Source: Aliarcobacter cryaerophilus ATCC 43158 (GTDB lineage: Bacteria; Campylobacterota; Campylobacteria; Campylobacterales; Arcobacteraceae). From it: a DNA stretch of 64,000 nt. The DNA lies in the NCBI RefSeq assembly GCF_003660105.1, contig NZ_CP032823.1:124001-188000 (forward strand). The letters run 5' to 3'. Numbering within the stretch: position 1 is the stretch's first letter; each line of letters starts with the position of its first letter. A model generated the notes under the pieces. It searched no databases. It was not told the origin of the DNA and saw only the letters and a program-made list of their open reading frames with translations. Made by a program: the position numbers and the translations under genes. Positions 1 through 64,000 of this stretch are shown here, one piece after another.

Positions 1-294
1 AAGTGCATTTGCATAGAAATTACCAGCTTTTTGTGCTTTTGTATATCTTTCAAAGGCTTCAGCAGGTCTTCCTTTATCTTGAGCATCAATTCCAAGTCTT
101 AGCATTGCAAAACTATTTTTTTCTGCTATAAAATCATAACAATCTAACTCAAAAGCCAAGCTATCTCTTTTGCAATCAATATTTACTTGCTCAAGCTCAT
201 TTGGCAAAACTTTCATAGCTTTTTCATGATTAGCACAAGCACTAAAAAGAGATAAAACTATAAAAATAGAAGAGAACTTAATAACTTTTAGCAT
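1..294 (-). CDS. Partial lipoprotein, N-terminal part, possibly Sel1/TPR-like
   Basis: The open frame reads from an ATG at 294 to the window edge without a stop (98 codons), so the C-terminus is missing. The first 20 residues form a lipoprotein signal ending in LFSAC, with Cys20 as the probable lipidated residue. Two later cysteines (in IDCKR and LDCYD) follow. The last 35 residues (LGIDAQDKGRPAEAFERY and on) look like the start of a TPR or Sel1-like helical repeat. An AAAGGAG ribosome site lies just upstream of the ATG. The precise family cannot be named because the gene is cut. Confidence 0.75.
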   Translation of the reverse strand, partial: MLKVIKFSSIFIVLSLFSACANHEKAMKVLPNELEQVNIDCKRDSLAFELDCYDFIAEKNSFAMLRLGIDAQDKGRPAEAFERYTKAQKAGNFYANAL

Positions 295-326
295 AATAAA
301 AGTCTCCTTTAAAAATAAATGCTTGT

Positions 327-335
327 ATTTTATCA
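327..335 (-). promoter_or_regulatory. Extended -10 promoter for the partial lipoprotein gene
   Basis: On the minus strand this reads TGATAAAAT, an extended -10 box (TGn + TAAAAT) about 33 nt before the ATG. No good -35 is seen, which is usual for sigma-70 promoters in Campylobacterota. Position and spacing support it; there is no direct proof of transcription. Confidence 0.45.
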
Positions 336-411
336 TTTTTTTATTCATTTGTAGTTAAGACGATTTAAGATAATATATATGCTTAATTAAATTAATATTT
401 GTAAGGGTTTT

Positions 412-2145
412 ATGCAAGAGGTAATAGATTTTTTAAAAGCAAAAAATGTTGAAAAAACAAACTTTTTTAATCAGCTAAAATGTAGTTTAGAAGAAGCAAA
501 AATTTTGCAGTACCTCTCAAAAGAGTATATAAATGGAAGAGATGTACTAAGTACAATTGATATTTTGGGACAGTTTTATAGTATTGAAAAATATGAACAT
601 TTGGAAAAACTAAGTTTGATAAAATCTTTACTTGAGTTTGGATGGTTGATTCAAGTTGCGTTTGATCAAGTAAAATTAAATGAAGCTTCAAAATTAGAAC
701 TTATCAACTCAAGCGTAGCACTTTCTAGTGCCTATTTAAAAATGCTTGAAAGCGGAAATAGTGAGTTTGTATTACCTGAAATAAAAAATTATAGTGACCA
801 CTTAGAGTACCTTCAAGACCAATTTTTAAAAATTGATATCACTCAACAACTAAATATAGTAAAAAGAAATTTCGATATAAATTCTCCTAGCTCAAATAGA
901 TTAAAAAATAAGCTTTTACTTGTAGAAAATAGAATAAAAGATAGAATAAATGCAACTACAAACAAAATTCTAATAGAAGAATTTTTTAAAGAACAAGGCT
1001 TGGATGAGCAAGAAAAAATACTATTTTTGGCTCTTCTAAAAGAAGAGTATAGTGGAGGAGATGGAACATTAAGAGAGATGAACTATCTGCTTGAGTTAAT
1101 ATCAAATGATGATTATGAGAAGATAAAATATAGAAGTTTACTTGAAGAGAGCTCAACTTTGATTTCAAAAAATTTGGTTGATTATGATGAGGTTTTAACA
1201 CCATTTGGTGGAATTAATAGAAACTTTTATATTCCAGATGAAGTTTTGTATAAAATATCTCATCCAAATAAAAAAGGCTCAACAGTTTCAAAAATAAAAC
1301 TTGAAACAATCATAAAAGATCAAGAGATGTTTGAATTAATCTTTGCACAAAAAAGTTTAGATGATGTTGTTTTAAATCCAAAAACAAAAGAGACTTTAAA
1401 TAATCTTTTAAAGCAAGTTGATAAAAGTGTTATAAATAGACTAAAAGCTTGGGGAATAAAAGATAAAAAAAGAGGAATAGATGCAAAAATAATTTTTTAT
1501 GGAGTTGCAGGAACTGGAAAAACAATAACAGCTTTAGCTCTTGCAAAGTCACTAAAAAAAGAGGTTTTAAGTTTTGATTGCTCTAAAATTCTCTCAATGT
1601 ACATAGGTGAGAGTGAAAAAAATGTACGAAATATTTTTGATAAATATAATGAGATAAAAGAGCAAACAAAAACAGAACCAGTTTTACTTTTAAATGAAGC
1701 AGATCAATTTTTAAGTTCAAGAAGCAGTGGAACAGGAAGCAGTGCCGATAAAATGCATAATCAAATGCAAAATATATTTTTGGAGCAAATCGAGAGATTT
1801 GATGGAATTTTAATAGCAACTACAAACTTGCTTGAAAATCTTGATAAAGCATTTTCAAGAAGATTTAACTATAAAATTGAGTTCGTAAAACCAAACCATG
1901 AGCAAAGAGTAGAGCTTTGGAAGAAACTAATTCCAGCAACTTTGCCATTAGAAAAAGATTTTGATTTTGAAAAAATTGCACAACATGAGCTTACAGGTGG
2001 ACAAATAGAGCTAGTTATCAAAAATACAGCTTATAAACTAGCTGTTTTAGAAGATGCAGTTTTTACTCTAAAAGATTTTGAAGAGCAAATAAGCAAAGAG
2101 AAAAAAGGTCAGTTTGATAGTGAAACAAAAGTTGGATTTTTTTAA
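412..2145 (+). CDS. AAA family ATPase with N-terminal helical region
   Basis: A 577-residue cytosolic protein. The N-terminal 340 residues are helical and match nothing I can name. The C-terminal part is an AAA module with Walker A GVAGTGKT (residues 364-371), a Walker B-like LLLNEAD (425-431) and a sensor/arginine-finger area around SRRF (482-485). The Walker B aspartate position is Asn (LNEAD), a variant known in some AAA ATPases that keeps the catalytic Glu. An AAGGG ribosome site precedes the ATG. It is followed after 11 nt by the next gene, so they are probably co-transcribed. The substrate is unknown; a remodelling or protease-partner role would be a guess. Confidence 0.85.
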   Translation: MQEVIDFLKAKNVEKTNFFNQLKCSLEEAKILQYLSKEYINGRDVLSTIDILGQFYSIEKYEHLEKLSLIKSLLEFGWLIQVAFDQVKLNEASKLELINSSVALSSAYLKMLESGNSEFVLPEIKNYSDHLEYLQDQFLKIDITQQLNIVKRNFDINSPSSNRLKNKLLLVENRIKDRINATTNKILIEEFFKEQGLDEQEKILFLALLKEEYSGGDGTLREMNYLLELISNDDYEKIKYRSLLEESSTLISKNLVDYDEVLTPFGGINRNFYIPDEVLYKISHPNKKGSTVSKIKLETIIKDQEMFELIFAQKSLDDVVLNPKTKETLNNLLKQVDKSVINRLKAWGIKDKKRGIDAKIIFYGVAGTGKTITALALAKSLKKEVLSFDCSKILSMYIGESEKNVRNIFDKYNEIKEQTKTEPVLLLNEADQFLSSRSSGTGSSADKMHNQMQNIFLEQIERFDGILIATTNLLENLDKAFSRRFNYKIEFVKPNHEQRVELWKKLIPATLPLEKDFDFEKIAQHELTGGQIELVIKNTAYKLAVLEDAVFTLKDFEEQISKEKKGQFDSETKVGFF

Positions 2146-2156
2146 AAGGAATATTA

Positions 2157-2927
2157 GTGAAAATTATAGAAAATTATGATTATATTTTAAGTGTTGGGGC
2201 ATTTTTTGAAGATGATAAATTAAAAAATAGTTTACAAAAAGCTCTTAATAATGGAGCTAATTTTATATATATGCACCCAATTGATAATTTTGAATTAAAA
2301 GATTTTTATGCTCAATTTATAAAATATGAAGTGGCAAGTGAAGAGGCTATTTTAGCTTTGATTTTTAACTTTTTTTCAAAAAAGTTACCAAAAGAACAAA
2401 AAGATTTTTTAGACAATCTTGATATTGGGTATTTATCAGCTGAGAGTAGTGCAGGAGAAGAGGAGTTTGAAGAGGCATTTTTAAAATTTGAAGAAGCTTC
2501 AAAAAAAGCTCTTTTAATTGGAGATGATTTAATCAAACACGCAAGAGTTGAAAATATTGTAAAACTTCTAGCAAATATTAAAAAATATATAGATTTTGAA
2601 CTTATATTTTGTGATAAAACTTTTGAAGAAAAAGTAAACTCTTGTTCTGATTTATCTTTAGATGAAATAGATGATTTACAAACATTTAATGGAGCTTTGG
2701 TTTATTTTACAAATATTCAAAATAACGAAAAACTAGTTGCTAGTCAAACTTTTTTAAATATTGCAAAAGTCAAAACAGCAGATATAGTTAGCTTTAAAAT
2801 AGATAATAAAATATATAAAAAAGAGGTAGTTTTAGATAAAAATCTTTTAGGAACTATCGCTTTAATATCTGAACCAACATCAAATTATAGATTTGTAAAA
2901 ATTGTTTTAAATAAGGAGCAAAATTGA
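2157..2927 (+). CDS. Hypothetical protein resembling the C-terminal part of NuoG
   Basis: A 256-residue protein with a GTG start and AAAAGGA upstream. Parts recall the molybdopterin-like region and tail of NADH-quinone oxidoreductase subunit G of Campylobacterota: an N-terminal SVGAFFEDDKLKNSLQKA stretch, HPIDNFELKDFYAQF, a later LQTFNGALVYF, and a basic KTADIVSFKIDNKIYKKE stretch. It lacks the iron-sulfur cysteine clusters of real NuoG: only two cysteines are present, in FCDK and SCSD. This may be a detached NuoG-like domain, or the resemblance may be superficial. It sits between an AAA ATPase and mqnD, overlapping mqnD by 4 nt (TTGA), so it is likely in one operon with it. Confidence 0.6.
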   Translation: MKIIENYDYILSVGAFFEDDKLKNSLQKALNNGANFIYMHPIDNFELKDFYAQFIKYEVASEEAILALIFNFFSKKLPKEQKDFLDNLDIGYLSAESSAGEEEFEEAFLKFEEASKKALLIGDDLIKHARVENIVKLLANIKKYIDFELIFCDKTFEEKVNSCSDLSLDEIDDLQTFNGALVYFTNIQNNEKLVASQTFLNIAKVKTADIVSFKIDNKIYKKEVVLDKNLLGTIALISEPTSNYRFVKIVLNKEQN

Positions 2928-3790
2928 GAACTATTAGTGTAGGACACTCTCCTGATGCAGATGATATATTTATGTATTATGCAATCAAATTTGGCTGGGT
3001 TAGTTTACCCAAAGTAAAATTTGAAAATATAGCTTTAGATATAGAGACTTTAAATCAAGCAACACTAAAAGGCACTTACGACATTTGTGCTATATCTTTT
3101 GCTTTGTATCCTTTTGTTAAAGATGATTTTGCCTTACTTAAAACTGCTGTTTCATTTGGAGAGGGTTATGGTCCAAAACTTATCAAAAAGAAAGGTGTAA
3201 AACTAAAGAAAAACTTCAAAGTAGCTTTAAGTGGAGAGTTTACTACAAATGCACTACTTTTTAAAATTGCTTATCCAGATGCAAGAATTTCGTATATGAA
3301 CTTTTTGGATATTGAAAAAGCTGTAATTGATGGAGTTGTTGATGCTGGAGTTTTAATTCATGAGTCAATTTTAACTTATAGCAATGAGCTTGATGTACAT
3401 AGAGAAATCTGGGATATTTGGGTAGACCTTTGTGAAGGTGAAGCTCTACCGCTTCCTCTTGGTGGAATGTGCCTTCGTCGTTCAATTCCACTTACTGAAG
3501 CCATAAAGTATGAAAATGCTTTAATAAAAGCAGTTGATGTAGCAAATAAAAATAGAAAAACTCTAGCTCCAATGCTCTTAGAAAAAGGATTAATTCGTGT
3601 AGATGCTAAAACATTGGATAAGTATTTGGATTTATATGCAAACGATAATTCTGTAAAAATGAGTGAAATTCAATATAAAGCTCTAAATAAACTTTTTGAG
3701 CTGGGATATAAAAATGGGCATTATCAAAATTTAATAAAAGCAGAAGATTTTTTAATCCCAAGCGAATATGAAGAGTTAAGAGCTAGATGA
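2924..3790 (+). CDS. mqnD: MqnD, 1,4-dihydroxy-6-naphthoate synthase (futalosine menaquinone pathway)
   Basis: MqnD converts cyclic dehypoxanthinyl futalosine to 1,4-dihydroxy-6-naphthoate, a late step of the futalosine route to menaquinone, which Campylobacterota use. The 288-residue protein has the periplasmic-binding-like fold signatures of the family: HSPDADDIFMYYA near the N-terminus (8-20), the GEGYGP loop (79-84), the catalytic-His segment GVLIHES (His146) and LPLPLGG after it. The start is a TTG overlapping the TGA of the previous gene, with AAGGAG upstream. The next gene, murB, overlaps the end by 4 nt. MqnA is the nearest alternative, but the LIHES and LPLPLG motifs favour MqnD. Confidence 0.88.
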   Translation: MRTISVGHSPDADDIFMYYAIKFGWVSLPKVKFENIALDIETLNQATLKGTYDICAISFALYPFVKDDFALLKTAVSFGEGYGPKLIKKKGVKLKKNFKVALSGEFTTNALLFKIAYPDARISYMNFLDIEKAVIDGVVDAGVLIHESILTYSNELDVHREIWDIWVDLCEGEALPLPLGGMCLRRSIPLTEAIKYENALIKAVDVANKNRKTLAPMLLEKGLIRVDAKTLDKYLDLYANDNSVKMSEIQYKALNKLFELGYKNGHYQNLIKAEDFLIPSEYEELRAR

Positions 3791-4584
3791 GTGAAAAAAT
3801 AGCTAATTACTATAAAACAGTAGATTTTAAAAGATACTCTTCTATACATATTGGTGGAGAAAAAGAAGTTTTAGTTATAAATGAAGTAGGTGATTATCCT
3901 GATATTCAAATAATAGGAAGAGGAAATAATTTGCTTATTTCTCCAAAATGTGAAAAAAAATTTGCTATTTTGGGTGAAAACTTTGATTATATAAAAGATG
4001 AAGATGAAAAACTTTTTGTAGGTTGTGCTACAAGCAGTGGGAAACTTCTTACATATACAAGAAAAAATGATATTGCAAATTTAGAGTTTTTGGCAAAATT
4101 GCCTGGTAATTTAGGTGGACTTGTAAAGATGAATGCAGGTCTAAAAGAGTGGGAGATTTTTAATTATATAGACTCTATAAAAACTAAAGATGGATATATA
4201 AAAAAAGAGAATGTAAATTTTTCATATAGAGAGACAAAAATTGATACCATAGTTTATGAAGTGGTTTTTAATAAGAGTAAAGGTTTCTCAAAAGATATGC
4301 AAAATGAGTTCACAAAAATGAGGGATAATCAACCACAAATTGCTAGTGCTGGAAGCTGTTTTAAAAATCCAAAAGGTGATTTTGCTGGAAGATTAATAGA
4401 AGCAGTTGGGCTAAAAGGATATAGAGTTGGAGATATGGAATTTTCAAATACTCATGCAAATTTTTTAGTAAATCATGGGACAGGGACTTTTGATGAAGCT
4501 GTGAATTTAATAAATCTTGCAAAACAAAAAGTAAAAGAAGAGTTTAATATAGAACTTGAAAATGAGATTATAATTTTTGAGTAA
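3787..4584 (+). CDS. murB: MurB, UDP-N-acetylenolpyruvoylglucosamine reductase
   Basis: MurB reduces UDP-GlcNAc-enolpyruvate to UDP-MurNAc with NADPH and FAD in cytosolic peptidoglycan precursor synthesis. The 265-residue protein is of the short type found in Campylobacterota. Visible motifs are the FAD-binding IIGRGNNLLIS, the LAKLPGNLGGLVKMNAG core, SYRETK, the catalytic-loop AGSCFKNP and a HANFLVN tail. Its ATG overlaps the end of mqnD (ATGA). A promoter-bearing gap to topA follows, so it is probably the last gene of the operon that starts with the AAA ATPase. Confidence 0.93.
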   Translation: MSEKIANYYKTVDFKRYSSIHIGGEKEVLVINEVGDYPDIQIIGRGNNLLISPKCEKKFAILGENFDYIKDEDEKLFVGCATSSGKLLTYTRKNDIANLEFLAKLPGNLGGLVKMNAGLKEWEIFNYIDSIKTKDGYIKKENVNFSYRETKIDTIVYEVVFNKSKGFSKDMQNEFTKMRDNQPQIASAGSCFKNPKGDFAGRLIEAVGLKGYRVGDMEFSNTHANFLVNHGTGTFDEAVNLINLAKQKVKEEFNIELENEIIIFE

Positions 4585-4665
4585 GTTTATACTCTTGTAT
4601 AAGCTATAATTAAAATTAATAAATTATAAATATTTAAACCATATAAGAAAATCTTACATTTTTTA

Positions 4666-4674
4666 TGCTAGAAT
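4666..4674 (+). promoter_or_regulatory. Extended -10 promoter of topA
   Basis: TGCTAGAAT, an extended -10 box 30 nt upstream of the topA GTG start, in an AT-rich intergenic region without a clear -35. The same TGCTA-type box recurs upstream of recA, legB and the first maf gene. Confidence 0.5.
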
Positions 4675-4704
4675 GCAAACTTTTATAAATAAAAGGCAAT
4701 TTAA

Positions 4705-7053
4705 GTGAAAAATTTAGTAATAGTGGAATCTCCAGCAAAAGCAAAAACAATATCAAAATTTTTAGGCTCTGATTATGTAGTTATGGCATCTATGGGTCAT
4801 GTTCGAGATTTACCAAAATCAACTTTAGGATTTGATCCTGAAGATAACTTCAAACCAAACTATCAAGTAAGTAATGATAAGAAAAAAGTAATAACAGAGT
4901 TGAAAAAACAGATATCAAAAGATACAACAATCTACCTCGCAGCCGATGAAGATAGAGAGGGAGAAGCTATTGCTTGGCATTTAATTCCTGCGCTTAAAAT
5001 TGAGAAAAATCCAATAAAAAGAATAGTTTTTCACGAAATTACAAAAGATGCAATACTTAAAGCTTTACAAAATCCAAGAGATGTGGATCAAAATTTAGTA
5101 GATGCACAACAAGCTAGAAGAATACTTGATCGTGCTGTTGGATATGAGTTATCACCTCTTTTATGGAAAAAAGTGCGATATGGACTTAGTGCAGGAAGAG
5201 TACAAAGTGTTGCAGTTAAAATAATTGTAGATAGAGAGAATGAGATAAGAGCTTTTATTCCAGAAGAGTATTGGAAAATAAAAGCAGATTTTATAAACCC
5301 AGAACTTTCAAGTGAATTAGCAAAAAAAGATGGGAAAAATATCAAAGTAAAAAATGAAAAAGAGGCTAGAGAAATTGAAACTTCTTTAAATGATGGGAAT
5401 TTCAAACTTGTAGATATTGAAGAAAAAGATAGCCTTAGAAATCCAGCGCCTCCATTTACAACTTCAACACTACAGCAAGAAGCAAGTAGAAAAATAGGAC
5501 TAAGTGTTGCTCAAACTATGATGATAGCACAACAGCTTTACGAAGGAAATGTAGCAAATATTCCAAATCATACAGGTGGTTTAATAACTTATATGAGAAC
5601 GGACTCTTTAAATCTTTCAACTCTTGCTACAACTGCTGCAAAAAAAGTGATAGAAGAGGAGTATGGGAAAGATTATTCACTTTCTAAACCAAGAGCTTTT
5701 AAATCAACAGCAAAGGGTGCTCAAGAAGCCCATGAAGCTATAAGACCTGTTGATATGAGCTTAAAGCCAAGCCTCGTAAAACAGTATTTAGACAATGCTC
5801 AGTATAAACTATATAGTTTAATTTGGAAAAGAACAATTGCTACTCAAATGGCACAAGCAAAAATAGCAAATACTACATATAAAATAGAAGCTGGAGCTAA
5901 AAAAGAGTTTGAGTTTCAAACGAAAGGTCAAAGAATTATTTTTGCTGGTTTTATGAAAGCTTATACAGAAGGAAGTGATAATCCTGAAGCTGCACTTGAT
6001 AGTGCTGAAAAAATTCTTCCAAATATAAAAGTTGGTACAGTTTTAGAGCTAGAAAATTTAAATAGTGAACAACTTTTTACAAAACCACCTTCAAGATATA
6101 CTGAAGCTTCTTTGGTAAAAAAACTTGAAAGTGAAGGAATTGGACGTCCTTCAACTTATGCTCCAACTATTTCAACTATTCAAGCAAGAGAATATGTAGT
6201 AAAAACAGAAGATAAGAAATTAGCACCTACTCCTACAGGAGAGATTGTAAATAGCTTTTTAACTGATCATTTTTCAAATATTATTGACCTTGGATTTACA
6301 GCTAAAATCGAAGAGCAGTTTGATGAAATAGCAGAGGGTAAAAAAGTTTGGGTTGATGTAATGAAGAACTTTTATACAGGGTTTAAAGATACTATTAAAG
6401 ATAAAGAGGAAAATATCAGTAAGTCTGATTATTTACAGTTGCGAGAATTGGGAATTGACCCAAAATCTGGGAAACCTGTAAGTGCTAGAGTTGGAAGATT
6501 TGGACCTTTTATTCAAATTGGAACAAAAGATGATGAAGAAAAACCTAAATTCGTAGCAATTCCTGAAAAACTAAATATGGATACAATTACACTTGATGAA
6601 GCTCTATTTTTATTTACTCTTCCAAGAGTTGTTGGAGTTGATGATAGTGGAAATGAAATTAAAGCAAATATTGGAAGATTTGGCCCATATTTACAAGTAA
6701 AAACAAAGTACTATTCACTAAAAACTGATGATCCTTACACGATTGATGAAGTAAGAGCAAAAGAGATTATAGAAGAGATTGATGAAGCAAAAAGTAAAGC
6801 TTTAATTAAAGATTTTGAAAAAGAGAAAATCCAAATTTTGAATGGACAATATGGAGCTTATATAAAACAAGGTAGAAAAAATTTCAAAATTCCAAAAACA
6901 AAAATTGCTGAAAATTTAACTCTAGAAGAGTGTTTAGAAATAATAGAAAAAGATAGTAAAGTTTCAAAAAAGCCTACAAGAAGAACAGCTACTAAAACAG
7001 TAGCTAGTAAGAAGAAAATTACAAAATCTATAGAAGATAAAAAAAGTAGGTGA
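4705..7053 (+). CDS. topA: TopA, DNA topoisomerase I
   Basis: A type IA topoisomerase that relaxes negative supercoils. The 782-residue protein starts at a GTG with AAAGGC upstream. It has the Toprim domain first (VIVESPAKAKTISKFLG; acidic triad in AADEDREGEAIAWH), then the cleavage domain with TYMRTDS, where Tyr296 is the predicted nucleophile. E. coli TopA carries CxxC zinc ribbons at the C-terminus. Here there are instead topoisomerase C-terminal repeat units recognisable as GRFGPFIQ, GRFGPYLQ and GQYGAYIK, then a Lys-rich tail that should bind DNA. A glycosyltransferase gene follows after 9 nt. Confidence 0.96.
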   Translation: MKNLVIVESPAKAKTISKFLGSDYVVMASMGHVRDLPKSTLGFDPEDNFKPNYQVSNDKKKVITELKKQISKDTTIYLAADEDREGEAIAWHLIPALKIEKNPIKRIVFHEITKDAILKALQNPRDVDQNLVDAQQARRILDRAVGYELSPLLWKKVRYGLSAGRVQSVAVKIIVDRENEIRAFIPEEYWKIKADFINPELSSELAKKDGKNIKVKNEKEAREIETSLNDGNFKLVDIEEKDSLRNPAPPFTTSTLQQEASRKIGLSVAQTMMIAQQLYEGNVANIPNHTGGLITYMRTDSLNLSTLATTAAKKVIEEEYGKDYSLSKPRAFKSTAKGAQEAHEAIRPVDMSLKPSLVKQYLDNAQYKLYSLIWKRTIATQMAQAKIANTTYKIEAGAKKEFEFQTKGQRIIFAGFMKAYTEGSDNPEAALDSAEKILPNIKVGTVLELENLNSEQLFTKPPSRYTEASLVKKLESEGIGRPSTYAPTISTIQAREYVVKTEDKKLAPTPTGEIVNSFLTDHFSNIIDLGFTAKIEEQFDEIAEGKKVWVDVMKNFYTGFKDTIKDKEENISKSDYLQLRELGIDPKSGKPVSARVGRFGPFIQIGTKDDEEKPKFVAIPEKLNMDTITLDEALFLFTLPRVVGVDDSGNEIKANIGRFGPYLQVKTKYYSLKTDDPYTIDEVRAKEIIEEIDEAKSKALIKDFEKEKIQILNGQYGAYIKQGRKNFKIPKTKIAENLTLEECLEIIEKDSKVSKKPTRRTATKTVASKKKITKSIEDKKSR

Positions 7054-7062
7054 AGTTAAATA

Positions 7063-8256
7063 ATGAATATAGTACTATTTAAAGGTAAATTTGATTATAA
7101 CGTTGTAAATCTATTTATGTATGATATCTTTCATTTTATAAAAGAAAAAGGTCATCAAGTTACAATTGTTGATACATGTGATTCAGATGGAGTTCATCAG
7201 CTTTCAAATATTTTTAATACACAAATTATTGATTTGGTAATATCTTTCGGTATGGCAAATAATCCTTTATTAAATGATGGCAGATCTTTATATGATGCCG
7301 CAAATACTACTCTATTGGCTCTTTATGTAGATCATCCATCTTATCACTTAAATACTCTTACTGAAAATATTAAAAACTTTTTATGTTGCTTTAATGATAA
7401 AGAGCATATTGAGTATGTAAATGAAATATTACCAAATCATCATAAAATATCTTTTTTCTTACCACAAGGTGGTCTTAGAAGAGGTGCTAAAGAGAATAGT
7501 AAATTAAAAGATTTTGAAAAATATAAAAAAACTAAATCTATTGATATAGTTTTTTCAGGAACTTTTCCAGGACAAATATTTAAACCTTGGGAAGATAATG
7601 AAGATTATCCTTCAAAGCTTCTTGATGAAGTAGCAGAATTATTAATATACGATGATTATTTAAGTGTAAATCAGGCTTTTAAAATAGTATTTGATAAACA
7701 TAAAATAAAGTTTTCATCTATTGGAAAAGTTCAATTAGCAAATTTATACTCAATTGTTCAAAATTATTTAAGAGCATATTCAAGAATTTATTTATTAATA
7801 AAATTAATAGAAAGCGGTTTAACTATAACAATTTGTGGTAATGATTGGGATGATTTTGCTAAAAAATATAAAAATATAAATTATATTGGAGCGTTAGATA
7901 TAGAAGAAAACCTAGATCTAATAAATAGAGCAAAAGTTTTAATAAATTCTTCTCCTACTCTAAGAAATGGAAGTCATGAGAGAGTATTTACTGGAATGCT
8001 AAATAATACTGTTTTATTTAGTGACAGAAGCAGATATTATGATGAGTTTTTTGAAGATGAGAAAAATATTTTATATTATAGTTTTAATAGTTTAGATAAA
8101 GATATTGAAAAATTAAAAACTATTTTGAGTGATGATAAAAAACTTTTTGATATTTCTCAAAATGCTTATGAAATAGCAGATAAATATCACACATGGGAAA
8201 ATAGAGTAGATACTATTTTAGATATGGTAAAACTTTCAAAATTAATGGATAAATAA
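7063..8256 (+). CDS. CgeB-like glycosyltransferase (GT-B type)
   Basis: A 397-residue cytosolic protein. The N-terminal half has a Rossmann-like start (NIVLFKGKFDYNVVNLF). The C-terminal half has the CgeB/glycosyl-transferase group 1 pattern: ITICGNDWDDF, the INSSPTLRNGSHERVFTGML donor-site segment, then FSDRSRYYDEFFED. CgeB-like proteins occur in surface and spore glycan modification; acceptor and donor are unknown here. It is flanked by topA and a YfcE phosphoesterase (2 nt gap), so expression with core genes is likely. The family is fairly clear, the substrate is not. Confidence 0.75.
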   Translation: MNIVLFKGKFDYNVVNLFMYDIFHFIKEKGHQVTIVDTCDSDGVHQLSNIFNTQIIDLVISFGMANNPLLNDGRSLYDAANTTLLALYVDHPSYHLNTLTENIKNFLCCFNDKEHIEYVNEILPNHHKISFFLPQGGLRRGAKENSKLKDFEKYKKTKSIDIVFSGTFPGQIFKPWEDNEDYPSKLLDEVAELLIYDDYLSVNQAFKIVFDKHKIKFSSIGKVQLANLYSIVQNYLRAYSRIYLLIKLIESGLTITICGNDWDDFAKKYKNINYIGALDIEENLDLINRAKVLINSSPTLRNGSHERVFTGMLNNTVLFSDRSRYYDEFFEDEKNILYYSFNSLDKDIEKLKTILSDDKKLFDISQNAYEIADKYHTWENRVDTILDMVKLSKLMDK

Positions 8257-8258
8257 AC

Positions 8259-8771
8259 TTGAAAATAGGAATTTTATCAGATAGTCACCATAAAAATGAC
8301 TATCTAAAAGAGTGTATAGAATTTTTAAAAAAAGAGGATTGTGAATATTTAATCCATGCTGGAGATATTTGCTCAAAAGTTGGTTTGGAGATTTTGAAAA
8401 ATTCAAATTTAAAATATGTTGCAGTTTTTGGAAACAATGATAGAGATTTATTTGAATTGTCGCCAGAGTATAATATAAAAAAAGAGCCATATTATTTCAA
8501 AATTGCAGATAGTACTTTTAAACTTATGCACTTGCCATTTCACCTATATCCCGATACGGATATTATTATTTTTGGACATACTCATCAATTTGATTGTCAA
8601 TATAAAAATAAAAAACTTTTTATAAATCCAGGAGAGATATGCGCTAGAGAAAAGCCAATAATTTCGTGTGTAAAACTACAGATTAATCCAAATGAGTATA
8701 TAATCACAAGATTTTTTAAAAAAATAGATGAAAATAATTTTATGAAAGAAGAGTTTAGATATGAGCAGTAA
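8259..8771 (+). CDS. YfcE/MJ0936-family metallophosphoesterase
   Basis: A small calcineurin-like phosphodiesterase of 170 residues. All metal-binding motifs are visible: DxH (D8, H10), GD (35-36), GNND (58-61), and GHTH (106-109). YfcE-type enzymes cleave phosphodiester model substrates; the physiological substrate is not known. The start is a TTG 2 nt after the previous stop, and MKIGILSDSHH is the usual N-terminus of the family. Its end overlaps bioB by 11 nt, which suggests translational coupling. Confidence 0.88.
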   Translation: MKIGILSDSHHKNDYLKECIEFLKKEDCEYLIHAGDICSKVGLEILKNSNLKYVAVFGNNDRDLFELSPEYNIKKEPYYFKIADSTFKLMHLPFHLYPDTDIIIFGHTHQFDCQYKNKKLFINPGEICAREKPIISCVKLQINPNEYIITRFFKKIDENNFMKEEFRYEQ

Positions 8772-9609
8772 TCAAATATATTTATGTGCAATTTCAAATA
8801 TTGAAAGCGGAACTTGTAATGAAGATTGTAAATTTTGTACACAAAGTGTAAAATATAAAGCAGATATACAAAGATATAGAAGAAAAGAGATTGAAGAAAT
8901 AGTAATAGAAGCAAAAAAAGCTAGAGAAAACAAAGCTGTTGGGTTTTGTTTGGTAACAGCTGGAACAGGGCTTGATGATAAAAGATTAGATTATGTTTGT
9001 AGAGCTGCTGATGCTGTACATAAAGCCGTTCCAGATATTTCTTTAATTGCTTGTAATGGAATTGCAACTTATGAGCAGTTAAAAGAGTTAAAAAAACATG
9101 GAATTGAAAATTACAACCACAATCTTGAAACGGCAAGAGAGTTTTATAGTGAAATTTGTACAACTCATTCATGGGATGATAGATATAACACTTGTTTGGA
9201 TGCAAAAAAAGCTGGATTATATTTATGTACAGGTGGAATTTTTGGTCTTGGAGAAACACAAGCTAACAGAGTTTCTATGCTTGAATCAATTGCTTCTTTA
9301 GAGCCAATGTCTGTACCAATTAACTTTTTTCATCCAAATGAAGCACTTCCTTTGGTAAAGAATCCTTTATCAAAAGAGGAAGCTTTTAAATTAGTTGAAT
9401 TAACAAGAAGTTATTTACCAAATCAAATGTTAATGATTGCAGGTGGTAGAGAGTTGATGTTTGGAGAAAATCAGTACGATGTATTTAAACATGGTGCAAA
9501 TGCTTTAGTTGTTGGAGATTATTTGACAACTGGAGGAGCAAGTGCTGAAGATGATATAAAAGCTGTTACAGCTTTAGGATATGAAATAGCTTTTGCTTGT
9601 CATCAATAA
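8761..9609 (+). CDS. bioB: BioB, biotin synthase
   Basis: A radical SAM enzyme that inserts sulfur into dethiobiotin to make biotin. The 282-residue protein is short, as in other Campylobacterota (E. coli BioB is about 346). The CxxxCxxC cluster motif is C19, C23, C26 (CNEDCKFC), followed by TQSVKYKADI. Further BioB hallmarks are YNHNLETAREFY, TGGIFGLGET, PINFFHPNEALPL and AGGRELMF. The ATG overlaps the yfcE end by 11 nt. A strong hairpin just after the stop separates it from the convergent recA. Confidence 0.95.
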   Translation: MSSNQIYLCAISNIESGTCNEDCKFCTQSVKYKADIQRYRRKEIEEIVIEAKKARENKAVGFCLVTAGTGLDDKRLDYVCRAADAVHKAVPDISLIACNGIATYEQLKELKKHGIENYNHNLETAREFYSEICTTHSWDDRYNTCLDAKKAGLYLCTGGIFGLGETQANRVSMLESIASLEPMSVPINFFHPNEALPLVKNPLSKEEAFKLVELTRSYLPNQMLMIAGGRELMFGENQYDVFKHGANALVVGDYLTTGGASAEDDIKAVTALGYEIAFACHQ

Positions 9610-9635
9610 ATAAGGGCTTTAAGCCTTTATTTATT
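9605..9635. terminator. Bidirectional terminator between bioB and recA
   Basis: An inverted repeat centred at 9620 (GGCTT-T-AAGCC, extended outward by A/T pairs to 9605 and 9635, one G-T wobble) lies between the convergent bioB and recA stops. U-rich arms in both orientations make it a plausible intrinsic terminator for both genes. Confidence 0.75.
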
Positions 9636-9660
9636 TGATTAATTTTTTATTTTATAAAAA

Positions 9661-10710
9661 TTAGTCATCTAAAGAAGATGCGTCATCTTCACTTTCTATA
9701 GTTCCTGTGATTATTGCATCATTTATTCCCATTGAGTTTAAAATTCTATCTTCTATCTCTTTTGCAATAGCTGGATTATCTCTTAAGAAAATTTTTGAAT
9801 TTTCTCTTCCTTGACCTATTTTTGTATCACCATAACTAAACCAAGCTCCAGCTTTGTCGATAATATCAAGTTTAACACCGTAATCAACAAGCTCTCCTGT
9901 TTTAGAAATACCCTCTCCAAACATAATATCAAACTCAGCTTGTTTAAATGGAGCTGCAACTTTATTTTTTACAACTTTAACTTTTGCTCTATTTCCAATA
10001 GAATTTTCACCTTGTTTTAGTGTTGCAATTCTTCTAATATCTAGTCTTACGCTTGAGTAAAATTTAAGTGCATTTCCACCTGTTGTTGTTTCAGGACTTC
10101 CATATCCAGTCATTCCAATTTTCATTCTTATTTGATTAATAAAAATAACTGTACAGTTCATTTTGCTTAAAAGTCCAGTAATTTTTCTTAAAGCCTTACT
10201 CATAAGTCTAGCTTGAACACCAACTTGTTGGTCATCCATATCACCATCAATTTCTACTTTTGGAGTAAGTGCTGCAACTGAATCAATTACAACTAAATCA
10301 ACAGCTCCACTTCTAATAACAGTTTCAAGTATTTCTAAAGCTTGTTCTCCAAAATCTGGTTGAGAAACAAGTAAATTATCAGTATCAACACCTAAATTTT
10401 TTGCATATCCTACATCTAAAGCATGCTCTGCATCAATAAATGCACATACACCTCCTGCTTTTTGAGCTTCTGCAATTGCGTGAAGAGTTAAAGTTGTTTT
10501 TCCAGAACTTTCAGGTCCATATATTTCAATAACTCTTCCTTTTGGCAATCCTCCAACTCCAAGAGCTAAGTCAAGACCAAGAGAACCTGTACTAATAGCT
10601 TCAGTTGGAATTACCTCTTTATCTCCAAGTCTAATAAGTGTTCCTTTTCCAAAAGCTTTGTCTATTTGTTTAATTGCTAGTTCTAATGATTTTTTTTGAT
10701 TTTCATCCAT
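9661..10710 (-). CDS. recA: RecA recombinase
   Basis: The DNA strand-exchange ATPase central to homologous recombination and SOS signalling. The 349-residue protein has the typical N-terminal helix, Walker [10 protein letters not shown] (65-73), [10 protein letters not shown] (Walker B), the L1 region [29 protein letters not shown], and the L2-side [12 protein letters not shown]. It ends in an acidic tail ([10 protein letters not shown]) as usual. The ATG has AAAAAAGGAAA upstream. It is monocistronic: a terminator hairpin lies downstream and an extended -10 upstream. I saw no LexA-type operator. Confidence 0.97.
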
Positions 10711-10752
10711 TTGATTTCCTTTTTTAGTTTTCTTTTGTTTGTTTATTTTGAA

Positions 10753-10761
10753 ATCTTAGCA
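10753..10761 (-). promoter_or_regulatory. Extended -10 promoter of recA
   Basis: On the minus strand this reads TGCTAAGAT, 42 nt upstream of the recA ATG. The region further upstream is AT-rich. A TTGACA-like hexamer lies upstream but too far (about 30 nt) to serve as its -35. Confidence 0.45.
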
Positions 10762-10805
10762 CAAATTTTTAAAAGTTATTAAAAATATGTCAAATTGCAA
10801 TATTT

Positions 10806-10994
10806 TTACTCTTCATTTAAAGTTTGTACTGTTTCAATCACTTTTATATGAGACTTTACTCTTTTTTGCATAGTATGAGTTTTTATATGTTTTGCTAATA
10901 TCTTTGTATATTTTTTGTAATTTCTTGAGTCTTTTTCAAAACTTGCTAGTTTTTTTTGTATTTTTAAAATATCATCAGGAATAACTTCAATCAT
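10806..10994 (-). CDS. Small conserved-looking hypothetical protein, 62 aa
   Basis: A 62-residue basic, helical protein (MIEVIPDDILKIQKKLASF...), rich in Lys and His, with no membrane segment. A clear GAGGAAA ribosome site sits upstream of its ATG, supporting it as a real gene. It lies upstream of recA on the same strand with a 95-nt gap that holds the recA promoter, and is divergent from pseB. I do not recognise the family. Confidence 0.6.
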   Translation of the reverse strand: MIEVIPDDILKIQKKLASFEKDSRNYKKYTKILAKHIKTHTMQKRVKSHIKVIETVQTLNEE

Positions 10995-11091
10995 TTTTTT
11001 TCCTCTAAAAATATAAATCTATTATTGCATAATTTAATAAAATATTAAATAAATCCAATTTTCGATAAAATAAAAACTAATTTATACTTGA

Positions 11092-13212
<2,121 letters not shown>

Positions 13213-13220
<8 letters not shown>

Positions 13221-13908
13221 TTGTGTTGCAATAATTCCTGCACGAGGTGGAAGTAAAAGAATTCCTAAAAAAAATATCAAAGATTTTCATGGAAAGCCAC
13301 TTATTGCTTATAGCATTGAAGCTGCTATTAAATCAAAACTCTTTTCTAAAGTAATTGTTTCAACAGATGATGAAGAAATAGCTAAAATTGCAAAAAGTTT
13401 TGGAGCAGATGTTCCATTTTTAAGACCAAAAGAGATAAGTGATGATTTTACAGGTACTGGTGCTGTTGTAAATCATGCAATAGAATTTTTAAAACAAATT
13501 GGTGAAAAAATAGATTTTGTTTGTACAATCTATGCAACAGCTCCTTTTTTACAAGAAAAATATTTAAAAGAAGGCTTTCTTAAACTAAAAAACTCAAATG
13601 CAAGAAATGCTTTTTCATGTACATCTATGCCATTTCCAATCCAAAGAACTTTTAAAATAACAAAAAACAATAGATGTGAAATGTTTTGTCCTGAGAATTT
13701 TTCTAAACGAAGTCAAGATTTAGAAGAGGCTTTTCAAGATGCTGGACAGTTTTACTGGACAAATTTAAATATAAAATCAGATGATATTATATTTGGTAAA
13801 GATAGTATTCCAATAGTTCTTCCAAGACATTTAGTTCAAGATATAGATACTTTAGAAGATTGGATTAGAGCTGAATTTATGTATGAAGCTATAAAAAGAG
13901 AATTGTAA
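13213..13908 (+). CDS. pseF: PseF, CMP-pseudaminic acid synthetase
   Basis: PseF activates pseudaminic acid with CTP, the final step before transfer to flagellin. The 231-residue protein starts MLNCVAIIPARGGSKRIPKKNIKDF, the nucleotide-binding signature of CMP-sugar synthetases, followed by HGKPLIAYSI. VSTDDEEIA, CTIYATAPFL and QDIDTLEDW are also present; the last is a PseF feature. It overlaps pseC by 8 nt and pseG by 1 nt (TAATG). A second CMP-sugar synthetase lies at 42999 in the legionaminic operon. Confidence 0.92.
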
Positions 13909-14813
13909 TGAATATTGTAATAAGAGCTGATTCATCTTCATATATTGGAACTGGGCATATTATGAGAGATTTGGTTCTTGTAAAAGAGTTTAAAAAATAC
14001 AATGTAATATTTGCTACACAAAATTTAGATGGAAATATAAATTATAAAATCATTGAAGCTGGTTATAAAATAGAGCTTTTAAAATCAAATGATTTTGAAG
14101 AGTTAAATGAATTAATCAAAAAACTAAATATTGATATGATAATAATTGATAATTATGAGATAGATTATAGTTTTGAGAAAAAATTAAAAGAACAAAATTT
14201 AAGTTTAAAAACTTTTGTTTTAGATGATACTTATGAAAAACATTTTTGTGATATTTTATTAAATCATAATATCTATGCAGATGAAAAAAAATATAAAAAT
14301 AAGGTACAAAAAAATTGTGAATTAAGATGTGGAAGTAGATATACACTTTTAAGAGATGAATTTTTAGAAGCTAAAAAAAACAAAAAAATAATTAAGAAAA
14401 AGAAAAAAACAATATTTTTGAGCTTAGGTGGAGCAGATCATAAAAATTTAAATATAAAGATTTTAAAATTAATAGGAAAGTTTAAAAAAGATTTACAAGT
14501 AAATTTAGTAACTACAATAGCAAATAAAAATTTAGAAAAGCTAAAAGATTATTGTAAAAATAAGAAGTGGATAAATTTATACATAAATTCAAATGAAGTG
14601 GCAAAACTAATGAGTCAATCTGATTTTTCTATTGTAACACCTAGTGTAACAGCTAATGAGATTTTTTATTTAGATTTACCTATGATTGCTATAAAAACAG
14701 CTAAAAATCAAAGGCAAATGTATAAGTACTTGAAGAAAAGAGGTTATCAAACTATAAAAAATTTTGATAAACAAAAGTTAAAGAAATATTTAAAACTATT
14801 TTTAAAGAGGTAA
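13908..14813 (+). CDS. pseG: PseG, UDP-2,4-diacetamido-trideoxy-altropyranose hydrolase
   Basis: PseG removes UDP from the diacetamido sugar so that PseI can condense it with phosphoenolpyruvate. It is a GT-B-fold nucleotidase of 301 residues. Visible motifs are IRADSSSYIGTGHIMRD with the catalytic His region, IIIDNYEIDYSFEKK, SLGGADHKN and VTPSVTANE. Its middle section is very Lys-rich (KKNKKIIKKKKKT), reflecting the AT-rich DNA. It is placed between pseF and pseI with 1-nt and 2-nt junctions. Confidence 0.9.
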   Translation: MNIVIRADSSSYIGTGHIMRDLVLVKEFKKYNVIFATQNLDGNINYKIIEAGYKIELLKSNDFEELNELIKKLNIDMIIIDNYEIDYSFEKKLKEQNLSLKTFVLDDTYEKHFCDILLNHNIYADEKKYKNKVQKNCELRCGSRYTLLRDEFLEAKKNKKIIKKKKKTIFLSLGGADHKNLNIKILKLIGKFKKDLQVNLVTTIANKNLEKLKDYCKNKKWINLYINSNEVAKLMSQSDFSIVTPSVTANEIFYLDLPMIAIKTAKNQRQMYKYLKKRGYQTIKNFDKQKLKKYLKLFLKR

Positions 14814-14815
14814 AT

Positions 14816-15847
14816 ATGAAAATAGGAAATTTTGATTTAGAAAAAGATGGAGTTTATATAATTGCAGAGCTTAGCGCAAACCATAATGGAAGTTTGCAAA
14901 CTGCACTTGATACAATAAAAGCTGCAAAAGAGATTGGTGCAAATGCAATAAAGCTTCAGACATATACGGCTGATACCATAACATTAAATAGTAAAAATCC
15001 TGATTTTATGATAGACGGTGGAACACTTTGGGATGGAAAAAATCTTTATGAACTTTATGAACAGTCATATACTCCTTGGGAATGGCACAAAGAGTTGTTT
15101 GATTATGCAAGAAGCATAAATATCGATATATTTTCAACACCTTTTGATAAAAGTGCTGTTGATTTTATTGAGCAATTTAATCCAAGTGCATACAAAATGG
15201 CCTCTTTTGAAATAACTGACTATAAGCTTGTAAGATATACAGCTTCAAAAATGAAACCTATAATTATAAGCACAGGAATTGCAACTATTGATGAGATACA
15301 AGATGTTGTAGATATTTGTAGAAGTGTTGGAAATGAAAATATTATTCTTCTAAAATGCACAAGTGAATATCCAGCAAAGCTAAATGAAGCAAATTTAAAA
15401 ACAATACCAAATATGAAAGATACTTTTGGTGTTGAGGTTGGATTTTCTGATCATACTATGGGGTATATTGCTCCTGTTGTTGCAGTTACTTTGGGTGCAA
15501 AAGTAATAGAGAAGCATTTTATTTTGGATAAAAATATAGGTGGAGCAGATGCTGATTTTTCTTTAGATAAAAAAGAGTTTGAAGAGATGATAAAAGCTGT
15601 TAGAGATAGTGAAAAGTTAATTGGAAGAGTTGATTATAGTTTAAATGAAAAAAGAGAAAAACAGCGTCGTTTTGCAAGAAGTTTGTATGTATCAAAAGAT
15701 ATAAAAGAGGGCGAAGTTTTTAGTGAAGATAATATAAAAAGTGTAAGACCTTTTTATGGACTTCATCCAAAATATTTAAAAGATATTTTAGGTAAAAAGG
15801 CAAAAAAAGATTATAAATTTGGAAGTAGAGTTGAAAATAGTTTTTAA
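14816..15847 (+). CDS. pseI: PseI, pseudaminic acid synthase
   Basis: PseI condenses 2,4-diacetamido-2,4,6-trideoxy-L-altrose with phosphoenolpyruvate to give pseudaminic acid. The 343-residue NeuB-family protein has IIAELSANHNGSLQTALDTI at residues 12-31, FSTPFDKSAVDFIE, EVGFSDHTMGY, EKHFILDKN, and a C-terminal SAF (antifreeze-like) domain beginning near FARSLYVSKDIKEGE. A paralogue (LegI) lies at 37727. The LSANHNG variant (Leu-Ser rather than Ala-Gly) and the operon context point to PseI here. Confidence 0.93.
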   Translation: MKIGNFDLEKDGVYIIAELSANHNGSLQTALDTIKAAKEIGANAIKLQTYTADTITLNSKNPDFMIDGGTLWDGKNLYELYEQSYTPWEWHKELFDYARSINIDIFSTPFDKSAVDFIEQFNPSAYKMASFEITDYKLVRYTASKMKPIIISTGIATIDEIQDVVDICRSVGNENIILLKCTSEYPAKLNEANLKTIPNMKDTFGVEVGFSDHTMGYIAPVVAVTLGAKVIEKHFILDKNIGGADADFSLDKKEFEEMIKAVRDSEKLIGRVDYSLNEKREKQRRFARSLYVSKDIKEGEVFSEDNIKSVRPFYGLHPKYLKDILGKKAKKDYKFGSRVENSF

Positions 15848-16361
15848 GAATTTTATCTTTTTAAACGATATAGAGAAAAAAGATATTTTAGAGCTTAGAA
15901 ATAAAGAGTATGTAAGAGAAAATATGATTAATAGTGAGCCAATAAGTTTAGAGAATCATATTGTATTTATAGAGTCATTAAAAGATAGCAAGAACAAAAC
16001 CTATTTTGCTATATTTTTTGATAATGAATTAATTGGTTCTTTAAATATTATAAAAAATGAAGAGCTAATTTGGGGATTATATTTTAAAGAAGAAGCAAAT
16101 CCTATTATAAAATCTTGTGTAACATATCTTTTTTTAGATTTTATTTTTTCTAAATTCAGTGAAGATGTAAACTCCTTTGTTAAAATAAAAAATATTCAAG
16201 CATTAAATTTTAACAAAAATTTTGGATTTGAAATTTTTAAAGAGGATGAAGAGTATTTTTATTTGAAACTATCAAAAGAAATTTGGGAAAATAGTAAAAA
16301 ATCAAGATTACTAAAACCAATTAAAAGATATTTAGATAAAATTGAGTATTACTTTGAATAG
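15831..16361 (+). CDS. pseH: PseH-like GNAT acetyltransferase
   Basis: The predicted N-acetyltransferase that acetylates the 4-amino group of the PseC product. I chose the TTG at 15831, preceded by GGAAGTAGAG, because it gives the natural N-terminus LKIVFKNFIFLND; an in-frame TTG at 15819 would add four residues. GNAT-like features are LRNKEYVRENMIN, IGSLNII, and NIQALNFNKNFGFE. It overlaps pseI by 17 nt. The acetyl-CoA loop is poorly conserved, so assignment rests partly on its place as the only missing pse function. Confidence 0.78.
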   Translation: MKIVFKNFIFLNDIEKKDILELRNKEYVRENMINSEPISLENHIVFIESLKDSKNKTYFAIFFDNELIGSLNIIKNEELIWGLYFKEEANPIIKSCVTYLFLDFIFSKFSEDVNSFVKIKNIQALNFNKNFGFEIFKEDEEYFYLKLSKEIWENSKKSRLLKPIKRYLDKIEYYFE

Positions 16362-16371
16362 TTAGGAAGAG

Positions 16372-16662
16372 ATGCAAGAAAAAATTGAAAAAATTATAAT
16401 AGATACTTTAAAAGAGTTAAATGAAGAGTTAGAAAATGAGGCATTTTTAAATCCAAATTCAAAAACAAAACTTTATGGTATAGATGGAGCAATGGACTCT
16501 TTAGCACTTGTTAGTTTTATAGCTGATTTAGAAGATAAAATTTCAGATGAATTTGAAAAAGATATTGTCTTAGCTGATGAAAAAGCTATGAGTGCAAAAA
16601 CTTCACCTTTTAGAAATATTGAGAGTCTAACTTCTTATATAAAAAGTTTATTGGAAAACTAA
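16372..16662 (+). CDS. Acyl carrier protein-like protein
   Basis: A 96-residue acidic protein with the phosphopantetheine attachment motif GAMDSLALVSFI; Ser43 is the predicted carrier site. It differs from housekeeping AcpP (DSLD motif) and resembles discrete carrier proteins of modification pathways. AGGAAGAG precedes the ATG. Directly downstream lie an SDR reductase (1-nt overlap) and an AMP-forming ligase (1-nt overlap), which together suggest that an acid is activated, loaded on this carrier and reduced or delivered to a glycan. The carried group is unknown. Confidence 0.82.
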   Translation: MQEKIEKIIIDTLKELNEELENEAFLNPNSKTKLYGIDGAMDSLALVSFIADLEDKISDEFEKDIVLADEKAMSAKTSPFRNIESLTSYIKSLLEN

Positions 16663-17363
16663 TGAACAAAGTAGTAGTTATAACTGGAACTTCAAAAGGA
16701 ATAGGAAAAGCTTTGGCTCTTTATTATCTAAATAAAGATTTCATAGTTGCTGGTTGTAGTAGAAGCATTAGTTTAATAGAACATCCAAATTATAGACACT
16801 TTGAGCTAGATATTACAGATGAAAAAAATATTGTAAGTATGGTAAGAGCTATAAAAAAAGAGTTTGGAACAATAGATATTCTTATAAACAATGCTGGTAT
16901 TGCATCTATGAATCATATTCTTACAACTTCAAATGAATCTATATCAAAACTTTTTAATACAAATTTTTTAGGAACTTTTCTATTTACTAGAGAAGTAGCA
17001 AAAGTTATGATGAAAGAAAAATATGGAAGAGTAATAAATTTCTCAACTGTTGCAAAACCACTTAGACTTGAAGGTGAAGCTGTTTATGCAGCAAGTAAAG
17101 CTGCAATTGAGAGTTTTACTCAAACTTCTTCAAAGGAGTTAAGCCCTTTTAATATAACAGTAAATGCGATTGGACCAACTCCAATACAAACTGATTTAAT
17201 CAAAGCTGTTCCAAAAGATAAAATTGAAGATTTGTTAAATAAGCAAACGATTAAAAGATTTGGAACATTTGATGATATTATAAATGTTTGTAATTTTTTT
17301 ATTGATGATAAAAGTAGTTTTATAACAGGACAAATAATATATCTTGGTGGAGTTAATAACTAA
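16662..17363 (+). CDS. SDR oxidoreductase, 3-oxoacyl-ACP reductase-like
   Basis: A 233-residue short-chain dehydrogenase with the cofactor motif TGTSKGIG (8-15), NNAG (77-80), catalytic Ser128, and YxxxK (Tyr142, Lys146). Family and position between a carrier protein and an AMP-ligase suggest it reduces a carrier-bound keto group (FabG-like), though many SDRs act on free sugars. Overlaps by single bases on both sides show strict operon organisation. Confidence 0.85.
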   Translation: MNKVVVITGTSKGIGKALALYYLNKDFIVAGCSRSISLIEHPNYRHFELDITDEKNIVSMVRAIKKEFGTIDILINNAGIASMNHILTTSNESISKLFNTNFLGTFLFTREVAKVMMKEKYGRVINFSTVAKPLRLEGEAVYAASKAAIESFTQTSSKELSPFNITVNAIGPTPIQTDLIKAVPKDKIEDLLNKQTIKRFGTFDDIINVCNFFIDDKSSFITGQIIYLGGVNN

Positions 17364-18697
17364 TGAGTTTTATGCTAGAAAAATTAAAAAGTTTTAATTC
17401 TAAAAATGCAATAGTTTTTGAAAATACAATTTACACTTATGAAGAGTTTGTAAAGCAGATTGAAGAGTATAAAAATATTTTGAATAAAAATAAAATATTT
17501 TCAAAAGTTGTCGCAATTTTAGGTGATTACTCTTTTTATAATTTAGCACTATTTTTTGCTTTATATGAAAATAAAAATATAATTGTACCAATTACTTCAA
17601 ATATAAAAAAAGTTCAAGATGATTTTATAAAAGAGTCTTTTTGTCAAATTCTTATAAAAATAGATGAAAAAAATCTTATAGTTAAAGATATAGATAATAT
17701 ATCTTCTCATAATATGATAGATAATTTAAGAGTAAAAAATAGTTCAGGACTTATTCTTTTTTCAAGTGGAAGCACAGGAAAACCAAAAGCTATGATACAC
17801 AATCTTGATACTCTTATAGACTCTTATAAAGATAAAAAAACTAAATCTATGAATATGTTGGTTTTTTTGATGTTTGACCATATTGGTGGATTAAATACAG
17901 TATTTAATGCTTTATTTATGGGAGCTTGTTTGATTATTCCAAAAATAAAAGATGCAAAAACTATTTGTGAACTTATAGAAAAATATAAAATTATGGTTCT
18001 TCCAAGTAGTCCTACTTTTTTGAATTTGATTTTAATATCTGAAGAGTATAAAAACTATGATTTAAGTTCATTGAGAATGATTACATATGGTACTGAAACA
18101 ATGCCCCAATCACTTCTTTTAAAACTAAAAGAAGTTTTTCCAAAAGTAAAATTTCTACAAACATTTGGTACAAGTGAAACAGGAATTAGCACTACTAGTT
18201 CAAAATCATCAAACTCTTTATTTATGAAACTTGAAGATATAAATAGTGAGTATAAGATAGTTGAAAATGAGTTGTATCTTAGAAGTTCTACTCAAGTTTT
18301 AGGATATTTAAATGCTTCAATGGATAGTTTTACAGCTGATGGTTGGTTTAAAACTGGTGATTTGGTTGAGGTTGAAGGTGAATATATAAAAATTATCGGA
18401 AGAGCTAAAGAGATTATAAATGTAGGTGGTCAAAAAGTACTTCCAGCTGAGGTGGAATCGGTGATTTTATCTATGGAAGAAGTTGATGATTGTATGGTTT
18501 ATGGTGAGCAAAATGTAATTACAGGGCAAACCGTTGTTTGTGATGTGGTTTTAAATTTTGAAGTTGAAAATATCAAAAAAAGAGTAAGAATTTTTTGTAA
18601 AGATAGATTGGATGCTTATAAAATACCTACAAAGGTAAATTTAGTTGATAAAACAAATTTTAGTGATAGATTTAAGAAAATTAGAAGAAAAGATTAA
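17363..18697 (+). CDS. AMP-forming acyl/amino-acid ligase (ANL family)
   Basis: A 444-residue adenylating enzyme. It has the phosphate loop SSGSTGKPK (134-142), the A5-type FGTSETG, the hinge-containing GWFKTGDLVEVEGEYIKIIG, and ends with a C-terminal Lys-rich KKIRRKD in the position of the catalytic A10 lysine. It would activate a carboxylate as acyl-AMP and load it onto the adjacent carrier protein. It is short compared with acyl-CoA synthetases (about 500-550), resembling carrier-loading stand-alone ligases. C. jejuni flagellar glycosylation loci also contain carrier and ligase-type genes, which supports a glycan-modification role by analogy. Confidence 0.83.
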   Translation: MSFMLEKLKSFNSKNAIVFENTIYTYEEFVKQIEEYKNILNKNKIFSKVVAILGDYSFYNLALFFALYENKNIIVPITSNIKKVQDDFIKESFCQILIKIDEKNLIVKDIDNISSHNMIDNLRVKNSSGLILFSSGSTGKPKAMIHNLDTLIDSYKDKKTKSMNMLVFLMFDHIGGLNTVFNALFMGACLIIPKIKDAKTICELIEKYKIMVLPSSPTFLNLILISEEYKNYDLSSLRMITYGTETMPQSLLLKLKEVFPKVKFLQTFGTSETGISTTSSKSSNSLFMKLEDINSEYKIVENELYLRSSTQVLGYLNASMDSFTADGWFKTGDLVEVEGEYIKIIGRAKEIINVGGQKVLPAEVESVILSMEEVDDCMVYGEQNVITGQTVVCDVVLNFEVENIKKRVRIFCKDRLDAYKIPTKVNLVDKTNFSDRFKKIRRKD

Positions 18698-18700
18698 TAT

Positions 18701-19117
18701 ATGAAAAAAGAAAAAATAGTTTTAACTTACGGTACTTTTGATATGTTTCATATAGGGCATTTGAATCTTTTAAATAGGCTTAAAAGCTTGGGTGACAAAC
18801 TCATAGTTGCTGTTTCAACAGATGAATTTAACTCAATAAAGGGTAAAAAGACTTTAATTCCTTTTGAGCAAAGAGCACTTATTGTTAAAAATTTAAAGTG
18901 TGTTGATATGGTAATAGCTGAAGAAAATTGGGAACAAAAAATTGATGATATAAAAAAATATAATGTTGATATTTTTGCAATGGGAAATGACTGGAAAGAT
19001 AAATTTGATTTTCTAAAAGATTATTGCGAGGTTATTTATTTACCAAGAACTCAAAATATTTCAACTACACAACTTAAAAAAGAGTTGAATAAATATTTAG
19101 GATTACCTGATGAATAA
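18701..19117 (+). CDS. Glycerol-3-phosphate cytidylyltransferase-like protein (TagD family)
   Basis: A 138-residue nucleotidyltransferase with YGTFDMFHIGHLNLL (HIGH at 17-20) and the closing ISTTQLKKEL segment typical of TagD/GCT proteins. TagD makes CDP-glycerol from CTP and glycerol-3-phosphate. Here the alcohol phosphate could be glycerol or another polyol. The next gene, overlapping by 8 nt, is LicD-like, so a CDP-activated group made here may be transferred as a phosphodiester to a glycan. Confidence 0.85.
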   Translation: MKKEKIVLTYGTFDMFHIGHLNLLNRLKSLGDKLIVAVSTDEFNSIKGKKTLIPFEQRALIVKNLKCVDMVIAEENWEQKIDDIKKYNVDIFAMGNDWKDKFDFLKDYCEVIYLPRTQNISTTQLKKELNKYLGLPDE

Positions 19118-20030
19118 AAAAGAAAAAATTATATTATTTGGCGCTAGTAGAGGTGGAGAGAATTTTATAAAACATAATAAAATAAAATATGAGATTTTAG
19201 CTATTGCTGATAATGATCAAAAAAGATGGGGAAGTGTTTTGGAAGGATTAAAAGTTATTAATCCAAAAGATATTTTAAAATATGATTTTGACAATATCTA
19301 TATTACTAGCCAGTGGGTAGATAGTATAACTTATCAGCTTACTAAAGATTTAAAAATATCTTTAGAAAAAATAAAAATACCTAAAAAATCTAGTTTAAAA
19401 GAGAGTTTTAAACCATTTGAACATGATGAAACATTAAAATTTGCTAGAGAGAGTTTGTGTAAAATAACGCAGTATTTATCAAATCACAATATCATAGCAA
19501 TCATAGATTCAGGAACAGCTCTTGGTATCGTTAGAGATAAAGACCTAATAAAATGGGATGATGATATAGATTTTGCTATAGACTCTAAAAGTTTTGAACA
19601 ACTTATTAGTTTAGCAAATGGATTAAAAGGGATATTACCTAAAAACCAATATTCAAAATGGAAATTAGAATTAATAAGTCTATCAAATGAAGATGTATGC
19701 TTGAGTTTAGAGCTTAAAAGTAGTGATTTAAATATGTTAAAAGAGTTTGAAATTAGCTTACAAAAAAGAACTATAAAAGATGGATTATCTCACCTTGACT
19801 CATCTGCTGGAATATTTTATGCACCAGCTTTACATTTTGAAAGATATGAGAGAGTAGATTCTTTTGATAGTTTTGTTTACCTTCCTTACAAAGTTGATGA
19901 TTTTTTAACTTTTATGTATGGAAACTATAAAGAGCCTAAAAAAGATACTTCTATTGAAAGTTATGATAATAGAGTAGTTCAAAAGAATAGTAATATAAAA
20001 TCTTTTGATGTGAGTAAAAAGATTATTTAG
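19110..20030 (+). CDS. LicD-like phosphotransferase with N-terminal Rossmann-like module
   Basis: A 306-residue two-domain protein. Residues 1-90 form a Rossmann-like module (IILFGASRGGENFI, then IADNDQKRWGSVLEG and VINPKDIL). Residues 110-290 carry the LicD/nucleotidyltransferase-fold signature: IIDSGTALGIVRDKDLIKW, with WDDDIDF at 149-155 giving the metal-binding acidic cluster. LicD proteins transfer phosphocholine or related groups from CDP donors to glycans, which fits the cytidylyltransferase just upstream. Its TAG overlaps the stop of the convergent gene by 4 bp. The transferred group is not known. Confidence 0.78.
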   Translation: MNKKEKIILFGASRGGENFIKHNKIKYEILAIADNDQKRWGSVLEGLKVINPKDILKYDFDNIYITSQWVDSITYQLTKDLKISLEKIKIPKKSSLKESFKPFEHDETLKFARESLCKITQYLSNHNIIAIIDSGTALGIVRDKDLIKWDDDIDFAIDSKSFEQLISLANGLKGILPKNQYSKWKLELISLSNEDVCLSLELKSSDLNMLKEFEISLQKRTIKDGLSHLDSSAGIFYAPALHFERYERVDSFDSFVYLPYKVDDFLTFMYGNYKEPKKDTSIESYDNRVVQKNSNIKSFDVSKKII

Positions 20031-21520
20031 ACGAAAGTAAAATCCGATTTATATAGTAGTTTCTTTGATTTAAATATTAAAAACTGGATACTATTTTTCT
20101 CTTCATTCAATTCAAAAGCTATATTTTTTATACCACTTATTTCCAGGTAATTTTTTAAAATACTATTCAAATTTTTGCTAGATGTAGATATAAACAATTC
20201 ATATTTTTTTTCTATACTTAGTCTAGATAAAGAGTCTATATTGTATAAAAGTTTTGTAATATTATTTGCAAACTTCAATGAATTATAAGGTAATAAGTTA
20301 TCTATTGGAATTATTTTTTTATACTTAATATTTATTTTTTCTAAATTACTTATGATATTTTCTTCTCTACTAAATGCTGTAATTAATATTTCATCTTTAA
20401 TACTTATATCTTTTTCAGAATGAAATTTATTAATATGTTGATATCTATTTGATAAAGATATATAATTTTGATCAATTATTTTTTTTATATTTTTTTCAAG
20501 ATTAGAATAAATGAGATATCCAACTTCTCCAAATCCATAAATGACTAAATTTTTATTAGATTTAAGCTCTTTCATTGATTTATGAAGAATTTCTAGATTT
20601 ACAAAAAAAATATTTGCTTTTTCATTTATTGGATGTTTTGTTTTATCTTCTTTTTTTAAATAATTTTCAATTAAATTTATATTGTAAGAAGTGTATTTTT
20701 TTAAAATTTCTTTATATACAAAGGTAGTTGGATTATACTCTGAATGAGACTTTATTAGAATCTTTTTTTTAATAAAAGGAGCATTGAATTTCTTTATTAT
20801 TAAGTCCCAAAAAAGATTAAAACTTCTTTTTTGTTCTAAGTTCTCTAAGCTATTTTCTTTAAAAGAAGATTTTAACTTTTGTAAAACTTTTTTTATGGGA
20901 ATATATGCAGAACATTTATATCCATGATTTATAAATAGATTCGCAAAACCCATTTCATAATTTTTAATGATTTGATTTTTATCTTCAAGTATGGTGCAAC
21001 TATTCCAAAAATCTTTATAAACATCACTTTGAATAAGCTTTTGATTTACAACCCAAAAAAAGCTTTCTATATGATAAGTTTGTTTAAAACTATCAGTCAT
21101 ACCCCAAAAATCAACTTTTTTTTTATTCATTTCTTTAAACATTTTTTTAGAATTTACTAAAGGAAAAAATATACTGTCATTTATATGTAAGATACTTTCA
21201 TAATCTTGATAATCTTTTACAAAGCTAAGTCCTGTTTTCCATGATATAAAGTCATAACCTATGTTTTTTCTAATGATACTAGTATGAAGATAATTTTTTA
21301 AGCTATCAAGTTCAAGTAAAGATATATTTTCTGATGTACTTACAAAGACAATATCAAATTTTAGTTTATGTAGTTTTTTAACCATATATTTTACATAATT
21401 TTCAATAACTTGATTTTTATCATAATGTGAAAGTATACAAAGTTTATTATTTTTGTTTGTATTTAGATAATTAGTATATTTTAGAATCAATTTTTCTTCA
21501 CTATTTTTCAATTTAATCAT
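20027..21520 (-). CDS. RgpF-like rhamnan synthesis glycosyltransferase with C-terminal Rossmann-like module
   Basis: A 497-residue protein. The N-terminal two thirds match the rhamnan synthesis F pattern (KNNKLCILSHYDKN, ENYVKYMVKKLHKL, RKNIGYDFISWKTGL, LHINDSIFFPLVN, WGMTDS). A separate segment near residue 320 (NLVIYGFGEVGYLIYSNLEK) looks like the Rossmann-like module also fused to the neighbouring proteins. RgpF-type enzymes work in polysaccharide chain assembly. It contains an A9 run (T9 on plus, 21116-21124) that could slip. It is the last gene of the minus-strand block. Confidence 0.72.
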   Translation of the reverse strand: MIKLKNSEEKLILKYTNYLNTNKNNKLCILSHYDKNQVIENYVKYMVKKLHKLKFDIVFVSTSENISLLELDSLKNYLHTSIIRKNIGYDFISWKTGLSFVKDYQDYESILHINDSIFFPLVNSKKMFKEMNKKKVDFWGMTDSFKQTYHIESFFWVVNQKLIQSDVYKDFWNSCTILEDKNQIIKNYEMGFANLFINHGYKCSAYIPIKKVLQKLKSSFKENSLENLEQKRSFNLFWDLIIKKFNAPFIKKKILIKSHSEYNPTTFVYKEILKKYTSYNINLIENYLKKEDKTKHPINEKANIFFVNLEILHKSMKELKSNKNLVIYGFGEVGYLIYSNLEKNIKKIIDQNYISLSNRYQHINKFHSEKDISIKDEILITAFSREENIISNLEKINIKYKKIIPIDNLLPYNSLKFANNITKLLYNIDSLSRLSIEKKYELFISTSSKNLNSILKNYLEISGIKNIAFELNEEKNSIQFLIFKSKKLLYKSDFTFV

Positions 21521-21544
21521 TTATTTGTTTATTATCCTATATCC

Positions 21545-23554
21545 CTATTTTAAACTAAAATCTTCTCTTATTAATGTTAAATTCGGATTATAAAAAGGAT
21601 CACCTTTTTCTAAAATTTTAGAATATCTTTTTTTTATATATTCAACTTCTCTTTTAAATCTATTCATTTTAAAAGAATTATTATCTTTCCCTCTAGATAT
21701 TGATTCGTAGTGATGTGCTTCACAGTATGGATTAAAAATATTTCTATAACCATTTTCTTGAGCTCTAAGACAAAAATCTACATCATTGAAAGCAACTTCT
21801 AAATTAATTTCATCTAAACCATTTAATTCTTTATAAATTTTAGTTTTTACCATTAAACAAGCAGCAGTTACAGCACTAACATTTTGTACAGAAATTAGTC
21901 TAAAAGAGTATCCAGTAGATTTATAATTATAATACTTATGTGAATGACCAGCACAGCCGTATATTCCAAGTATAACTCCTGCATGTTGAATTCTCTTATT
22001 AGGATAATATAATTTAGCTCCAACACAACCTATTTCTTCTCTTTGAGAATACATCAGCATCTCTTCTATCCAGTTTGAAGAAATTATTTCTATATCATTA
22101 TTTAATAAAATAATATGCTCACCTTCAACATAATTATCAACAGCATAATTATTAATTTTAGAATAGTTAAAAGGAATATTTAACTCATAAAATTTAATTC
22201 TTTTATCTTTTGATTCATATTCACTCATTAAATCAAAAATTCCTTTTTCTAGGCTATTATTGCTTATTCCAATTATTTGAAATTTTTTATAAGTTGTTTT
22301 ATCTAGAATCGAATCTATGCACATTTTTAGTAATTCTGGTTTGTCTTTAAATGGTATTATGATACTAACTAATGGTTGTTTATCTAAAATATATTCTATT
22401 TTATAAATTCCTGGATATTTACCATCTTCCACTTTTGCATTAAGGGATCTTCTTTTTAAAGCTTGTTTTATAACTTCTTTTTCAGAACTTTTAATATTGT
22501 TAAATTTATTTATATCACAGTTTTTATTTTTCCTTGAGTGATAAAGAACTTTTTGAATATGGTGTATTTTTGATGTTTTTTCTATTACTTTTAAATATAA
22601 ATCATATTCAAATGCTCCGTCTAATTCTGAATTATAGCTATTTGTCATATCAATAAATGATTTTTTAATAACAGTTAAATGTTTAATATAGTTGTACGAT
22701 AACAAAGTATCGGGAGAAAAATCTGGTTTAAAATGTGGTTCACAAAAATTATTATCCATATTTATTTTATCTTCATCACTATAAATAAAATCTGCTTTTG
22801 TTTCATTTATAGCTTTTACTACTTCATATAGTGCATTATTTGTAATTTGGTCATGACTGTAAACAATAGAGAAGTATTCACCTGATAATAGTTTACAAGC
22901 TTCATTTAGAGTACTAGATAAGTTTGGCTTTGTTTCTAAATATTTAATTCTTTTACTAGAGATTGATTTTAGATATTCAACTATTTTTTGATTTTTATTT
23001 GTATTACAAATTACACATATTTCCCAGTTTTGATACCATTGATTTTGTATAGAATTAATAGCTAAATTTAACCACTCTATATTTTCATAATAGTTAAATA
23101 ATACAATAGATATTAAAGGTTTTTTTTCAAAATTTAAAATAGTATTATTGATTGATTTTGTAATTGTTTGTTCTATGAATTTATATTTAATATTATAAGT
23201 TATTTCATTGTACGCATATATAGCTTTTATATTAGGATATTTATTAAGTTGAGATTTAATTTCATCTATAAAAGAACTTGTAATTATTACAATAAACTCT
23301 TGATTTTTATTAAATAATATTTCAGGATTATGAATAATATAAGATTCAACCTCTTTTCCATGTTTTTTAATATCATTGTCACATAAATAATCTGGATATA
23401 TATCACATCTTATGAAATCATATAATAATCTTTGAAATAAAATTGAAGTTCCAAAAAATACCAACTTACTATTTTCTTTGTTTTTTAATTTGTAAGAAAT
23501 AATTTCTTTACACTCTTTATTTAAAAGATGAGTGCATTTTTTAAATATTTGCAT
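21545..23554 (-). CDS. GT2 family glycosyltransferase, two catalytic domains plus N-terminal Rossmann-like module
   Basis: A 669-residue protein in three parts. Residues about 30-125 form a Rossmann-like module (KLVFFGTSILFQRLL, CDNDIKKHGKEVESY). A first GT2 domain follows (PLISIVLFNYYENIEWL, ADFIYSDEDKI). A second GT2 domain follows (PLVSIIIPFKDKPELL, GEHIILLNNDIEI, GCVGAKLYYPNKRIQHAGV, FNDVDFCLRAQENGYR). The last is like the C-terminal GT2 domain of large polysaccharide synthases. It overlaps the upstream gene by 14 nt. Part of its N-terminal module is encoded by a direct repeat of DNA in that gene. Sugar specificity is unknown. Confidence 0.82.
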   Translation of the reverse strand: MQIFKKCTHLLNKECKEIISYKLKNKENSKLVFFGTSILFQRLLYDFIRCDIYPDYLCDNDIKKHGKEVESYIIHNPEILFNKNQEFIVIITSSFIDEIKSQLNKYPNIKAIYAYNEITYNIKYKFIEQTITKSINNTILNFEKKPLISIVLFNYYENIEWLNLAINSIQNQWYQNWEICVICNTNKNQKIVEYLKSISSKRIKYLETKPNLSSTLNEACKLLSGEYFSIVYSHDQITNNALYEVVKAINETKADFIYSDEDKINMDNNFCEPHFKPDFSPDTLLSYNYIKHLTVIKKSFIDMTNSYNSELDGAFEYDLYLKVIEKTSKIHHIQKVLYHSRKNKNCDINKFNNIKSSEKEVIKQALKRRSLNAKVEDGKYPGIYKIEYILDKQPLVSIIIPFKDKPELLKMCIDSILDKTTYKKFQIIGISNNSLEKGIFDLMSEYESKDKRIKFYELNIPFNYSKINNYAVDNYVEGEHIILLNNDIEIISSNWIEEMLMYSQREEIGCVGAKLYYPNKRIQHAGVILGIYGCAGHSHKYYNYKSTGYSFRLISVQNVSAVTAACLMVKTKIYKELNGLDEINLEVAFNDVDFCLRAQENGYRNIFNPYCEAHHYESISRGKDNNSFKMNRFKREVEYIKKRYSKILEKGDPFYNPNLTLIREDFSLK
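23200..23411. repeat. Direct repeat, copy A (within 669-aa GT gene)
   Basis: This stretch of about 212 bp matches 23594-23805 at a constant offset of 394 bp with no gap. Most bases are identical by eye, for example TATATTAGGATATTTATT and several further long stretches; only scattered substitutions occur. It encodes part of the Rossmann-like module at the N-terminus of the downstream glycosyltransferase. Confidence 0.9.
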
Positions 23555-24587
23555 CTATTTTTCCAAATTTGGATTCTGTTTGTAATTTATAGCTTATTTC
23601 ATTGTATGAATATACTGCTTTTATATTAGGATATTTATTAAGTTGAGATTTAATTTCATCTATAAAAGAACTTGTAATTATTACAATAAACTCTTCATTT
23701 TTATTAAATAATATTTCAGGATTATAAATAATATAAGATTCAACTTCTTTCCCATGTTTATTAATATCATTGTCACAGATATAATTTGGAAATACATTAC
23801 ATCTTGAGAATTCATTTAAGATATTATTAAATAAATTTGAAACACCAAAAAAAACTAATTTATTTTTTAAATTATTTTGTATAGCTATTGAATTTTTATT
23901 TTTTGCAGATACATAAAATTTATTAGATAAATTATGTTTCTTTAATACTATATTTTGGCTAATAATATAAGATGATTTTTTAGATGTAATTCCTTCATCT
24001 AAATAATATTTTATGATTCCAGTTTCTTTAACATAAATACCTTGATGTCCTTTAAGAGCAATTGTAAGCCATAAGTCCCAATCTTGAAATCTTTTAATAT
24101 CAGGATCAAAATATGGGAAAAATTCTTTCTTTACCAACGAACAAGTATCAATATAATTTTTAAATATTAATTCTTCTAAAGAGAATTCTTTACTTTTATG
24201 ATAGTAGTTTTTACCAATTGGATGAGTTTCTGGATCCATTACTATAGCTTGATAATCAGTATATGCAAAAGCATATTTTTGATTATATTCAAGAGTTTTA
24301 TACAATATTTTTAAATGATTAGCCGGCATTATCACATCATCATCACATATAAATAAATATTTCTGAGTTGCTTGTCTTGCCCCTTTATTTCTTTTTTCTT
24401 GATTTGATAAATCTTCATCATCTATAATAATAATTTCTGCTGGATTATTAGCTTCTATAGATGGTAAAACAAATGCATTTACAAATTCTAGTCTTGATTT
24501 TATAACAACTAATACAACACTAACTGGTATAGCTTTTTTATTATTTAATATCTTCTCTTTATCTCTTTTTAACCAATCAAAGTACAT
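23541..24587 (-). CDS. GT2 family glycosyltransferase with C-terminal Rossmann-like module
   Basis: A 348-residue protein. The N-terminal 210 residues form a GT2 domain: IPVSVVLVVIKSRLEFVNAF, IIIDDEDLSNQEKRNKGARQA, the FICDDDVIMPANHLK DxD region, and FQDWDLWLTIALKG. Residues about 235-335 carry the Rossmann-like module (KLVFFGVSNLFNNIL, CDNDINKHGKEVESY) that is nearly repeated at the N-terminus of the next protein. The fusion orders differ (GT2-module here, module-GT2-GT2 there). It lies 9 nt after the ugd start-side gene in the same operon. Donor and acceptor are unknown. Confidence 0.8.
   Translation of the reverse strand: MYFDWLKRDKEKILNNKKAIPVSVVLVVIKSRLEFVNAFVLPSIEANNPAEIIIIDDEDLSNQEKRNKGARQATQKYLFICDDDVIMPANHLKILYKTLEYNQKYAFAYTDYQAIVMDPETHPIGKNYYHKSKEFSLEELIFKNYIDTCSLVKKEFFPYFDPDIKRFQDWDLWLTIALKGHQGIYVKETGIIKYYLDEGITSKKSSYIISQNIVLKKHNLSNKFYVSAKNKNSIAIQNNLKNKLVFFGVSNLFNNILNEFSRCNVFPNYICDNDINKHGKEVESYIIYNPEILFNKNEEFIVIITSSFIDEIKSQLNKYPNIKAVYSYNEISYKLQTESKFGKIDANI
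23594..23805. repeat. Direct repeat, copy B (within 348-aa GT gene)
   Basis: The partner of 23200-23411, gapless at an offset of 394 bp. It encodes the equivalent part of the C-terminal module of the upstream glycosyltransferase. Tandem arrangement and near-identity suggest a recent duplication or ongoing gene conversion. Confidence 0.9.
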
Positions 24588-24596
24588 AGTTATTAC

Positions 24597-25766
24597 CTAA
24601 TCATCATTTCTAAATATATCTCTAGTATAGACTTTTTCTTTTACATCCATGATAGAGTCACTTAATCTATTTGCCAGTATCACATCACTTATAGCTTTGA
24701 ATTCAACAATATTTTTAATAACTCTTGAGTTAAAAAAACTATCTTCTTTTAGAACTGGTTCATAAATTACTACTTCTATACCTTTTGCTTTTATTCTTTT
24801 CATTATTCCTTGTATTGCAGAGCTTCTAAAATTATCACTTCCACTTTTCATTACAAGTCTATATATACCTACAACCTTAGGATTTCTTTTTATAATACTA
24901 TCTGCTATAAAATCTTTTCTTGTTGAATTTGATTTTACAATAGCTTCTATTAAATTACTTGGTACTTCACTATAATTTGCTAAAAGTTGTTTTGTATCTT
25001 TAGGTAAGCAGTATCCACCATATCCAAAGCTTGGATTATTATAGTGTGTTCCAATTCTAGGATCTAGACCTACACCATCAATTATCTGTTTAGTATCAAG
25101 ATTATGTGTTTGAGCATAAGAGTCAAGTTCATTAAAGTATGCAACTCTCATAGCAAGGTAAGTATTTGAAAATAGTTTTATAGCTTCTGCTTCAGTTGAG
25201 TTTGTAAATAAAATTGGAATATCTTTTTTAATAGCACCAGCAGATAGTAGTGAAGCAAAAAGTTCAGCTCTTTTACTTTGTTCACCTACAATTATTCTAC
25301 TTGGGTACAAATTATCATATAAAGCTTTTCCTTCTCTTAAAAACTCAGGTGAAAAGATTATATTATTAGTATTGAATTTCTCTTTTAGACTTTTTGTATA
25401 TCCAACTGGAACTGTACTTTTTATAATCATAGTTGAATTTGGGTTTATCTCTAGCACATCTTTTATAACAGCTTCAACACTTTTAGTATTAAAATAGTTA
25501 GTTTCTGCATCATAATCTGTTGGAGTTGCTATTATTATAAAATCAGCATCTTTATAAGCTTCATTTTTATCTAAAGTAGCTTTAAAATTTAAAGTATCTT
25601 TTTGAAGATATACACTGATATCTTTATCTTCTATAGGAGATATTTTATTATTTATCATTTCTACTTTTTGTGGAATTATATCAAGAGCTATTACTTCATT
25701 ATGTTGAGCTAGTAATAGTCCATTTGATAGTCCTACGTAACCAGTACCTGCTATTGCGATTTTCAT
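24597..25766 (-). CDS. ugd: UDP-glucose 6-dehydrogenase family protein
   Basis: A nucleotide-sugar dehydrogenase of 389 residues. It has the NAD-binding [14 protein letters not shown] at 8-21, [14 protein letters not shown] (139-152), and the catalytic-cysteine motif [10 protein letters not shown] with Cys253. The length and spacing match short Ugd proteins (about 388 residues), which oxidise UDP-glucose to UDP-glucuronate for capsule or LPS synthesis; UDP-GlcNAc-type dehydrogenases are usually longer. It sits in the minus-strand glycan block between glycosyltransferases and two methyltransferases. UDP-glucuronate or a derivative may be a donor in this block. Confidence 0.88.
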
Positions 25767-25767
25767 A

Positions 25768-26436
25768 TTATTGTTTTTTTGTACAAAAGTAAATTTCGCC
25801 AGCTGCTTTAGTAATTCCCATAAATTCTATTTCTTCAGGATTTAAAAAATCTTCTGGATAAATAACTTCAACTTTCCAATCACTTTCTGTTAGTCTATCT
25901 ATATAATCAAATCCATAATTTCTTACATGTTCAGGGTGCCCATAATGCTTAATTCTCTCTTTTGAATCTGTTATTGAGAAGTCTTCTTCTGTAGGACCTT
26001 TTGTCATAATTGGTACTAATAAAATAGCCCACCCATCTTTTTTTAATACTCTGTTTAACTCTTTCATAGCCTTTTTATCATCTATAATATGTTCAAGTAC
26101 ATGAGAACAATAAATATAATCAAAAGATTCTTCTATATATTCTATATTTGTAATATCCATGTTGATTTTTGCATTTTTATCATATAAATCTGCTGTTAAA
26201 TAATTTTCTTTAAATAAATTTGTAAATTTTTGCATAAATATTTTTTCAGGAGCTATATGCAATAAGTTTTTATTTGTGATATCTTTATTTACAATTTTAT
26301 CTTTTATTACTAACCAACTTAATCTATGCCTTTCTAATGAACCACAATTTGGACATAAGGCATCTTCCCTTGGTTTTAATCCAAAAGAATTAAATTTTTC
26401 ATGATAAGTTTCACATATTGGGCAATATCTTGACAT
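25768..26436 (-). CDS. SAM-dependent methyltransferase with N-terminal zinc-ribbon-like motif
   Basis: A 222-residue class I methyltransferase. The N-terminus has two Cys pairs (C5, C8 and C28, C31: CPIC and CPNC) like a small zinc ribbon. The core is a type 11 methyltransferase with [30 protein letters not shown] and [18 protein letters not shown]. It probably methylates a sugar or lipid-linked glycan, given the neighbours. It follows another methyltransferase by 14 nt; the two are not close copies. Confidence 0.82.
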
Positions 26437-26450
26437 TTTTTCTCCTAAAT

Positions 26451-27143
26451 TTATTTTTTAGCTATCACAAAATAACCAGCACTTTCATTTGACCAACCTC
26501 TATGTTTTGAATCAAGCCAAGGAGCGACTTTTTGTGCAGCATACCAAAATGGTATCAAACAAGCTTTTGTGATTTTTTTTCTTATATTTGAACTTTTTAT
26601 CCATCTTAAACTAAAATAGTTCATTTTTAAAAACCACATAGTGAAAAATCCTGTAGTTGGTTGAATATGAATATCTTTATATCCTGCTTTTTCAAACATA
26701 TATTTTAAACCATAAGGTGTATATCTAAAATAATCATAAGGTGCTTCATGAATCCACCACATCCAAGGAACTTGTAAAATTATAGTTCCATCTTTTTTTA
26801 AGATTCTGTAGCTTTCATTTAAAAATATTTGAGGTTCACAAAGATGTTCCATCACAGAAAGTGAAATTATTGTATCTGCAAAGTCATTTTCTAATTCAAT
26901 TTTCTTATTTAAATCAGAAATAATATCTGCTTTTGAGTTATGTAAAGTATTTGTCCAATCAACACCGATATATTCATTAGCATATTGTAAAAAGAAATCT
27001 TTGTATGGAGCAGTGCCACAACCTAAATCAACCAATATTCCTTTATAATGTTTTGAGTACTCTAAAAGCCATTTGTCAGCATTATCATATATAAGCCAAT
27101 TGTATGGTTTTCTATTATTATGAAGTTTACTTGGTTTTTGCAT
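26451..27143 (-). CDS. SAM-dependent methyltransferase (type 11)
   Basis: A 230-residue class I methyltransferase with the SAM motif DLGCGTAPY at 39-46, YIGVDWTNT, DTIISLSVMEHL and ILKKDGTIILQVPWMWW. A Trp/Tyr-rich C-terminal half (APYDYFRYTPYGLKYMFEKAG) is common in O-antigen and capsule methyltransferases. It abuts the aminotransferase upstream with no gap. The likely role is O- or N-methylation of a glycan, but the acceptor is unknown. Confidence 0.83.
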   Translation of the reverse strand: MQKPSKLHNNRKPYNWLIYDNADKWLLEYSKHYKGILVDLGCGTAPYKDFFLQYANEYIGVDWTNTLHNSKADIISDLNKKIELENDFADTIISLSVMEHLCEPQIFLNESYRILKKDGTIILQVPWMWWIHEAPYDYFRYTPYGLKYMFEKAGYKDIHIQPTTGFFTMWFLKMNYFSLRWIKSSNIRKKITKACLIPFWYAAQKVAPWLDSKHRGWSNESAGYFVIAKK

Positions 27144-28277
27144 TTATACTCCAAAAAATTTATAAATAATATTAATAATATGTTTTATATCTTTATCTTC
27201 TAATTTATAATACATAGGTAATCTAATCAATTTTTCACTCTCTTTTGTCGTATAAATATCTTTTCCAACGAATTTACTAAATTTTAATCCAGCTTCAGAA
27301 CTATGAAGCGGTATATAATGAAATACAGCATAAATTCTATTTTCTTTTAAATAATCTAATAAAGCTGTTCTTTCTTCCAAATCTTTTACTTTAATATAAA
27401 ACATATGAGCATTTTGTACACATTCATTTGGAATTTTTGGAAGCTCTATAAAACCTCTGTTTTCAATCTCTTTTAATTCATCATAATATTTTTGCCAACT
27501 ATTTAATCTATTTTGATTTATCTCATCAGCTTTCTCAAGATTTCCCCAAAGATATGCTGCACTTACATCATTCATAAGATAGCTACTACCCACATCTACC
27601 CAAGAGTATTTATCTACCATACCTCTAAAAAATAGACTTCTATTTGTACCTTTTTCTCTTATGATTTCAGCTTTTTCTTTAAACTTTTCATCATTTATGA
27701 TAAGTAGTCCACCTTCTCCAGCACTTGTATAGTTTTTTGTTTCATGAAAACTAAAAGCTCCAAGATGTCCAATAGTCCCAAGAGCTTTACCTTTATATGT
27801 ACTCATCATACCTTGTGCTGCATCTTCTACTACAAAAAGATTGTATCTTTTTGCTATATCGATAATTGTATCCATCTCACAAGCAACTCCTGCATAATGA
27901 ACTGGAACTATAACTTTTGTTTTAGAAGTAATTGCTTTTTCAATTTTTGTCTCATCTATATTCATAGTATCAGGTCTTATATCTACAAAAACTATTTTTG
28001 CACATCGAAGAACAAAAGCATTTGCAGTAGATACAAAAGTATATGAAGGCATAATCACTTCATCTCCTTCTTTTATATCTAGTAAAATTGCAGCCATTTC
28101 AAGAGCATGAGTACAAGAAGTGGTTAAAAGAGCTTTTTTGCATCTAAGATTTTCTTCAAACCATTTATGACATTTTTTTGTAAATAAATTATCACCACTT
28201 ATGCTAAAAGTTTCCATTGATTCCTTAATATACTTCAATTCATTACCTGCTACACAAGCTTTTGAAAATCTAATCAT
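27144..28277 (-). CDS. DegT/DnrJ aminotransferase, WecE/RffA-like
   Basis: A 377-residue PLP-dependent sugar aminotransferase. Motifs are LTTSCTHALEMAA, MPSYTFVSTANAFV, VEDAAQGMMSTYKG and the PLP lysine in FHETKNYTSAGEGG (Lys181), followed by REKGTNRSLFFRG. The last two are hallmarks of WecE, which makes TDP-4-amino-4,6-dideoxygalactose for enterobacterial common antigen. A WecF-like transferase is encoded in the same block, but RmlA/RmlB-like enzymes for the TDP-4-keto-6-deoxyglucose substrate are not in this window. The gene name is a family match, not proof of substrate. Confidence 0.87.
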   Translation of the reverse strand: MIRFSKACVAGNELKYIKESMETFSISGDNLFTKKCHKWFEENLRCKKALLTTSCTHALEMAAILLDIKEGDEVIMPSYTFVSTANAFVLRCAKIVFVDIRPDTMNIDETKIEKAITSKTKVIVPVHYAGVACEMDTIIDIAKRYNLFVVEDAAQGMMSTYKGKALGTIGHLGAFSFHETKNYTSAGEGGLLIINDEKFKEKAEIIREKGTNRSLFFRGMVDKYSWVDVGSSYLMNDVSAAYLWGNLEKADEINQNRLNSWQKYYDELKEIENRGFIELPKIPNECVQNAHMFYIKVKDLEERTALLDYLKENRIYAVFHYIPLHSSEAGLKFSKFVGKDIYTTKESEKLIRLPMYYKLEDKDIKHIINIIYKFFGV

Positions 28278-28289
28278 TTTTTTATTCCT

Positions 28290-29258
28290 TTACAAAAGAT
28301 CGCTGGGAACAAGTTCTTGCATCATATCAGAGTATCCTCTACCTTCTTCTGGCCATCTAGTATGAATCCAATCGGGGCATTGTTTACAAAAATCAAATCC
28401 TTTATAATTATTTGATAAATGAGCCTCTCTTAAACTATTCATAAATTCACCTTGCCAAGCTTCTTTTATAGTAGTTTTTGAAAAGTGTATAAAATGTGAC
28501 TTATTCATCCAATCTGTTGGACAATAAGATAAGTCACCCTCAGGGGTAATTGTTAATCTTTCCCAAGGATATAAGCAAGGTTTTCTCTTTATAGTTTTAA
28601 AGCCTTCTTCCATTTTAGATTTAATTCCATCTTTTGCACCACCAGCAGAGTGAAGTCTTCTTATTACTACAAAATCTGCTCCTGCATTTTTCCAAAAATC
28701 TTCAAAATTTTTTGTTTCATGTATATTTAATGGTTGTTCGACAAAACTTACAACAAGTTTTGCATCATAACCACCTTCTTTTATTAATTTTATTAGGTTT
28801 AAAACATTTGGTCTAACTTTACTTAAATCACCTTTTACTCTTACTTTTGAATAAGTTTCATTACTATATGCATCCAAACTAATATCAAAAACATTTACTC
28901 CTGCATCTAGAAGTTTTTTAGATTTTTTATCTGTAAGTAAAACACCATTTGTTGTTACATTTATTCTTGTTTTACTGTATTTACCTGCATACTGTATCAT
29001 TTCATCAAATTTTGGGTGAATAAGAGTCTCTCCATTTGCTGTATATCTTATATATTGACAAATTCCTAATCCATCTGTTGCTATTTCATCAATAAGTTTT
29101 TTATGAAGTTCTATGTCTAAATTTGAACCACTATAAGCATCTGTTTTGATAAAACTTGGATGAGGACAATGTATACATGCAAGATTACAAAACTGAGTGC
29201 TATCTACAATAATTTGTGATGGAAATTCACTACTTAAGTGTTTTTGAAAACCATACAT
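28290..29258 (-). CDS. Radical SAM protein with SPASM-type C-terminus
   Basis: A 322-residue radical SAM enzyme. The cluster motif is CNLACIHC (C24, C28, C31), followed by NGETLIHPKFDEMI and NVTTNGVLL. The C-terminal domain has extra cysteines (KPCLYPW, LSYCPTDW, FDFCKQCPDW) placed like a SPASM auxiliary cluster domain. Such enzymes modify peptides or sugars, for example by epimerisation or C-N/C-C bond formation. Next to it is a second radical SAM gene sharing a 1-nt junction. The place in a glycan block suggests sugar chemistry, but no substrate can be read. Confidence 0.83.
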   Translation of the reverse strand: MYGFQKHLSSEFPSQIIVDSTQFCNLACIHCPHPSFIKTDAYSGSNLDIELHKKLIDEIATDGLGICQYIRYTANGETLIHPKFDEMIQYAGKYSKTRINVTTNGVLLTDKKSKKLLDAGVNVFDISLDAYSNETYSKVRVKGDLSKVRPNVLNLIKLIKEGGYDAKLVVSFVEQPLNIHETKNFEDFWKNAGADFVVIRRLHSAGGAKDGIKSKMEEGFKTIKRKPCLYPWERLTITPEGDLSYCPTDWMNKSHFIHFSKTTIKEAWQGEFMNSLREAHLSNNYKGFDFCKQCPDWIHTRWPEEGRGYSDMMQELVPSDLL

Positions 29259-30106
29259 TAGTTATTAATTCCATTATTAATAATTGAAAAATGATTGCAT
29301 TTCTTACATTCGTTGTAATGCATATTGTTTATATTTTCAGTTATTTTTTCTCTATAAAGGGTCATTTCCTCAAATGAAATTTTTTTATTAATAAAAGGAC
29401 AGATTGAAGTAGTACCATCTTGATTAAATTTTATAACATTATCAAAATAATTACATACTCCATGAATAGGAGGCTCTTTTAAAATAACATTTAAATTAGT
29501 TGATCTTTTTAATTTATGAATTTTTAATTTAATATCTGATTGATTGTAAAATATATTATCTTTAATCCATGGTTCATTAGCAAATTCATAATAAACATCA
29601 GTTGCATTTAATTCTTTTGCTAAGTCAATAAATTTTTCAATTTCTAGAAAGTTATAATTGTTTATTATAAATGAAACACGCTTTTTTTTATTAGAGAGTT
29701 TTTTTACATCTTCTATTAATTTAAAAAAATCATATCCTGGTCTACACTTATCAAATGTATCAGGTGTAGCTGAATCAAATGATATAGTAATTGTATCAAA
29801 CTGATTTAGCACTGCTAGGTATTTAGAAATATTTGTACCATTTGTAGTAATTCCAATATTAATACCTTTTATTTTAATTTTTTTTATTAATTCAAAAAAA
29901 TCAATAAACTTCGGGTGTAATGTAGCTTCTCCTAATCCAACTAAATGAATATATACTACATTATCTATATTTTCAATTTTTTTTAAAATATTATTAAAAA
30001 TTTCTATTTTCATAAATTTTTTATTTAGATTATTTGTATTGTTGTAAGCACAATTAATACATTTTAAATTACATACTGAAGAAATTTCTATATCAACTGA
30101 TTTCAT
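29258..30106 (-). CDS. Second radical SAM protein with C-terminal cysteines
   Basis: A 282-residue radical SAM enzyme with CNLKCINC (C12, C16, C19) starting near the N-terminus, then LVGLGEATLHPKFIDF and GITTNGTNI. C-terminal cysteines (GVCNYF, SICPFI, ECKKCNHF) again suggest an auxiliary cluster. It shares the general layout of its neighbour at 28290 but differs clearly in sequence. It overlaps the WbqC-like gene by 4 nt. Its DNA is very AT-rich. Confidence 0.8.
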   Translation of the reverse strand: MKSVDIEISSVCNLKCINCAYNNTNNLNKKFMKIEIFNNILKKIENIDNVVYIHLVGLGEATLHPKFIDFFELIKKIKIKGINIGITTNGTNISKYLAVLNQFDTITISFDSATPDTFDKCRPGYDFFKLIEDVKKLSNKKKRVSFIINNYNFLEIEKFIDLAKELNATDVYYEFANEPWIKDNIFYNQSDIKLKIHKLKRSTNLNVILKEPPIHGVCNYFDNVIKFNQDGTTSICPFINKKISFEEMTLYREKITENINNMHYNECKKCNHFSIINNGINN

Positions 30107-30795
30107 GAAATACCTTTTTTTAAATATTGTTTTATTTTAGGTCCAGTATTGAATATTAAATCTAAAATAGTAACTCTATGTTCAAAATCTCCGAAAAGTT
30201 GGGGATATTCACTATATTTGCTATAATCCATCCATTCTACTTTCAAATTTTCTTTTTTTGCTAGTTCTATATTAAAATAATCTTTTGCAGTAGGACCACT
30301 GAGATATATATCAGCATTACAATTTTTACAAATACCTATTATTTTTTCTGTTTTCCCACCAACTAACTTAAATTCATTAGACCACCTTAACTTTGTATTT
30401 ATTTCTAAAATTTTATTTATAGCAAATATAAATTTATAGTTTATTTGACTTAGATACTCTTCATTGCAATTTAGATATAACTCTTCAAAAATATCTTTGT
30501 ACTCTTTAAAATATTTTGCTTTAGAGTAGTTTTGAACTAATGTTTTCCAATGTTTTTTTCCCCAAGTTTTATCACTTATTTTTGTTTCATTTATAAGTTG
30601 ATTTAGATTGTCTTGTCTTACAGGAATAGTTATCCACTGAATACCTTGAGATGTCTTTATCTTATTTCTATTTCGCCAATCATTTTTTGTATATTGTACT
30701 TCATCATAAAAAATAAATTCATCTACAATATTTATCATATCAAAATATCCTTTCCATGGAATATAATTTGATTGTAAAATTGCTATTTTTTTCAT
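30103..30795 (-). CDS. WbqC-like family protein
   Basis: A 230-residue protein with the WbqC-like family pattern: IAILQSNYIPWKGYFDMI at the start, EFIFYDEVQYTKNDWRNRNKI, WITIPV and a C-terminal VTILDLIFNTG. WbqC-like genes are found in O-antigen and sugar biosynthesis loci; a biochemical role is not firmly known to me. Overlaps of 4 nt with both neighbours show it belongs to the same operon as the radical SAM and WecF-like genes. Confidence 0.8.
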   Translation of the reverse strand: MKKIAILQSNYIPWKGYFDMINIVDEFIFYDEVQYTKNDWRNRNKIKTSQGIQWITIPVRQDNLNQLINETKISDKTWGKKHWKTLVQNYSKAKYFKEYKDIFEELYLNCNEEYLSQINYKFIFAINKILEINTKLRWSNEFKLVGGKTEKIIGICKNCNADIYLSGPTAKDYFNIELAKKENLKVEWMDYSKYSEYPQLFGDFEHRVTILDLIFNTGPKIKQYLKKGIS

Positions 30796-31814
30796 TTTGA
30801 ATTAAAAATATCTTGCCATGATTTTATAAGAGAGTTTAATGAATAATATTGTAAAGCAAGTTTTTTATTCTTTTTTGCACTTTTTTGGTCAATTTTTTCT
30901 AAATTAAAATTTTTAATATCAAAAATTTCTATATTATTAAATTTTAACTCTTTATAAAAAGAATTTTCTTTTGCAATATATACTTTTTTTCCATAACCAA
31001 TTAGTAATTTAATATTAGCTCCAGCTTGTTGTCTATTATTATTAAAAATTGCTATATCAATATTTGATAAAATCTTTTTATATGATTTAAATTCAAGAAA
31101 ATTTATAATGGGTTTAAATTTTTCTTTGAAAATATATTTACCTTCTTTTATTACTTCATCCTTGTATTCTTTAGTTCCATAATTTAGAGGAACAATTATT
31201 TCAATATTTGTATCTTTATACTTTTTTAGAATATTAAATACTTCTTTATGTCTATTAGTATCTGTAGCGGAATTTCCAACTAGAATTTTAATTTTATTAT
31301 TATTTGTATAATTGGAAATATATTCAAAATCAGATATACAATTTGGATAATATTGACTGAAAAATATATTAGTTGATTTAATCTTATATTTTTCTTTAAT
31401 ATAATCTATATCAGATATTGTAGCTGAAATATAATTTCCAATATTTTTTATAACTTTATGTCTCATCCAAGACTGTTTTTCAGGGAAGTAATAATCCCCT
31501 CCCCACATGACCCAATAACATTTTTTTAGGAGGTCTTGATTAAAATATAATAAAATATCTACTTTATCCCTCCAAAGTCCATGTAGTATGATTTTTTTTG
31601 CCATTTTCATATATTCTAAAAGAGTTATAAATATATCATCATCTGTATGCAAAAACTCTACTTTATGCTCAGGAGTTAATCCATAATCATATTTTTCACT
31701 TGTAATAAATATATAGTGGTGATCAACTCTGCCAAAATGCTCATCTACAAAATCTATATAAGGAGCTAAAAATTTATCAAGAATCATCACATGTAGTATT
31801 TTATTTTTATTCAT
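30792..31814 (-). CDS. WecF-like (4-acetamido-4-deoxy-fucosyltransferase family) glycosyltransferase
   Basis: A 340-residue protein with features of the WecF family: KILHVMILDKFLAPYIDFV, KIILHGLWRDKVDIL, CYWVMWGGDYYF and a following RHKVIKNIGNYISATISDID, then NSATDTNRHKEVF. WecF transfers Fuc4NAc from its TDP donor to a lipid-linked glycan. The WecE-type aminotransferase in this block would supply the amino sugar, which makes the assignment coherent. There is no acetyltransferase in the block that I can identify. Overlaps of 4 nt occur on both sides. Confidence 0.6.
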   Translation of the reverse strand: MNKNKILHVMILDKFLAPYIDFVDEHFGRVDHHYIFITSEKYDYGLTPEHKVEFLHTDDDIFITLLEYMKMAKKIILHGLWRDKVDILLYFNQDLLKKCYWVMWGGDYYFPEKQSWMRHKVIKNIGNYISATISDIDYIKEKYKIKSTNIFFSQYYPNCISDFEYISNYTNNNKIKILVGNSATDTNRHKEVFNILKKYKDTNIEIIVPLNYGTKEYKDEVIKEGKYIFKEKFKPIINFLEFKSYKKILSNIDIAIFNNNRQQAGANIKLLIGYGKKVYIAKENSFYKELKFNNIEIFDIKNFNLEKIDQKSAKKNKKLALQYYSLNSLIKSWQDIFNSK

Positions 31815-32836
31815 TTTTGTACTTCTATAGATTTTTTTATTCTATTTATAACTTTTTTAAAATAATTATGATTTTTATGACCTAATTTTAAATGATAATA
31901 AACATAAGCTTTCTTAACAGTTTCATCTAAATTAAAATCTATATCTATACTATATTTTTGGCTATATGATTTAAAACTTATTGCGTTAAAACTATTTCCA
32001 TATTTATTTATATCATCTTTATTGAAACCTAGATGATCAAGATTATCTATTAGTTTTTGAAAGTATATTTTGTTTTGGTTTTCAAATTCTCTTAAAGTAA
32101 AATATTTATCTCTATTAAGACCTAAAGGTAATAATCCTATATCATTTGATTTATATCTTAAAAGATTCATAATAGGCATTTCAAATCTATCTTTAAAAGT
32201 TTTTTCATAATTACTTAAATATACTTCCAAATTTTCAAAAATATCTTTTGCATTTTTTAGTTCTAGAAAATTTAGATTGTTATGTTGAAACTTATTTTTT
32301 ATCTCTTTTATTGAATTTTTATCAAAATATAAAGCTTTGAAATCATACTCAGGAAAATCTCTGATGATTTCATTTATAAATTCGACAAACTCTTCATCTT
32401 CCAAATTCTCTTTAGTAGCTAAAAATCCTACACAATTTGATTTATACATATTTTTTAATTCTTCACTTAAAGGTTCACTTAAGCTATGCATAAAACTAGC
32501 TTCATTAAATTCTTCATGATTTTTATCGATTAAAGTATATGGAGAGTTTAGAAGCTCTTCACCAGAATCGTTATTTTTAAAAGATATAATAGCTTTTTGT
32601 CCTATATATTGTGTTGGTAGATTATATATGAAAGCTTTGTTTTCAACATCATATATATCATCAATTTTTTGTATAAACTCATTTGCTAGAATTGTGTCAA
32701 TTAGTTTGTTATCTAAGTACACATCTATTTTTTGTATTTCATCACTTCCTACTTTTTTTGCAAAACCTAAAAATGAAAAATAGTTTTCAGTATGAAGAAC
32801 ACCGTATGTTTTATCAAGTTGTATAGGGCTAGTCAT
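31811..32836 (-). CDS. Hypothetical protein next to Maf
   Basis: A 341-residue protein that I do not recognise. Residues 1-100 look like a beta-rich domain (KTYGVLHTENYFSFLGFAKK, IDVYLDNKLIDTILANEF, AIISFKNNDSGEELL). Such a pattern occurs in domains appended to glycosyltransferases. The rest is helical and rich in charged residues. No signal peptide or membrane helix is seen. It overlaps the Maf gene by 8 nt and the WecF-like gene by 4 nt, so the three are translated from one message. A glycan-related role is likely only from context. Confidence 0.7.
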   Translation of the reverse strand: MTSPIQLDKTYGVLHTENYFSFLGFAKKVGSDEIQKIDVYLDNKLIDTILANEFIQKIDDIYDVENKAFIYNLPTQYIGQKAIISFKNNDSGEELLNSPYTLIDKNHEEFNEASFMHSLSEPLSEELKNMYKSNCVGFLATKENLEDEEFVEFINEIIRDFPEYDFKALYFDKNSIKEIKNKFQHNNLNFLELKNAKDIFENLEVYLSNYEKTFKDRFEMPIMNLLRYKSNDIGLLPLGLNRDKYFTLREFENQNKIYFQKLIDNLDHLGFNKDDINKYGNSFNAISFKSYSQKYSIDIDFNLDETVKKAYVYYHLKLGHKNHNYFKKVINRIKKSIEVQK

Positions 32837-34709
32837 TTCTTACCTTTTTAGATTTGATGTCAATTTTATCAAATATGCTATTAAAACTACTCAAAACTTC
32901 ACAAAGCTGTTGTTCTAAAATCTTATTTGATTCATTACTATTTAAAATACTATTATAAGGCAATATAAGTTTAAAAAATCTATCTAAAATATTACAAATC
33001 ATAGAGTTTGGATGTTTCTCAAAAACCATTTTAAAATCTTTATGAAAATTTTCTATTTTTATGGTATTTAATTTTTTAATCACTTTTTTTTCTTTTTCAA
33101 TATCTTTTTTATCAATATCTTCTAGATTTCTTTTGCTTATATTTTGAAGATTTTGTAAAAAATCATTTGTAAGAAGCTCCTTATTTAATTTTTCTAAATC
33201 ATCTTTTATCTCTTCTATTTTTAACGGTGTACTTCCTTTAAAATATGCTCCAAAGCCTAGAGTATAAACTTTTAAATAGTTTTTATGCTTTAAAATAATC
33301 TCTTGTGCACTATCTATCATATCTAAGTACTCTCTAAAAGTAGGGACTTCTTCTTCAAGATTTCCTTTGACATAAACAATATCTTCTCTAAAATCTCCAC
33401 TATTTTTTGCATTTAGATTTAGTTTTCTACTTGATTTATGAGTTCCTATATGGGTTTTACCATTTTTACTATCAATGCTCGCATCAACTCCCAAAAGATA
33501 AATTTCTTTAGCTCCAAGTCTAGCAATTATATCAATACCAATATCTCCAACAGTAACACCACTTAAAAAACCATAGTTAGAAAATAGCTCTAGTGCATTT
33601 TGCATAAAAAATATTTTTGTATCTTTTAGTTTTAAGAATAGCTCTGTATCAAGTTTTATAGAAGCTAAAATTATAGAGTCTTGATACATTTTAGAATCAG
33701 TATTAAACTGCTCAATCATTGGTTCTTTTTGACCATCAACAGCTAAAATAATATCTGGAATAATTTCTAAAATTATAAGGTGTTTTAAAACTGCACTTGA
33801 AGCTACTATTACAAATTTCTCTTGATTTAGATAAAGCCACTCTAAATTTTTTGCCAAAGATACCCCCGCACCTAAAAAAAGAACTTTTTTATTTTGAAAT
33901 AAATTTTGATTTTGTGATAAATCTATAATACTTTTTTTTTCTTCAAAAAAGTATTTATAACCCCTTTTTAGACTGATTATAAAATCACTAAATGGATAAC
34001 GCATTTGTGAACTATGAATAAAAATATTTTGTAACTCTTCTATTAAATATGAGTTATTTTCACCTGATAATTCAAAATGAATAATATGATTTAGCTGATA
34101 TTTATCTTCCAAAAACTTTTTTGTGATATTTTCTAAACCAAAACTATCTTCACTTATAGCAAAAAATAGTTTTGAATTTTTATTTAAAGATTCATAGTCA
34201 CACAAAAACAAAGATAGTCTAAAAATTTCAATATTTGGCTCGATTATTAAATAACTTTTTGCATTTAAATTATTGTGAAAATCATTTAGATGAACTCCAA
34301 GCAAAGTTCCTAGAAATATAAATTTATTTATTTTTATTTCTATATTTTCAAATTTTTTTATATATTCATTTAAATATATATAACTATTTATCTCACCTTC
34401 ATAGTGATTCTTCTTTTTTACTTGTTCCATTTTTATAAGATTGAAAGCATTTGAAAGTGAAAAGTTATTTACTCTATCTAAAGAGTCGCTAAAAGGCTCT
34501 CTTTTGTATAAATCTTTTTTTGTTTTTAAATCTATGAGCTTAAATTCATCATTTATAAACTCTAAAGAGTAGTTTTGGATATTTTGTTTCTCAATAAAAA
34601 CTATTTTTTCATAAAGATTTATATAATTTTTTTTGAAAAACTCTATATTTTTAAGATATATTTGTTCTAAAGTTTGTTGTAACTCTTCTAGTTGTTTTTG
34701 TTTATCCAT
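32829..34709 (-). CDS. Maf-family (DUF115) motility-associated glycosyltransferase
   Basis: A 626-residue protein of the motility accessory factor family, thought to transfer nonulosonic acids to flagellin. An N-terminal helical section is followed by the DUF115 core: KVLFLGAGVSLAKNLEWL, PDIILAVDGQKEP, VTVGDIGIDIIARLGAKEIY and LLGVDASIDSKNG. It lies at the start of the minus-strand block, divergent from legB. An A9 run (T9 on plus, 33932-33940) within the frame could allow slippage. A second, diverged Maf gene is at 44499. Confidence 0.88.
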   Translation of the reverse strand: MDKQKQLEELQQTLEQIYLKNIEFFKKNYINLYEKIVFIEKQNIQNYSLEFINDEFKLIDLKTKKDLYKREPFSDSLDRVNNFSLSNAFNLIKMEQVKKKNHYEGEINSYIYLNEYIKKFENIEIKINKFIFLGTLLGVHLNDFHNNLNAKSYLIIEPNIEIFRLSLFLCDYESLNKNSKLFFAISEDSFGLENITKKFLEDKYQLNHIIHFELSGENNSYLIEELQNIFIHSSQMRYPFSDFIISLKRGYKYFFEEKKSIIDLSQNQNLFQNKKVLFLGAGVSLAKNLEWLYLNQEKFVIVASSAVLKHLIILEIIPDIILAVDGQKEPMIEQFNTDSKMYQDSIILASIKLDTELFLKLKDTKIFFMQNALELFSNYGFLSGVTVGDIGIDIIARLGAKEIYLLGVDASIDSKNGKTHIGTHKSSRKLNLNAKNSGDFREDIVYVKGNLEEEVPTFREYLDMIDSAQEIILKHKNYLKVYTLGFGAYFKGSTPLKIEEIKDDLEKLNKELLTNDFLQNLQNISKRNLEDIDKKDIEKEKKVIKKLNTIKIENFHKDFKMVFEKHPNSMICNILDRFFKLILPYNSILNSNESNKILEQQLCEVLSSFNSIFDKIDIKSKKVRND

Positions 34710-34735
34710 TTTTTTCTTTCAAGTTTTTGTGTAAG

Positions 34736-34744
34736 ATTTTAGCA
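34736..34744 (-). promoter_or_regulatory. Extended -10 promoter of the first maf gene
   Basis: On the minus strand this reads TGCTAAAAT, 26 nt before the maf ATG. It lies back to back with the legB promoter 30 nt away in a 113-nt divergent region, so the two could influence each other. Confidence 0.45.
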
Positions 34745-34773
34745 ATATTTGTATATATTATAAATAAAGTATG

Positions 34774-34782
34774 TGCTACAAT
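34774..34782 (+). promoter_or_regulatory. Extended -10 promoter of the leg operon
   Basis: TGCTACAAT, 40 nt before the chosen legB TTG start. The short leader then contains the AGGAGAG ribosome site. No clear -35 is seen. Confidence 0.45.
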
Positions 34783-34822
34783 ACAATATAAAAAATTATT
34801 AATCTTTTGTAGGAGAGTATAT

Positions 34823-36019
34823 TTGAAAATAGTTAAGATATTGGAACTAATAGGCAGAACCAAAGAACTTTTTCAAGAAGATATACAAACTCATGAAAAA
34901 GATCTCTCAAAAATAGTATCAAATTCAACTTTTTTAGTTATTGGTGGAGCAGGAAGTATTGGTCAAGCTGTTACAAAAGAGATATTTAAACGAAATCCGA
35001 AAAAGCTTCATGTTGTTGATATTTCTGAAAATAATATGGTTGAACTTGTTCGAGATATAAGAAGTAGCTTTGGATATATAAATGGAGATTTCCAAACATT
35101 TGCACTTGATATTGGAAGTAGCGAATATGATGCTTTTATAAAAGCAGATGGAAAATATGATTATGTTTTAAATCTATCAGCACTTAAACATGTACGAAGT
35201 GAAAAAGACCAATTTACTCTTATGCGAATGATCGAAACAAATGTTTTTAACACAGATAAAACACTTCAACAATCAATTGAAAATGGAACTAAAAAATATT
35301 TTTGTGTCTCTACAGATAAAGCTGCAAATCCAGTAAATATGATGGGTGCAAGTAAACGAATTATGGAGATGTTTGTCATGCGAAAATCGCAACAAATTAA
35401 TGTTTCAATGGCTCGATTTGCAAATGTAGCTTTTAGTGATGGAAGTTTACTTCATGGATTTAATCAAAGAATTCAAAAAAATCAACCGCTTGTTGCTCCA
35501 AATGATATAAAAAGATATTTTGTAACTCCACAAGAGAGTGGTGAACTTTGTTTGATGTCTTGTATTTTTGGTGAAAATAGAGATATATTTTTCCCAAAAC
35601 TAAGTGAACATTTACACCTTATAACTTTTGCAGATATTGCTGTAAAATATCTTAAAAATTTAGGATATGAACCATATTTATGTAAAGATGAAGATGAAGC
35701 AAGGCAATTAGCTAATACTTTACCTATTAAAGGAAAATGGCCTTGTTTATTCACTGCCAGTGATACAACTGGTGAAAAAGATTTTGAAGAATTTTTTACA
35801 GATAATGAAATATTAGATATGAATAGATTTCAAAATCTTGGAATTATAAAAAATGAAGCAATATTTGATGAAAAACTCTTAAATGAGTTTGAAACTACAA
35901 TTAAAAAATATAAACAAAATTTACAATGGAGTAAAGATGATATTGTAAAAGAGTTTTTTAAAATGATTCCAGACTTTGGACATAAAGAAACAGGTAAATA
36001 TCTTGATGGGAAGATGTAA
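34823..36019 (+). CDS. legB: LegB-like nucleotide-sugar 4,6-dehydratase (retaining type)
   Basis: The first step of legionaminic acid synthesis. I start it at the TTG at 34823, with AGGAGAG 8 nt upstream; an in-frame ATG at 34727 would add 32 residues rich in hydrophobics and run across the promoter. The 398-residue protein has GGAGSIGQAV (41-50), [19 protein letters not shown] and MGASKR. The usual catalytic Tyr is Met174 (MxxxK with Lys178), a feature of retaining 4,6-dehydratases such as PglF. Length and order (legB-C-H-I-G) match the known C. jejuni pathway. Confidence 0.88.
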   Translation: MKIVKILELIGRTKELFQEDIQTHEKDLSKIVSNSTFLVIGGAGSIGQAVTKEIFKRNPKKLHVVDISENNMVELVRDIRSSFGYINGDFQTFALDIGSSEYDAFIKADGKYDYVLNLSALKHVRSEKDQFTLMRMIETNVFNTDKTLQQSIENGTKKYFCVSTDKAANPVNMMGASKRIMEMFVMRKSQQINVSMARFANVAFSDGSLLHGFNQRIQKNQPLVAPNDIKRYFVTPQESGELCLMSCIFGENRDIFFPKLSEHLHLITFADIAVKYLKNLGYEPYLCKDEDEARQLANTLPIKGKWPCLFTASDTTGEKDFEEFFTDNEILDMNRFQNLGIIKNEAIFDEKLLNEFETTIKKYKQNLQWSKDDIVKEFFKMIPDFGHKETGKYLDGKM

Positions 36020-37155
36020 TGCAAAAAATAGTTGATTTTATAAAACAAACTTTTAATACAAATGAGTTTATACCTTTACATGAGCCAAGATTTATTGGTA
36101 ATGAAAAGAAGTATTTAAATGATTGTATTGATTCTACATTTGTATCAAGTGTTGGAAAATATGTAGATAGTTTTGAAAAAGAGTTTGCTGCATCTGTTGG
36201 AGCAAAATATGCAATAGCTACTGTAAACGGAACAGCTGCTTTACATATATCACTTATTTTAGCTGATGTAAAAAAAGATGATGAAGTTATCACTCAACCA
36301 CTTACTTTTATAGCTACTTGTAATGCAATTTCTTATATTGGAGCAAAACCAATTTTTGTAGATGTTGATTTAGATACAATGGGGTTAAGCCCAAAATCAC
36401 TTAAAAACTTTTTAGAAACTAATTGTGAAATTGTAGATAATAAATGTATAAATAAAACTACAAATAAACAAATTAAAGCTTGTGTTCCTATGCATACTTT
36501 TGGGCATCCTTGCAGAATTGATGAGATAAAAGATATCTGTGATACTTGGAGTATAACTTTAGTAGAAGATGCAGCAGAGAGTTTAGGAAGTTTTTATAAA
36601 TATAAACATACTGGAACTTTTGGAAAAGTAGGTGCATTTAGTTTTAATGGTAATAAAATTATCACAAGTGGTGGTGGTGGAGTTATTGTTACAGATGATG
36701 AATCTTTAGCAAAAAGAGCTAAACATATCACAACAACAGCAAAAATTCCTCATCCTTATGAATATGTTCATAGTGAAATTGGATATAACTATAGACTTCC
36801 AAATTTAAATGCAGCTTTGCTTGTAGCTCAGCTTGAACAGTTAAATAAATTTTTGGCTTCAAAAAGAGAGTTAGCAAAAATATATAAAGAATTTTTTTCA
36901 TTAAATAGTATAAAGTTTATAGAAGAACCAAAAAATAGTAAATCAAACTATTGGCTTCAAGCTGTTTTACTCGAGGATATAAAACAAAGAGATGATTTTT
37001 TAGAGTTTACAAATAAAAATGGTGTTATGACAAGACCTATTTGGAAACTTATGAATGAACTTGATATGTTTAAAGATTGTCAAAAAGATGATTTAAAAAA
37101 TTCAAAATATTTAGAACAAAGAGTTGTGAATATTCCTAGTTCGGTTATTTTGTAA
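36019..37155 (+). CDS. legC: LegC-like aminotransferase
   Basis: A PLP-dependent transaminase of the DegT/DnrJ family, 378 residues. It has PLHEPRFIGNEKKYL at the start (a LegC-type N-terminus), TVNGTAALHIS, LVEDAAESLGSFY, and the PLP lysine in SFNGNKIITSGGGG (Lys213). It should aminate the C4 keto group of the LegB product. It overlaps legB and legH by 1 nt each. A DNA run encoding the Gly-rich SGGGG is a short GGT repeat, not a slippage tract. Confidence 0.9.
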   Translation: MQKIVDFIKQTFNTNEFIPLHEPRFIGNEKKYLNDCIDSTFVSSVGKYVDSFEKEFAASVGAKYAIATVNGTAALHISLILADVKKDDEVITQPLTFIATCNAISYIGAKPIFVDVDLDTMGLSPKSLKNFLETNCEIVDNKCINKTTNKQIKACVPMHTFGHPCRIDEIKDICDTWSITLVEDAAESLGSFYKYKHTGTFGKVGAFSFNGNKIITSGGGGVIVTDDESLAKRAKHITTTAKIPHPYEYVHSEIGYNYRLPNLNAALLVAQLEQLNKFLASKRELAKIYKEFFSLNSIKFIEEPKNSKSNYWLQAVLLEDIKQRDDFLEFTNKNGVMTRPIWKLMNELDMFKDCQKDDLKNSKYLEQRVVNIPSSVIL

Positions 37156-37730
37156 TGAAAGAAAAGATAGTTCTTATTGGTGGTGGTGGGCATTGCCATA
37201 GTGTTATTGATGTTATTGAACAAACAAACAAATATGAGATTATTGGTATTGTTGATACAAAAGATAATATTGGAAAAAAAGTTTTAGATTATGAAATTAT
37301 TGCTTGTGATGATGATTTAAAAACTATTTTTGGAACTTGTAAAAATGCAGTTATTACAATAGGATATATAAAAACAAATGAGTTAAGAAAAAAACTATTT
37401 GAAAAACTTATAAATATAGGATTTAATTTTCCAACTATCATTTCACCACTAGCTTATGTTTCAAAACATTCATTTATAGATGAAGGAACTGTGATTATGC
37501 ATCATGCACTTGTAAATGCAAATGCAAAGATTGGAAAAAACTGTATAATAAATACAAAAGCTTTGATAGAACATGATGCAATTATAGAAGACAACTGCCA
37601 TATCTCAACTGCAAGTATTATAAATGGTGGAGTTATTGTAAAAGAAAATAGTTTTGTTGGAAGTAATGCTACTTCAAAACAATATACAGAAATTGCTGGA
37701 TTTGTAAAAGCAGGGAGCCTAGTAAAGTGA
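37155..37730 (+). CDS. legH: LegH/PglD-like acetyltransferase
   Basis: A 191-residue left-handed beta-helix acetyltransferase. It has the PglD-type N-terminal Rossmann-like part (LIGGGGHCHSVIDVIEQ, IIGIVDTKDNIGK) and hexapeptide repeats with PLAYVSKHSFIDEGTVIMHH, NAKIGKNCIINTKALIEH and HISTASIINGGVIV; the catalytic His lies in the latter region. It should acetylate the 4-amino group of the LegC product. Downstream legI starts within its stop (GTGA). Confidence 0.9.
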   Translation: MKEKIVLIGGGGHCHSVIDVIEQTNKYEIIGIVDTKDNIGKKVLDYEIIACDDDLKTIFGTCKNAVITIGYIKTNELRKKLFEKLINIGFNFPTIISPLAYVSKHSFIDEGTVIMHHALVNANAKIGKNCIINTKALIEHDAIIEDNCHISTASIINGGVIVKENSFVGSNATSKQYTEIAGFVKAGSLVK

Positions 37731-38737
37731 AAGATAAAATGGATAAAGTATTTATAATAGCAGAAGCTGGTGTTAATCATAATGGCAGTATTGAATTAGC
37801 TAAGAAGTTAATTGATGTAGCGGTTGAAGCAAAAGTAGATGCAGTGAAGTTTCAAACATTTAAAGCTGAAAATTTAGTTTCAAAAAATGCACAAAAAGCA
37901 GATTATCAAAAACAAACTACTAATAATTCGGAGTCTCAATTTGATATGATAAAAAAGCTTGAACTAGATGTGAATACACATAAAGAATTGATATCTTACT
38001 GCAAATCAAAAAATATTATGTTTTTATCAACTCCATTTGATCATGATAGCATTGAACTTTTAAATAGTTTAGGACTTGAAATATTTAAAATACCAAGTGG
38101 TGAGATTACAAATTTACCCTATCTTAGACATATTGGAAGATTAGATAAAAAAGTGATACTTTCAACTGGAATGGCAGATATTGGAGAGATTGAAGATGCT
38201 TTGGATATCTTAATAAATGCAGGAATAAAAAAAGAGAATATCACAGTTTTACATGCAAACACTATGTATCCAACTTCTATGGAAGATGTAAATTTAAAAG
38301 CTATGCTTACTATTGGAAATACATTTGATATTGCTTTTGGATATAGTGACCATACTTTAGGAATTGAAGTTCCAATTGCTGCTGTTGCTTTAGGTGCTTC
38401 TTGTATTGAAAAACATTTTACACTCGATTGTACTATGGATGGACCTGATCATAAAGCTAGTTTAGAACCAAATGAACTAAAAGCTATGGTAAAAGCAATA
38501 CGAAATATAGAGTTAGCTTTGGGAAGTAGTGTTAAAAAACCATCAAAAAGTGAAATACCCAATATGCAAATAGCCAGAAAATCTATTGTTGCAAAATCAG
38601 ATATTAAAAAAGGTGATATTTTAAGTGAAGAAAATATTACTATAAAAAGACCAGGGAATGGAATAAATCCTATGAGATGGGATGAAATAGTTGGAAGTGT
38701 TGCACTCAAAGACTACAAAGAAGATGAGTTAATATGA
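37727..38737 (+). CDS. legI: LegI-like N-acylneuraminate/legionaminate synthase
   Basis: A 336-residue NeuB-family enzyme that condenses the diacetamido sugar with phosphoenolpyruvate. Motifs: FIIAEAGVNHNGSIELAKKL, FKAENLVSK, FLSTPFDHDSIELL, EVPIAAVALGASCIEKHFTLD, and a C-terminal SAF domain with KSIVAKSDIKKGD and KRPGNGI. A GTG start at 37727 follows GGGAG; an internal ATG 12 nt later is the alternative. Its paralogue PseI is at 14816; the EAGVNHNG motif and the legG neighbour separate them. Confidence 0.92.
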   Translation: MKDKMDKVFIIAEAGVNHNGSIELAKKLIDVAVEAKVDAVKFQTFKAENLVSKNAQKADYQKQTTNNSESQFDMIKKLELDVNTHKELISYCKSKNIMFLSTPFDHDSIELLNSLGLEIFKIPSGEITNLPYLRHIGRLDKKVILSTGMADIGEIEDALDILINAGIKKENITVLHANTMYPTSMEDVNLKAMLTIGNTFDIAFGYSDHTLGIEVPIAAVALGASCIEKHFTLDCTMDGPDHKASLEPNELKAMVKAIRNIELALGSSVKKPSKSEIPNMQIARKSIVAKSDIKKGDILSEENITIKRPGNGINPMRWDEIVGSVALKDYKEDELI

Positions 38738-39894
38738 AAAGAAAGATTTGTGTAGTAACAGGAACAAGAGCAGAATATGGATTACTTTATTGGCTAATGA
38801 AAGAGATAGAAGCTGATAAGGAACTTGAACTTCAACTAATAGTTACAGGTATGCATTTAAGTCCTGAGTTTGGATTAACATACAAAGAGATAGAAAAAGA
38901 GTTTAGTGTGAATAAAAAAATAGAGATGCTTTTATCTAGTGATACTGCTATAGGTATTTCAAAATCTATGGGATTAGCTCAAATATCTTTTAGTGAAGCT
39001 TATGAAGAGTTAAAGCCAGATGTTTTAATAGTTCTTGGAGATAGATATGAGATATTTAGTGCAACAACTGCTGCTATGATAGCAAGAATTCCTATAGCTC
39101 ATCTTCATGGTGGAGAGACAACTGAGGGAGCATTTGATGAATCAATAAGGCATAGTATTACAAAGATGAGTCATCTTCACTTTACAGCAACACAAGAGTA
39201 TAAAAATAGAGTAATTCAGCTAGGTGAAGATCCTTCTAGAGTTTTTAATGTTGGTGGTATGGGAATTGAAAATATAAAAAGACTTAAACTTATATCTAAA
39301 GATGAGTTTGAAAAATCAATAGAGTTTAACCTTAATATTAAAAATATCTTAGTTACTTTTCATCCAGTTACTTTAGAAAAATCTACTGCTAAAAATCAGT
39401 TTAAAGAGCTACTAGACGCAATAGATGAACTTAAAGATACAAATATTATATTTACAAAAGCAAATAGTGATACAGATGGAAGAGTTATAAATAAAATGAT
39501 TGATGAGTATGTAACTAAAAACTCTCATAAATCTATTGGATTTACATCTTTGGGACAATTAAGATATTTAAGTGCTTTACAATATGTAGATGCCGTTGTA
39601 GGAAATAGTTCTAGTGGCTTAGCAGAAGCACCAAGTTTTAAAATAGGAACTATAAATATAGGGGATAGACAAAAAGGAAGAATAAAAGCATCTAGCTTGA
39701 TTGATTGTGAACCAAATAAAGGTTCTATTTTACAAGCATTTGATAGATTATATTCAAAAGAGTTTCAAGAAACTTTAAGAACTACAATAAATCCATATGG
39801 TGATGGATGTTCTAGTAAAAAAATAGTTGAAATTTTAAAAAGTGTAGATTTGAAAAATATACTTAAAAAATCTTTTTATGATTTAAGGGGTTAA
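38734..39894 (+). CDS. legG: LegG-like UDP-sugar hydrolysing 2-epimerase (NeuC family)
   Basis: A 386-residue enzyme that hydrolyses the nucleotide sugar and epimerises C2, giving the 6-deoxy-mannose-type substrate of LegI. Motifs: VVTGTRAEYGLLYWL, ITGMHLS-like VTGMHLSPEFG, VLGDRYEIFSAT, LHGGETTEGAFDESIRH and VGNSSSGLAEAP. All are standard for NeuC/LegG. It overlaps legI by 4 nt and precedes the PtmE-type gene by 1 nt. Confidence 0.93.
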   Translation: MKRKICVVTGTRAEYGLLYWLMKEIEADKELELQLIVTGMHLSPEFGLTYKEIEKEFSVNKKIEMLLSSDTAIGISKSMGLAQISFSEAYEELKPDVLIVLGDRYEIFSATTAAMIARIPIAHLHGGETTEGAFDESIRHSITKMSHLHFTATQEYKNRVIQLGEDPSRVFNVGGMGIENIKRLKLISKDEFEKSIEFNLNIKNILVTFHPVTLEKSTAKNQFKELLDAIDELKDTNIIFTKANSDTDGRVINKMIDEYVTKNSHKSIGFTSLGQLRYLSALQYVDAVVGNSSSGLAEAPSFKIGTINIGDRQKGRIKASSLIDCEPNKGSILQAFDRLYSKEFQETLRTTINPYGDGCSSKKIVEILKSVDLKNILKKSFYDLRG

Positions 39895-39895
39895 A

Positions 39896-40942
39896 ATGGA
39901 AAATATAGAAAATATAAAAATAGGTATTAATTCAACAATAAAAGAAGCATTACAAATAATTAACCAAGGTGCTATTCAGATAGCTTTAGTAGTAGATGAT
40001 AATGATAGATTAATAGGAACTCTTACAGATGGTGATATAAGAAGGGGGCTTTTAAAAAATTATACTTTAGATGATACTATAAATGATTTATATTTTAAAA
40101 ACCCCATAACATCTTTAAATACTGAGCCAAAAGATAAAATAATACAAAAAGCTATAAAAAATCAAATTTATCAAATTCCAATTGTAGATGAAAATAATGT
40201 TTTAGTTGATATAGTAAATTTAGCAACTTTGCTTAAAACTACAAATAAGAGAAATAGAGTTATTTTAATGGCTGGAGGACTTGGAACAAGACTAAGACCA
40301 CTTACAGAAGATACTCCAAAGCCTATGTTAAAAGTTGGTAATAAGCCTATATTAGAAACAATTATTAAAAATTTCGCAAGTCATGGATTTGTTAATATTA
40401 CAATTAGTTTAAACTACAAAGGTGATATTATAAAAAATTATTTCAAAGATGGAAGTGATTTTGGTGTAAATATAGATTATATTGAAGAGAATAGTAGGTT
40501 GGGAACAGCAGGAGCATTAAGTCTTCTAAAAGATAAACCAAATGAACCTTTTTTTGTAATGAATGGAGATTTATTGACAGATGTAAATTTTTCAAATTTA
40601 TTAGATTTCCACTCTTTTGCAAATGCAAATGCTACTATGTGTGTAAGAGAGTATGAATATTCAATTCCTTATGGAGTAGTAGAAATAAATGAAGATAATA
40701 TAATTTCAATAGTTGAAAAACCTGTAAAAAAATTTTTTGTAAATGCAGGAATTTATGTTTTATCTCCAAATATCTTTGAATTTATTCCAAAAAATGAGTT
40801 TTTTGATATGCCAACGCTTTTTAATATGTTGATAGAAAAAGAAAGAAAAATTTTATCTTTTCCTATTCATGAATATTGGCTTGATATTGGAAGAATTGAA
40901 GAGTATAAAAAAGCTAATGATGAGTATAGTGAAGTTTTTTAA
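39896..40942 (+). CDS. ptmE: PtmE-like CBS-domain nucleotidyltransferase
   Basis: A 348-residue protein with two N-terminal CBS motifs (residues about 1-115, with LTDGDIRRGLLK and IPIVDENNVLVDIV) and a nucleotidyltransferase domain (VILMAGGLGTRLRPLTEDTPKPML at about 121). In C. jejuni, PtmE makes GDP-GlcNAc, the start of the GDP-linked legionaminic pathway. Its position within a leg operon supports the same function here. The CBS pair may bind a nucleotide and regulate activity. AGGGGTT precedes the ATG. Confidence 0.86.
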   Translation: MENIENIKIGINSTIKEALQIINQGAIQIALVVDDNDRLIGTLTDGDIRRGLLKNYTLDDTINDLYFKNPITSLNTEPKDKIIQKAIKNQIYQIPIVDENNVLVDIVNLATLLKTTNKRNRVILMAGGLGTRLRPLTEDTPKPMLKVGNKPILETIIKNFASHGFVNITISLNYKGDIIKNYFKDGSDFGVNIDYIEENSRLGTAGALSLLKDKPNEPFFVMNGDLLTDVNFSNLLDFHSFANANATMCVREYEYSIPYGVVEINEDNIISIVEKPVKKFFVNAGIYVLSPNIFEFIPKNEFFDMPTLFNMLIEKERKILSFPIHEYWLDIGRIEEYKKANDEYSEVF

Positions 40943-40966
40943 ATCAAATAAAAGGGAGAATTAAAT

Positions 40967-42079
40967 ATGAAATATTGTGTTAAGTGTGTTATGCCAAGTA
41001 CTAGACCAGGTATTACGTTTGATGAAAATGGAGTTTGTGCTGCTTGTCAATCTTATGAAAATAGAAAAAATGTTGATTATAAAAAAAGATGGCAAGAATT
41101 AGAATCTCTTTGTAATAAATATAGAGGTATGAATGGACCAAACGGTTATGACTGTATGATAGCAGTATCAGGTGGTAAAGATAGCCATTTTCAAACATAT
41201 ATTATGAAAGAAAAAATGGGTATGAATCCTCTTTTAGTATCTGTTGAAGATAATTTTCCTATGACAAATGCAGGAGTACATAATTTAAAAAATATCTCTG
41301 AAGCTTTTGGTTGTGATTTAATATCTATGAAACCAAATATTCAAGCTCAAAAAAAGATTGGAAAATATACATTTGAAAAATATGGTAAACCAACATATTT
41401 TATAGATAGATATATTTATACTTATCCGCTTCATATGGCTGTTAGATTTAATACTCCCCTTCTAGTTTATGGAGAAAATATTGCTTATGAATATGGTGGA
41501 GCAGGAGCTATTGAAACATATTCATCAAAAGATCAAATAAATAATGGTGTAGGAAGTGGAATACCAACAAAAGAGCTTTTAGATATTGGTATTGAGCAAA
41601 AGAGTTTAAATTTTTTTGAACCACCACATCAAAAAGATATTGATAAGCTAGACCCAATATATCTTAGTTACTTTTTAGAATGGAGTAGTTTTGATAACTA
41701 CCAAATTGCAAAAAAACATGGTTTTCATGATTTAACTCATGAATGGATTAGAACTCATCATGTTGAACAATTTGATCAAGTTGATACTCCTGCATATTTA
41801 GTTCATTCTTGGATGAAATACCCTAAATTTGGACATGCAAGTGCAACAGATTATAGTGCAAGAATGGTAAGATATGGAATGCTTACTAGAGAGGAAGCTA
41901 TACAACTTGTTAAAAAACATGATCATGATTTAGATCCAAGAAGTGTAAGAGAATTTTGTCAATTCTTTGGATACAGTGAAAAAGAGTTTTGGGAAATTAT
42001 AGATAATAACTATAACCAAGATATTTTTGAGAGAAAAAACAATGGTAATTGGAAATTAAAAAATAGTAAATTTATTTAA
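40967..42079 (+). CDS. PseA-like N-acetyl sugar amidotransferase
   Basis: A 370-residue PP-loop enzyme. Cysteines C4, C7, C24, C27 form a zinc-ribbon-like start (CVKCVMPSTRPGITFDENGVCAAC). The ATP site is SGGKDS (68-73). Proteins of this type (PseA, WbpG, LegA-like) convert an acetamido group to an acetamidino group on nonulosonic acids or their precursors. Within the leg operon it could make an acetamidino-legionaminic acid derivative, but it could also act on pseudaminic acid. KGGGAG-like AAAGGGAG lies upstream of the ATG. Confidence 0.88.
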   Translation: MKYCVKCVMPSTRPGITFDENGVCAACQSYENRKNVDYKKRWQELESLCNKYRGMNGPNGYDCMIAVSGGKDSHFQTYIMKEKMGMNPLLVSVEDNFPMTNAGVHNLKNISEAFGCDLISMKPNIQAQKKIGKYTFEKYGKPTYFIDRYIYTYPLHMAVRFNTPLLVYGENIAYEYGGAGAIETYSSKDQINNGVGSGIPTKELLDIGIEQKSLNFFEPPHQKDIDKLDPIYLSYFLEWSSFDNYQIAKKHGFHDLTHEWIRTHHVEQFDQVDTPAYLVHSWMKYPKFGHASATDYSARMVRYGMLTREEAIQLVKKHDHDLDPRSVREFCQFFGYSEKEFWEIIDNNYNQDIFERKNNGNWKLKNSKFI

Positions 42080-42093
42080 TTAGGTACTAAAAT

Positions 42094-43002
42094 TTGAAAG
42101 TTTTAATTATAGGTTTTGGATCTATTGGAAAAAGACATTATGAGGTTTTATCTCAATTATCTGAAGTTCAAAATATAGATTTAGTCACTAAACAAAATAT
42201 TGAAGATAAAAATTGCTATATAAATTTAGAAATTATAAAAAATATAGAAGAGTATGATTACTTTGTAATAGCATCAAAAACTAATAAACATTTTGAACAA
42301 TTAAATTTTTTAGAAAAAAATGTTAAAGATAAATTAATCTTTTGTGAGAAACCACTTTTTGAATCAAAACAAGATTTAGAAATAAAAAATAATAGATTAT
42401 TTATTGGTTATGTTCTTAGATTTCATCCATTACTAGAAAAACTAAAAGAATTTGTAAAAAATGAGAAGATTATTTTATTAAATGCTAAATGTGGACAATA
42501 CTTACCTTCTTGGAGAGTAGATACAGATTATAGAAAATGCTATAGTTCAAAAAAAGAAGAAGGTGGTGGAGTACTTTTAGATTTAAGTCATGAGATAGAC
42601 TATGTTCAATGGTTGTGTGGACAAATTAATGAACTACAAAGCTATCAAGTAAAAATCTCAGATTTAGAGATAAATTCTGATGATTTAACTATGTTAATAG
42701 GAAAAACTAATCAAGATATTTTTATAAATATTTCTATTGATTATATAAGTAAAATAACACATAGAAAATTACTAATAGAAACTTTAGAATATACTTACGA
42801 ATTAGATTTTATTGAAAATAAATTAATTAAGAAAGATAAAACTGGATTTGAAGAGATATTTTCTTCTTTAAATCTAAAAAGAAATTATATGTTTGAACAA
42901 ATGCATTTAGATATTTTTAATCAACAAAAAAATATCTGTACTTTTAAAGAAGCTTTGGAAGTGATGCAGACTATTTCAACTATACAGGAGCAAAATCTAT
43001 GA
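42094..43002 (+). CDS. Gfo/Idh/MocA family oxidoreductase
   Basis: A 302-residue NAD(P)-dependent oxidoreductase with LIIGFGSIGKRHYEVL at the start and the conserved EKP at 85-87 (FCEKPLF), then a HEIDYVQWLCG segment in the C-terminal domain. Start is a TTG at 42094. Such enzymes occur in legionaminic and other sugar loci of Campylobacterota. It probably oxidises or reduces a sugar precursor together with the PtmA-like SDR two genes later. It overlaps the CMP-synthetase gene by 4 nt. Confidence 0.82.
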   Translation: MKVLIIGFGSIGKRHYEVLSQLSEVQNIDLVTKQNIEDKNCYINLEIIKNIEEYDYFVIASKTNKHFEQLNFLEKNVKDKLIFCEKPLFESKQDLEIKNNRLFIGYVLRFHPLLEKLKEFVKNEKIILLNAKCGQYLPSWRVDTDYRKCYSSKKEEGGGVLLDLSHEIDYVQWLCGQINELQSYQVKISDLEINSDDLTMLIGKTNQDIFINISIDYISKITHRKLLIETLEYTYELDFIENKLIKKDKTGFEEIFSSLNLKRNYMFEQMHLDIFNQQKNICTFKEALEVMQTISTIQEQNL

Positions 43003-43703
43003 GTAATGTTTTATGCACAATTTGTGCAAGAGGTGGAAGTAAAGGTGTTAAAAATAAAAACATCAAAGAACTTCATGGTAAACCACTTATTGCTTATACA
43101 ATCGAACAAGCAAAAGCATCAGGACTTTTTGAACATATTGTTATTAGTACAGATAGTGATGATATAGCAAATGTAGCAAAACAGTATGGGGCAGAAGTGT
43201 TTTTTAAAAGAAGTTCTGAAATGGCAAGTGATACAGCAGGTAAACTTGATGTGATAAGAGATGCTTTTAAAAGAAGTGAAGAGTATTATAATAAAACTTT
43301 TGATTATTTGATAGACTTAGATGCTACAGCACCACTTAGGCTGACAGAAGATATAATAGATTCATTTAATCAGTTTAAAGAAAATAACAATGATAACTTA
43401 ATCACAGCAATGCCAAGTAGGAGAAGTCCATATTTTAATCTTGTTGAGCAAGATGAAAATGGAAAGGTGTATTTATCAAAAAAACTAGATAACAAAATTA
43501 TTAGAAGACAAGATGCTCCAAAATCTTATGATATGAATGCATCGATTTATATATGGAAAAGAGATATTATTTTAAATGAAATATCTATTTTTTTAGAAAA
43601 AACAGGATTATATGTGATGCCAGAAGAGAGATCAATAGATATAGATACAGAGTTTGATTTTAAATTTGTAGATTTTTTAATGAAGGAAAATAAAAATGCT
43701 TAA
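42999..43703 (+). CDS. legF: LegF/PtmB-like CMP-nonulosonic acid synthetase
   Basis: A 234-residue CMP-sugar synthetase with ICARGGSKGVKNKNIKELHGKPLIAYT at the N-terminus, VISTDSDDIANVA, DLDATAPLRLTEDI, MPSRRSPYFNLVE and a closing SIDIDTEFDFKFVDFL. It should activate legionaminic acid (or a derivative) with CTP. Its paralogue PseF at 13213 serves pseudaminic acid. Overlaps of 4 nt upstream and 8 nt downstream fit translational coupling. Confidence 0.9.
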   Translation: MSNVLCTICARGGSKGVKNKNIKELHGKPLIAYTIEQAKASGLFEHIVISTDSDDIANVAKQYGAEVFFKRSSEMASDTAGKLDVIRDAFKRSEEYYNKTFDYLIDLDATAPLRLTEDIIDSFNQFKENNNDNLITAMPSRRSPYFNLVEQDENGKVYLSKKLDNKIIRRQDAPKSYDMNASIYIWKRDIILNEISIFLEKTGLYVMPEERSIDIDTEFDFKFVDFLMKENKNA

Positions 43704-44466
43704 AGATAAGGTTGTAGTAATAACAGGTGGAGCTGGACTTATAGGGAAAGAGTTTGTAAAAGCAATTATTGAAAATAAAGGTATTGCAATAATAGCTGAT
43801 ATAAATGAACAAATTGGACAAGAAGTAAAAGAAAATTTGTCAAAAGAGTTAAATACTACAAATATAGATTTTATAAAACTTGATATTACTTCAAAAGAAT
43901 CTTTAAATAAATGTATAAACTATCTAGATAAAAAATATAAAAAAATAGATGCTTTGGTAAATAATGCATATCCTAGAAATAAAAATTATGGAAAACATTT
44001 TTTTGATGTTGAATATGAAGATTTCATACAAAATCTAGGTCTTAACTTGGGTGGATACTTTTTAACATCTCAATGTTTTTCAAAGTATTTTAAAAAGCAA
44101 TCTTATGGTAACATTATAAATATTAGCTCAATTTATGGAGTAGTTGCTCCAAAATTTGAAGTATATGAAAATACTTCTATGACAATGCCAGTAGAGTATG
44201 CAGCTATTAAATCAGGGCTTATACACTTAACAAAGTATATGGCAAAATATTTTAAGTGTATGAATATAAGAGTAAACTCTTTGAGCCCAGGTGGAATATT
44301 AGATAAACAACCAGAAGCTTTTTTGGAAAAATACAAAGAAAAGTGTTTAAATAAGGGAATGCTAGAAAATAGTGATTTAAAAGGAACCTTAGTTTATTTA
44401 TTAAGTGATATGAGTAAATATGTAAATGGTCAAAATATTATAGTTGATGATGGGTTTAGTTTATAA
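43696..44466 (+). CDS. ptmA: PtmA-like SDR oxidoreductase
   Basis: A 256-residue short-chain dehydrogenase with GGAGLIG (11-17), the NNAYPRN segment (89-95), ISSIYG, and Tyr168-x-x-x-Lys172. The NNAYPRN motif and place next to LegF/PtmB match PtmA of the C. jejuni legionaminic locus, where ptmA and ptmB are adjacent. It probably oxidises a sugar precursor feeding the GDP-linked route. A 32-nt gap with an AAGGAT ribosome site separates the second maf gene. Confidence 0.85.
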   Translation: MLKDKVVVITGGAGLIGKEFVKAIIENKGIAIIADINEQIGQEVKENLSKELNTTNIDFIKLDITSKESLNKCINYLDKKYKKIDALVNNAYPRNKNYGKHFFDVEYEDFIQNLGLNLGGYFLTSQCFSKYFKKQSYGNIINISSIYGVVAPKFEVYENTSMTMPVEYAAIKSGLIHLTKYMAKYFKCMNIRVNSLSPGGILDKQPEAFLEKYKEKCLNKGMLENSDLKGTLVYLLSDMSKYVNGQNIIVDDGFSL

Positions 44467-44498
44467 AAATTAATAAGTATTTATATAAAGGATAAAAA

Positions 44499-46538
44499 AT
44501 GGAAGAAGCACAATTAGAACTACAAAATGCACTAACAACGACATTTCTAGCAAATTTAGCATTCTTAAGTGAGTATGACAATGAACTTTACCATAGGGTA
44601 GATGAGTTATCAAGAATGATTGAAAATGGTACTTATAGAGAAAGATATGCTTTAGAATTTAATATGCAAGATGGAGATTTTGATATTTATGATATTGTAC
44701 ATGATAAATATTTGTATAATAAGTCTCCAAAAAAATTTAATAATGATTTAATTAGAAAAGTAGATTTTGATGAAAAAAGTTCTATTTTAAATGTCTCAAA
44801 GCATTTTTTATATGAATTTCAAGAAGAAGTTGATAGGAAAGATAGATTTAATTTTGAAGATACAGATTTTGTATCTGCTATGACTTTTAATGATACTTGG
44901 GAATATTCGAAGATTACAAATGATTTCTTGATAAACCGAAAAAGAAGATTAAAAGATATAAAGAAATTTATATTTATGGGAACACTTTTAGGAAGGCATA
45001 TCCCTAGAATTGCAAGAAAAATAGATGCAAAAATATATTTAGTATTAGAAAGAAATTTAGAAATTTTTAGACTATCTTTGTTTACTGTAGATTACACAAT
45101 ATTAGCGGGAAATGATGGAGTTATTTTCTCAATTATGGATGATACTAATAATCTTGAGAAAAAAATAATGAGGTTTTTAAATATTGGAAATTTAGAAAAT
45201 TATATATTAAAGTTTTCTACAACAAACATAAATGTAGGTGAATATATAGATACTATTTTAAAAACTTTAACTACTCTAGATCCTACAACTTATGATTACA
45301 ATAGAAGAATGTATGTTCATTTAAACAGATCTACAAAATATGTAAAAGATGGTTATAAAATTTTGCTTTTTAATAAGCTAAAAAATGACTTTAATTTTTT
45401 TAAAAATATTCCAATATTATATTTAGCAGCAGGTCCTTCTTTAGATGAGAACATAGATTGGATTAAAAAGAATCAAAATAAATTTTTTATAGTAACTATT
45501 GGTGCAGCATATAAAAAATTGTTAGCAAATAATATTCGTATAGATATAATTACATCTTTAGATGAATCGCATTTTTTAACTACTATGCAGTTTGATGATG
45601 AAAGTGTTTCTAAAATAAGCAAAGATACTATTATTTTATCTGGAAATATGACAAATGAAGGTGTACTAAAAAAATTTAATCAAGAAAACCTATTTTTATT
45701 TGAGTTATATAAATCTATTAATAAAGATAATATATCTTTTAGTGGTTATAGTATAGGAGAAATAACTTTAGATATACTTCTTCATTTTAATGCTAAAAAT
45801 ATTTACTTAATAGGGCTTGATTTAGCATTAAATCAAGAGACAGGAGATAGCCACGCAAAAGGATCTGATTCTATTACATCTAGTTTAAATTTAGATGAAG
45901 AACAAAGTAGGGATACTTTTAGTCAAATAGATAGTCTAATACAAACAAAAGGAAATCATAGTGACTTTGTATTCACAACTCCATTATTCTTTTCATCAAT
46001 ACAATCTGCTAATGGTAAGCTAAGTAAAAAAGAAGAAGATGTTAATGTGTATAATATGTCTCTCCATGGTGCATATTTTGAAAATACAATTCCAATAAAA
46101 CAAAATGAAGTAAATACTGAAATTTTGAAAGAGATAGTAGGCTTTGAAAGTAAAACTTTTTTGTCTAACCTAACAAAATATTCTATAAAAGAGTTATCTG
46201 AAGAATCTAAAAAAGAGATAGAAAATGAGATAATTTTTTTAGAAAATGAAGTTTTAAAAAAAGTAAAAGATATTTCAAAAAAGGATTATAAAACGTTTAC
46301 TCTACTTTTTCAAGATACAATAGAGATTACTTTTATAATTAATGATAGCATGTATAAAAGTTTTTTTCAAATAATAGTTGGTCATTTTCAGATAGTAATT
46401 CCATATCTATTTTATCATTTTAACGATATTAAAGTAAGAAATGAAGAAAAGAAAGTAAAAAAGATAAAAGATATTTTTGTTAAACAAATAACTAATTTAG
46501 TAAACGATTATGTAATTTGCTTAAAAAGAGTTTTATAA
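44499..46538 (+). CDS. Second Maf-family (DUF115) glycosyltransferase
   Basis: A 679-residue motility accessory factor. The DUF115 core lies at about residues 300-460: IPILYLAAGPSLDENIDWI, IRIDIITSLDESHFL, FSGYSIGEITLDILL and NIYLIGLDLALNQETGDSH. It closes the leg operon and faces the flagellin genes, separated by a 28-nt region with a terminator hairpin. This makes it the best candidate for legionaminic-type transfer to flagellin, by analogy with Maf proteins that act on nonulosonic acids. The 32829 paralogue is clearly diverged. Confidence 0.9.
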   Translation: MEEAQLELQNALTTTFLANLAFLSEYDNELYHRVDELSRMIENGTYRERYALEFNMQDGDFDIYDIVHDKYLYNKSPKKFNNDLIRKVDFDEKSSILNVSKHFLYEFQEEVDRKDRFNFEDTDFVSAMTFNDTWEYSKITNDFLINRKRRLKDIKKFIFMGTLLGRHIPRIARKIDAKIYLVLERNLEIFRLSLFTVDYTILAGNDGVIFSIMDDTNNLEKKIMRFLNIGNLENYILKFSTTNINVGEYIDTILKTLTTLDPTTYDYNRRMYVHLNRSTKYVKDGYKILLFNKLKNDFNFFKNIPILYLAAGPSLDENIDWIKKNQNKFFIVTIGAAYKKLLANNIRIDIITSLDESHFLTTMQFDDESVSKISKDTIILSGNMTNEGVLKKFNQENLFLFELYKSINKDNISFSGYSIGEITLDILLHFNAKNIYLIGLDLALNQETGDSHAKGSDSITSSLNLDEEQSRDTFSQIDSLIQTKGNHSDFVFTTPLFFSSIQSANGKLSKKEEDVNVYNMSLHGAYFENTIPIKQNEVNTEILKEIVGFESKTFLSNLTKYSIKELSEESKKEIENEIIFLENEVLKKVKDISKKDYKTFTLLFQDTIEITFIINDSMYKSFFQIIVGHFQIVIPYLFYHFNDIKVRNEEKKVKKIKDIFVKQITNLVNDYVICLKRVL

Positions 46539-46542
46539 AGAT

Positions 46543-46571
46543 AATAAAACTGGATTGTCTCCAGTTTTATT
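46543..46571. terminator. Bidirectional terminator between maf and flagellin
   Basis: A 12-bp perfect stem (AATAAAACTGGA / TCCAGTTTTATT) with a 5-nt loop between the convergent maf and flagellin genes. The right arm overlaps the last codon and stop of the flagellin gene. U-rich arms on both strands support termination of both transcripts. Confidence 0.8.
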
Positions 46572-47472
46572 GTAAAAGCCTTAACACATTCTGAGATACT
46601 GCATTTGACTGGCTAATTGCATAAGATCCAGCTTGCGATATAATATTTAGCTTGTTGAAGTTTGCACTTTCTTCAGCATAATCAACATCTCTAATAACTG
46701 ATTCAGCATTTTTTATATTTGTAGCTTGAGTCATAAGATTTCTAACTGCACTTTCAACTTGATTTTGAGTAGAACCTATATCACCTCTATAGCCATTTAG
46801 TTTTGTAATAGCACTATCTACATTATTCATATAAGCACTTGCCATTGTTCTTGTAAATCCATTTGTAGTTACTGTTTTACCATCACTAGATATTGTAGCA
46901 GTAGCTCCAGCTGATACATCAGTTTTTAAACTATTTAAAGAATAACCAGAAATATTCGCTTGAATAGATTTTGTACTAATTATATCTGTATTGCTCTCTC
47001 CAATTTGGAATGTTAAACCATCAGAACTAGCAGTATCAGTTGCTGCACTTCCCATACCTTTTTGTAAAAGAGCAGTACCATTGTAGTTTGTTTGTTTTGC
47101 AATATTATTTAATTGATCAAGCAATTTATTAACATCTTTTGCAATAGCAACCCTACCAATAGAAGAAGTAGTATCAGTATTTGCCTGTATTAGTTTTGCT
47201 TTTACCGTATCTAGAATTTTTGATTGCTCAGCCATAGATTTATCAGCAATTTGAAGTAACGCAATAGCTGAGTTACCATTTGAAATACCTTGATTTAAAG
47301 ATGTAACTTGAGTTCTAAGTTTATCAGCAATTGCAAGACCAGAAGCATCATCGCTAGCTTTATTGATTTTTAAACCAGTAGAAAGCCTTTCTAAAGAGCT
47401 AGATATACTTCTATTCGTATTCGTTGCTGCTTCTTGGGCTGTAAGAGAAGATATATTTGTGTTAATTTTCAT
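46567..47472 (-). CDS. Flagellin, distal copy
   Basis: A 301-residue flagellin, the filament subunit, exported by the flagellar type III system without a cleaved signal. It has the conserved D0/D1 ends (INTNISSLTAQEAATNTNRS; EESANFNKLNIISQAGSYA; a C-terminal NVLRLLQ) and only a short, Ser/Thr-rich centre, so no D2/D3 domains. There is no cysteine. It differs from the 47633 copy at roughly 30 of 301 positions with no gaps. An AAGGAC ribosome site precedes the ATG. It may be flaA or flaB; the sequence alone does not settle which. Confidence 0.94.
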   Translation of the reverse strand: MKINTNISSLTAQEAATNTNRSISSSLERLSTGLKINKASDDASGLAIADKLRTQVTSLNQGISNGNSAIALLQIADKSMAEQSKILDTVKAKLIQANTDTTSSIGRVAIAKDVNKLLDQLNNIAKQTNYNGTALLQKGMGSAATDTASSDGLTFQIGESNTDIISTKSIQANISGYSLNSLKTDVSAGATATISSDGKTVTTNGFTRTMASAYMNNVDSAITKLNGYRGDIGSTQNQVESAVRNLMTQATNIKNAESVIRDVDYAEESANFNKLNIISQAGSYAISQSNAVSQNVLRLLQ

Positions 47473-47546
47473 AAGTTTGTCCTTAGTTTTGATTTATTTC
47501 ACAGTGTAAATAAAACTTAATTACATAATTATTGCAAACTAATTCA

Positions 47547-47562
47547 TAAAATTAGTTTAAAT
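47547..47562 (-). repeat. 16-nt upstream element of the distal flagellin
   Basis: ATTTAAACTAATTTTA on the minus strand, identical to the element at 48701-48716 upstream of the other flagellin. Fourteen nt or so downstream lies an AATAAT box preceded by TG (TGCAATAAT, 47528-47536), a plausible -10. Confidence 0.55.
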
Positions 47563-47578
47563 GAAAATTAAAAATAGT

Positions 47579-47603
47579 AAAAGTGGAGAAAAACTCCACT
47601 TTT
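47579..47603 (-). terminator. Terminator of the proximal flagellin gene
   Basis: On the minus strand a 10-bp stem, AAAAGTGGAG / CTCCACTTTT, with a loop of five T follows 29 nt after the flagellin stop, then T-rich sequence. It should end the first flagellin transcript before the second gene. Confidence 0.8.
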
Positions 47604-47632
47604 TTAATAAAAGAGAACTAAAAGCTATTTAA

Positions 47633-48538
47633 TTATTGAAGTAGTCTTAGAACATTTTGTTGAGTTGCATTTGATTGGCTAATCGCATACGACCCAGCTT
47701 GAGATATAATATTTAACTTATTAAAGTTTGCACTCTCTTCAGCATAATCAACATCACGGATAATAGACTCGGCCGCCTTTATATTTGTAGATTGAGTCAT
47801 AAGATTTCTAACCGCACTTTCAACTTGGTTTTGAGTAGAACCTATATCCCCTCTAAATCCATTTAGCTTTGTAATAGCATTATCAATTTGAAGTTGTGCA
47901 GCACTAGCCATTGTTCTTGTAAATCCATTTGCAGTTACTGTTTTACCATCACTAGAAACTGTAGCAGTAGCTCCAGCAGATGCATTGTCTTTTAAACTAT
48001 TTAAAGAATAACCAGTAACATTTGCTTGAATAGATTTTGTACTAATTATATCTGTATTGCTCTCCCCAATTTGGAATGTTAAACCAGCAGAACTCACAGT
48101 ATCAGTTGCCGCACTTCCCATACCTTTTTGTAAAAGAGCAGTACCATTGTAGTTTGTTTGTTTTGCAATATTATTTAATTGATCAAGTAATTTATTAACA
48201 TCTTTTGCAATAGCAACTCTACCAACTGATGAAGTAGTATCCGTATTAGCTTGAATTAATTTAGACTTTATAGTGTCTAGAATTTTTCCTTGCTCAGCCA
48301 TAGATTTATCAGCAATTTGAAGTAAAGCAATAGCTGAGTTACCATTTGAAATACCTTGGTTTATAGATGTAACTTGAGTTCTAAGTTTATCAGCAATTGC
48401 AAGACCAGAAGCATCATCAGAAGCCTTGTTGATTCTTAAACCAGTAGAAAGTTTTTCTAAAGAACTAGAAATACTGTTGTTTGTGATTTTAGCAGCTTCT
48501 TGAGCTCCTAGAGAAGATATGTTTGTATTAATTCTCAT
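47633..48538 (-). CDS. Flagellin, proximal copy
   Basis: A 301-residue flagellin with the same architecture as its downstream partner: a conserved N-terminus (INTNISSLGAQEAAKITNNS), a short central region (SAGATATVSSDGKTV) and the NVLRLLQ end. It has a long leader of about 140 nt with a TATAAT box (48685-48690), two small hairpins and an AAAGGA ribosome site. Its own terminator lies downstream, so the two copies are probably transcribed separately. Surface-exposed Ser/Thr in the centre are candidate glycosylation sites for the nonulosonic acids made by the flanking operons. Confidence 0.94.
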   Translation of the reverse strand: MRINTNISSLGAQEAAKITNNSISSSLEKLSTGLRINKASDDASGLAIADKLRTQVTSINQGISNGNSAIALLQIADKSMAEQGKILDTIKSKLIQANTDTTSSVGRVAIAKDVNKLLDQLNNIAKQTNYNGTALLQKGMGSAATDTVSSAGLTFQIGESNTDIISTKSIQANVTGYSLNSLKDNASAGATATVSSDGKTVTANGFTRTMASAAQLQIDNAITKLNGFRGDIGSTQNQVESAVRNLMTQSTNIKAAESIIRDVDYAEESANFNKLNIISQAGSYAISQSNATQQNVLRLLQ

Positions 48539-48596
48539 AATAAATCCTTTGTGAATTTGTAAAATAGTTTATGAATATTTAAAAAATATCCAAGCC

Positions 48597-48614
48597 TAAA
48601 ACCTTCTAGTTTTA
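48597..48614 (-). promoter_or_regulatory. Leader hairpin near the proximal flagellin
   Basis: TAAAAC / GTTTTA with a 6-nt loop, a small hairpin in the untranslated leader about 58 nt before the ATG. It may affect mRNA stability; there is no other evidence. Confidence 0.3.
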
Positions 48615-48650
48615 CCTAGCATAGATTGCAAAATCTCTTTTACTATCTTC

Positions 48651-48666
48651 GGATTGAATTCAACCC
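48651..48666 (-). promoter_or_regulatory. Palindrome in the proximal flagellin leader
   Basis: GGGTTGAATTCAATCC on the minus strand, a 16-nt near-perfect palindrome about 20 nt downstream of the -10 box. It could be a protein-binding site or a 5'-end stabilising hairpin. Confidence 0.4.
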
Positions 48667-48684
48667 TAAATTTATAAACGAAGT

Positions 48685-48690
48685 ATTATA
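48685..48690 (-). promoter_or_regulatory. -10 box of the proximal flagellin
   Basis: TATAAT on the minus strand, 147 nt upstream of the ATG, with the shared 16-nt element ending 10 nt further upstream. It looks like a sigma-70 -10. I do not see the sigma-28 type -10 (CGATAT) or the GG/GC pair of sigma-54 promoters that serve flagellin genes in C. jejuni. Confidence 0.45.
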
Positions 48691-48700
48691 TAACTTTTCT

Positions 48701-48716
48701 TAAAATTAGTTTAAAT
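48701..48716 (-). repeat. 16-nt upstream element of the proximal flagellin
   Basis: ATTTAAACTAATTTTA on the minus strand, identical to 47547-47562. It lies just upstream of the TATAAT box and covers the region where a -35 or upstream activating site would fall. Confidence 0.55.
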
Positions 48717-48736
48717 TTTATATAGTAATGAATATT

Positions 48737-49864
48737 TTATGATTTTATTTTTAAAATCACACCACTTTCTATATGTTGAGTAAATGCAAATTGATCAAAC
48801 AGGGCAAATCTTACTATTTTATGAGTTTTTAAAAGTTCTTGTAAATCTCTATGCAGAGTTTCAGGGTTGCAAGATATATATATTATATTTTCGAAATTTT
48901 TTGCTAAAGCTCTTGTTGTATCATCAAGTCCACTTCTTGGTGGGTCCATAAAAATAGTATCAAAATCATAAGATTTTAAATCTATATTTTTTAGTCTATT
49001 AAAAGCTCGAACTTCATTTAAAGCTTCCACGAACTCTTCTGAGCTCATTCTTATAAAATCTATATTTTCTATATTGTTTAAAGCACAATTTCTAAGAGCT
49101 GATTTTATAGATGTTTTTGAAATCTCTGTTGCTAATACTTTATTGAATTTTTTTGAAAGAGCAATTGTGAAGTTTCCACCTCCACAATAAAGCTCACATA
49201 AATCTTTATTTGATTTTTCTATATTATTCAAGACCCATTCAATCATCTGTACATTTACATCTGTATTTGGTTGAGTAAAACCATTTTCTTCATAGGCAAA
49301 TTTAAACTCTTGATTATTTATATTTAAGCTCTCATTTATAAAATCACTACTTAAAACTATTTTTTGTTTTCTACTTCTTCCAATAATTTTTATACCGAAT
49401 TTTTGCTCAATCTGTTTTGCCAAACTTATCCACTCATCTTCAAGTTTTTTGTGATAAATCAAAGTTACAAGCATATCAGAAGTTGAACTAACCAAAAACT
49501 CAATAGAAAAAAGCCTAAAAGATAAAATCATAGATTTTTGAAGTTCATCCAAAAGTTTTGGCATAAGATTTGCTATATTTAAGCTTACAATAGAGCAAGA
49601 GTCTATTTTTAGAATCTCTTTATTAAAATCATTCATAGCGTAAGATAAAATATCTTTATTATTTTGCTCATCTTTTTCCCACCAAACTCTAAATTCAACA
49701 CGATTCCTGAAGTTTCTTTCAGAACTTTTTATAATATCAAAATCTAAAGCAGTAAGATTTGAAAATCTATTTTTTTCTCTTTGTATTTTGTAGTTTAGTT
49801 GTTCATCATAATTTTTATCATAAAGTGTACAAGAGGCACAAAGCCCAAAATATTTGCATGTCAT
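48737..49864 (-). CDS. trmA: TrmA-like tRNA (uracil-5-)-methyltransferase
   Basis: A 375-residue SAM-dependent RNA methyltransferase, likely for m5U54 of tRNA. I start it at the ATG at 49864 with AAGGGA upstream; an in-frame start at 49975 would cross the divergent promoter region. The N-terminus has MTCKYFGLCASCTLYD. Core motifs are YEENGFTQPNTDVN, LCELYCGGGNFTIALS, VLATEISKTSI, IFMDPPRSGLDDTTRA, and the catalytic-cysteine segment IIYISCNPETLHRDL. It is divergent from the helicase gene. Confidence 0.9.
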   Translation of the reverse strand: MTCKYFGLCASCTLYDKNYDEQLNYKIQREKNRFSNLTALDFDIIKSSERNFRNRVEFRVWWEKDEQNNKDILSYAMNDFNKEILKIDSCSIVSLNIANLMPKLLDELQKSMILSFRLFSIEFLVSSTSDMLVTLIYHKKLEDEWISLAKQIEQKFGIKIIGRSRKQKIVLSSDFINESLNINNQEFKFAYEENGFTQPNTDVNVQMIEWVLNNIEKSNKDLCELYCGGGNFTIALSKKFNKVLATEISKTSIKSALRNCALNNIENIDFIRMSSEEFVEALNEVRAFNRLKNIDLKSYDFDTIFMDPPRSGLDDTTRALAKNFENIIYISCNPETLHRDLQELLKTHKIVRFALFDQFAFTQHIESGVILKIKS

Positions 49865-49891
49865 AAAATATATCCCTTTTTTAAAAAGTGT

Positions 49892-49897
49892 ATTATA
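49892..49897 (-). promoter_or_regulatory. -10 box of trmA
   Basis: TATAAT on the minus strand, 27 nt upstream of the chosen trmA ATG. It also supports the shorter gene start, since the longer frame would begin upstream of it. Confidence 0.45.
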
Positions 49898-49919
49898 TGT
49901 AAATATTGGTAAAAGTAGA

Positions 49920-49925
49920 TATAAT
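49920..49925 (+). promoter_or_regulatory. -10 box of the helicase gene
   Basis: TATAAT (AGATATAATCG) 26 nt before the ATG at 49952, close to and divergent from the trmA promoter. The -35 is unclear. Confidence 0.4.
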
Positions 49926-49951
49926 CGCTTAATATTTAAAAAGAAGAGTTT

Positions 49952-51514
49952 ATGAAAGAAAATTGGCAAGAGCAACTAAAAGATTTATTAAATTGTGATT
50001 TAAAAACACTATATCCACTAGCAAGAAGTATGAACAGAAAACTGGAATTTTATGTAGGACCTACAAATAGTGGAAAGACATATAACGCTATGAAAAAGCT
50101 AAAAGAGGCAAATAGTGGATTATATCTTGCTCCTTTGAGGCTTTTAGCACTTGAAGGGTATGAAGACTTAAAAGAGTCAAAAATAGAAGCTTCACTAATA
50201 ACAGGTGAAGAGCAACAATTATGTGAAGATGCAGCACATATTTGCTCAACTATTGAGATGTTAGATTTTGATTTAGAAGTTGATGTTGCAGTTATTGATG
50301 AAGTTCAAATGCTTGAAGACAACGATAGAGGTTGGGCTTGGGTAAATGCTATTATTGGAGTTCCTGCAAAAAAAGTTATTATGACTGGAAGTGTAAATGC
50401 TCTTGAAGCTGTAAAAAAAATAGTTCAATATTTAGATGAAGAGTTAGAAGTTGTAAGACATAAAAGAAAAAATCCTTTGTTGGTTCTTGAAAAATGGACA
50501 CCCCTTGAAAAACTTGAAAATGCAACTGCCTTGATAGCTTTTTCAAGAGCTGAAGTTTTAAAACTCAAACAAAAATTGCAAAAAAAATACTCTGTATCTG
50601 TAATTTATGGAAATTTATCTCCTGAAGTTAGACGTGATGAAGCAAGTAGATTTAGACGAGGTGAGAGTCAAATTTTAATTGCAACAGATGCTATAAGTAT
50701 GGGATTAAATCTTCCAATTAAGACAATTTTGTTTACAACGGATACAAAATTTGATGGAGTTAGTAAAAGAAAAATAAGTGTAAATGAGATAGTTCAAATT
50801 GCAGGTCGTGCTGGAAGATTTGGACTTTTTGAAGCTGGATATTTAGGATCAACAAGAAGAGATGTTTTAGAATATATCAAAGATGAGTTTGAAGCACCAA
50901 TTAGAACTATAAAACCACCTTTTAAAGTAAAGATAAATAACTCTCAACTAGAAAATCTTTCAATGCATTTAAAAACAAAATCACTTACAAAAGTTTTAAA
51001 CTTTTTTGCTTTAAACATGAAATTTGCTGGTCCTTTTGAAGCAGCAAATTTATCTAGTATGCTTGAAGCTTCGAGAATTGTTGATAGTAAAGATGGTTTG
51101 AGTTTGGAAGAGAAATATCTTTTGGCACAAGCTCCAATTACTACAAAATCAACTATTATTGTCCAAGCCTATAACTCATATATAGCAAGTGTGATTAAAA
51201 AACGACCAAATCACTATAAGCCATCTATTACTTTACCAAAAAAGGCAATTACACAAAAAGATTTGCTTTTGGTTGAAGATGAAGTAAAAAAAATATCTTT
51301 GTATCTTTGGCTTTCGTATAAGTTGCCTGATCTTTTTCCTGACCATGATAAGGCTTTTATTTTGAGAGAATCTTTTAATAGATTTATTGAAAAATCTTTA
51401 AAAGGTGTTTTAATAGATGAAAAAAGAGATGAAAAACCTTTTTATAAAGATAAAGATAAAGGAAAAGAAGATAAAAAAAATAATTTTTATTCTAGAGGAA
51501 GAAAAAGAGTTTAA
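49952..51514 (+). CDS. Suv3-like RNA/DNA helicase
   Basis: A 520-residue SF2 helicase with Walker A GPTNSGKT (36-43), LYLAPLRLLALEGYEDL, LITGEE, DEVQ (116-119; Walker B), RGWAWVNAIIG, MTGSVNAL, then a second RecA-like domain with VIYGNLSPEVRRDEA, LIATDAISMGLNLPI and QIAGRAGRFG. These match the Suv3/DEAD-box-type helicases linked to mitochondrial RNA decay in eukaryotes. A Lys-rich C-terminal tail (KDKGKEDKKNNFYSRGRKR) may bind RNA. The bacterial role is unknown; RNA turnover is the most natural guess. Confidence 0.85.
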   Translation: MKENWQEQLKDLLNCDLKTLYPLARSMNRKLEFYVGPTNSGKTYNAMKKLKEANSGLYLAPLRLLALEGYEDLKESKIEASLITGEEQQLCEDAAHICSTIEMLDFDLEVDVAVIDEVQMLEDNDRGWAWVNAIIGVPAKKVIMTGSVNALEAVKKIVQYLDEELEVVRHKRKNPLLVLEKWTPLEKLENATALIAFSRAEVLKLKQKLQKKYSVSVIYGNLSPEVRRDEASRFRRGESQILIATDAISMGLNLPIKTILFTTDTKFDGVSKRKISVNEIVQIAGRAGRFGLFEAGYLGSTRRDVLEYIKDEFEAPIRTIKPPFKVKINNSQLENLSMHLKTKSLTKVLNFFALNMKFAGPFEAANLSSMLEASRIVDSKDGLSLEEKYLLAQAPITTKSTIIVQAYNSYIASVIKKRPNHYKPSITLPKKAITQKDLLLVEDEVKKISLYLWLSYKLPDLFPDHDKAFILRESFNRFIEKSLKGVLIDEKRDEKPFYKDKDKGKEDKKNNFYSRGRKRV

Positions 51515-51574
51515 TATATTTTTTGATAGAATATATCCATAATAAAGATGAATATTTAGAATAAGGAAAGTATT

Positions 51575-53518
51575 GTGCTAGGTTTTTTTAGAGCCGATGA
51601 AGATGCATTTGTAAAAGAGTTGATGTCTTCAAATATCAATATCGATAAACTCAAAAAATATATTGCAAATGGTGTAAATATAAATGGAGTAGATGAAAAA
51701 GGTAGGAACTATCTTTTTTTCTTTGCTGCTAAAAAAAATTTTAATGCAATAAAAATTTTGATAAGCCTCGGTATAGATATGTATAAAGAGGATAAGCTTG
51801 GTAAAACAGTACTAAGTGAGGCTTGTGAAAAATATGATTTTATGATGATAAAATTTTTACTAGACAATGGTTTTGATGGAAATAGAAAAAACTCTGCTGG
51901 TAGAACAGTATTGCAAGATAGTGTACTTTTAGGAAATGATAAAGTTTTTCAAATACTTTTAAACTATAATTTGGATTTTGATATAAAAGATAATGATGGC
52001 AGAAACGTAGTTTTTGATGCTATAGAAAATGGAAATTTAGAGACTTTGAAAAAAGTTATTGACAATGTAAAAGATATAAATGCAGTAGATAAAAATGGAC
52101 AAACAGCACTTTTTGAAGCTGTTTTAAAAGATGATTTAAGGCTTGCCTTGGCTTTGATAAATATTGGAATAAATCTAAATATTTTAGATAAAAATGGTCA
52201 AAATGTATTGTATAACACAATTTTGCAAGGTATGAAAAATGAGATACTTCTAAAGCATTTAGCAAAAAGAGGAATAAATCTTAATGTTGTCGATAATAGA
52301 GATAAGTCTATTTTAGATGAAATTTTTTATATAATGGTTTTACAAAAATATGATAAAGATATTGAAGATAAAAGATATGTACTTATAAATCCAAAAGATG
52401 ATTACTTATCTTTGGCTCTTCAAATTATTGAATTAGGATTTAAAGTTGATACTTTAGATAAATATGGAAAAACTGCTTTACAAAAAGAGTTAGAGAGAAA
52501 AAATTTTGTAAATGCAGAGTTTTTATTAAATTGTGGAGCTAGTTTAAATATTTTTGATGAACATCACAGAAGTTTATTTCATATAGAGGTATTAAAGGGC
52601 TATTCAAATAATAAAATAATAGATTTTTTAATCCTAAAAGGTGCAAATTTAAACCAAAGAGATAAATATTTTAGAACAATTGTAGACAATCTTATAGAAA
52701 TTATCTTAATCTCAAAAGGCGAAAAAACAAGAAATCAAAGTTTAGATGAATATATACAAGAAGATGGTGGATTTGATATCTTATTAAAAAAACTATTAGT
52801 TTATGAAGCTGATATAAGCTATACAAGAGTAGATGGAAAAAATATAGTTTTTGATTTGGTTCCTTATGATAGTTTTGAAATTCTTGATATTTTGGTTGAG
52901 TATAAAGTAGATTTAAACCACAAAGATTTTGATGGAAATACTCCTTTGATGTATATGGTTGATGAGGGTTTAAGAATAGAAGATAGAACTTTGAAAGCAT
53001 ATTTTATAAAAAGATTACAGAATTTTCTAAAATATAGAATAAATATGGATATTCAAGATAAAGATGGAAGAACTGTTATTCATAAAGCTGTAATAGCTGA
53101 TGATTTGGTTATTGTTGAAAAATTAATGATAAAAAAAGCAAATCTTGATATAAAAGATAACCACGGAAGAACGGCACTTCATCACACTCAATGGAAAGGA
53201 AACTATGAGATAGCAAGATGGTTAATTCTAGCAGGTGCAAATATGAATGAACCTGATAATAGTGGATTTAATATATTAAACTATGCCGCAATTTTAGGAC
53301 ATACTAGACTTGTAATAACTCTTATCTCTTCTGGAGTTTTGATGTACAATAACAATCCAAAAAATAAAAAAGTAGCTGAATTTTTCAAAAGTAAAGAGAA
53401 GATACTTGATAAATTAGTTGCAGCAGAAGATATTAGTGATAGTAAGATGAAAAATGCTCTTATTGAAGTTGTTACAAACTTTAAAAAAGAGATAAATGAA
53501 GCTTTGCTTAAAAAATAA
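51575..53518 (+). CDS. Long ankyrin-repeat protein
   Basis: A 647-residue protein made almost entirely of ankyrin repeats. Units are visible as KNGQTALFEAVLKDD, DKNGQNVLYNTILQG, KYGKTALQKEL, FDGNTPLMYMVDEG, KDGRTVIHKAVIADD, NHGRTALHHTQWKGN and others, about 33 residues apart, with degenerate or expanded units between. There is no signal peptide or membrane helix, so it is likely cytosolic. The start is a GTG after AAGGAAAG. It lies between the helicase and glmU (12-nt gap). A protein-binding scaffold is the usual role of such proteins; a partner is not known. Confidence 0.88.
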   Translation: MLGFFRADEDAFVKELMSSNINIDKLKKYIANGVNINGVDEKGRNYLFFFAAKKNFNAIKILISLGIDMYKEDKLGKTVLSEACEKYDFMMIKFLLDNGFDGNRKNSAGRTVLQDSVLLGNDKVFQILLNYNLDFDIKDNDGRNVVFDAIENGNLETLKKVIDNVKDINAVDKNGQTALFEAVLKDDLRLALALINIGINLNILDKNGQNVLYNTILQGMKNEILLKHLAKRGINLNVVDNRDKSILDEIFYIMVLQKYDKDIEDKRYVLINPKDDYLSLALQIIELGFKVDTLDKYGKTALQKELERKNFVNAEFLLNCGASLNIFDEHHRSLFHIEVLKGYSNNKIIDFLILKGANLNQRDKYFRTIVDNLIEIILISKGEKTRNQSLDEYIQEDGGFDILLKKLLVYEADISYTRVDGKNIVFDLVPYDSFEILDILVEYKVDLNHKDFDGNTPLMYMVDEGLRIEDRTLKAYFIKRLQNFLKYRINMDIQDKDGRTVIHKAVIADDLVIVEKLMIKKANLDIKDNHGRTALHHTQWKGNYEIARWLILAGANMNEPDNSGFNILNYAAILGHTRLVITLISSGVLMYNNNPKNKKVAEFFKSKEKILDKLVAAEDISDSKMKNALIEVVTNFKKEINEALLKK

Positions 53519-53530
53519 TAAGGAATTTTT

Positions 53531-54847
53531 TTGAATCAAAAATCTATAATAATCCTTGCAGCTGGACAGGGAACAAGAATGAAATCAGGTACACCAAAGG
53601 TTTTACATAAAATCTCTGGAAAACCTATGATTTATTACTCAATAAAAGAGGCTTTAAAATTAAGTGATGATATTACAGTTGTTTTATATCATCAATTTGA
53701 AAAAGTTAAATCTGAAATAGAAAAATATTTTTCAAACATAAATTTTGTAATTCAAGACCATAAAAACTATCCAGGAACTGGTGGAGCAGTTATGGGAATA
53801 ACACCAAAATATGAGAAAACTTTGGTTTTAAATGGAGATATGCCTTTAATTCAAGCAAGTGAACTTGAAAAATTTGATATAGAAAATGCAACTATTATAA
53901 TGTCTGTTTTAGAGTTAGAAAGTGCAGATGGTTATGGAAGAGTAATTATTGAAAATGGAAATGTAAAAAAAATAGTTGAGCAAAAAGATGCTTCAAAAGA
54001 AGAGCTAAAAATCAACAAAGCAAATGCTGGAATTTATCAGTTTGAGACAAAATTCTTACTTGAAAATTTACCAAAGTTAAACAACAATAATAATCAAAAA
54101 GAGTACTACATAACAGACTTAGTTGAGATGGCGATAAAGCAAAGTAAAATTCTAAAACCACTTGTTGTAAATGAAGAGAATTTTAAAGGGGTAAACTCTA
54201 AAGTTGAGCTTGCCGATGCTGAAGTAATTCACCAAAATAGAATTAAAAAAGAGTTTTTAAAAGCAGGTGTTATTATGAGACTGCCTGATACTATCTATAT
54301 AGAAGAGGGTGTGCAAATTGAAGGTGAATCAATTATTGAAAATGGTGTAAGTCTTCTTGGAAATTCAAAAATTATAAACTCACATATAAAAACAAATAGT
54401 GTTGTTGAAGATTCAATAATTATTGATAGTGATATTGGACCAATGGCACGAATACGACCTCTAAGTGAAATAAATAAAACACATATAGGAAACTTTGTTG
54501 AGACAAAAAAAGCTATTTTAACTGGTGTAAAAGCTGGGCATTTGAGTTATTTGGGAGATTGTATTATAGCTGAGGGTACAAATATTGGTTGCGGGACAAT
54601 TACTTGTAACTATGATGGGATAAATAAATATCAAACAATAATTGGTAAAAATGTTTTTGTAGGAAGTGATACGCAGTTTGTTGCACCTGTAAAAATTGAA
54701 GATGATGTTTTAATAGCTGCTGGATCTTGTGTAACAGGAAATATAAAAAAAGGTGAACTTTATTTAACAAGAGCAAAAGCAAAAACTATTGATGGTTATT
54801 TTTATAAACATTTTGATAAAGCCAAAAAAGCAAAAGAAGAGAAATAA
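53531..54847 (+). CDS. glmU: GlmU, bifunctional UDP-GlcNAc pyrophosphorylase/acetyltransferase
   Basis: Makes UDP-GlcNAc from glucosamine-1-phosphate. The 438-residue protein has an N-terminal nucleotidyltransferase ([11 protein letters not shown] at 9-19, [21 protein letters not shown]) and a C-terminal left-handed beta-helix with [25 protein letters not shown], and [17 protein letters not shown] start with AAGGAA upstream. It supplies UDP-GlcNAc for peptidoglycan and LPS and, in this organism, for PseB. Confidence 0.95.
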
Positions 54848-54850
54848 ATA

Positions 54851-56062
54851 GTGATTTTAAAAGATAAAAAAATTCTTCTAGGAGTTACTGGCTCTATTGC
54901 TATATATAAAACTTTGGATTTGATAAGACTTTATATAAAATCTGGAGCAATAGTTAGAGTTATTATGAGTGAAAGTGCAAAAAAGTTTATAAATCCAATA
55001 ACTTTTGAAGCAATTAGCCAAAATAAAATTTTAGATGAAAATAGTGAAAACTGGGATAAAAATAGTGATTATAATCATATAGATATAGCAAAATGGGCTG
55101 ATATTTTAGTAATTGCACCAGCTAGTGCAAATACTATAAATAAAATATCTGTAGGAATTGCTGATAATTTATTACTTCAAACAGTTCTTGCTTGTAAAAA
55201 GAAAATTATAATAGCTCCTGCTGCAAATACAAATATGATAGAAAATCCTATTACAAAAAATAGTATAGATAGTTTAGAAAATTTAGGTTTTAAAGTTTTA
55301 AAAACACAAACAAAAGAGTTAGTTTGTAAAGATGTTGGAAATGGTGCAATGCTTGAACCAATAGATATTTTTCAAATAACTTGTAGAGAGCTTTTAAAAA
55401 CTTCTTACTGGAAAAATAGAAGAGTTATTTTAAGTGGTGGGGGAACAGTAGAAAAAATTGATGGTGTAAGATATATTTCAAACTTTTCAAGTGGAAAAAT
55501 GGCATCAAGTATTGCAACTGCGCTTTACTATCTTGGAGCGAATGTAAGTTTAGTTACAACAAGAGGGTATGAAAATATACCCAAAGATATTGATTTACAA
55601 ATTGTTGATAGCTCACAAACTATGTTTTTAGCTTTGCAAGATAAATTAGCTTTAAAATCTTTAAAAAAAAGTTTTTTATTTATGGTAGCTGCTATTAGTG
55701 ATTATATTCCAAAAGAGAGTTTCAGCGGAAAATTAAAAAAAGAGAGTTTAGGTGATAATTGGAGCTTGGAACTTGAAAAAAATATAGATATTTTGGCTTC
55801 AATAGAGAAAAAAGATATTTTTTCTATTGGTTTTAAAGCTGAAATGGATAAAAAAGAAGCAAAAATAAATGCTCAAAATATGTTAAAAAATAAAAGTTTA
55901 GATGCAGTTTGCTTAAATATTTTAGATGAAAATAACAGTTTTGGGAGCCAAAACAATAATATAGAGCTTATTTTAAAAGATAAAAGTTTTAATTTTAGTG
56001 GTGATAAATTAGATATTTCATTAAATATCTTAGAATATTTAGAAAAAGAGTTTGAAAAATGA
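54851..56062 (+). CDS. coaBC: CoaBC, phosphopantothenoylcysteine synthetase/decarboxylase
   Basis: Bifunctional coenzyme A biosynthesis enzyme, 403 residues, GTG start. The N-terminal flavin-dependent decarboxylase half has GVTGSIAIYKTLDLIRL, the DHIDIAKWAD-like His region and APASANTINKI. The usual PxMNxxM motif reads PAANTNM here, i.e. Ala in place of Met. The C-terminal synthetase half has GGGTVEKIDGVRYISNFSSGKM, and ends with CLNILDENNSFGSQNNNIELI. It overlaps uppS by 4 nt. Confidence 0.93.
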   Translation: MILKDKKILLGVTGSIAIYKTLDLIRLYIKSGAIVRVIMSESAKKFINPITFEAISQNKILDENSENWDKNSDYNHIDIAKWADILVIAPASANTINKISVGIADNLLLQTVLACKKKIIIAPAANTNMIENPITKNSIDSLENLGFKVLKTQTKELVCKDVGNGAMLEPIDIFQITCRELLKTSYWKNRRVILSGGGTVEKIDGVRYISNFSSGKMASSIATALYYLGANVSLVTTRGYENIPKDIDLQIVDSSQTMFLALQDKLALKSLKKSFLFMVAAISDYIPKESFSGKLKKESLGDNWSLELEKNIDILASIEKKDIFSIGFKAEMDKKEAKINAQNMLKNKSLDAVCLNILDENNSFGSQNNNIELILKDKSFNFSGDKLDISLNILEYLEKEFEK

Positions 56063-56745
56063 TTAACTCTAGTTGCCCATCTCATATAGCAATCATTATG
56101 GATGGAAATGGAAGATGGGCAAAAAATAGAGGTCTTAAAAGAACAGCAGGTCATGAAGAGGGTGCTAGGGTTGTTCGAAATATAACAAAATATTGTGCAA
56201 CACTTGGAGTTAAGTATCTTACTTTATACGCTTTTTCGACTGAAAACTGGACAAGACCAAAACTGGAAGTTGAGTATTTAATGAAGCTTTTGGAAAAATA
56301 CTTAAAAAATGAGCTTGAAACATTTATGCAAAATAGTATTAGATTTAAAGCTATTGGAGATTTAAGTAAGTTTTCAAAAAATTTACAAAAAACTATAAAA
56401 GATATTGAAGAAAAGACATCAAAAAACTCAGGGCTTACACAAGTTTTAGCACTAAATTATGGCTCAAAAGATGAGATAATTAGAGCAATAAAAAAGTTAA
56501 ATGAGAAAAAACTTGATGTAAATGAAAAAAACTTTGAATCTTGTTTAGATACAGCAGGAATAGGTCCAGTTGATTTACTTATACGAACAAGTGGAGAAGT
56601 AAGACTATCTAACTATTTATTGTGGCAAAATGCTTATGCCGAGATGTTTTTTACTCAGACACTTTGGCCTGATTTTAATATTGAAGAGCTAGATGATATA
56701 ATAGAAGATTTTAATAAAAGACAAAGAAGATTTGGTGGAGTTTAG
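56059..56745 (+). CDS. uppS: UppS, undecaprenyl diphosphate synthase
   Basis: A cis-prenyltransferase that makes the C55 lipid carrier precursor for cell-wall and surface glycans. The 228-residue protein has IIMDGNGRWAKNRG with catalytic Asp15, KRTAGHEEGARVV, LYAFSTENWTRP, and LIRTSGEVRLSNYLLWQNAYAE. It overlaps coaBC by 4 nt, and the downstream peptidase gene overlaps its end by 14 nt. Confidence 0.95.
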   Translation: MINSSCPSHIAIIMDGNGRWAKNRGLKRTAGHEEGARVVRNITKYCATLGVKYLTLYAFSTENWTRPKLEVEYLMKLLEKYLKNELETFMQNSIRFKAIGDLSKFSKNLQKTIKDIEEKTSKNSGLTQVLALNYGSKDEIIRAIKKLNEKKLDVNEKNFESCLDTAGIGPVDLLIRTSGEVRLSNYLLWQNAYAEMFFTQTLWPDFNIEELDDIIEDFNKRQRRFGGV

Positions 56746-57241
56746 TATTTTACAAATGTTACTTTTTACACTATTTTTGATAAATTTGGTAGTTTTATCA
56801 TTTTATGATTTTAAATATAAAGCTGTGCCTGATTATCTTTTATTGTTTGCACTGTTATCATCTTTTTTTATTACAACTCTTGATATTTTTGAAGCATTAC
56901 AAAGTGCTTTTATAATTGCTGGAGCTTTTGTAATATTAAATTTTTTGGTTACTTTTTATATACAAAATATAAAATCAAGATTTTTAAAAGATGAGAGTTT
57001 AAAAACTCAAACAGCACTAGGAGAAGGAGATATTCCTTTAATCGCATCTTTTGGTGTAATTTTAGGAGTTTATAATACATTTATTGCAATATTTCTAAGT
57101 GCAATTGTAGCTATGTTTTATGCAGTTTATTTAAAAAATAGAAAAAATGAGATTGAAGTACCTTTTATTCCATTTCTCGTTTTTGGTTTTTTATTAGAGT
57201 ATTTTTTTAATTTATCAAATATTTTTAAGGATTTTTATTGA
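56732..57241 (+). CDS. Short A24-type prepilin peptidase
   Basis: A 169-residue integral membrane aspartic peptidase. Asp26 (SFYDFKYKAVPD) and Asp100 (LGEGD) are the predicted catalytic pair; several hydrophobic segments fit 4-5 membrane helices. It lacks the N-terminal methyltransferase part and Cys residues of full-length PilD, so it resembles short archaeal or TadV-type peptidases. The start is uncertain: TTG 56732, GTG 56735 or ATG 56756. No pilin gene is visible nearby. Confidence 0.75.
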   Translation: MVEFSILQMLLFTLFLINLVVLSFYDFKYKAVPDYLLLFALLSSFFITTLDIFEALQSAFIIAGAFVILNFLVTFYIQNIKSRFLKDESLKTQTALGEGDIPLIASFGVILGVYNTFIAIFLSAIVAMFYAVYLKNRKNEIEVPFIPFLVFGFLLEYFFNLSNIFKDFY

Positions 57242-58254
57242 GATTAAGTAACTATTTACATTCACAATTAGCTATTAGCTTTTTTCCTATATTTTTAGGA
57301 CTTTTTTTTATAACTTCTGTTGTTTTTTTGGTTAAAATTGCAAGTCTTACTTCTGTGATTACAATGACATCTTTTGAACTTTTAAAACTTTATATATATT
57401 CAATTCCGCAAGTTGTATTTTATACATTACCAATATCTTTTTTTATATCATTAACAATTTGTTTGTCAAAATTATCAAGCGAATACGAAATGGTTGTTAT
57501 TACATCTTATGGATTAAACCCGCTAAATATAATTAAAATTTTCTTACCTTTAACAGCTATTTTAACTATATTCTTACTCGTTATCTCTTTAGGTCTTATT
57601 CCAAAAACAAAATATTTAACAAAAACTTTCTCTGAAATTAAGAAAAAAGAGGCAAATTTTAATATAAAAGAGAGTGAATTTGGACAAAAATTTGGTGATT
57701 GGCTAATTTATATAAATGGAAAAGATGAAAAAGTTTATAAAGAAGTTACACTTTTTAAAAGTGAAAAAAATTCAGAAAGTTTTATAATAAGTGATCAAGC
57801 CATACTTGAAAATGAAAAAGGTAATTTGAGTTTTAAATTAATAAATGGAAAAGTTTTTGCAATTGATGATAAAGAGCTTAGTCAGATTGATTATAAAGAG
57901 ATGTATATAAATGATTCAATTTCAAATGCTGATATTGTAAATTTTGATACATCTTATAATTTTTGGAAAAATGCTTTGAAAAATAATAGAGATATTGATG
58001 ATTTTTCATTTTTCATTTTGTCATCTATCTTTCCGTTAATATCTCTATTTTTAGTTATAGTTTTTGGTTATTTTAATCCAAGATATGAAAAAAATAGAGC
58101 TGTTGCATACTCCGTATTGGCTGTTATTATATATTTTATATTAATTAAATATATTGGTGAGAGATTATTTTTGCACTCTTTATATATTATTCCAATTATT
58201 TGGGTATTTGCAAGTTATATTTTATATTCTAAAACTACAAAAAAAGAGTATTAA
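57238..58254 (+). CDS. LptF/LptG family permease
   Basis: A 338-residue inner-membrane protein of the YjgP/YjgQ family, which extracts LPS from the inner membrane with LptB. There are three N-terminal membrane segments, then a periplasmic beta-jellyroll-like region (about residues 115-245), then three C-terminal membrane segments. RLSNYLHSQLAISFFPIF and SSEYEMVVITSYGLNP are typical. It starts at a TTG overlapping the previous stop. Whether it is LptF or LptG cannot be told; only one copy is in the window. Confidence 0.87.
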   Translation: MRLSNYLHSQLAISFFPIFLGLFFITSVVFLVKIASLTSVITMTSFELLKLYIYSIPQVVFYTLPISFFISLTICLSKLSSEYEMVVITSYGLNPLNIIKIFLPLTAILTIFLLVISLGLIPKTKYLTKTFSEIKKKEANFNIKESEFGQKFGDWLIYINGKDEKVYKEVTLFKSEKNSESFIISDQAILENEKGNLSFKLINGKVFAIDDKELSQIDYKEMYINDSISNADIVNFDTSYNFWKNALKNNRDIDDFSFFILSSIFPLISLFLVIVFGYFNPRYEKNRAVAYSVLAVIIYFILIKYIGERLFLHSLYIIPIIWVFASYILYSKTTKKEY

Positions 58255-58256
58255 AT

Positions 58257-58982
58257 TTGAATTTAAAGTTTGAAGTCTCTTATGATGGAAGCTCTTTTTT
58301 TGGCAGTCAAAAGCAACCAAATAAAAATACAGTTGAAGATGAACTTTTAAAAGCTTTTAAAAATATAAATATTGATACAAAAATAGTTTTAAGTGGAAGA
58401 ACAGATAGAGATGTCCATGCTACAGGGCAAGTTTTTAACTGTCTTATCCCAGATTATTGGGAAGATTTTTCAAAACTAAAAGAGATTTTAAATAATAAAC
58501 TCTCAAGAGCAGTTAAAATAAAAAAAATATCAAAAGTAAGTGATGATTTTCACTCAAGATTTAGTGCAAAAAAAAGAGTTTATAGATATATAATAACTTC
58601 AAAACCAACAACTCCTTTTAATGATAAATTTGTAACTTATGTAGAAAATATAGATGAAGAACTTTTAAAAAGTGTTATAAAAGAGTTTATTGGGGTTTAT
58701 GATTTTAAATATTTTCATAAAACAGGTAGTAAAAAAGAGAATACAAAAAGAGAAATTTTTGATACAAAATTTTATAAGTATAAAGATATTTATGTTTTAA
58801 AATTTTGTGCAAACTCTTATTTAAGAAGTCAAATAAGACTTATGGTAGGATTTTTAATTGCAATTAATGATAAAAAGCTAACAATAAAAGATTTGAAAAA
58901 ACAACTAAACTGTGAAGAAAATATATTTAAAACACCAATTAGTCCAAATGGCTTATATCTATCAAGGATTTTTTATAAATGA
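58257..58982 (+). CDS. truA: TruA, tRNA pseudouridine synthase
   Basis: Pseudouridylates positions 38-40 of tRNA. The 241-residue protein has KFEVSYDGSSFFGSQ, the catalytic-Asp motif SGRTDRDVHATG (Asp50), FHSRFSAKKRVYRY, and YLRSQIRLMVGFL near the C-terminus. Arg-Asp replaces the more common Ala-Gly after the catalytic Asp (GRTDxxVHA), which is tolerated in some family members. TTG start. It overlaps the next gene by 4 nt. Confidence 0.93.
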   Translation: MNLKFEVSYDGSSFFGSQKQPNKNTVEDELLKAFKNINIDTKIVLSGRTDRDVHATGQVFNCLIPDYWEDFSKLKEILNNKLSRAVKIKKISKVSDDFHSRFSAKKRVYRYIITSKPTTPFNDKFVTYVENIDEELLKSVIKEFIGVYDFKYFHKTGSKKENTKREIFDTKFYKYKDIYVLKFCANSYLRSQIRLMVGFLIAINDKKLTIKDLKKQLNCEENIFKTPISPNGLYLSRIFYK

Positions 58983-59629
58983 GAAAATTATTTTTTTTAA
59001 TCTTTTTAAACTCTTTATTTTTGATAAATAGCTTTGCATATGAATTTACATTAAATTCAAAAGATAAAAATACAATTAATAACTCAAGACAAAAAACAGC
59101 TATTTTGAAAAGATTAGAAAAATATAGTGAGTTTAAAAAAGAGACAAAAAATCTTGATATTGAGAAAAAACTAGGGAAAGTAAACTTTTTTATAAACAAG
59201 ACTTTACCTGAATTTGATAGTCAAAGTGTTGGAATAGATGATTATTGGATGACACCAAAAGAGTTTTTTATTAAAGGTTTTGGAGATTGTGAAGATTATG
59301 CAATAGCAAAATATTTTACACTTTTGGAACTAGGAGTAAAAAAAGAGAGTTTGTATTTAGCAATTGTAAATGTAAAAGCTAGTGCTGGAACTCATATGGT
59401 TTTATTATATGTTGAAAATAAAAACTCCTCTCCAATAGTTTTAGACAATCTTAGCTTTAGAGTTCTTCCTTTTTCAAAAAGAGATGATTTAACTCCTGTT
59501 GTAGCTTTTAATGAGTTAAATTCATATCAATTTACAAAAGATAAATTTACACAAATTGTAACTATTGATTGGCAAAATAACAACAAATGGGATAGAATTC
59601 TAAATAGAGTTTATAAGCTTAATGAGTAA
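58979..59629 (+). CDS. LapG-like periplasmic cysteine protease (bacterial transglutaminase-like)
   Basis: A 216-residue secreted protein. Residues 1-20 form a signal peptide ending in NSFA. The transglutaminase-like triad is visible: Cys104 (GFGDCEDYAIAK), His139 (AGTHMVLLYV), Asp156 (VLDNL). LapG proteases cut the large adhesin LapA at its N-terminus and so release biofilm cells; LapD-type regulators control them by c-di-GMP. No LapD or adhesin gene is in this window, so this role is inferred from family only. It overlaps truA by 4 nt. Confidence 0.82.
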   Translation: MRKLFFLIFLNSLFLINSFAYEFTLNSKDKNTINNSRQKTAILKRLEKYSEFKKETKNLDIEKKLGKVNFFINKTLPEFDSQSVGIDDYWMTPKEFFIKGFGDCEDYAIAKYFTLLELGVKKESLYLAIVNVKASAGTHMVLLYVENKNSSPIVLDNLSFRVLPFSKRDDLTPVVAFNELNSYQFTKDKFTQIVTIDWQNNNKWDRILNRVYKLNE

Positions 59630-59663
59630 AAATGTATCTATTTATATTTTTTAGAATAAATAC

Positions 59664-59693
59664 TTGACAAACATTGGCTCAATAAGATATAAT
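59664..59693 (+). promoter_or_regulatory. Sigma-70 promoter of the hrcA operon
   Basis: TTGACA at 59664-59669 and TATAAT at 59688-59693, spaced 18 nt, 52 nt before the hrcA ATG. This is the only promoter in the window with a consensus -35. Confidence 0.7.
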
Positions 59694-59696
59694 TCT

Positions 59697-59723
59697 TTAG
59701 CAGTTTATATGATAGAGTGCTAA
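59697..59723 (+). promoter_or_regulatory. CIRCE-like operator for HrcA
   Basis: TTAGCAGTT-N9-GAGTGCTAA, against the CIRCE consensus TTAGCACTC-N9-GAGTGCTAA: the right arm is perfect and the left differs at two bases. It begins 3 nt after the -10, so a bound HrcA would block transcription start. It fits autoregulation of hrcA-grpE-dnaK by HrcA. Confidence 0.8.
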
Positions 59724-59744
59724 AGTTTAGAAAAAGCAGGATTT

Positions 59745-60536
59745 ATGATAGATAAAAAAGAGTTTTTATTACAATCTATTATTAAAGCATATATTGAGCA
59801 TTTAGAACCAATAGGTTCAAAAGAGCTTAAATCTATGTATGAATTAGATTATTCTCCTGCAACAATTCGTGGATATTTTAAAAAACTAGGCGATGAAGGT
59901 TTTTTAGCTCAAGAGCATATAAGTAGTGGAAGAACACCTACAAATGAAGCTTTAAAGCAGTATTGGATAGGAAAGTTAAATTTCCCTATTTCTGGTGTGA
60001 ATATAAAAGCTATGGAGTTTTTGGCTAATAAAATTGGATTAACAGTTATTTTAAAAAAAGAGAAAAGTGATATTTTACAAAATATTATAAATGTCGAAAA
60101 TAAGTATATAATTTTGGAGTTTACAACTTTTGTTGTAAATATAAAATATAGTCAAGCTTTATATAAGTTTTTGAGTGATTTTTTGCAAAGTTCTTTGAAA
60201 GATATTATAAAAATATCAAAAGATGTTGGTGCTTATGAGCTTTATAGTTCTATAAACCAAACTTTACAAAACAGTGATTTTGATATTTTTAACTACAAAG
60301 AGTTTTTATCTTTGGCATTAAATTTTGATTTTGATGAGTTTACAATTAATAGATTTTTAAAAGGCTCGATTTTAGATGAGTTAAAAGAAGGTCTATATTT
60401 TGATGGTTTTTTACCACAAAATTACATAGGAATTTGTAAATTCTGCAAAATCAATAACGAAGATTATAAAATATTTGTTGTTGGTGAGTTATCAAAAGAT
60501 TATGAATATTTTTTTGAACAAATTATAAATTTTTAA
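59745..60536 (+). CDS. hrcA: HrcA, heat-shock repressor
   Basis: A 263-residue repressor that binds CIRCE operators. The N-terminal winged-helix part has SIIKAYIEHLEPIGSKELK, LDYSPATIRGYFKKLGDEGFL and SSGRTPTNEAL, all HrcA signatures. The protein is shorter than the usual 340 residues, as is typical in Campylobacterota, lacking part of the central domain. It is preceded by its own operator at 59697 and followed by grpE after 9 nt. Confidence 0.92.
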   Translation: MIDKKEFLLQSIIKAYIEHLEPIGSKELKSMYELDYSPATIRGYFKKLGDEGFLAQEHISSGRTPTNEALKQYWIGKLNFPISGVNIKAMEFLANKIGLTVILKKEKSDILQNIINVENKYIILEFTTFVVNIKYSQALYKFLSDFLQSSLKDIIKISKDVGAYELYSSINQTLQNSDFDIFNYKEFLSLALNFDFDEFTINRFLKGSILDELKEGLYFDGFLPQNYIGICKFCKINNEDYKIFVVGELSKDYEYFFEQIINF

Positions 60537-60545
60537 GGAGATAAA

Positions 60546-61121
60546 ATGAGCGAATTAAAACAAGATGAAGTTTTAAACGAAGAGATAGAAAAAACAGAAA
60601 ATTGTTGTGAAAGTTCTAAAGAGTGTTGTGAAGCAAACGAGGAGCAAAAAGATGAGAGTTTGGAAGATATTATTTCTAAACTTGAAGAGGATTTAAAACA
60701 AAGTGAAGAGAAATTTTTAAGAGTTCATGCTGATTTTGAAAATATTAAAAAAAGATTAGAGCGAGAAAAATATCAAGCAATAGATTATGCAAGTGAGAAG
60801 TTCGCAAAAGATTTATTAACTCCTCTTGATACTTTGGAAATGGCTTTAAACTCTGCAAATGCAGATTTAAGTGCTGAAGAGTTACTTCCAAAACTAAAAG
60901 AGGGAATTGAGTTAACAATTAAAAGTTTCATTACAACATTTGAAAAACACAATATCACAAAAGTTGATACAACTGGTGAGTTTGATCCAAATATGCATAA
61001 TGCTGTAATGCAAGTAGATAGCCAAAATCATGAAAGTGGTCAAATTGTAAGTGAGTTACAAAAAGGTTATATGTTAAAAGATAGATTGCTAAGACCTTCG
61101 ATGGTTAGCATAGCAAATTAG
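60546..61121 (+). CDS. grpE: GrpE, nucleotide exchange factor of DnaK
   Basis: A 191-residue cochaperone. The first 50 residues are acidic and include an unusual Cys group (ENCCESSKECCE). Then come the long helix (LEEDLKQSEEKFLRVHADFENIKKRLEREK) and the beta-wing region ending in VDSQNHESGQIVSELQKGY and MLKDRLLRPSMV. AAGGAG precedes the ATG. It is co-transcribed with hrcA and dnaK. Confidence 0.95.
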   Translation: MSELKQDEVLNEEIEKTENCCESSKECCEANEEQKDESLEDIISKLEEDLKQSEEKFLRVHADFENIKKRLEREKYQAIDYASEKFAKDLLTPLDTLEMALNSANADLSAEELLPKLKEGIELTIKSFITTFEKHNITKVDTTGEFDPNMHNAVMQVDSQNHESGQIVSELQKGYMLKDRLLRPSMVSIAN

Positions 61122-61193
61122 AAAATTGACCGAAATGTCAATAAACTATGAATAGAATTTAGAATTTAAAAAACTTAATAAAAGGAAGAAAAA

Positions 61194-63077
61194 ATGAGTA
61201 AAGTTATTGGTATAGATTTAGGAACAACAAACTCTTGTGTTGCAGTTTACGAAAATGGTGAAGCAAAAATTATTCCAAATAAAGAGGGAAAAAATACAAC
61301 TCCTTCTATTGTTGCTTTTACAGATAAAGGTGAAGTCCTTGTAGGTGATCCTGCAAAAAGACAAGCTATTACAAATCCAGAAAAAACTATATATTCTATA
61401 AAAAGAATTATGGGTTTAATGATGAATGAACCAAATGCAAAAGAGGCTCAAAGTAAAGTTGGATATAAAATAGTTGATAGAAATGGGGCAGCTGCTGTTG
61501 AAATTGGTGGGAAAGTTTATACTCCTCAAGAAATTTCAGCAAAAATTTTAGGAAAACTAAAAGCAGATGCTGAAGAGTATTTAGGAAGTAGTGTTACAGA
61601 TGCTGTTATTACAGTTCCTGCATACTTCAATGATGCACAAAGAAAAGCAACTCAAGAAGCTGGAACAATTGCAGGTCTTAACGTATTAAGAATTATAAAT
61701 GAGCCAACAGCTGCTTCACTTGCATATGGACTTGATAAAAAAGGTGAAGAGAAAGTTCTAGTTTACGATTTAGGTGGAGGAACATTTGACGTTACAGTTC
61801 TTGAAATTGGAGATGGAACTTTTGAAGTTTTAAGTACAGATGGAAATGCTTTCTTAGGTGGAGATGATTTTGATAATAAAATTATTGATTGGTTAGCAGA
61901 TGAATTTAAAGCTGAAAATGGTTTTGATGTTAAAAATGACAAAATGGCACTTCAAAGATTAAAAGATGCTGCTGAAAATGCTAAAAAAGAGTTATCATCA
62001 GCTGAATCAACAGAGATTAATCTACCATTTATTTCAATGGGAAATGCAGGACCAATTCACTTAGTAAAATCTTTAACAAGAGCTAAATTTGAATCTATGA
62101 CTGAGAAGTTAATAGATGAAACTTTAGAACACATAAAAGTGGCTTTAAAAGATGCAAACTTAAGCAAAGGTGATATTGATGAGATTATTATGGTTGGTGG
62201 AAGTACAAGATTACCAAAAGCAAACCAAGTTGTAAGAGATTTCTTTGGAAAAGATTTAAATAAAGGTGTAAATCCTGATGAGGTTGTAGCTGCTGGAGCT
62301 GCTGTTCAAGCTGGAGTTTTAAGAGGAGATGTTAAGGATGTTTTATTACTTGATGTTACACCACTATCACTTGGAATTGAAACTCTTGGTGGAGTTATGA
62401 CAAAACTTATTGAAAAAGGTACAACAATCCCCGTTAAGAAATCTCAAGTATTTAGTACAGCAGATGATAATCAACCAGCTGTTTCTATTCATGTTTCTCA
62501 AGGTGAGAGAGAGTTTGCAAGAGATAACAAATCTTTAGGTATGTTTGAACTTTCAGATATTCCAGCAGCTCCAAGAGGTGTTCCTCAAATTGAAGTAACA
62601 TTTGATATAGATGCAAATGGTGTTTTAAATGTATCTGCAAAAGATAAAGGAACTGGAAAAGAGAATAAAATTACTATTTCTGGAAGTTCTGGATTAAGTG
62701 ATGATGAGATTGCAAAAATGGTTGCTGAGGCTGAAGCAAATAAAGATGTAGATGCTAAGAAAAAAGCATTAATTGAGACAAGAAACCAAGCAGATGCAAT
62801 GCTTCACTCTACAAGAAAAACTTTAGAAGAGAATGAAAGTTCTATTTCTGAAGAAGATAAAAAAGCGATTGTTGATGCAGCAGCAGAGCTTGAAGAGGTT
62901 CTAAAAGATGATAATTCTACAAAAGAGCAAATTGAAGAGAAATTAAAAGTTTTAACTGAAAAATCTCACAAATTAGCAGAAGCTATGTATAAAAAAGATG
63001 GTGAGGCTGCTTCTGGAGCAGATGCAAATCAAAAAGCAAAAAAAGATGACGATGTTATCGATGCTGAGGTAGAGTAA
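61194..63077 (+). CDS. dnaK: DnaK, Hsp70 chaperone
   Basis: A 627-residue ATP-dependent chaperone. N-terminal [19 protein letters not shown], the [13 protein letters not shown] and [19 protein letters not shown] nucleotide-site motifs, the linker [14 protein letters not shown], and the C-terminal lid ending in the [10 protein letters not shown] tail are all visible. A 72-nt gap with AAGGAAG separates it from grpE. dnaJ is not adjacent. Confidence 0.97.
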
Positions 63078-63087
63078 AACTCTACCT
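63067..63087 (+). terminator. Hairpin after dnaK
   Basis: AGGTAGAG / CTCTACCT, an 8-bp stem with loop TAAAA, spanning the dnaK stop codon. The following bases are not a clean U run and the next gene starts 2 nt later, so partial termination or mRNA processing is more likely than full termination. Confidence 0.5.
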
Positions 63088-63088
63088 T

Positions 63089-63391
63089 ATGCAAACACTT
63101 ATTTATATTTTTATTCTTTTTATAGTAGTATTACTCCTAATATATATCTTTTTTAAATCAAAACAAAATCATCTTTTTTCACTATTAAGTGGTACTTGTC
63201 CTAGTTGTTTAGAGACAAGAAAACTGTTTTTTGATAAAAATAGTGATAAAAATTTTACACAAGAGATAATTAAAACAACTGTTTTAAAATATCATGGTTG
63301 CTCAGGTATAAAAGATGTAGAGTTTTTATGTACAAGTTGTGGTTTAAAAGAGATACATTCAATAAATTCTCAAGTGGAGTGTAATATATGA
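63089..63391 (+). CDS. Small membrane-anchored protein with zinc-ribbon cysteines
   Basis: A 100-residue protein: one N-terminal membrane helix (IYIFILFIVVLLLIYIFF, about residues 5-22) followed by a cytosolic or periplasmic tail with CPSC (37-40), Cys71, CTSC (81-84) and Cys98. The two CxxC pairs look like a zinc ribbon. I recognise no named family. It starts 11 nt after dnaK and overlaps the mltA-like gene by 4 nt, so read-through from dnaK may express it. Confidence 0.65.
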   Translation: MQTLIYIFILFIVVLLLIYIFFKSKQNHLFSLLSGTCPSCLETRKLFFDKNSDKNFTQEIIKTTVLKYHGCSGIKDVEFLCTSCGLKEIHSINSQVECNI

Positions 63392-64000
63392 AAAATTTAA
63401 TATTTCTAAGTTTGCTTATTTTTTTAATAACAGCTTGTTCAAAAAAAGATGAAAATATAAAAACAGATAACAAACATCATCAAAACAGTCTTGAATCAAA
63501 ATATGAAAAAGAGATTTTAAATGGAATGCAAATAGTTCCTTTTTCTCAAATAAAAGGTTTTTTTGATGATGATTTAAATCATGCTTTAGAAGTTTTCAAA
63601 AAAGATTGTCAAAAATCTCAAAGGTATGAAGAGTTAAAAAATGTTTGCCAAAAAGCACAGCATACAAATGATGGAGCAATGTTTTTTGTATCAAACTTTC
63701 AAGCATATAAACTTTATGATAATAACTTAAAAGATGAGGGGACGATAACAGGTTATTATGAGCCACTTTTATATGGAAGTTTGATAAAGACTCAAAGATA
63801 CAAATATCCAGTTTATAAAATCCCAAAAGATTTAGTTCTTTCAACTACAACTAGCTTACAAGGTTATAAAAATATTGGAAAAAAAGTTGGTAAAAAAATT
63901 GTTCCTTATGATACAAGAGCTTCTATAGAAAATAATCAAAATAACAAAAATCTTGAACCAATAGCTTATGTAGATGATAAAATAGATCTGTTTTTTTTAC
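63388..64000 (+). CDS. mltA: MltA-like membrane-bound lytic transglycosylase, N-terminal part
   Basis: Cut by the window end: 204 codons are present. A lipoprotein signal ends at LITAC with Cys17 as the lipidated residue. The mature part has the MltA features FKKDCQKS and the strong GTITGYYEPLLYGSLIKTQRYKYPVYKIP segment. MltA cleaves peptidoglycan, releasing 1,6-anhydro-muropeptides. ATG overlaps the stop of the previous gene (ATGA). Confidence 0.88.
   Translation, partial: MKNLIFLSLLIFLITACSKKDENIKTDNKHHQNSLESKYEKEILNGMQIVPFSQIKGFFDDDLNHALEVFKKDCQKSQRYEELKNVCQKAQHTNDGAMFFVSNFQAYKLYDNNLKDEGTITGYYEPLLYGSLIKTQRYKYPVYKIPKDLVLSTTTSLQGYKNIGKKVGKKIVPYDTRASIENNQNNKNLEPIAYVDDKIDLFFL

What the first reader, a model, noticed from the sequence alone, without database searches (positions are those of the whole stretch)
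23200..23805. 212-bp near-identical direct repeat inside two adjacent glycosyltransferase genes
23200-23411 and 23594-23805 align without gaps at an offset of 394 bp. The repeat encodes the same module at the C-terminus of one protein and the N-terminus of the next. Recombination between copies would delete 394 bp; since 394 is not a multiple of three, it would shift frame relative to the two genes and could create a new fusion or truncation.
Basis: seen in the sequence. Interest (0 to 1): 0.55.

Follow-up and report, generated by a model that had tools for sequence, protein, structure and literature searches.

The report
Converted repeat joining two sugar-transferase genes
Two neighbouring sugar-transferase genes carry nearly the same small accessory domain at the end of one and the start of the next; the DNA suggests the two copies have exchanged sequence, and a full crossover would fuse the two enzymes in frame, a small new case of a known way bacteria vary their surface sugars.

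Summary
It encodes a Rossmann-like module at the C-end of gene A (348 aa GT2) and the N-end of gene B (669 aa, two GT2 domains); both genes lie on the minus strand and overlap by 14 nt. Identity is mosaic: 126 of 128 in the core with no synonymous change in 42 codons, against 54 of 78 at one edge. In 1578 module pairs from 17 loci this core is not generally better conserved. Best reading: paralogous modules homogenised by gene conversion, as between H. pylori jhp0562 and jhp0563. The module belongs to a widespread accessory domain on many glycan enzymes of Campylobacterota, resembling in fold the nucleotide-sensing domain of WbaP. No strain data were available, so deletion in nature is untested. 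New member of a known kind.

The parts
23587..23881 (-). repeat copy A: C-terminal Rossmann-like module of gene A
   Evidence: 295 nt family; codon alignment; profile match, C-terminal
23193..23487 (-). repeat copy B: N-terminal Rossmann-like module of gene B
   Evidence: (profile match, N-terminal)
23223..23350 (-). inferred conversion tract in copy B (126 of 128 identical to the other copy; 79-nt perfect run)
23617..23744 (-). inferred conversion tract in copy A (same stretch, +394)
23541..24587 (-). gene A: 348 aa, family-2 glycosyltransferase plus C-terminal module
   Evidence: Pfam PF00535 8.7e-7
21545..23554 (-). gene B: 669 aa, N-terminal module plus two family-2 glycosyltransferase domains
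   Evidence: Pfam PF00535 3.3e-26, two stretches
23541..23554 (-). 14-nt overlap of the end of gene A and start of gene B
   Evidence: coordinates
19110..20030 (+). LicD-type ORF with a third, diverged N-terminal copy of the module (19113-19382)
   Evidence: Pfam LicD 1.4e-11; profile match
20027..21520 (-). RgpF-type ORF with a fourth, more distant module-like stretch (20285-20560); not found by the profile search
   Evidence: Pfam RgpF 7.1e-31; 33% over 93 aa, E 6e-8, to a module-bearing ORF of L079

Best explanation
The repeat is a pair of paralogous accessory domains, not a mobile element or a dedicated switch. A Rossmann-like module (about 92 aa) sits at the C-end of glycosyltransferase A and the N-end of the co-directional, overlapping glycosyltransferase B. 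The two modules are each other's closest relatives (shown) and diverged to about 60% protein identity outside the core (shown). Gene conversion then overwrote about 130-150 bp of one copy with the other (inferred from mosaic synonymous divergence). The pair remains a substrate for homologous recombination: conversion keeps both genes; a crossover would delete 394 bp and give one in-frame GT-module-GT-GT protein of 882 aa (shown in silico only). The module most likely works as a nucleotide-sensing and/or dimerising regulatory domain like the PF13727 domain of WbaP (inferred from fold). The locus is a nonulosonic-acid glycosylation island next to flagellin genes, so any effect would be on surface glycan (inferred).
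For: Core 23225-23350: 42 codons, 0 of 23.3 synonymous sites changed, against 11 changes in about 29 synonymous sites outside it; Fisher p 0.0011 on rounded sites; a 79-nt run without mismatch reached in 4 of 200000 shuffles of the 41 mismatches, and the 42 unchanged third positions in 46 of 200000. The core is not a generally conserved part: over 1578 module pairs core minus N-flank identity averages -0.022 (sd 0.102); A-B is +0.344, reached by 2 pairs including A-B itself. Outside the core A and B are still each other's best match among 59 modules (22 of 36, next best 15 and 17 of 36). No RNA structure or Rfam family explains the core. In-frame fusion. Fold: predicted model pLDDT 92.5; WbaP residues 144-243 Z 10.8, rmsd 2.2, 88 aligned. 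WbaP domain binds uridine nucleotides and stabilises the dimer (PMC10942596, passages). Precedent for conversion between neighbouring glycosyltransferase genes in vivo: PMC7448279 (passages). recA, pseB, pseC, pseF, pseG, pseI and two flagellins in the window.
Against: One genome only: the tract is inferred from two copies of one assembly, without a third allele, so donor and direction are unknown. The tract is short (about 128 nt) and the tests on synonymous sites rest on few sites. The fold match is weak in Foldseek (best E 6.7e-3, none at 1e-3 or below), and Rossmann folds are common. None of 59 modules in 17 loci is internal (44 C-terminal, 15 N-terminal), so the fused GT-module-GT form has no natural parallel seen here and may be inactive. 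Gene B's first GT domain has SHDQ where relatives have DNDD or DHDD and may itself be impaired.
Confidence: 0.7

Rival explanations
1. Recent partial tandem duplication of 394 bp inside an ancestral single GT-module-GT-GT gene split it into A and B; the edges then diverged fast.
For: The frame difference between the genes equals 394 mod 3, exactly what such a duplication would leave, and the two modules are sisters.
Against: The 99 nt between the copies resemble neither the sequence before copy A (1310 of 2000 shuffles score as high) nor after copy B (855 of 2000), where a 394-bp tandem unit should repeat them. Uniform age does not fit 0 synonymous changes in the core and pS 0.28-0.51 outside. 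None of 59 modules is internal.
Confidence: 0.15
2. Strong purifying selection on the core keeps it identical; no exchange took place.
For: Only two residues differ in the core, which holds two strands and two helices of the predicted fold.
Against: Selection on protein does not remove synonymous changes (0 of 23.3 sites), and in other module pairs the core is no more conserved than the N-flank. No RNA structure above shuffles.
Confidence: 0.06
3. A programmed diversity switch: the repeat is maintained so that cells alternate between separate A and B and a fused A-B enzyme.
For: In-frame fusion at 294 of 295 points and preservation of both genes in the duplication product; H. pylori precedent with rare in-frame hybrids (PMC6892558, passages).
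Against: No variant seen; deletion is not readily reversible; copies are only 86% identical overall; no homopolymer longer than 8 nt in the two genes.
Confidence: 0.08

Closest known systems
Helicobacter pylori jhp0562 / jhp0563 (beta-1,3-galT) intragenomic recombination
   Same: Two adjacent glycosyltransferase genes of a Campylobacterota surface-glycan locus share homologous stretches; conversion-like tract between them seen in an isolate from human infection (PMC7448279, passages); hybrids, mostly frameshifted, rarely in frame (PMC6892558, passages).
   Different: There whole glycosyltransferases are paralogues with n and c modules; here only an accessory domain is shared, placed C-terminal in one and N-terminal in the other, so a crossover joins two whole catalytic parts in frame. 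No strain variation was observed here.
Cytoplasmic PF13727 domain of large phosphoglycosyl transferases (Salmonella WbaP) and PglF-like dehydratases
   Same: Same Rossmann-type fold by VIA-align (8t53, Z 10.8); accessory domain of glycan enzymes; the 26-module profile also finds a 582-aa 4,6-dehydratase-type ORF (L106).
   Different: No PF13727 hit for the window modules; attached at a terminus of GT2 proteins; nucleotide binding untested.
PglD_N, C2185-like_N, Methyltransf_14 C-terminal domain (Pfam)
   Same: Weak profile matches of related modules: Methyltransf_14 in 7 of 26, C2185-like_N in 6 of 26, PglD_N in 4 of 26.
   Different: Gene A module reaches only 16.5 bits against a cut-off of 23.5 for Methyltransf_14.
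Multi-domain O-antigen polymerases, fused or split (Klebsiella O4/O7)
   Same: Catalytic modules can be on one polypeptide or on interacting proteins (PMC11231755, passages), so a fused A-B enzyme is conceivable.
   Different: Different enzymes; no interaction of A and B tested.

Membership tests
Intragenomically recombining adjacent glycosyltransferase genes (jhp0562/jhp0563 type) | adjacent glycosyltransferase genes with a homologous stretch long enough for recombination | tested here: met
   295 nt at 86%, perfect runs of 79 and 29 nt
Intragenomically recombining adjacent glycosyltransferase genes (jhp0562/jhp0563 type) | mosaic signature of exchange between the copies | tested here: met
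Intragenomically recombining adjacent glycosyltransferase genes (jhp0562/jhp0563 type) | rearranged forms in other strains or in populations | not testable with these tools
   one genome per species held; gene A matched only in the window's genome, 1 of 104 in the family; none confirmed in genome contigs
Intragenomically recombining adjacent glycosyltransferase genes (jhp0562/jhp0563 type) | the two genes are whole-length paralogues | tested here: not met
   only the module is shared at high identity
Intragenomically recombining adjacent glycosyltransferase genes (jhp0562/jhp0563 type) | additional phase-variable homopolymer at the module junction | tested here: not met
   only three runs of 8 A/T in 21501-24600, none at the junction of the genes
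WbaP-type nucleotide-sensing domain (PF13727) | Rossmann-type fold like WbaP 144-243 | tested here: met
   Z 10.8, rmsd 2.2, 88 aligned; Foldseek rank 11, E 3.5e-2
WbaP-type nucleotide-sensing domain (PF13727) | profile match to PF13727 | tested here: not met
   not among Pfam hits of genes A and B at 0.1 or of 26 modules at 0.01
WbaP-type nucleotide-sensing domain (PF13727) | uridine-nucleotide binding and feedback inhibition | not testable with these tools
   known for WbaP (PMC10942596); untested here
Plain 394-bp tandem duplication | whole 394-bp unit repeated | tested here: not met
   similarity stops after 295 nt; 99-nt spacer unlike either flank

The most novel reading that the evidence does not exclude
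The module is a general docking and nucleotide-sensing domain that ties successive enzymes of a glycan assembly line together; conversion keeps the A and B copies matched so that the two transferases pair, and occasional crossover hard-wires the pair into one in-frame enzyme. Recurrent C-end/N-end module pairs in consecutive genes of three other loci (two of them alike) would be the same arrangement.
Probability: 0.1. Interest if true: 0.68.

Novelty: new member of a known kind. Interest (0 to 1): 0.38.

Why it matters
It shows how a shared accessory domain, rather than a shared catalytic domain, can act as a recombination platform between glycan enzymes: exchange leaves the enzymes intact, while a crossover would weld two transferases in frame. 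It also draws attention to a Rossmann-like accessory module, largely without a Pfam model of its own, that sits at an end of many kinds of surface-glycan enzymes in Campylobacterota (family 1, 2 and 9 glycosyltransferases, LicD, RgpF, several methyltransferases, radical SAM, HAD, capsule synthesis). If it senses uridine nucleotides as the WbaP domain does, whole glycan pathways could be under one feedback signal, which is directly testable.

Tried and rejected
Fusion ancestor: I looked for a natural GT-module-GT-GT gene. Matches to gene B exist in 18 of 298 phylum genomes. I fetched regions of 10 of them; blastp of both modules against their ORFs gave no hit at E 0.05, and the N-ends of 6 ORFs from 5 genomes, read in full, carry other parts. 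Gene A has a match at E 1e-5 only in the window's genome (1 of 104); in 397 phylum genomes 30 have weak partial matches to its GT or module part. It has no confirmed relative in genome contigs and none in plasmids. The last genome-contig scan, with a 4-module alignment, gave 2 loci, the same two relatives already seen (a Helicobacteraceae MAG and a Sulfurimonas MAG).

DNA-level constraint on the core: Rfam 0 hits, RNA fold z 0.54 and -0.49; plus-strand frames open for at most 53 codons in 23101-23950. Rejected.

PDB by sequence: only implausible hits (BRR2, E 0.029). Foldseek gave no hit at E 0.001 or below.

Limits: the 17 loci were chosen because they hold modules (12 regions picked by eye from the truncated list, 4 of the 5 fetched, and the window), so the clustering of modules is not an unbiased estimate. 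The 134 of 298 genomes include 4,6-dehydratase-like ORFs of about 580 aa; I did not count them apart. The species was not identified; 'Arcobacter-like' is recalled from gene content, not from a call.

Full report
Observation. The repeat exists as described and extends further. In a self-comparison of the window it is the second strongest match (E 2.8e-96) after the two flagellin genes. In the whole 2.1-Mb genome the protein module occurs in these two places and, at 28% identity, in a LicD-type ORF of the same window.

Anatomy. Both genes read on the minus strand. Gene A (24587-23541, 348 aa) is a family-2 glycosyltransferase with the module at its C-end; gene B (23554-21545, 669 aa) has the module at its N-end followed by two family-2 domains. 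They overlap by 14 nt. Upstream of A lies a UDP-glucose dehydrogenase-type gene, downstream of B an RgpF-type gene and, convergent, a LicD-type gene. The wider window holds pseB, pseC, pseF, pseG, pseI, a NeuB- and a NeuC-type gene, two MptE-like (motility accessory factor, recalled) proteins, two flagellins and recA: a nonulosonic-acid, probably flagellin, glycosylation island.

Frame. But A and B are themselves in different frames: their starts are 1033 nt apart, 1 mod 3, the same remainder as 394. A deletion therefore brings A's head and B's body into one frame. I computed the product for each of the 295 crossover points: 294 give one 882-aa ORF and one (23870) gives a stop. The reverse product, tested at one point, keeps A and B and adds a 135-aa module-only ORF.

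Mosaic. The copies are not evenly diverged. By stretches: 24 of 30, 126 of 128, 50 of 59 and 54 of 78 identical. In the core (42 codons) there is no synonymous difference over 23.3 sites and two nonsynonymous ones; outside it pS is 0.28 to 0.51. Fisher's test on rounded sites gives p 0.0011; the 79-nt run arises in 4 of 200000 shuffles of the mismatches, the run of 42 unchanged third positions in 46 of 200000. To ask whether the core is simply a conserved part of the domain I aligned 59 modules from 17 loci: over 1578 pairs with enough columns, core identity minus N-flank identity averages -0.022 (sd 0.102), while A-B stands at +0.344, reached by two pairs of which one is A-B (pairs are not independent). 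Outside the core A and B remain each other's best match, 22 of 36 against at most 17 of 36 for any other high-scoring module. So the two modules are sister copies of some age, part of which was overwritten recently: gene conversion. The flagellin pair in the same window shows similar blocks without synonymous change (by eye).

Origin. A plain 394-bp tandem duplication within a fused gene would repeat the whole unit, but the 99-nt spacer resembles neither flank. Relatives of B's two catalytic domains (matches in 18 of 298 phylum genomes; six ORFs from five genomes read) carry other N-ends, and no ORF in the ten fetched regions matched either module by blastp at E 0.05, so B's module looks like an addition. 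Gene A has a match only in the window's own genome among 104 of the family at E 1e-5.

The module. A profile from 26 modules finds matches in 134 of 298 phylum genomes at E 1e-4, 4,6-dehydratase-like ORFs included. In the 17 loci examined, 59 ORFs carry it, 44 at the C-end, 15 at the N-end, none inside. The scanned carriers are family 1, 2 and 9 glycosyltransferases, LicD, TylF-, FkbM- and other methyltransferases, radical SAM, HAD-type and capsule-synthesis proteins. In L079, L113 and L114 a C-terminal module in one gene is directly followed by an N-terminal one in the next, 357-373 nt apart, but diverged; L113 and L114 look like the same arrangement. The window pair is by far the most alike (score 203; next within-locus pair 78.5, in L121, and best between-locus pair 98.5). 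Pfam gives only weak matches.

Fold. The model built from ten window and relative modules has pLDDT 92.5 and pTM 0.84, alternating strands and helices of Rossmann type. Foldseek has no hit at 1e-3; best are 3nkl and Rex proteins. VIA-align puts the cytoplasmic domain of Salmonella WbaP first (Z 10.8, rmsd 2.2, 88 aligned), with 2g6t, Rex, 3nkl and sugar N-acetyltransferases close behind. In WbaP that domain (PF13727) is stabilised by UMP, UDP and UTP, helps dimerisation and probably mediates feedback (PMC10942596, passages). I take this as the likeliest role of the module, marked as inference: a shared fold shows no function.

Known parallels. In H. pylori, jhp0562 and its downstream paralogue jhp0563 recombine; a conversion-like tract identical to the neighbour was found in an isolate from human infection (PMC7448279, passages), and hybrids occur, most of them frameshifted and a few in frame (PMC6892558, passages). 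The present case works alike but is not a close member: only the accessory domain is shared, and the geometry favours in-frame fusion. Searches that listed no report of this in Arcobacter-like bacteria: (listings only). Searches for a description of the module: (listings; PMC11231755, PMC10942596 and PMC12802240 read in passages). These searches are narrow and cover open-licence papers only.

Verdict. What is worth following is the module itself and whether strains carry the in-frame fusion.

Noticed in passing
window 46567-47474 and 47633-48540: Two adjacent flagellin genes, 87% identical over 908 nt, with blocks free of synonymous change beside diverged blocks, consistent with conversion between them as well.
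   Followed up: partly
window 21545-23554 (gene B, first GT domain): The acidic motif reads SHDQ where related proteins have DNDD or DHDD; the first GT2 domain of gene B may be inactive or changed in specificity.
   Followed up: no
L113 1-17001 (G259:C1:185500-202500): Seven of 14 non-overlapping ORFs of 150 aa or more carry the Rossmann-like module, including family 1, 2 and 9 glycosyltransferases, two kinds of methyltransferase and a HAD-type protein.
   Followed up: partly
L121 9351-12051 (G007, same genus): Two consecutive genes, glycosyltransferases by appearance (not scanned), both with C-terminal modules 38% identical in protein; the second most similar within-locus module pair.
   Followed up: no
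L042 3350-7375 (G352): A 1341-aa ORF holds two tandem GT2-GT2 units, each related to gene B's catalytic half.
   Followed up: no
window 13233-13412 / 43019-43198 and 34206-34331 / 45083-44958: Diverged repeats (70-73%) between a pseF gene and a second cytidylyltransferase-like gene (the latter recalled, not scanned) and, inverted, between the two MptE-like genes of the island.
   Followed up: no
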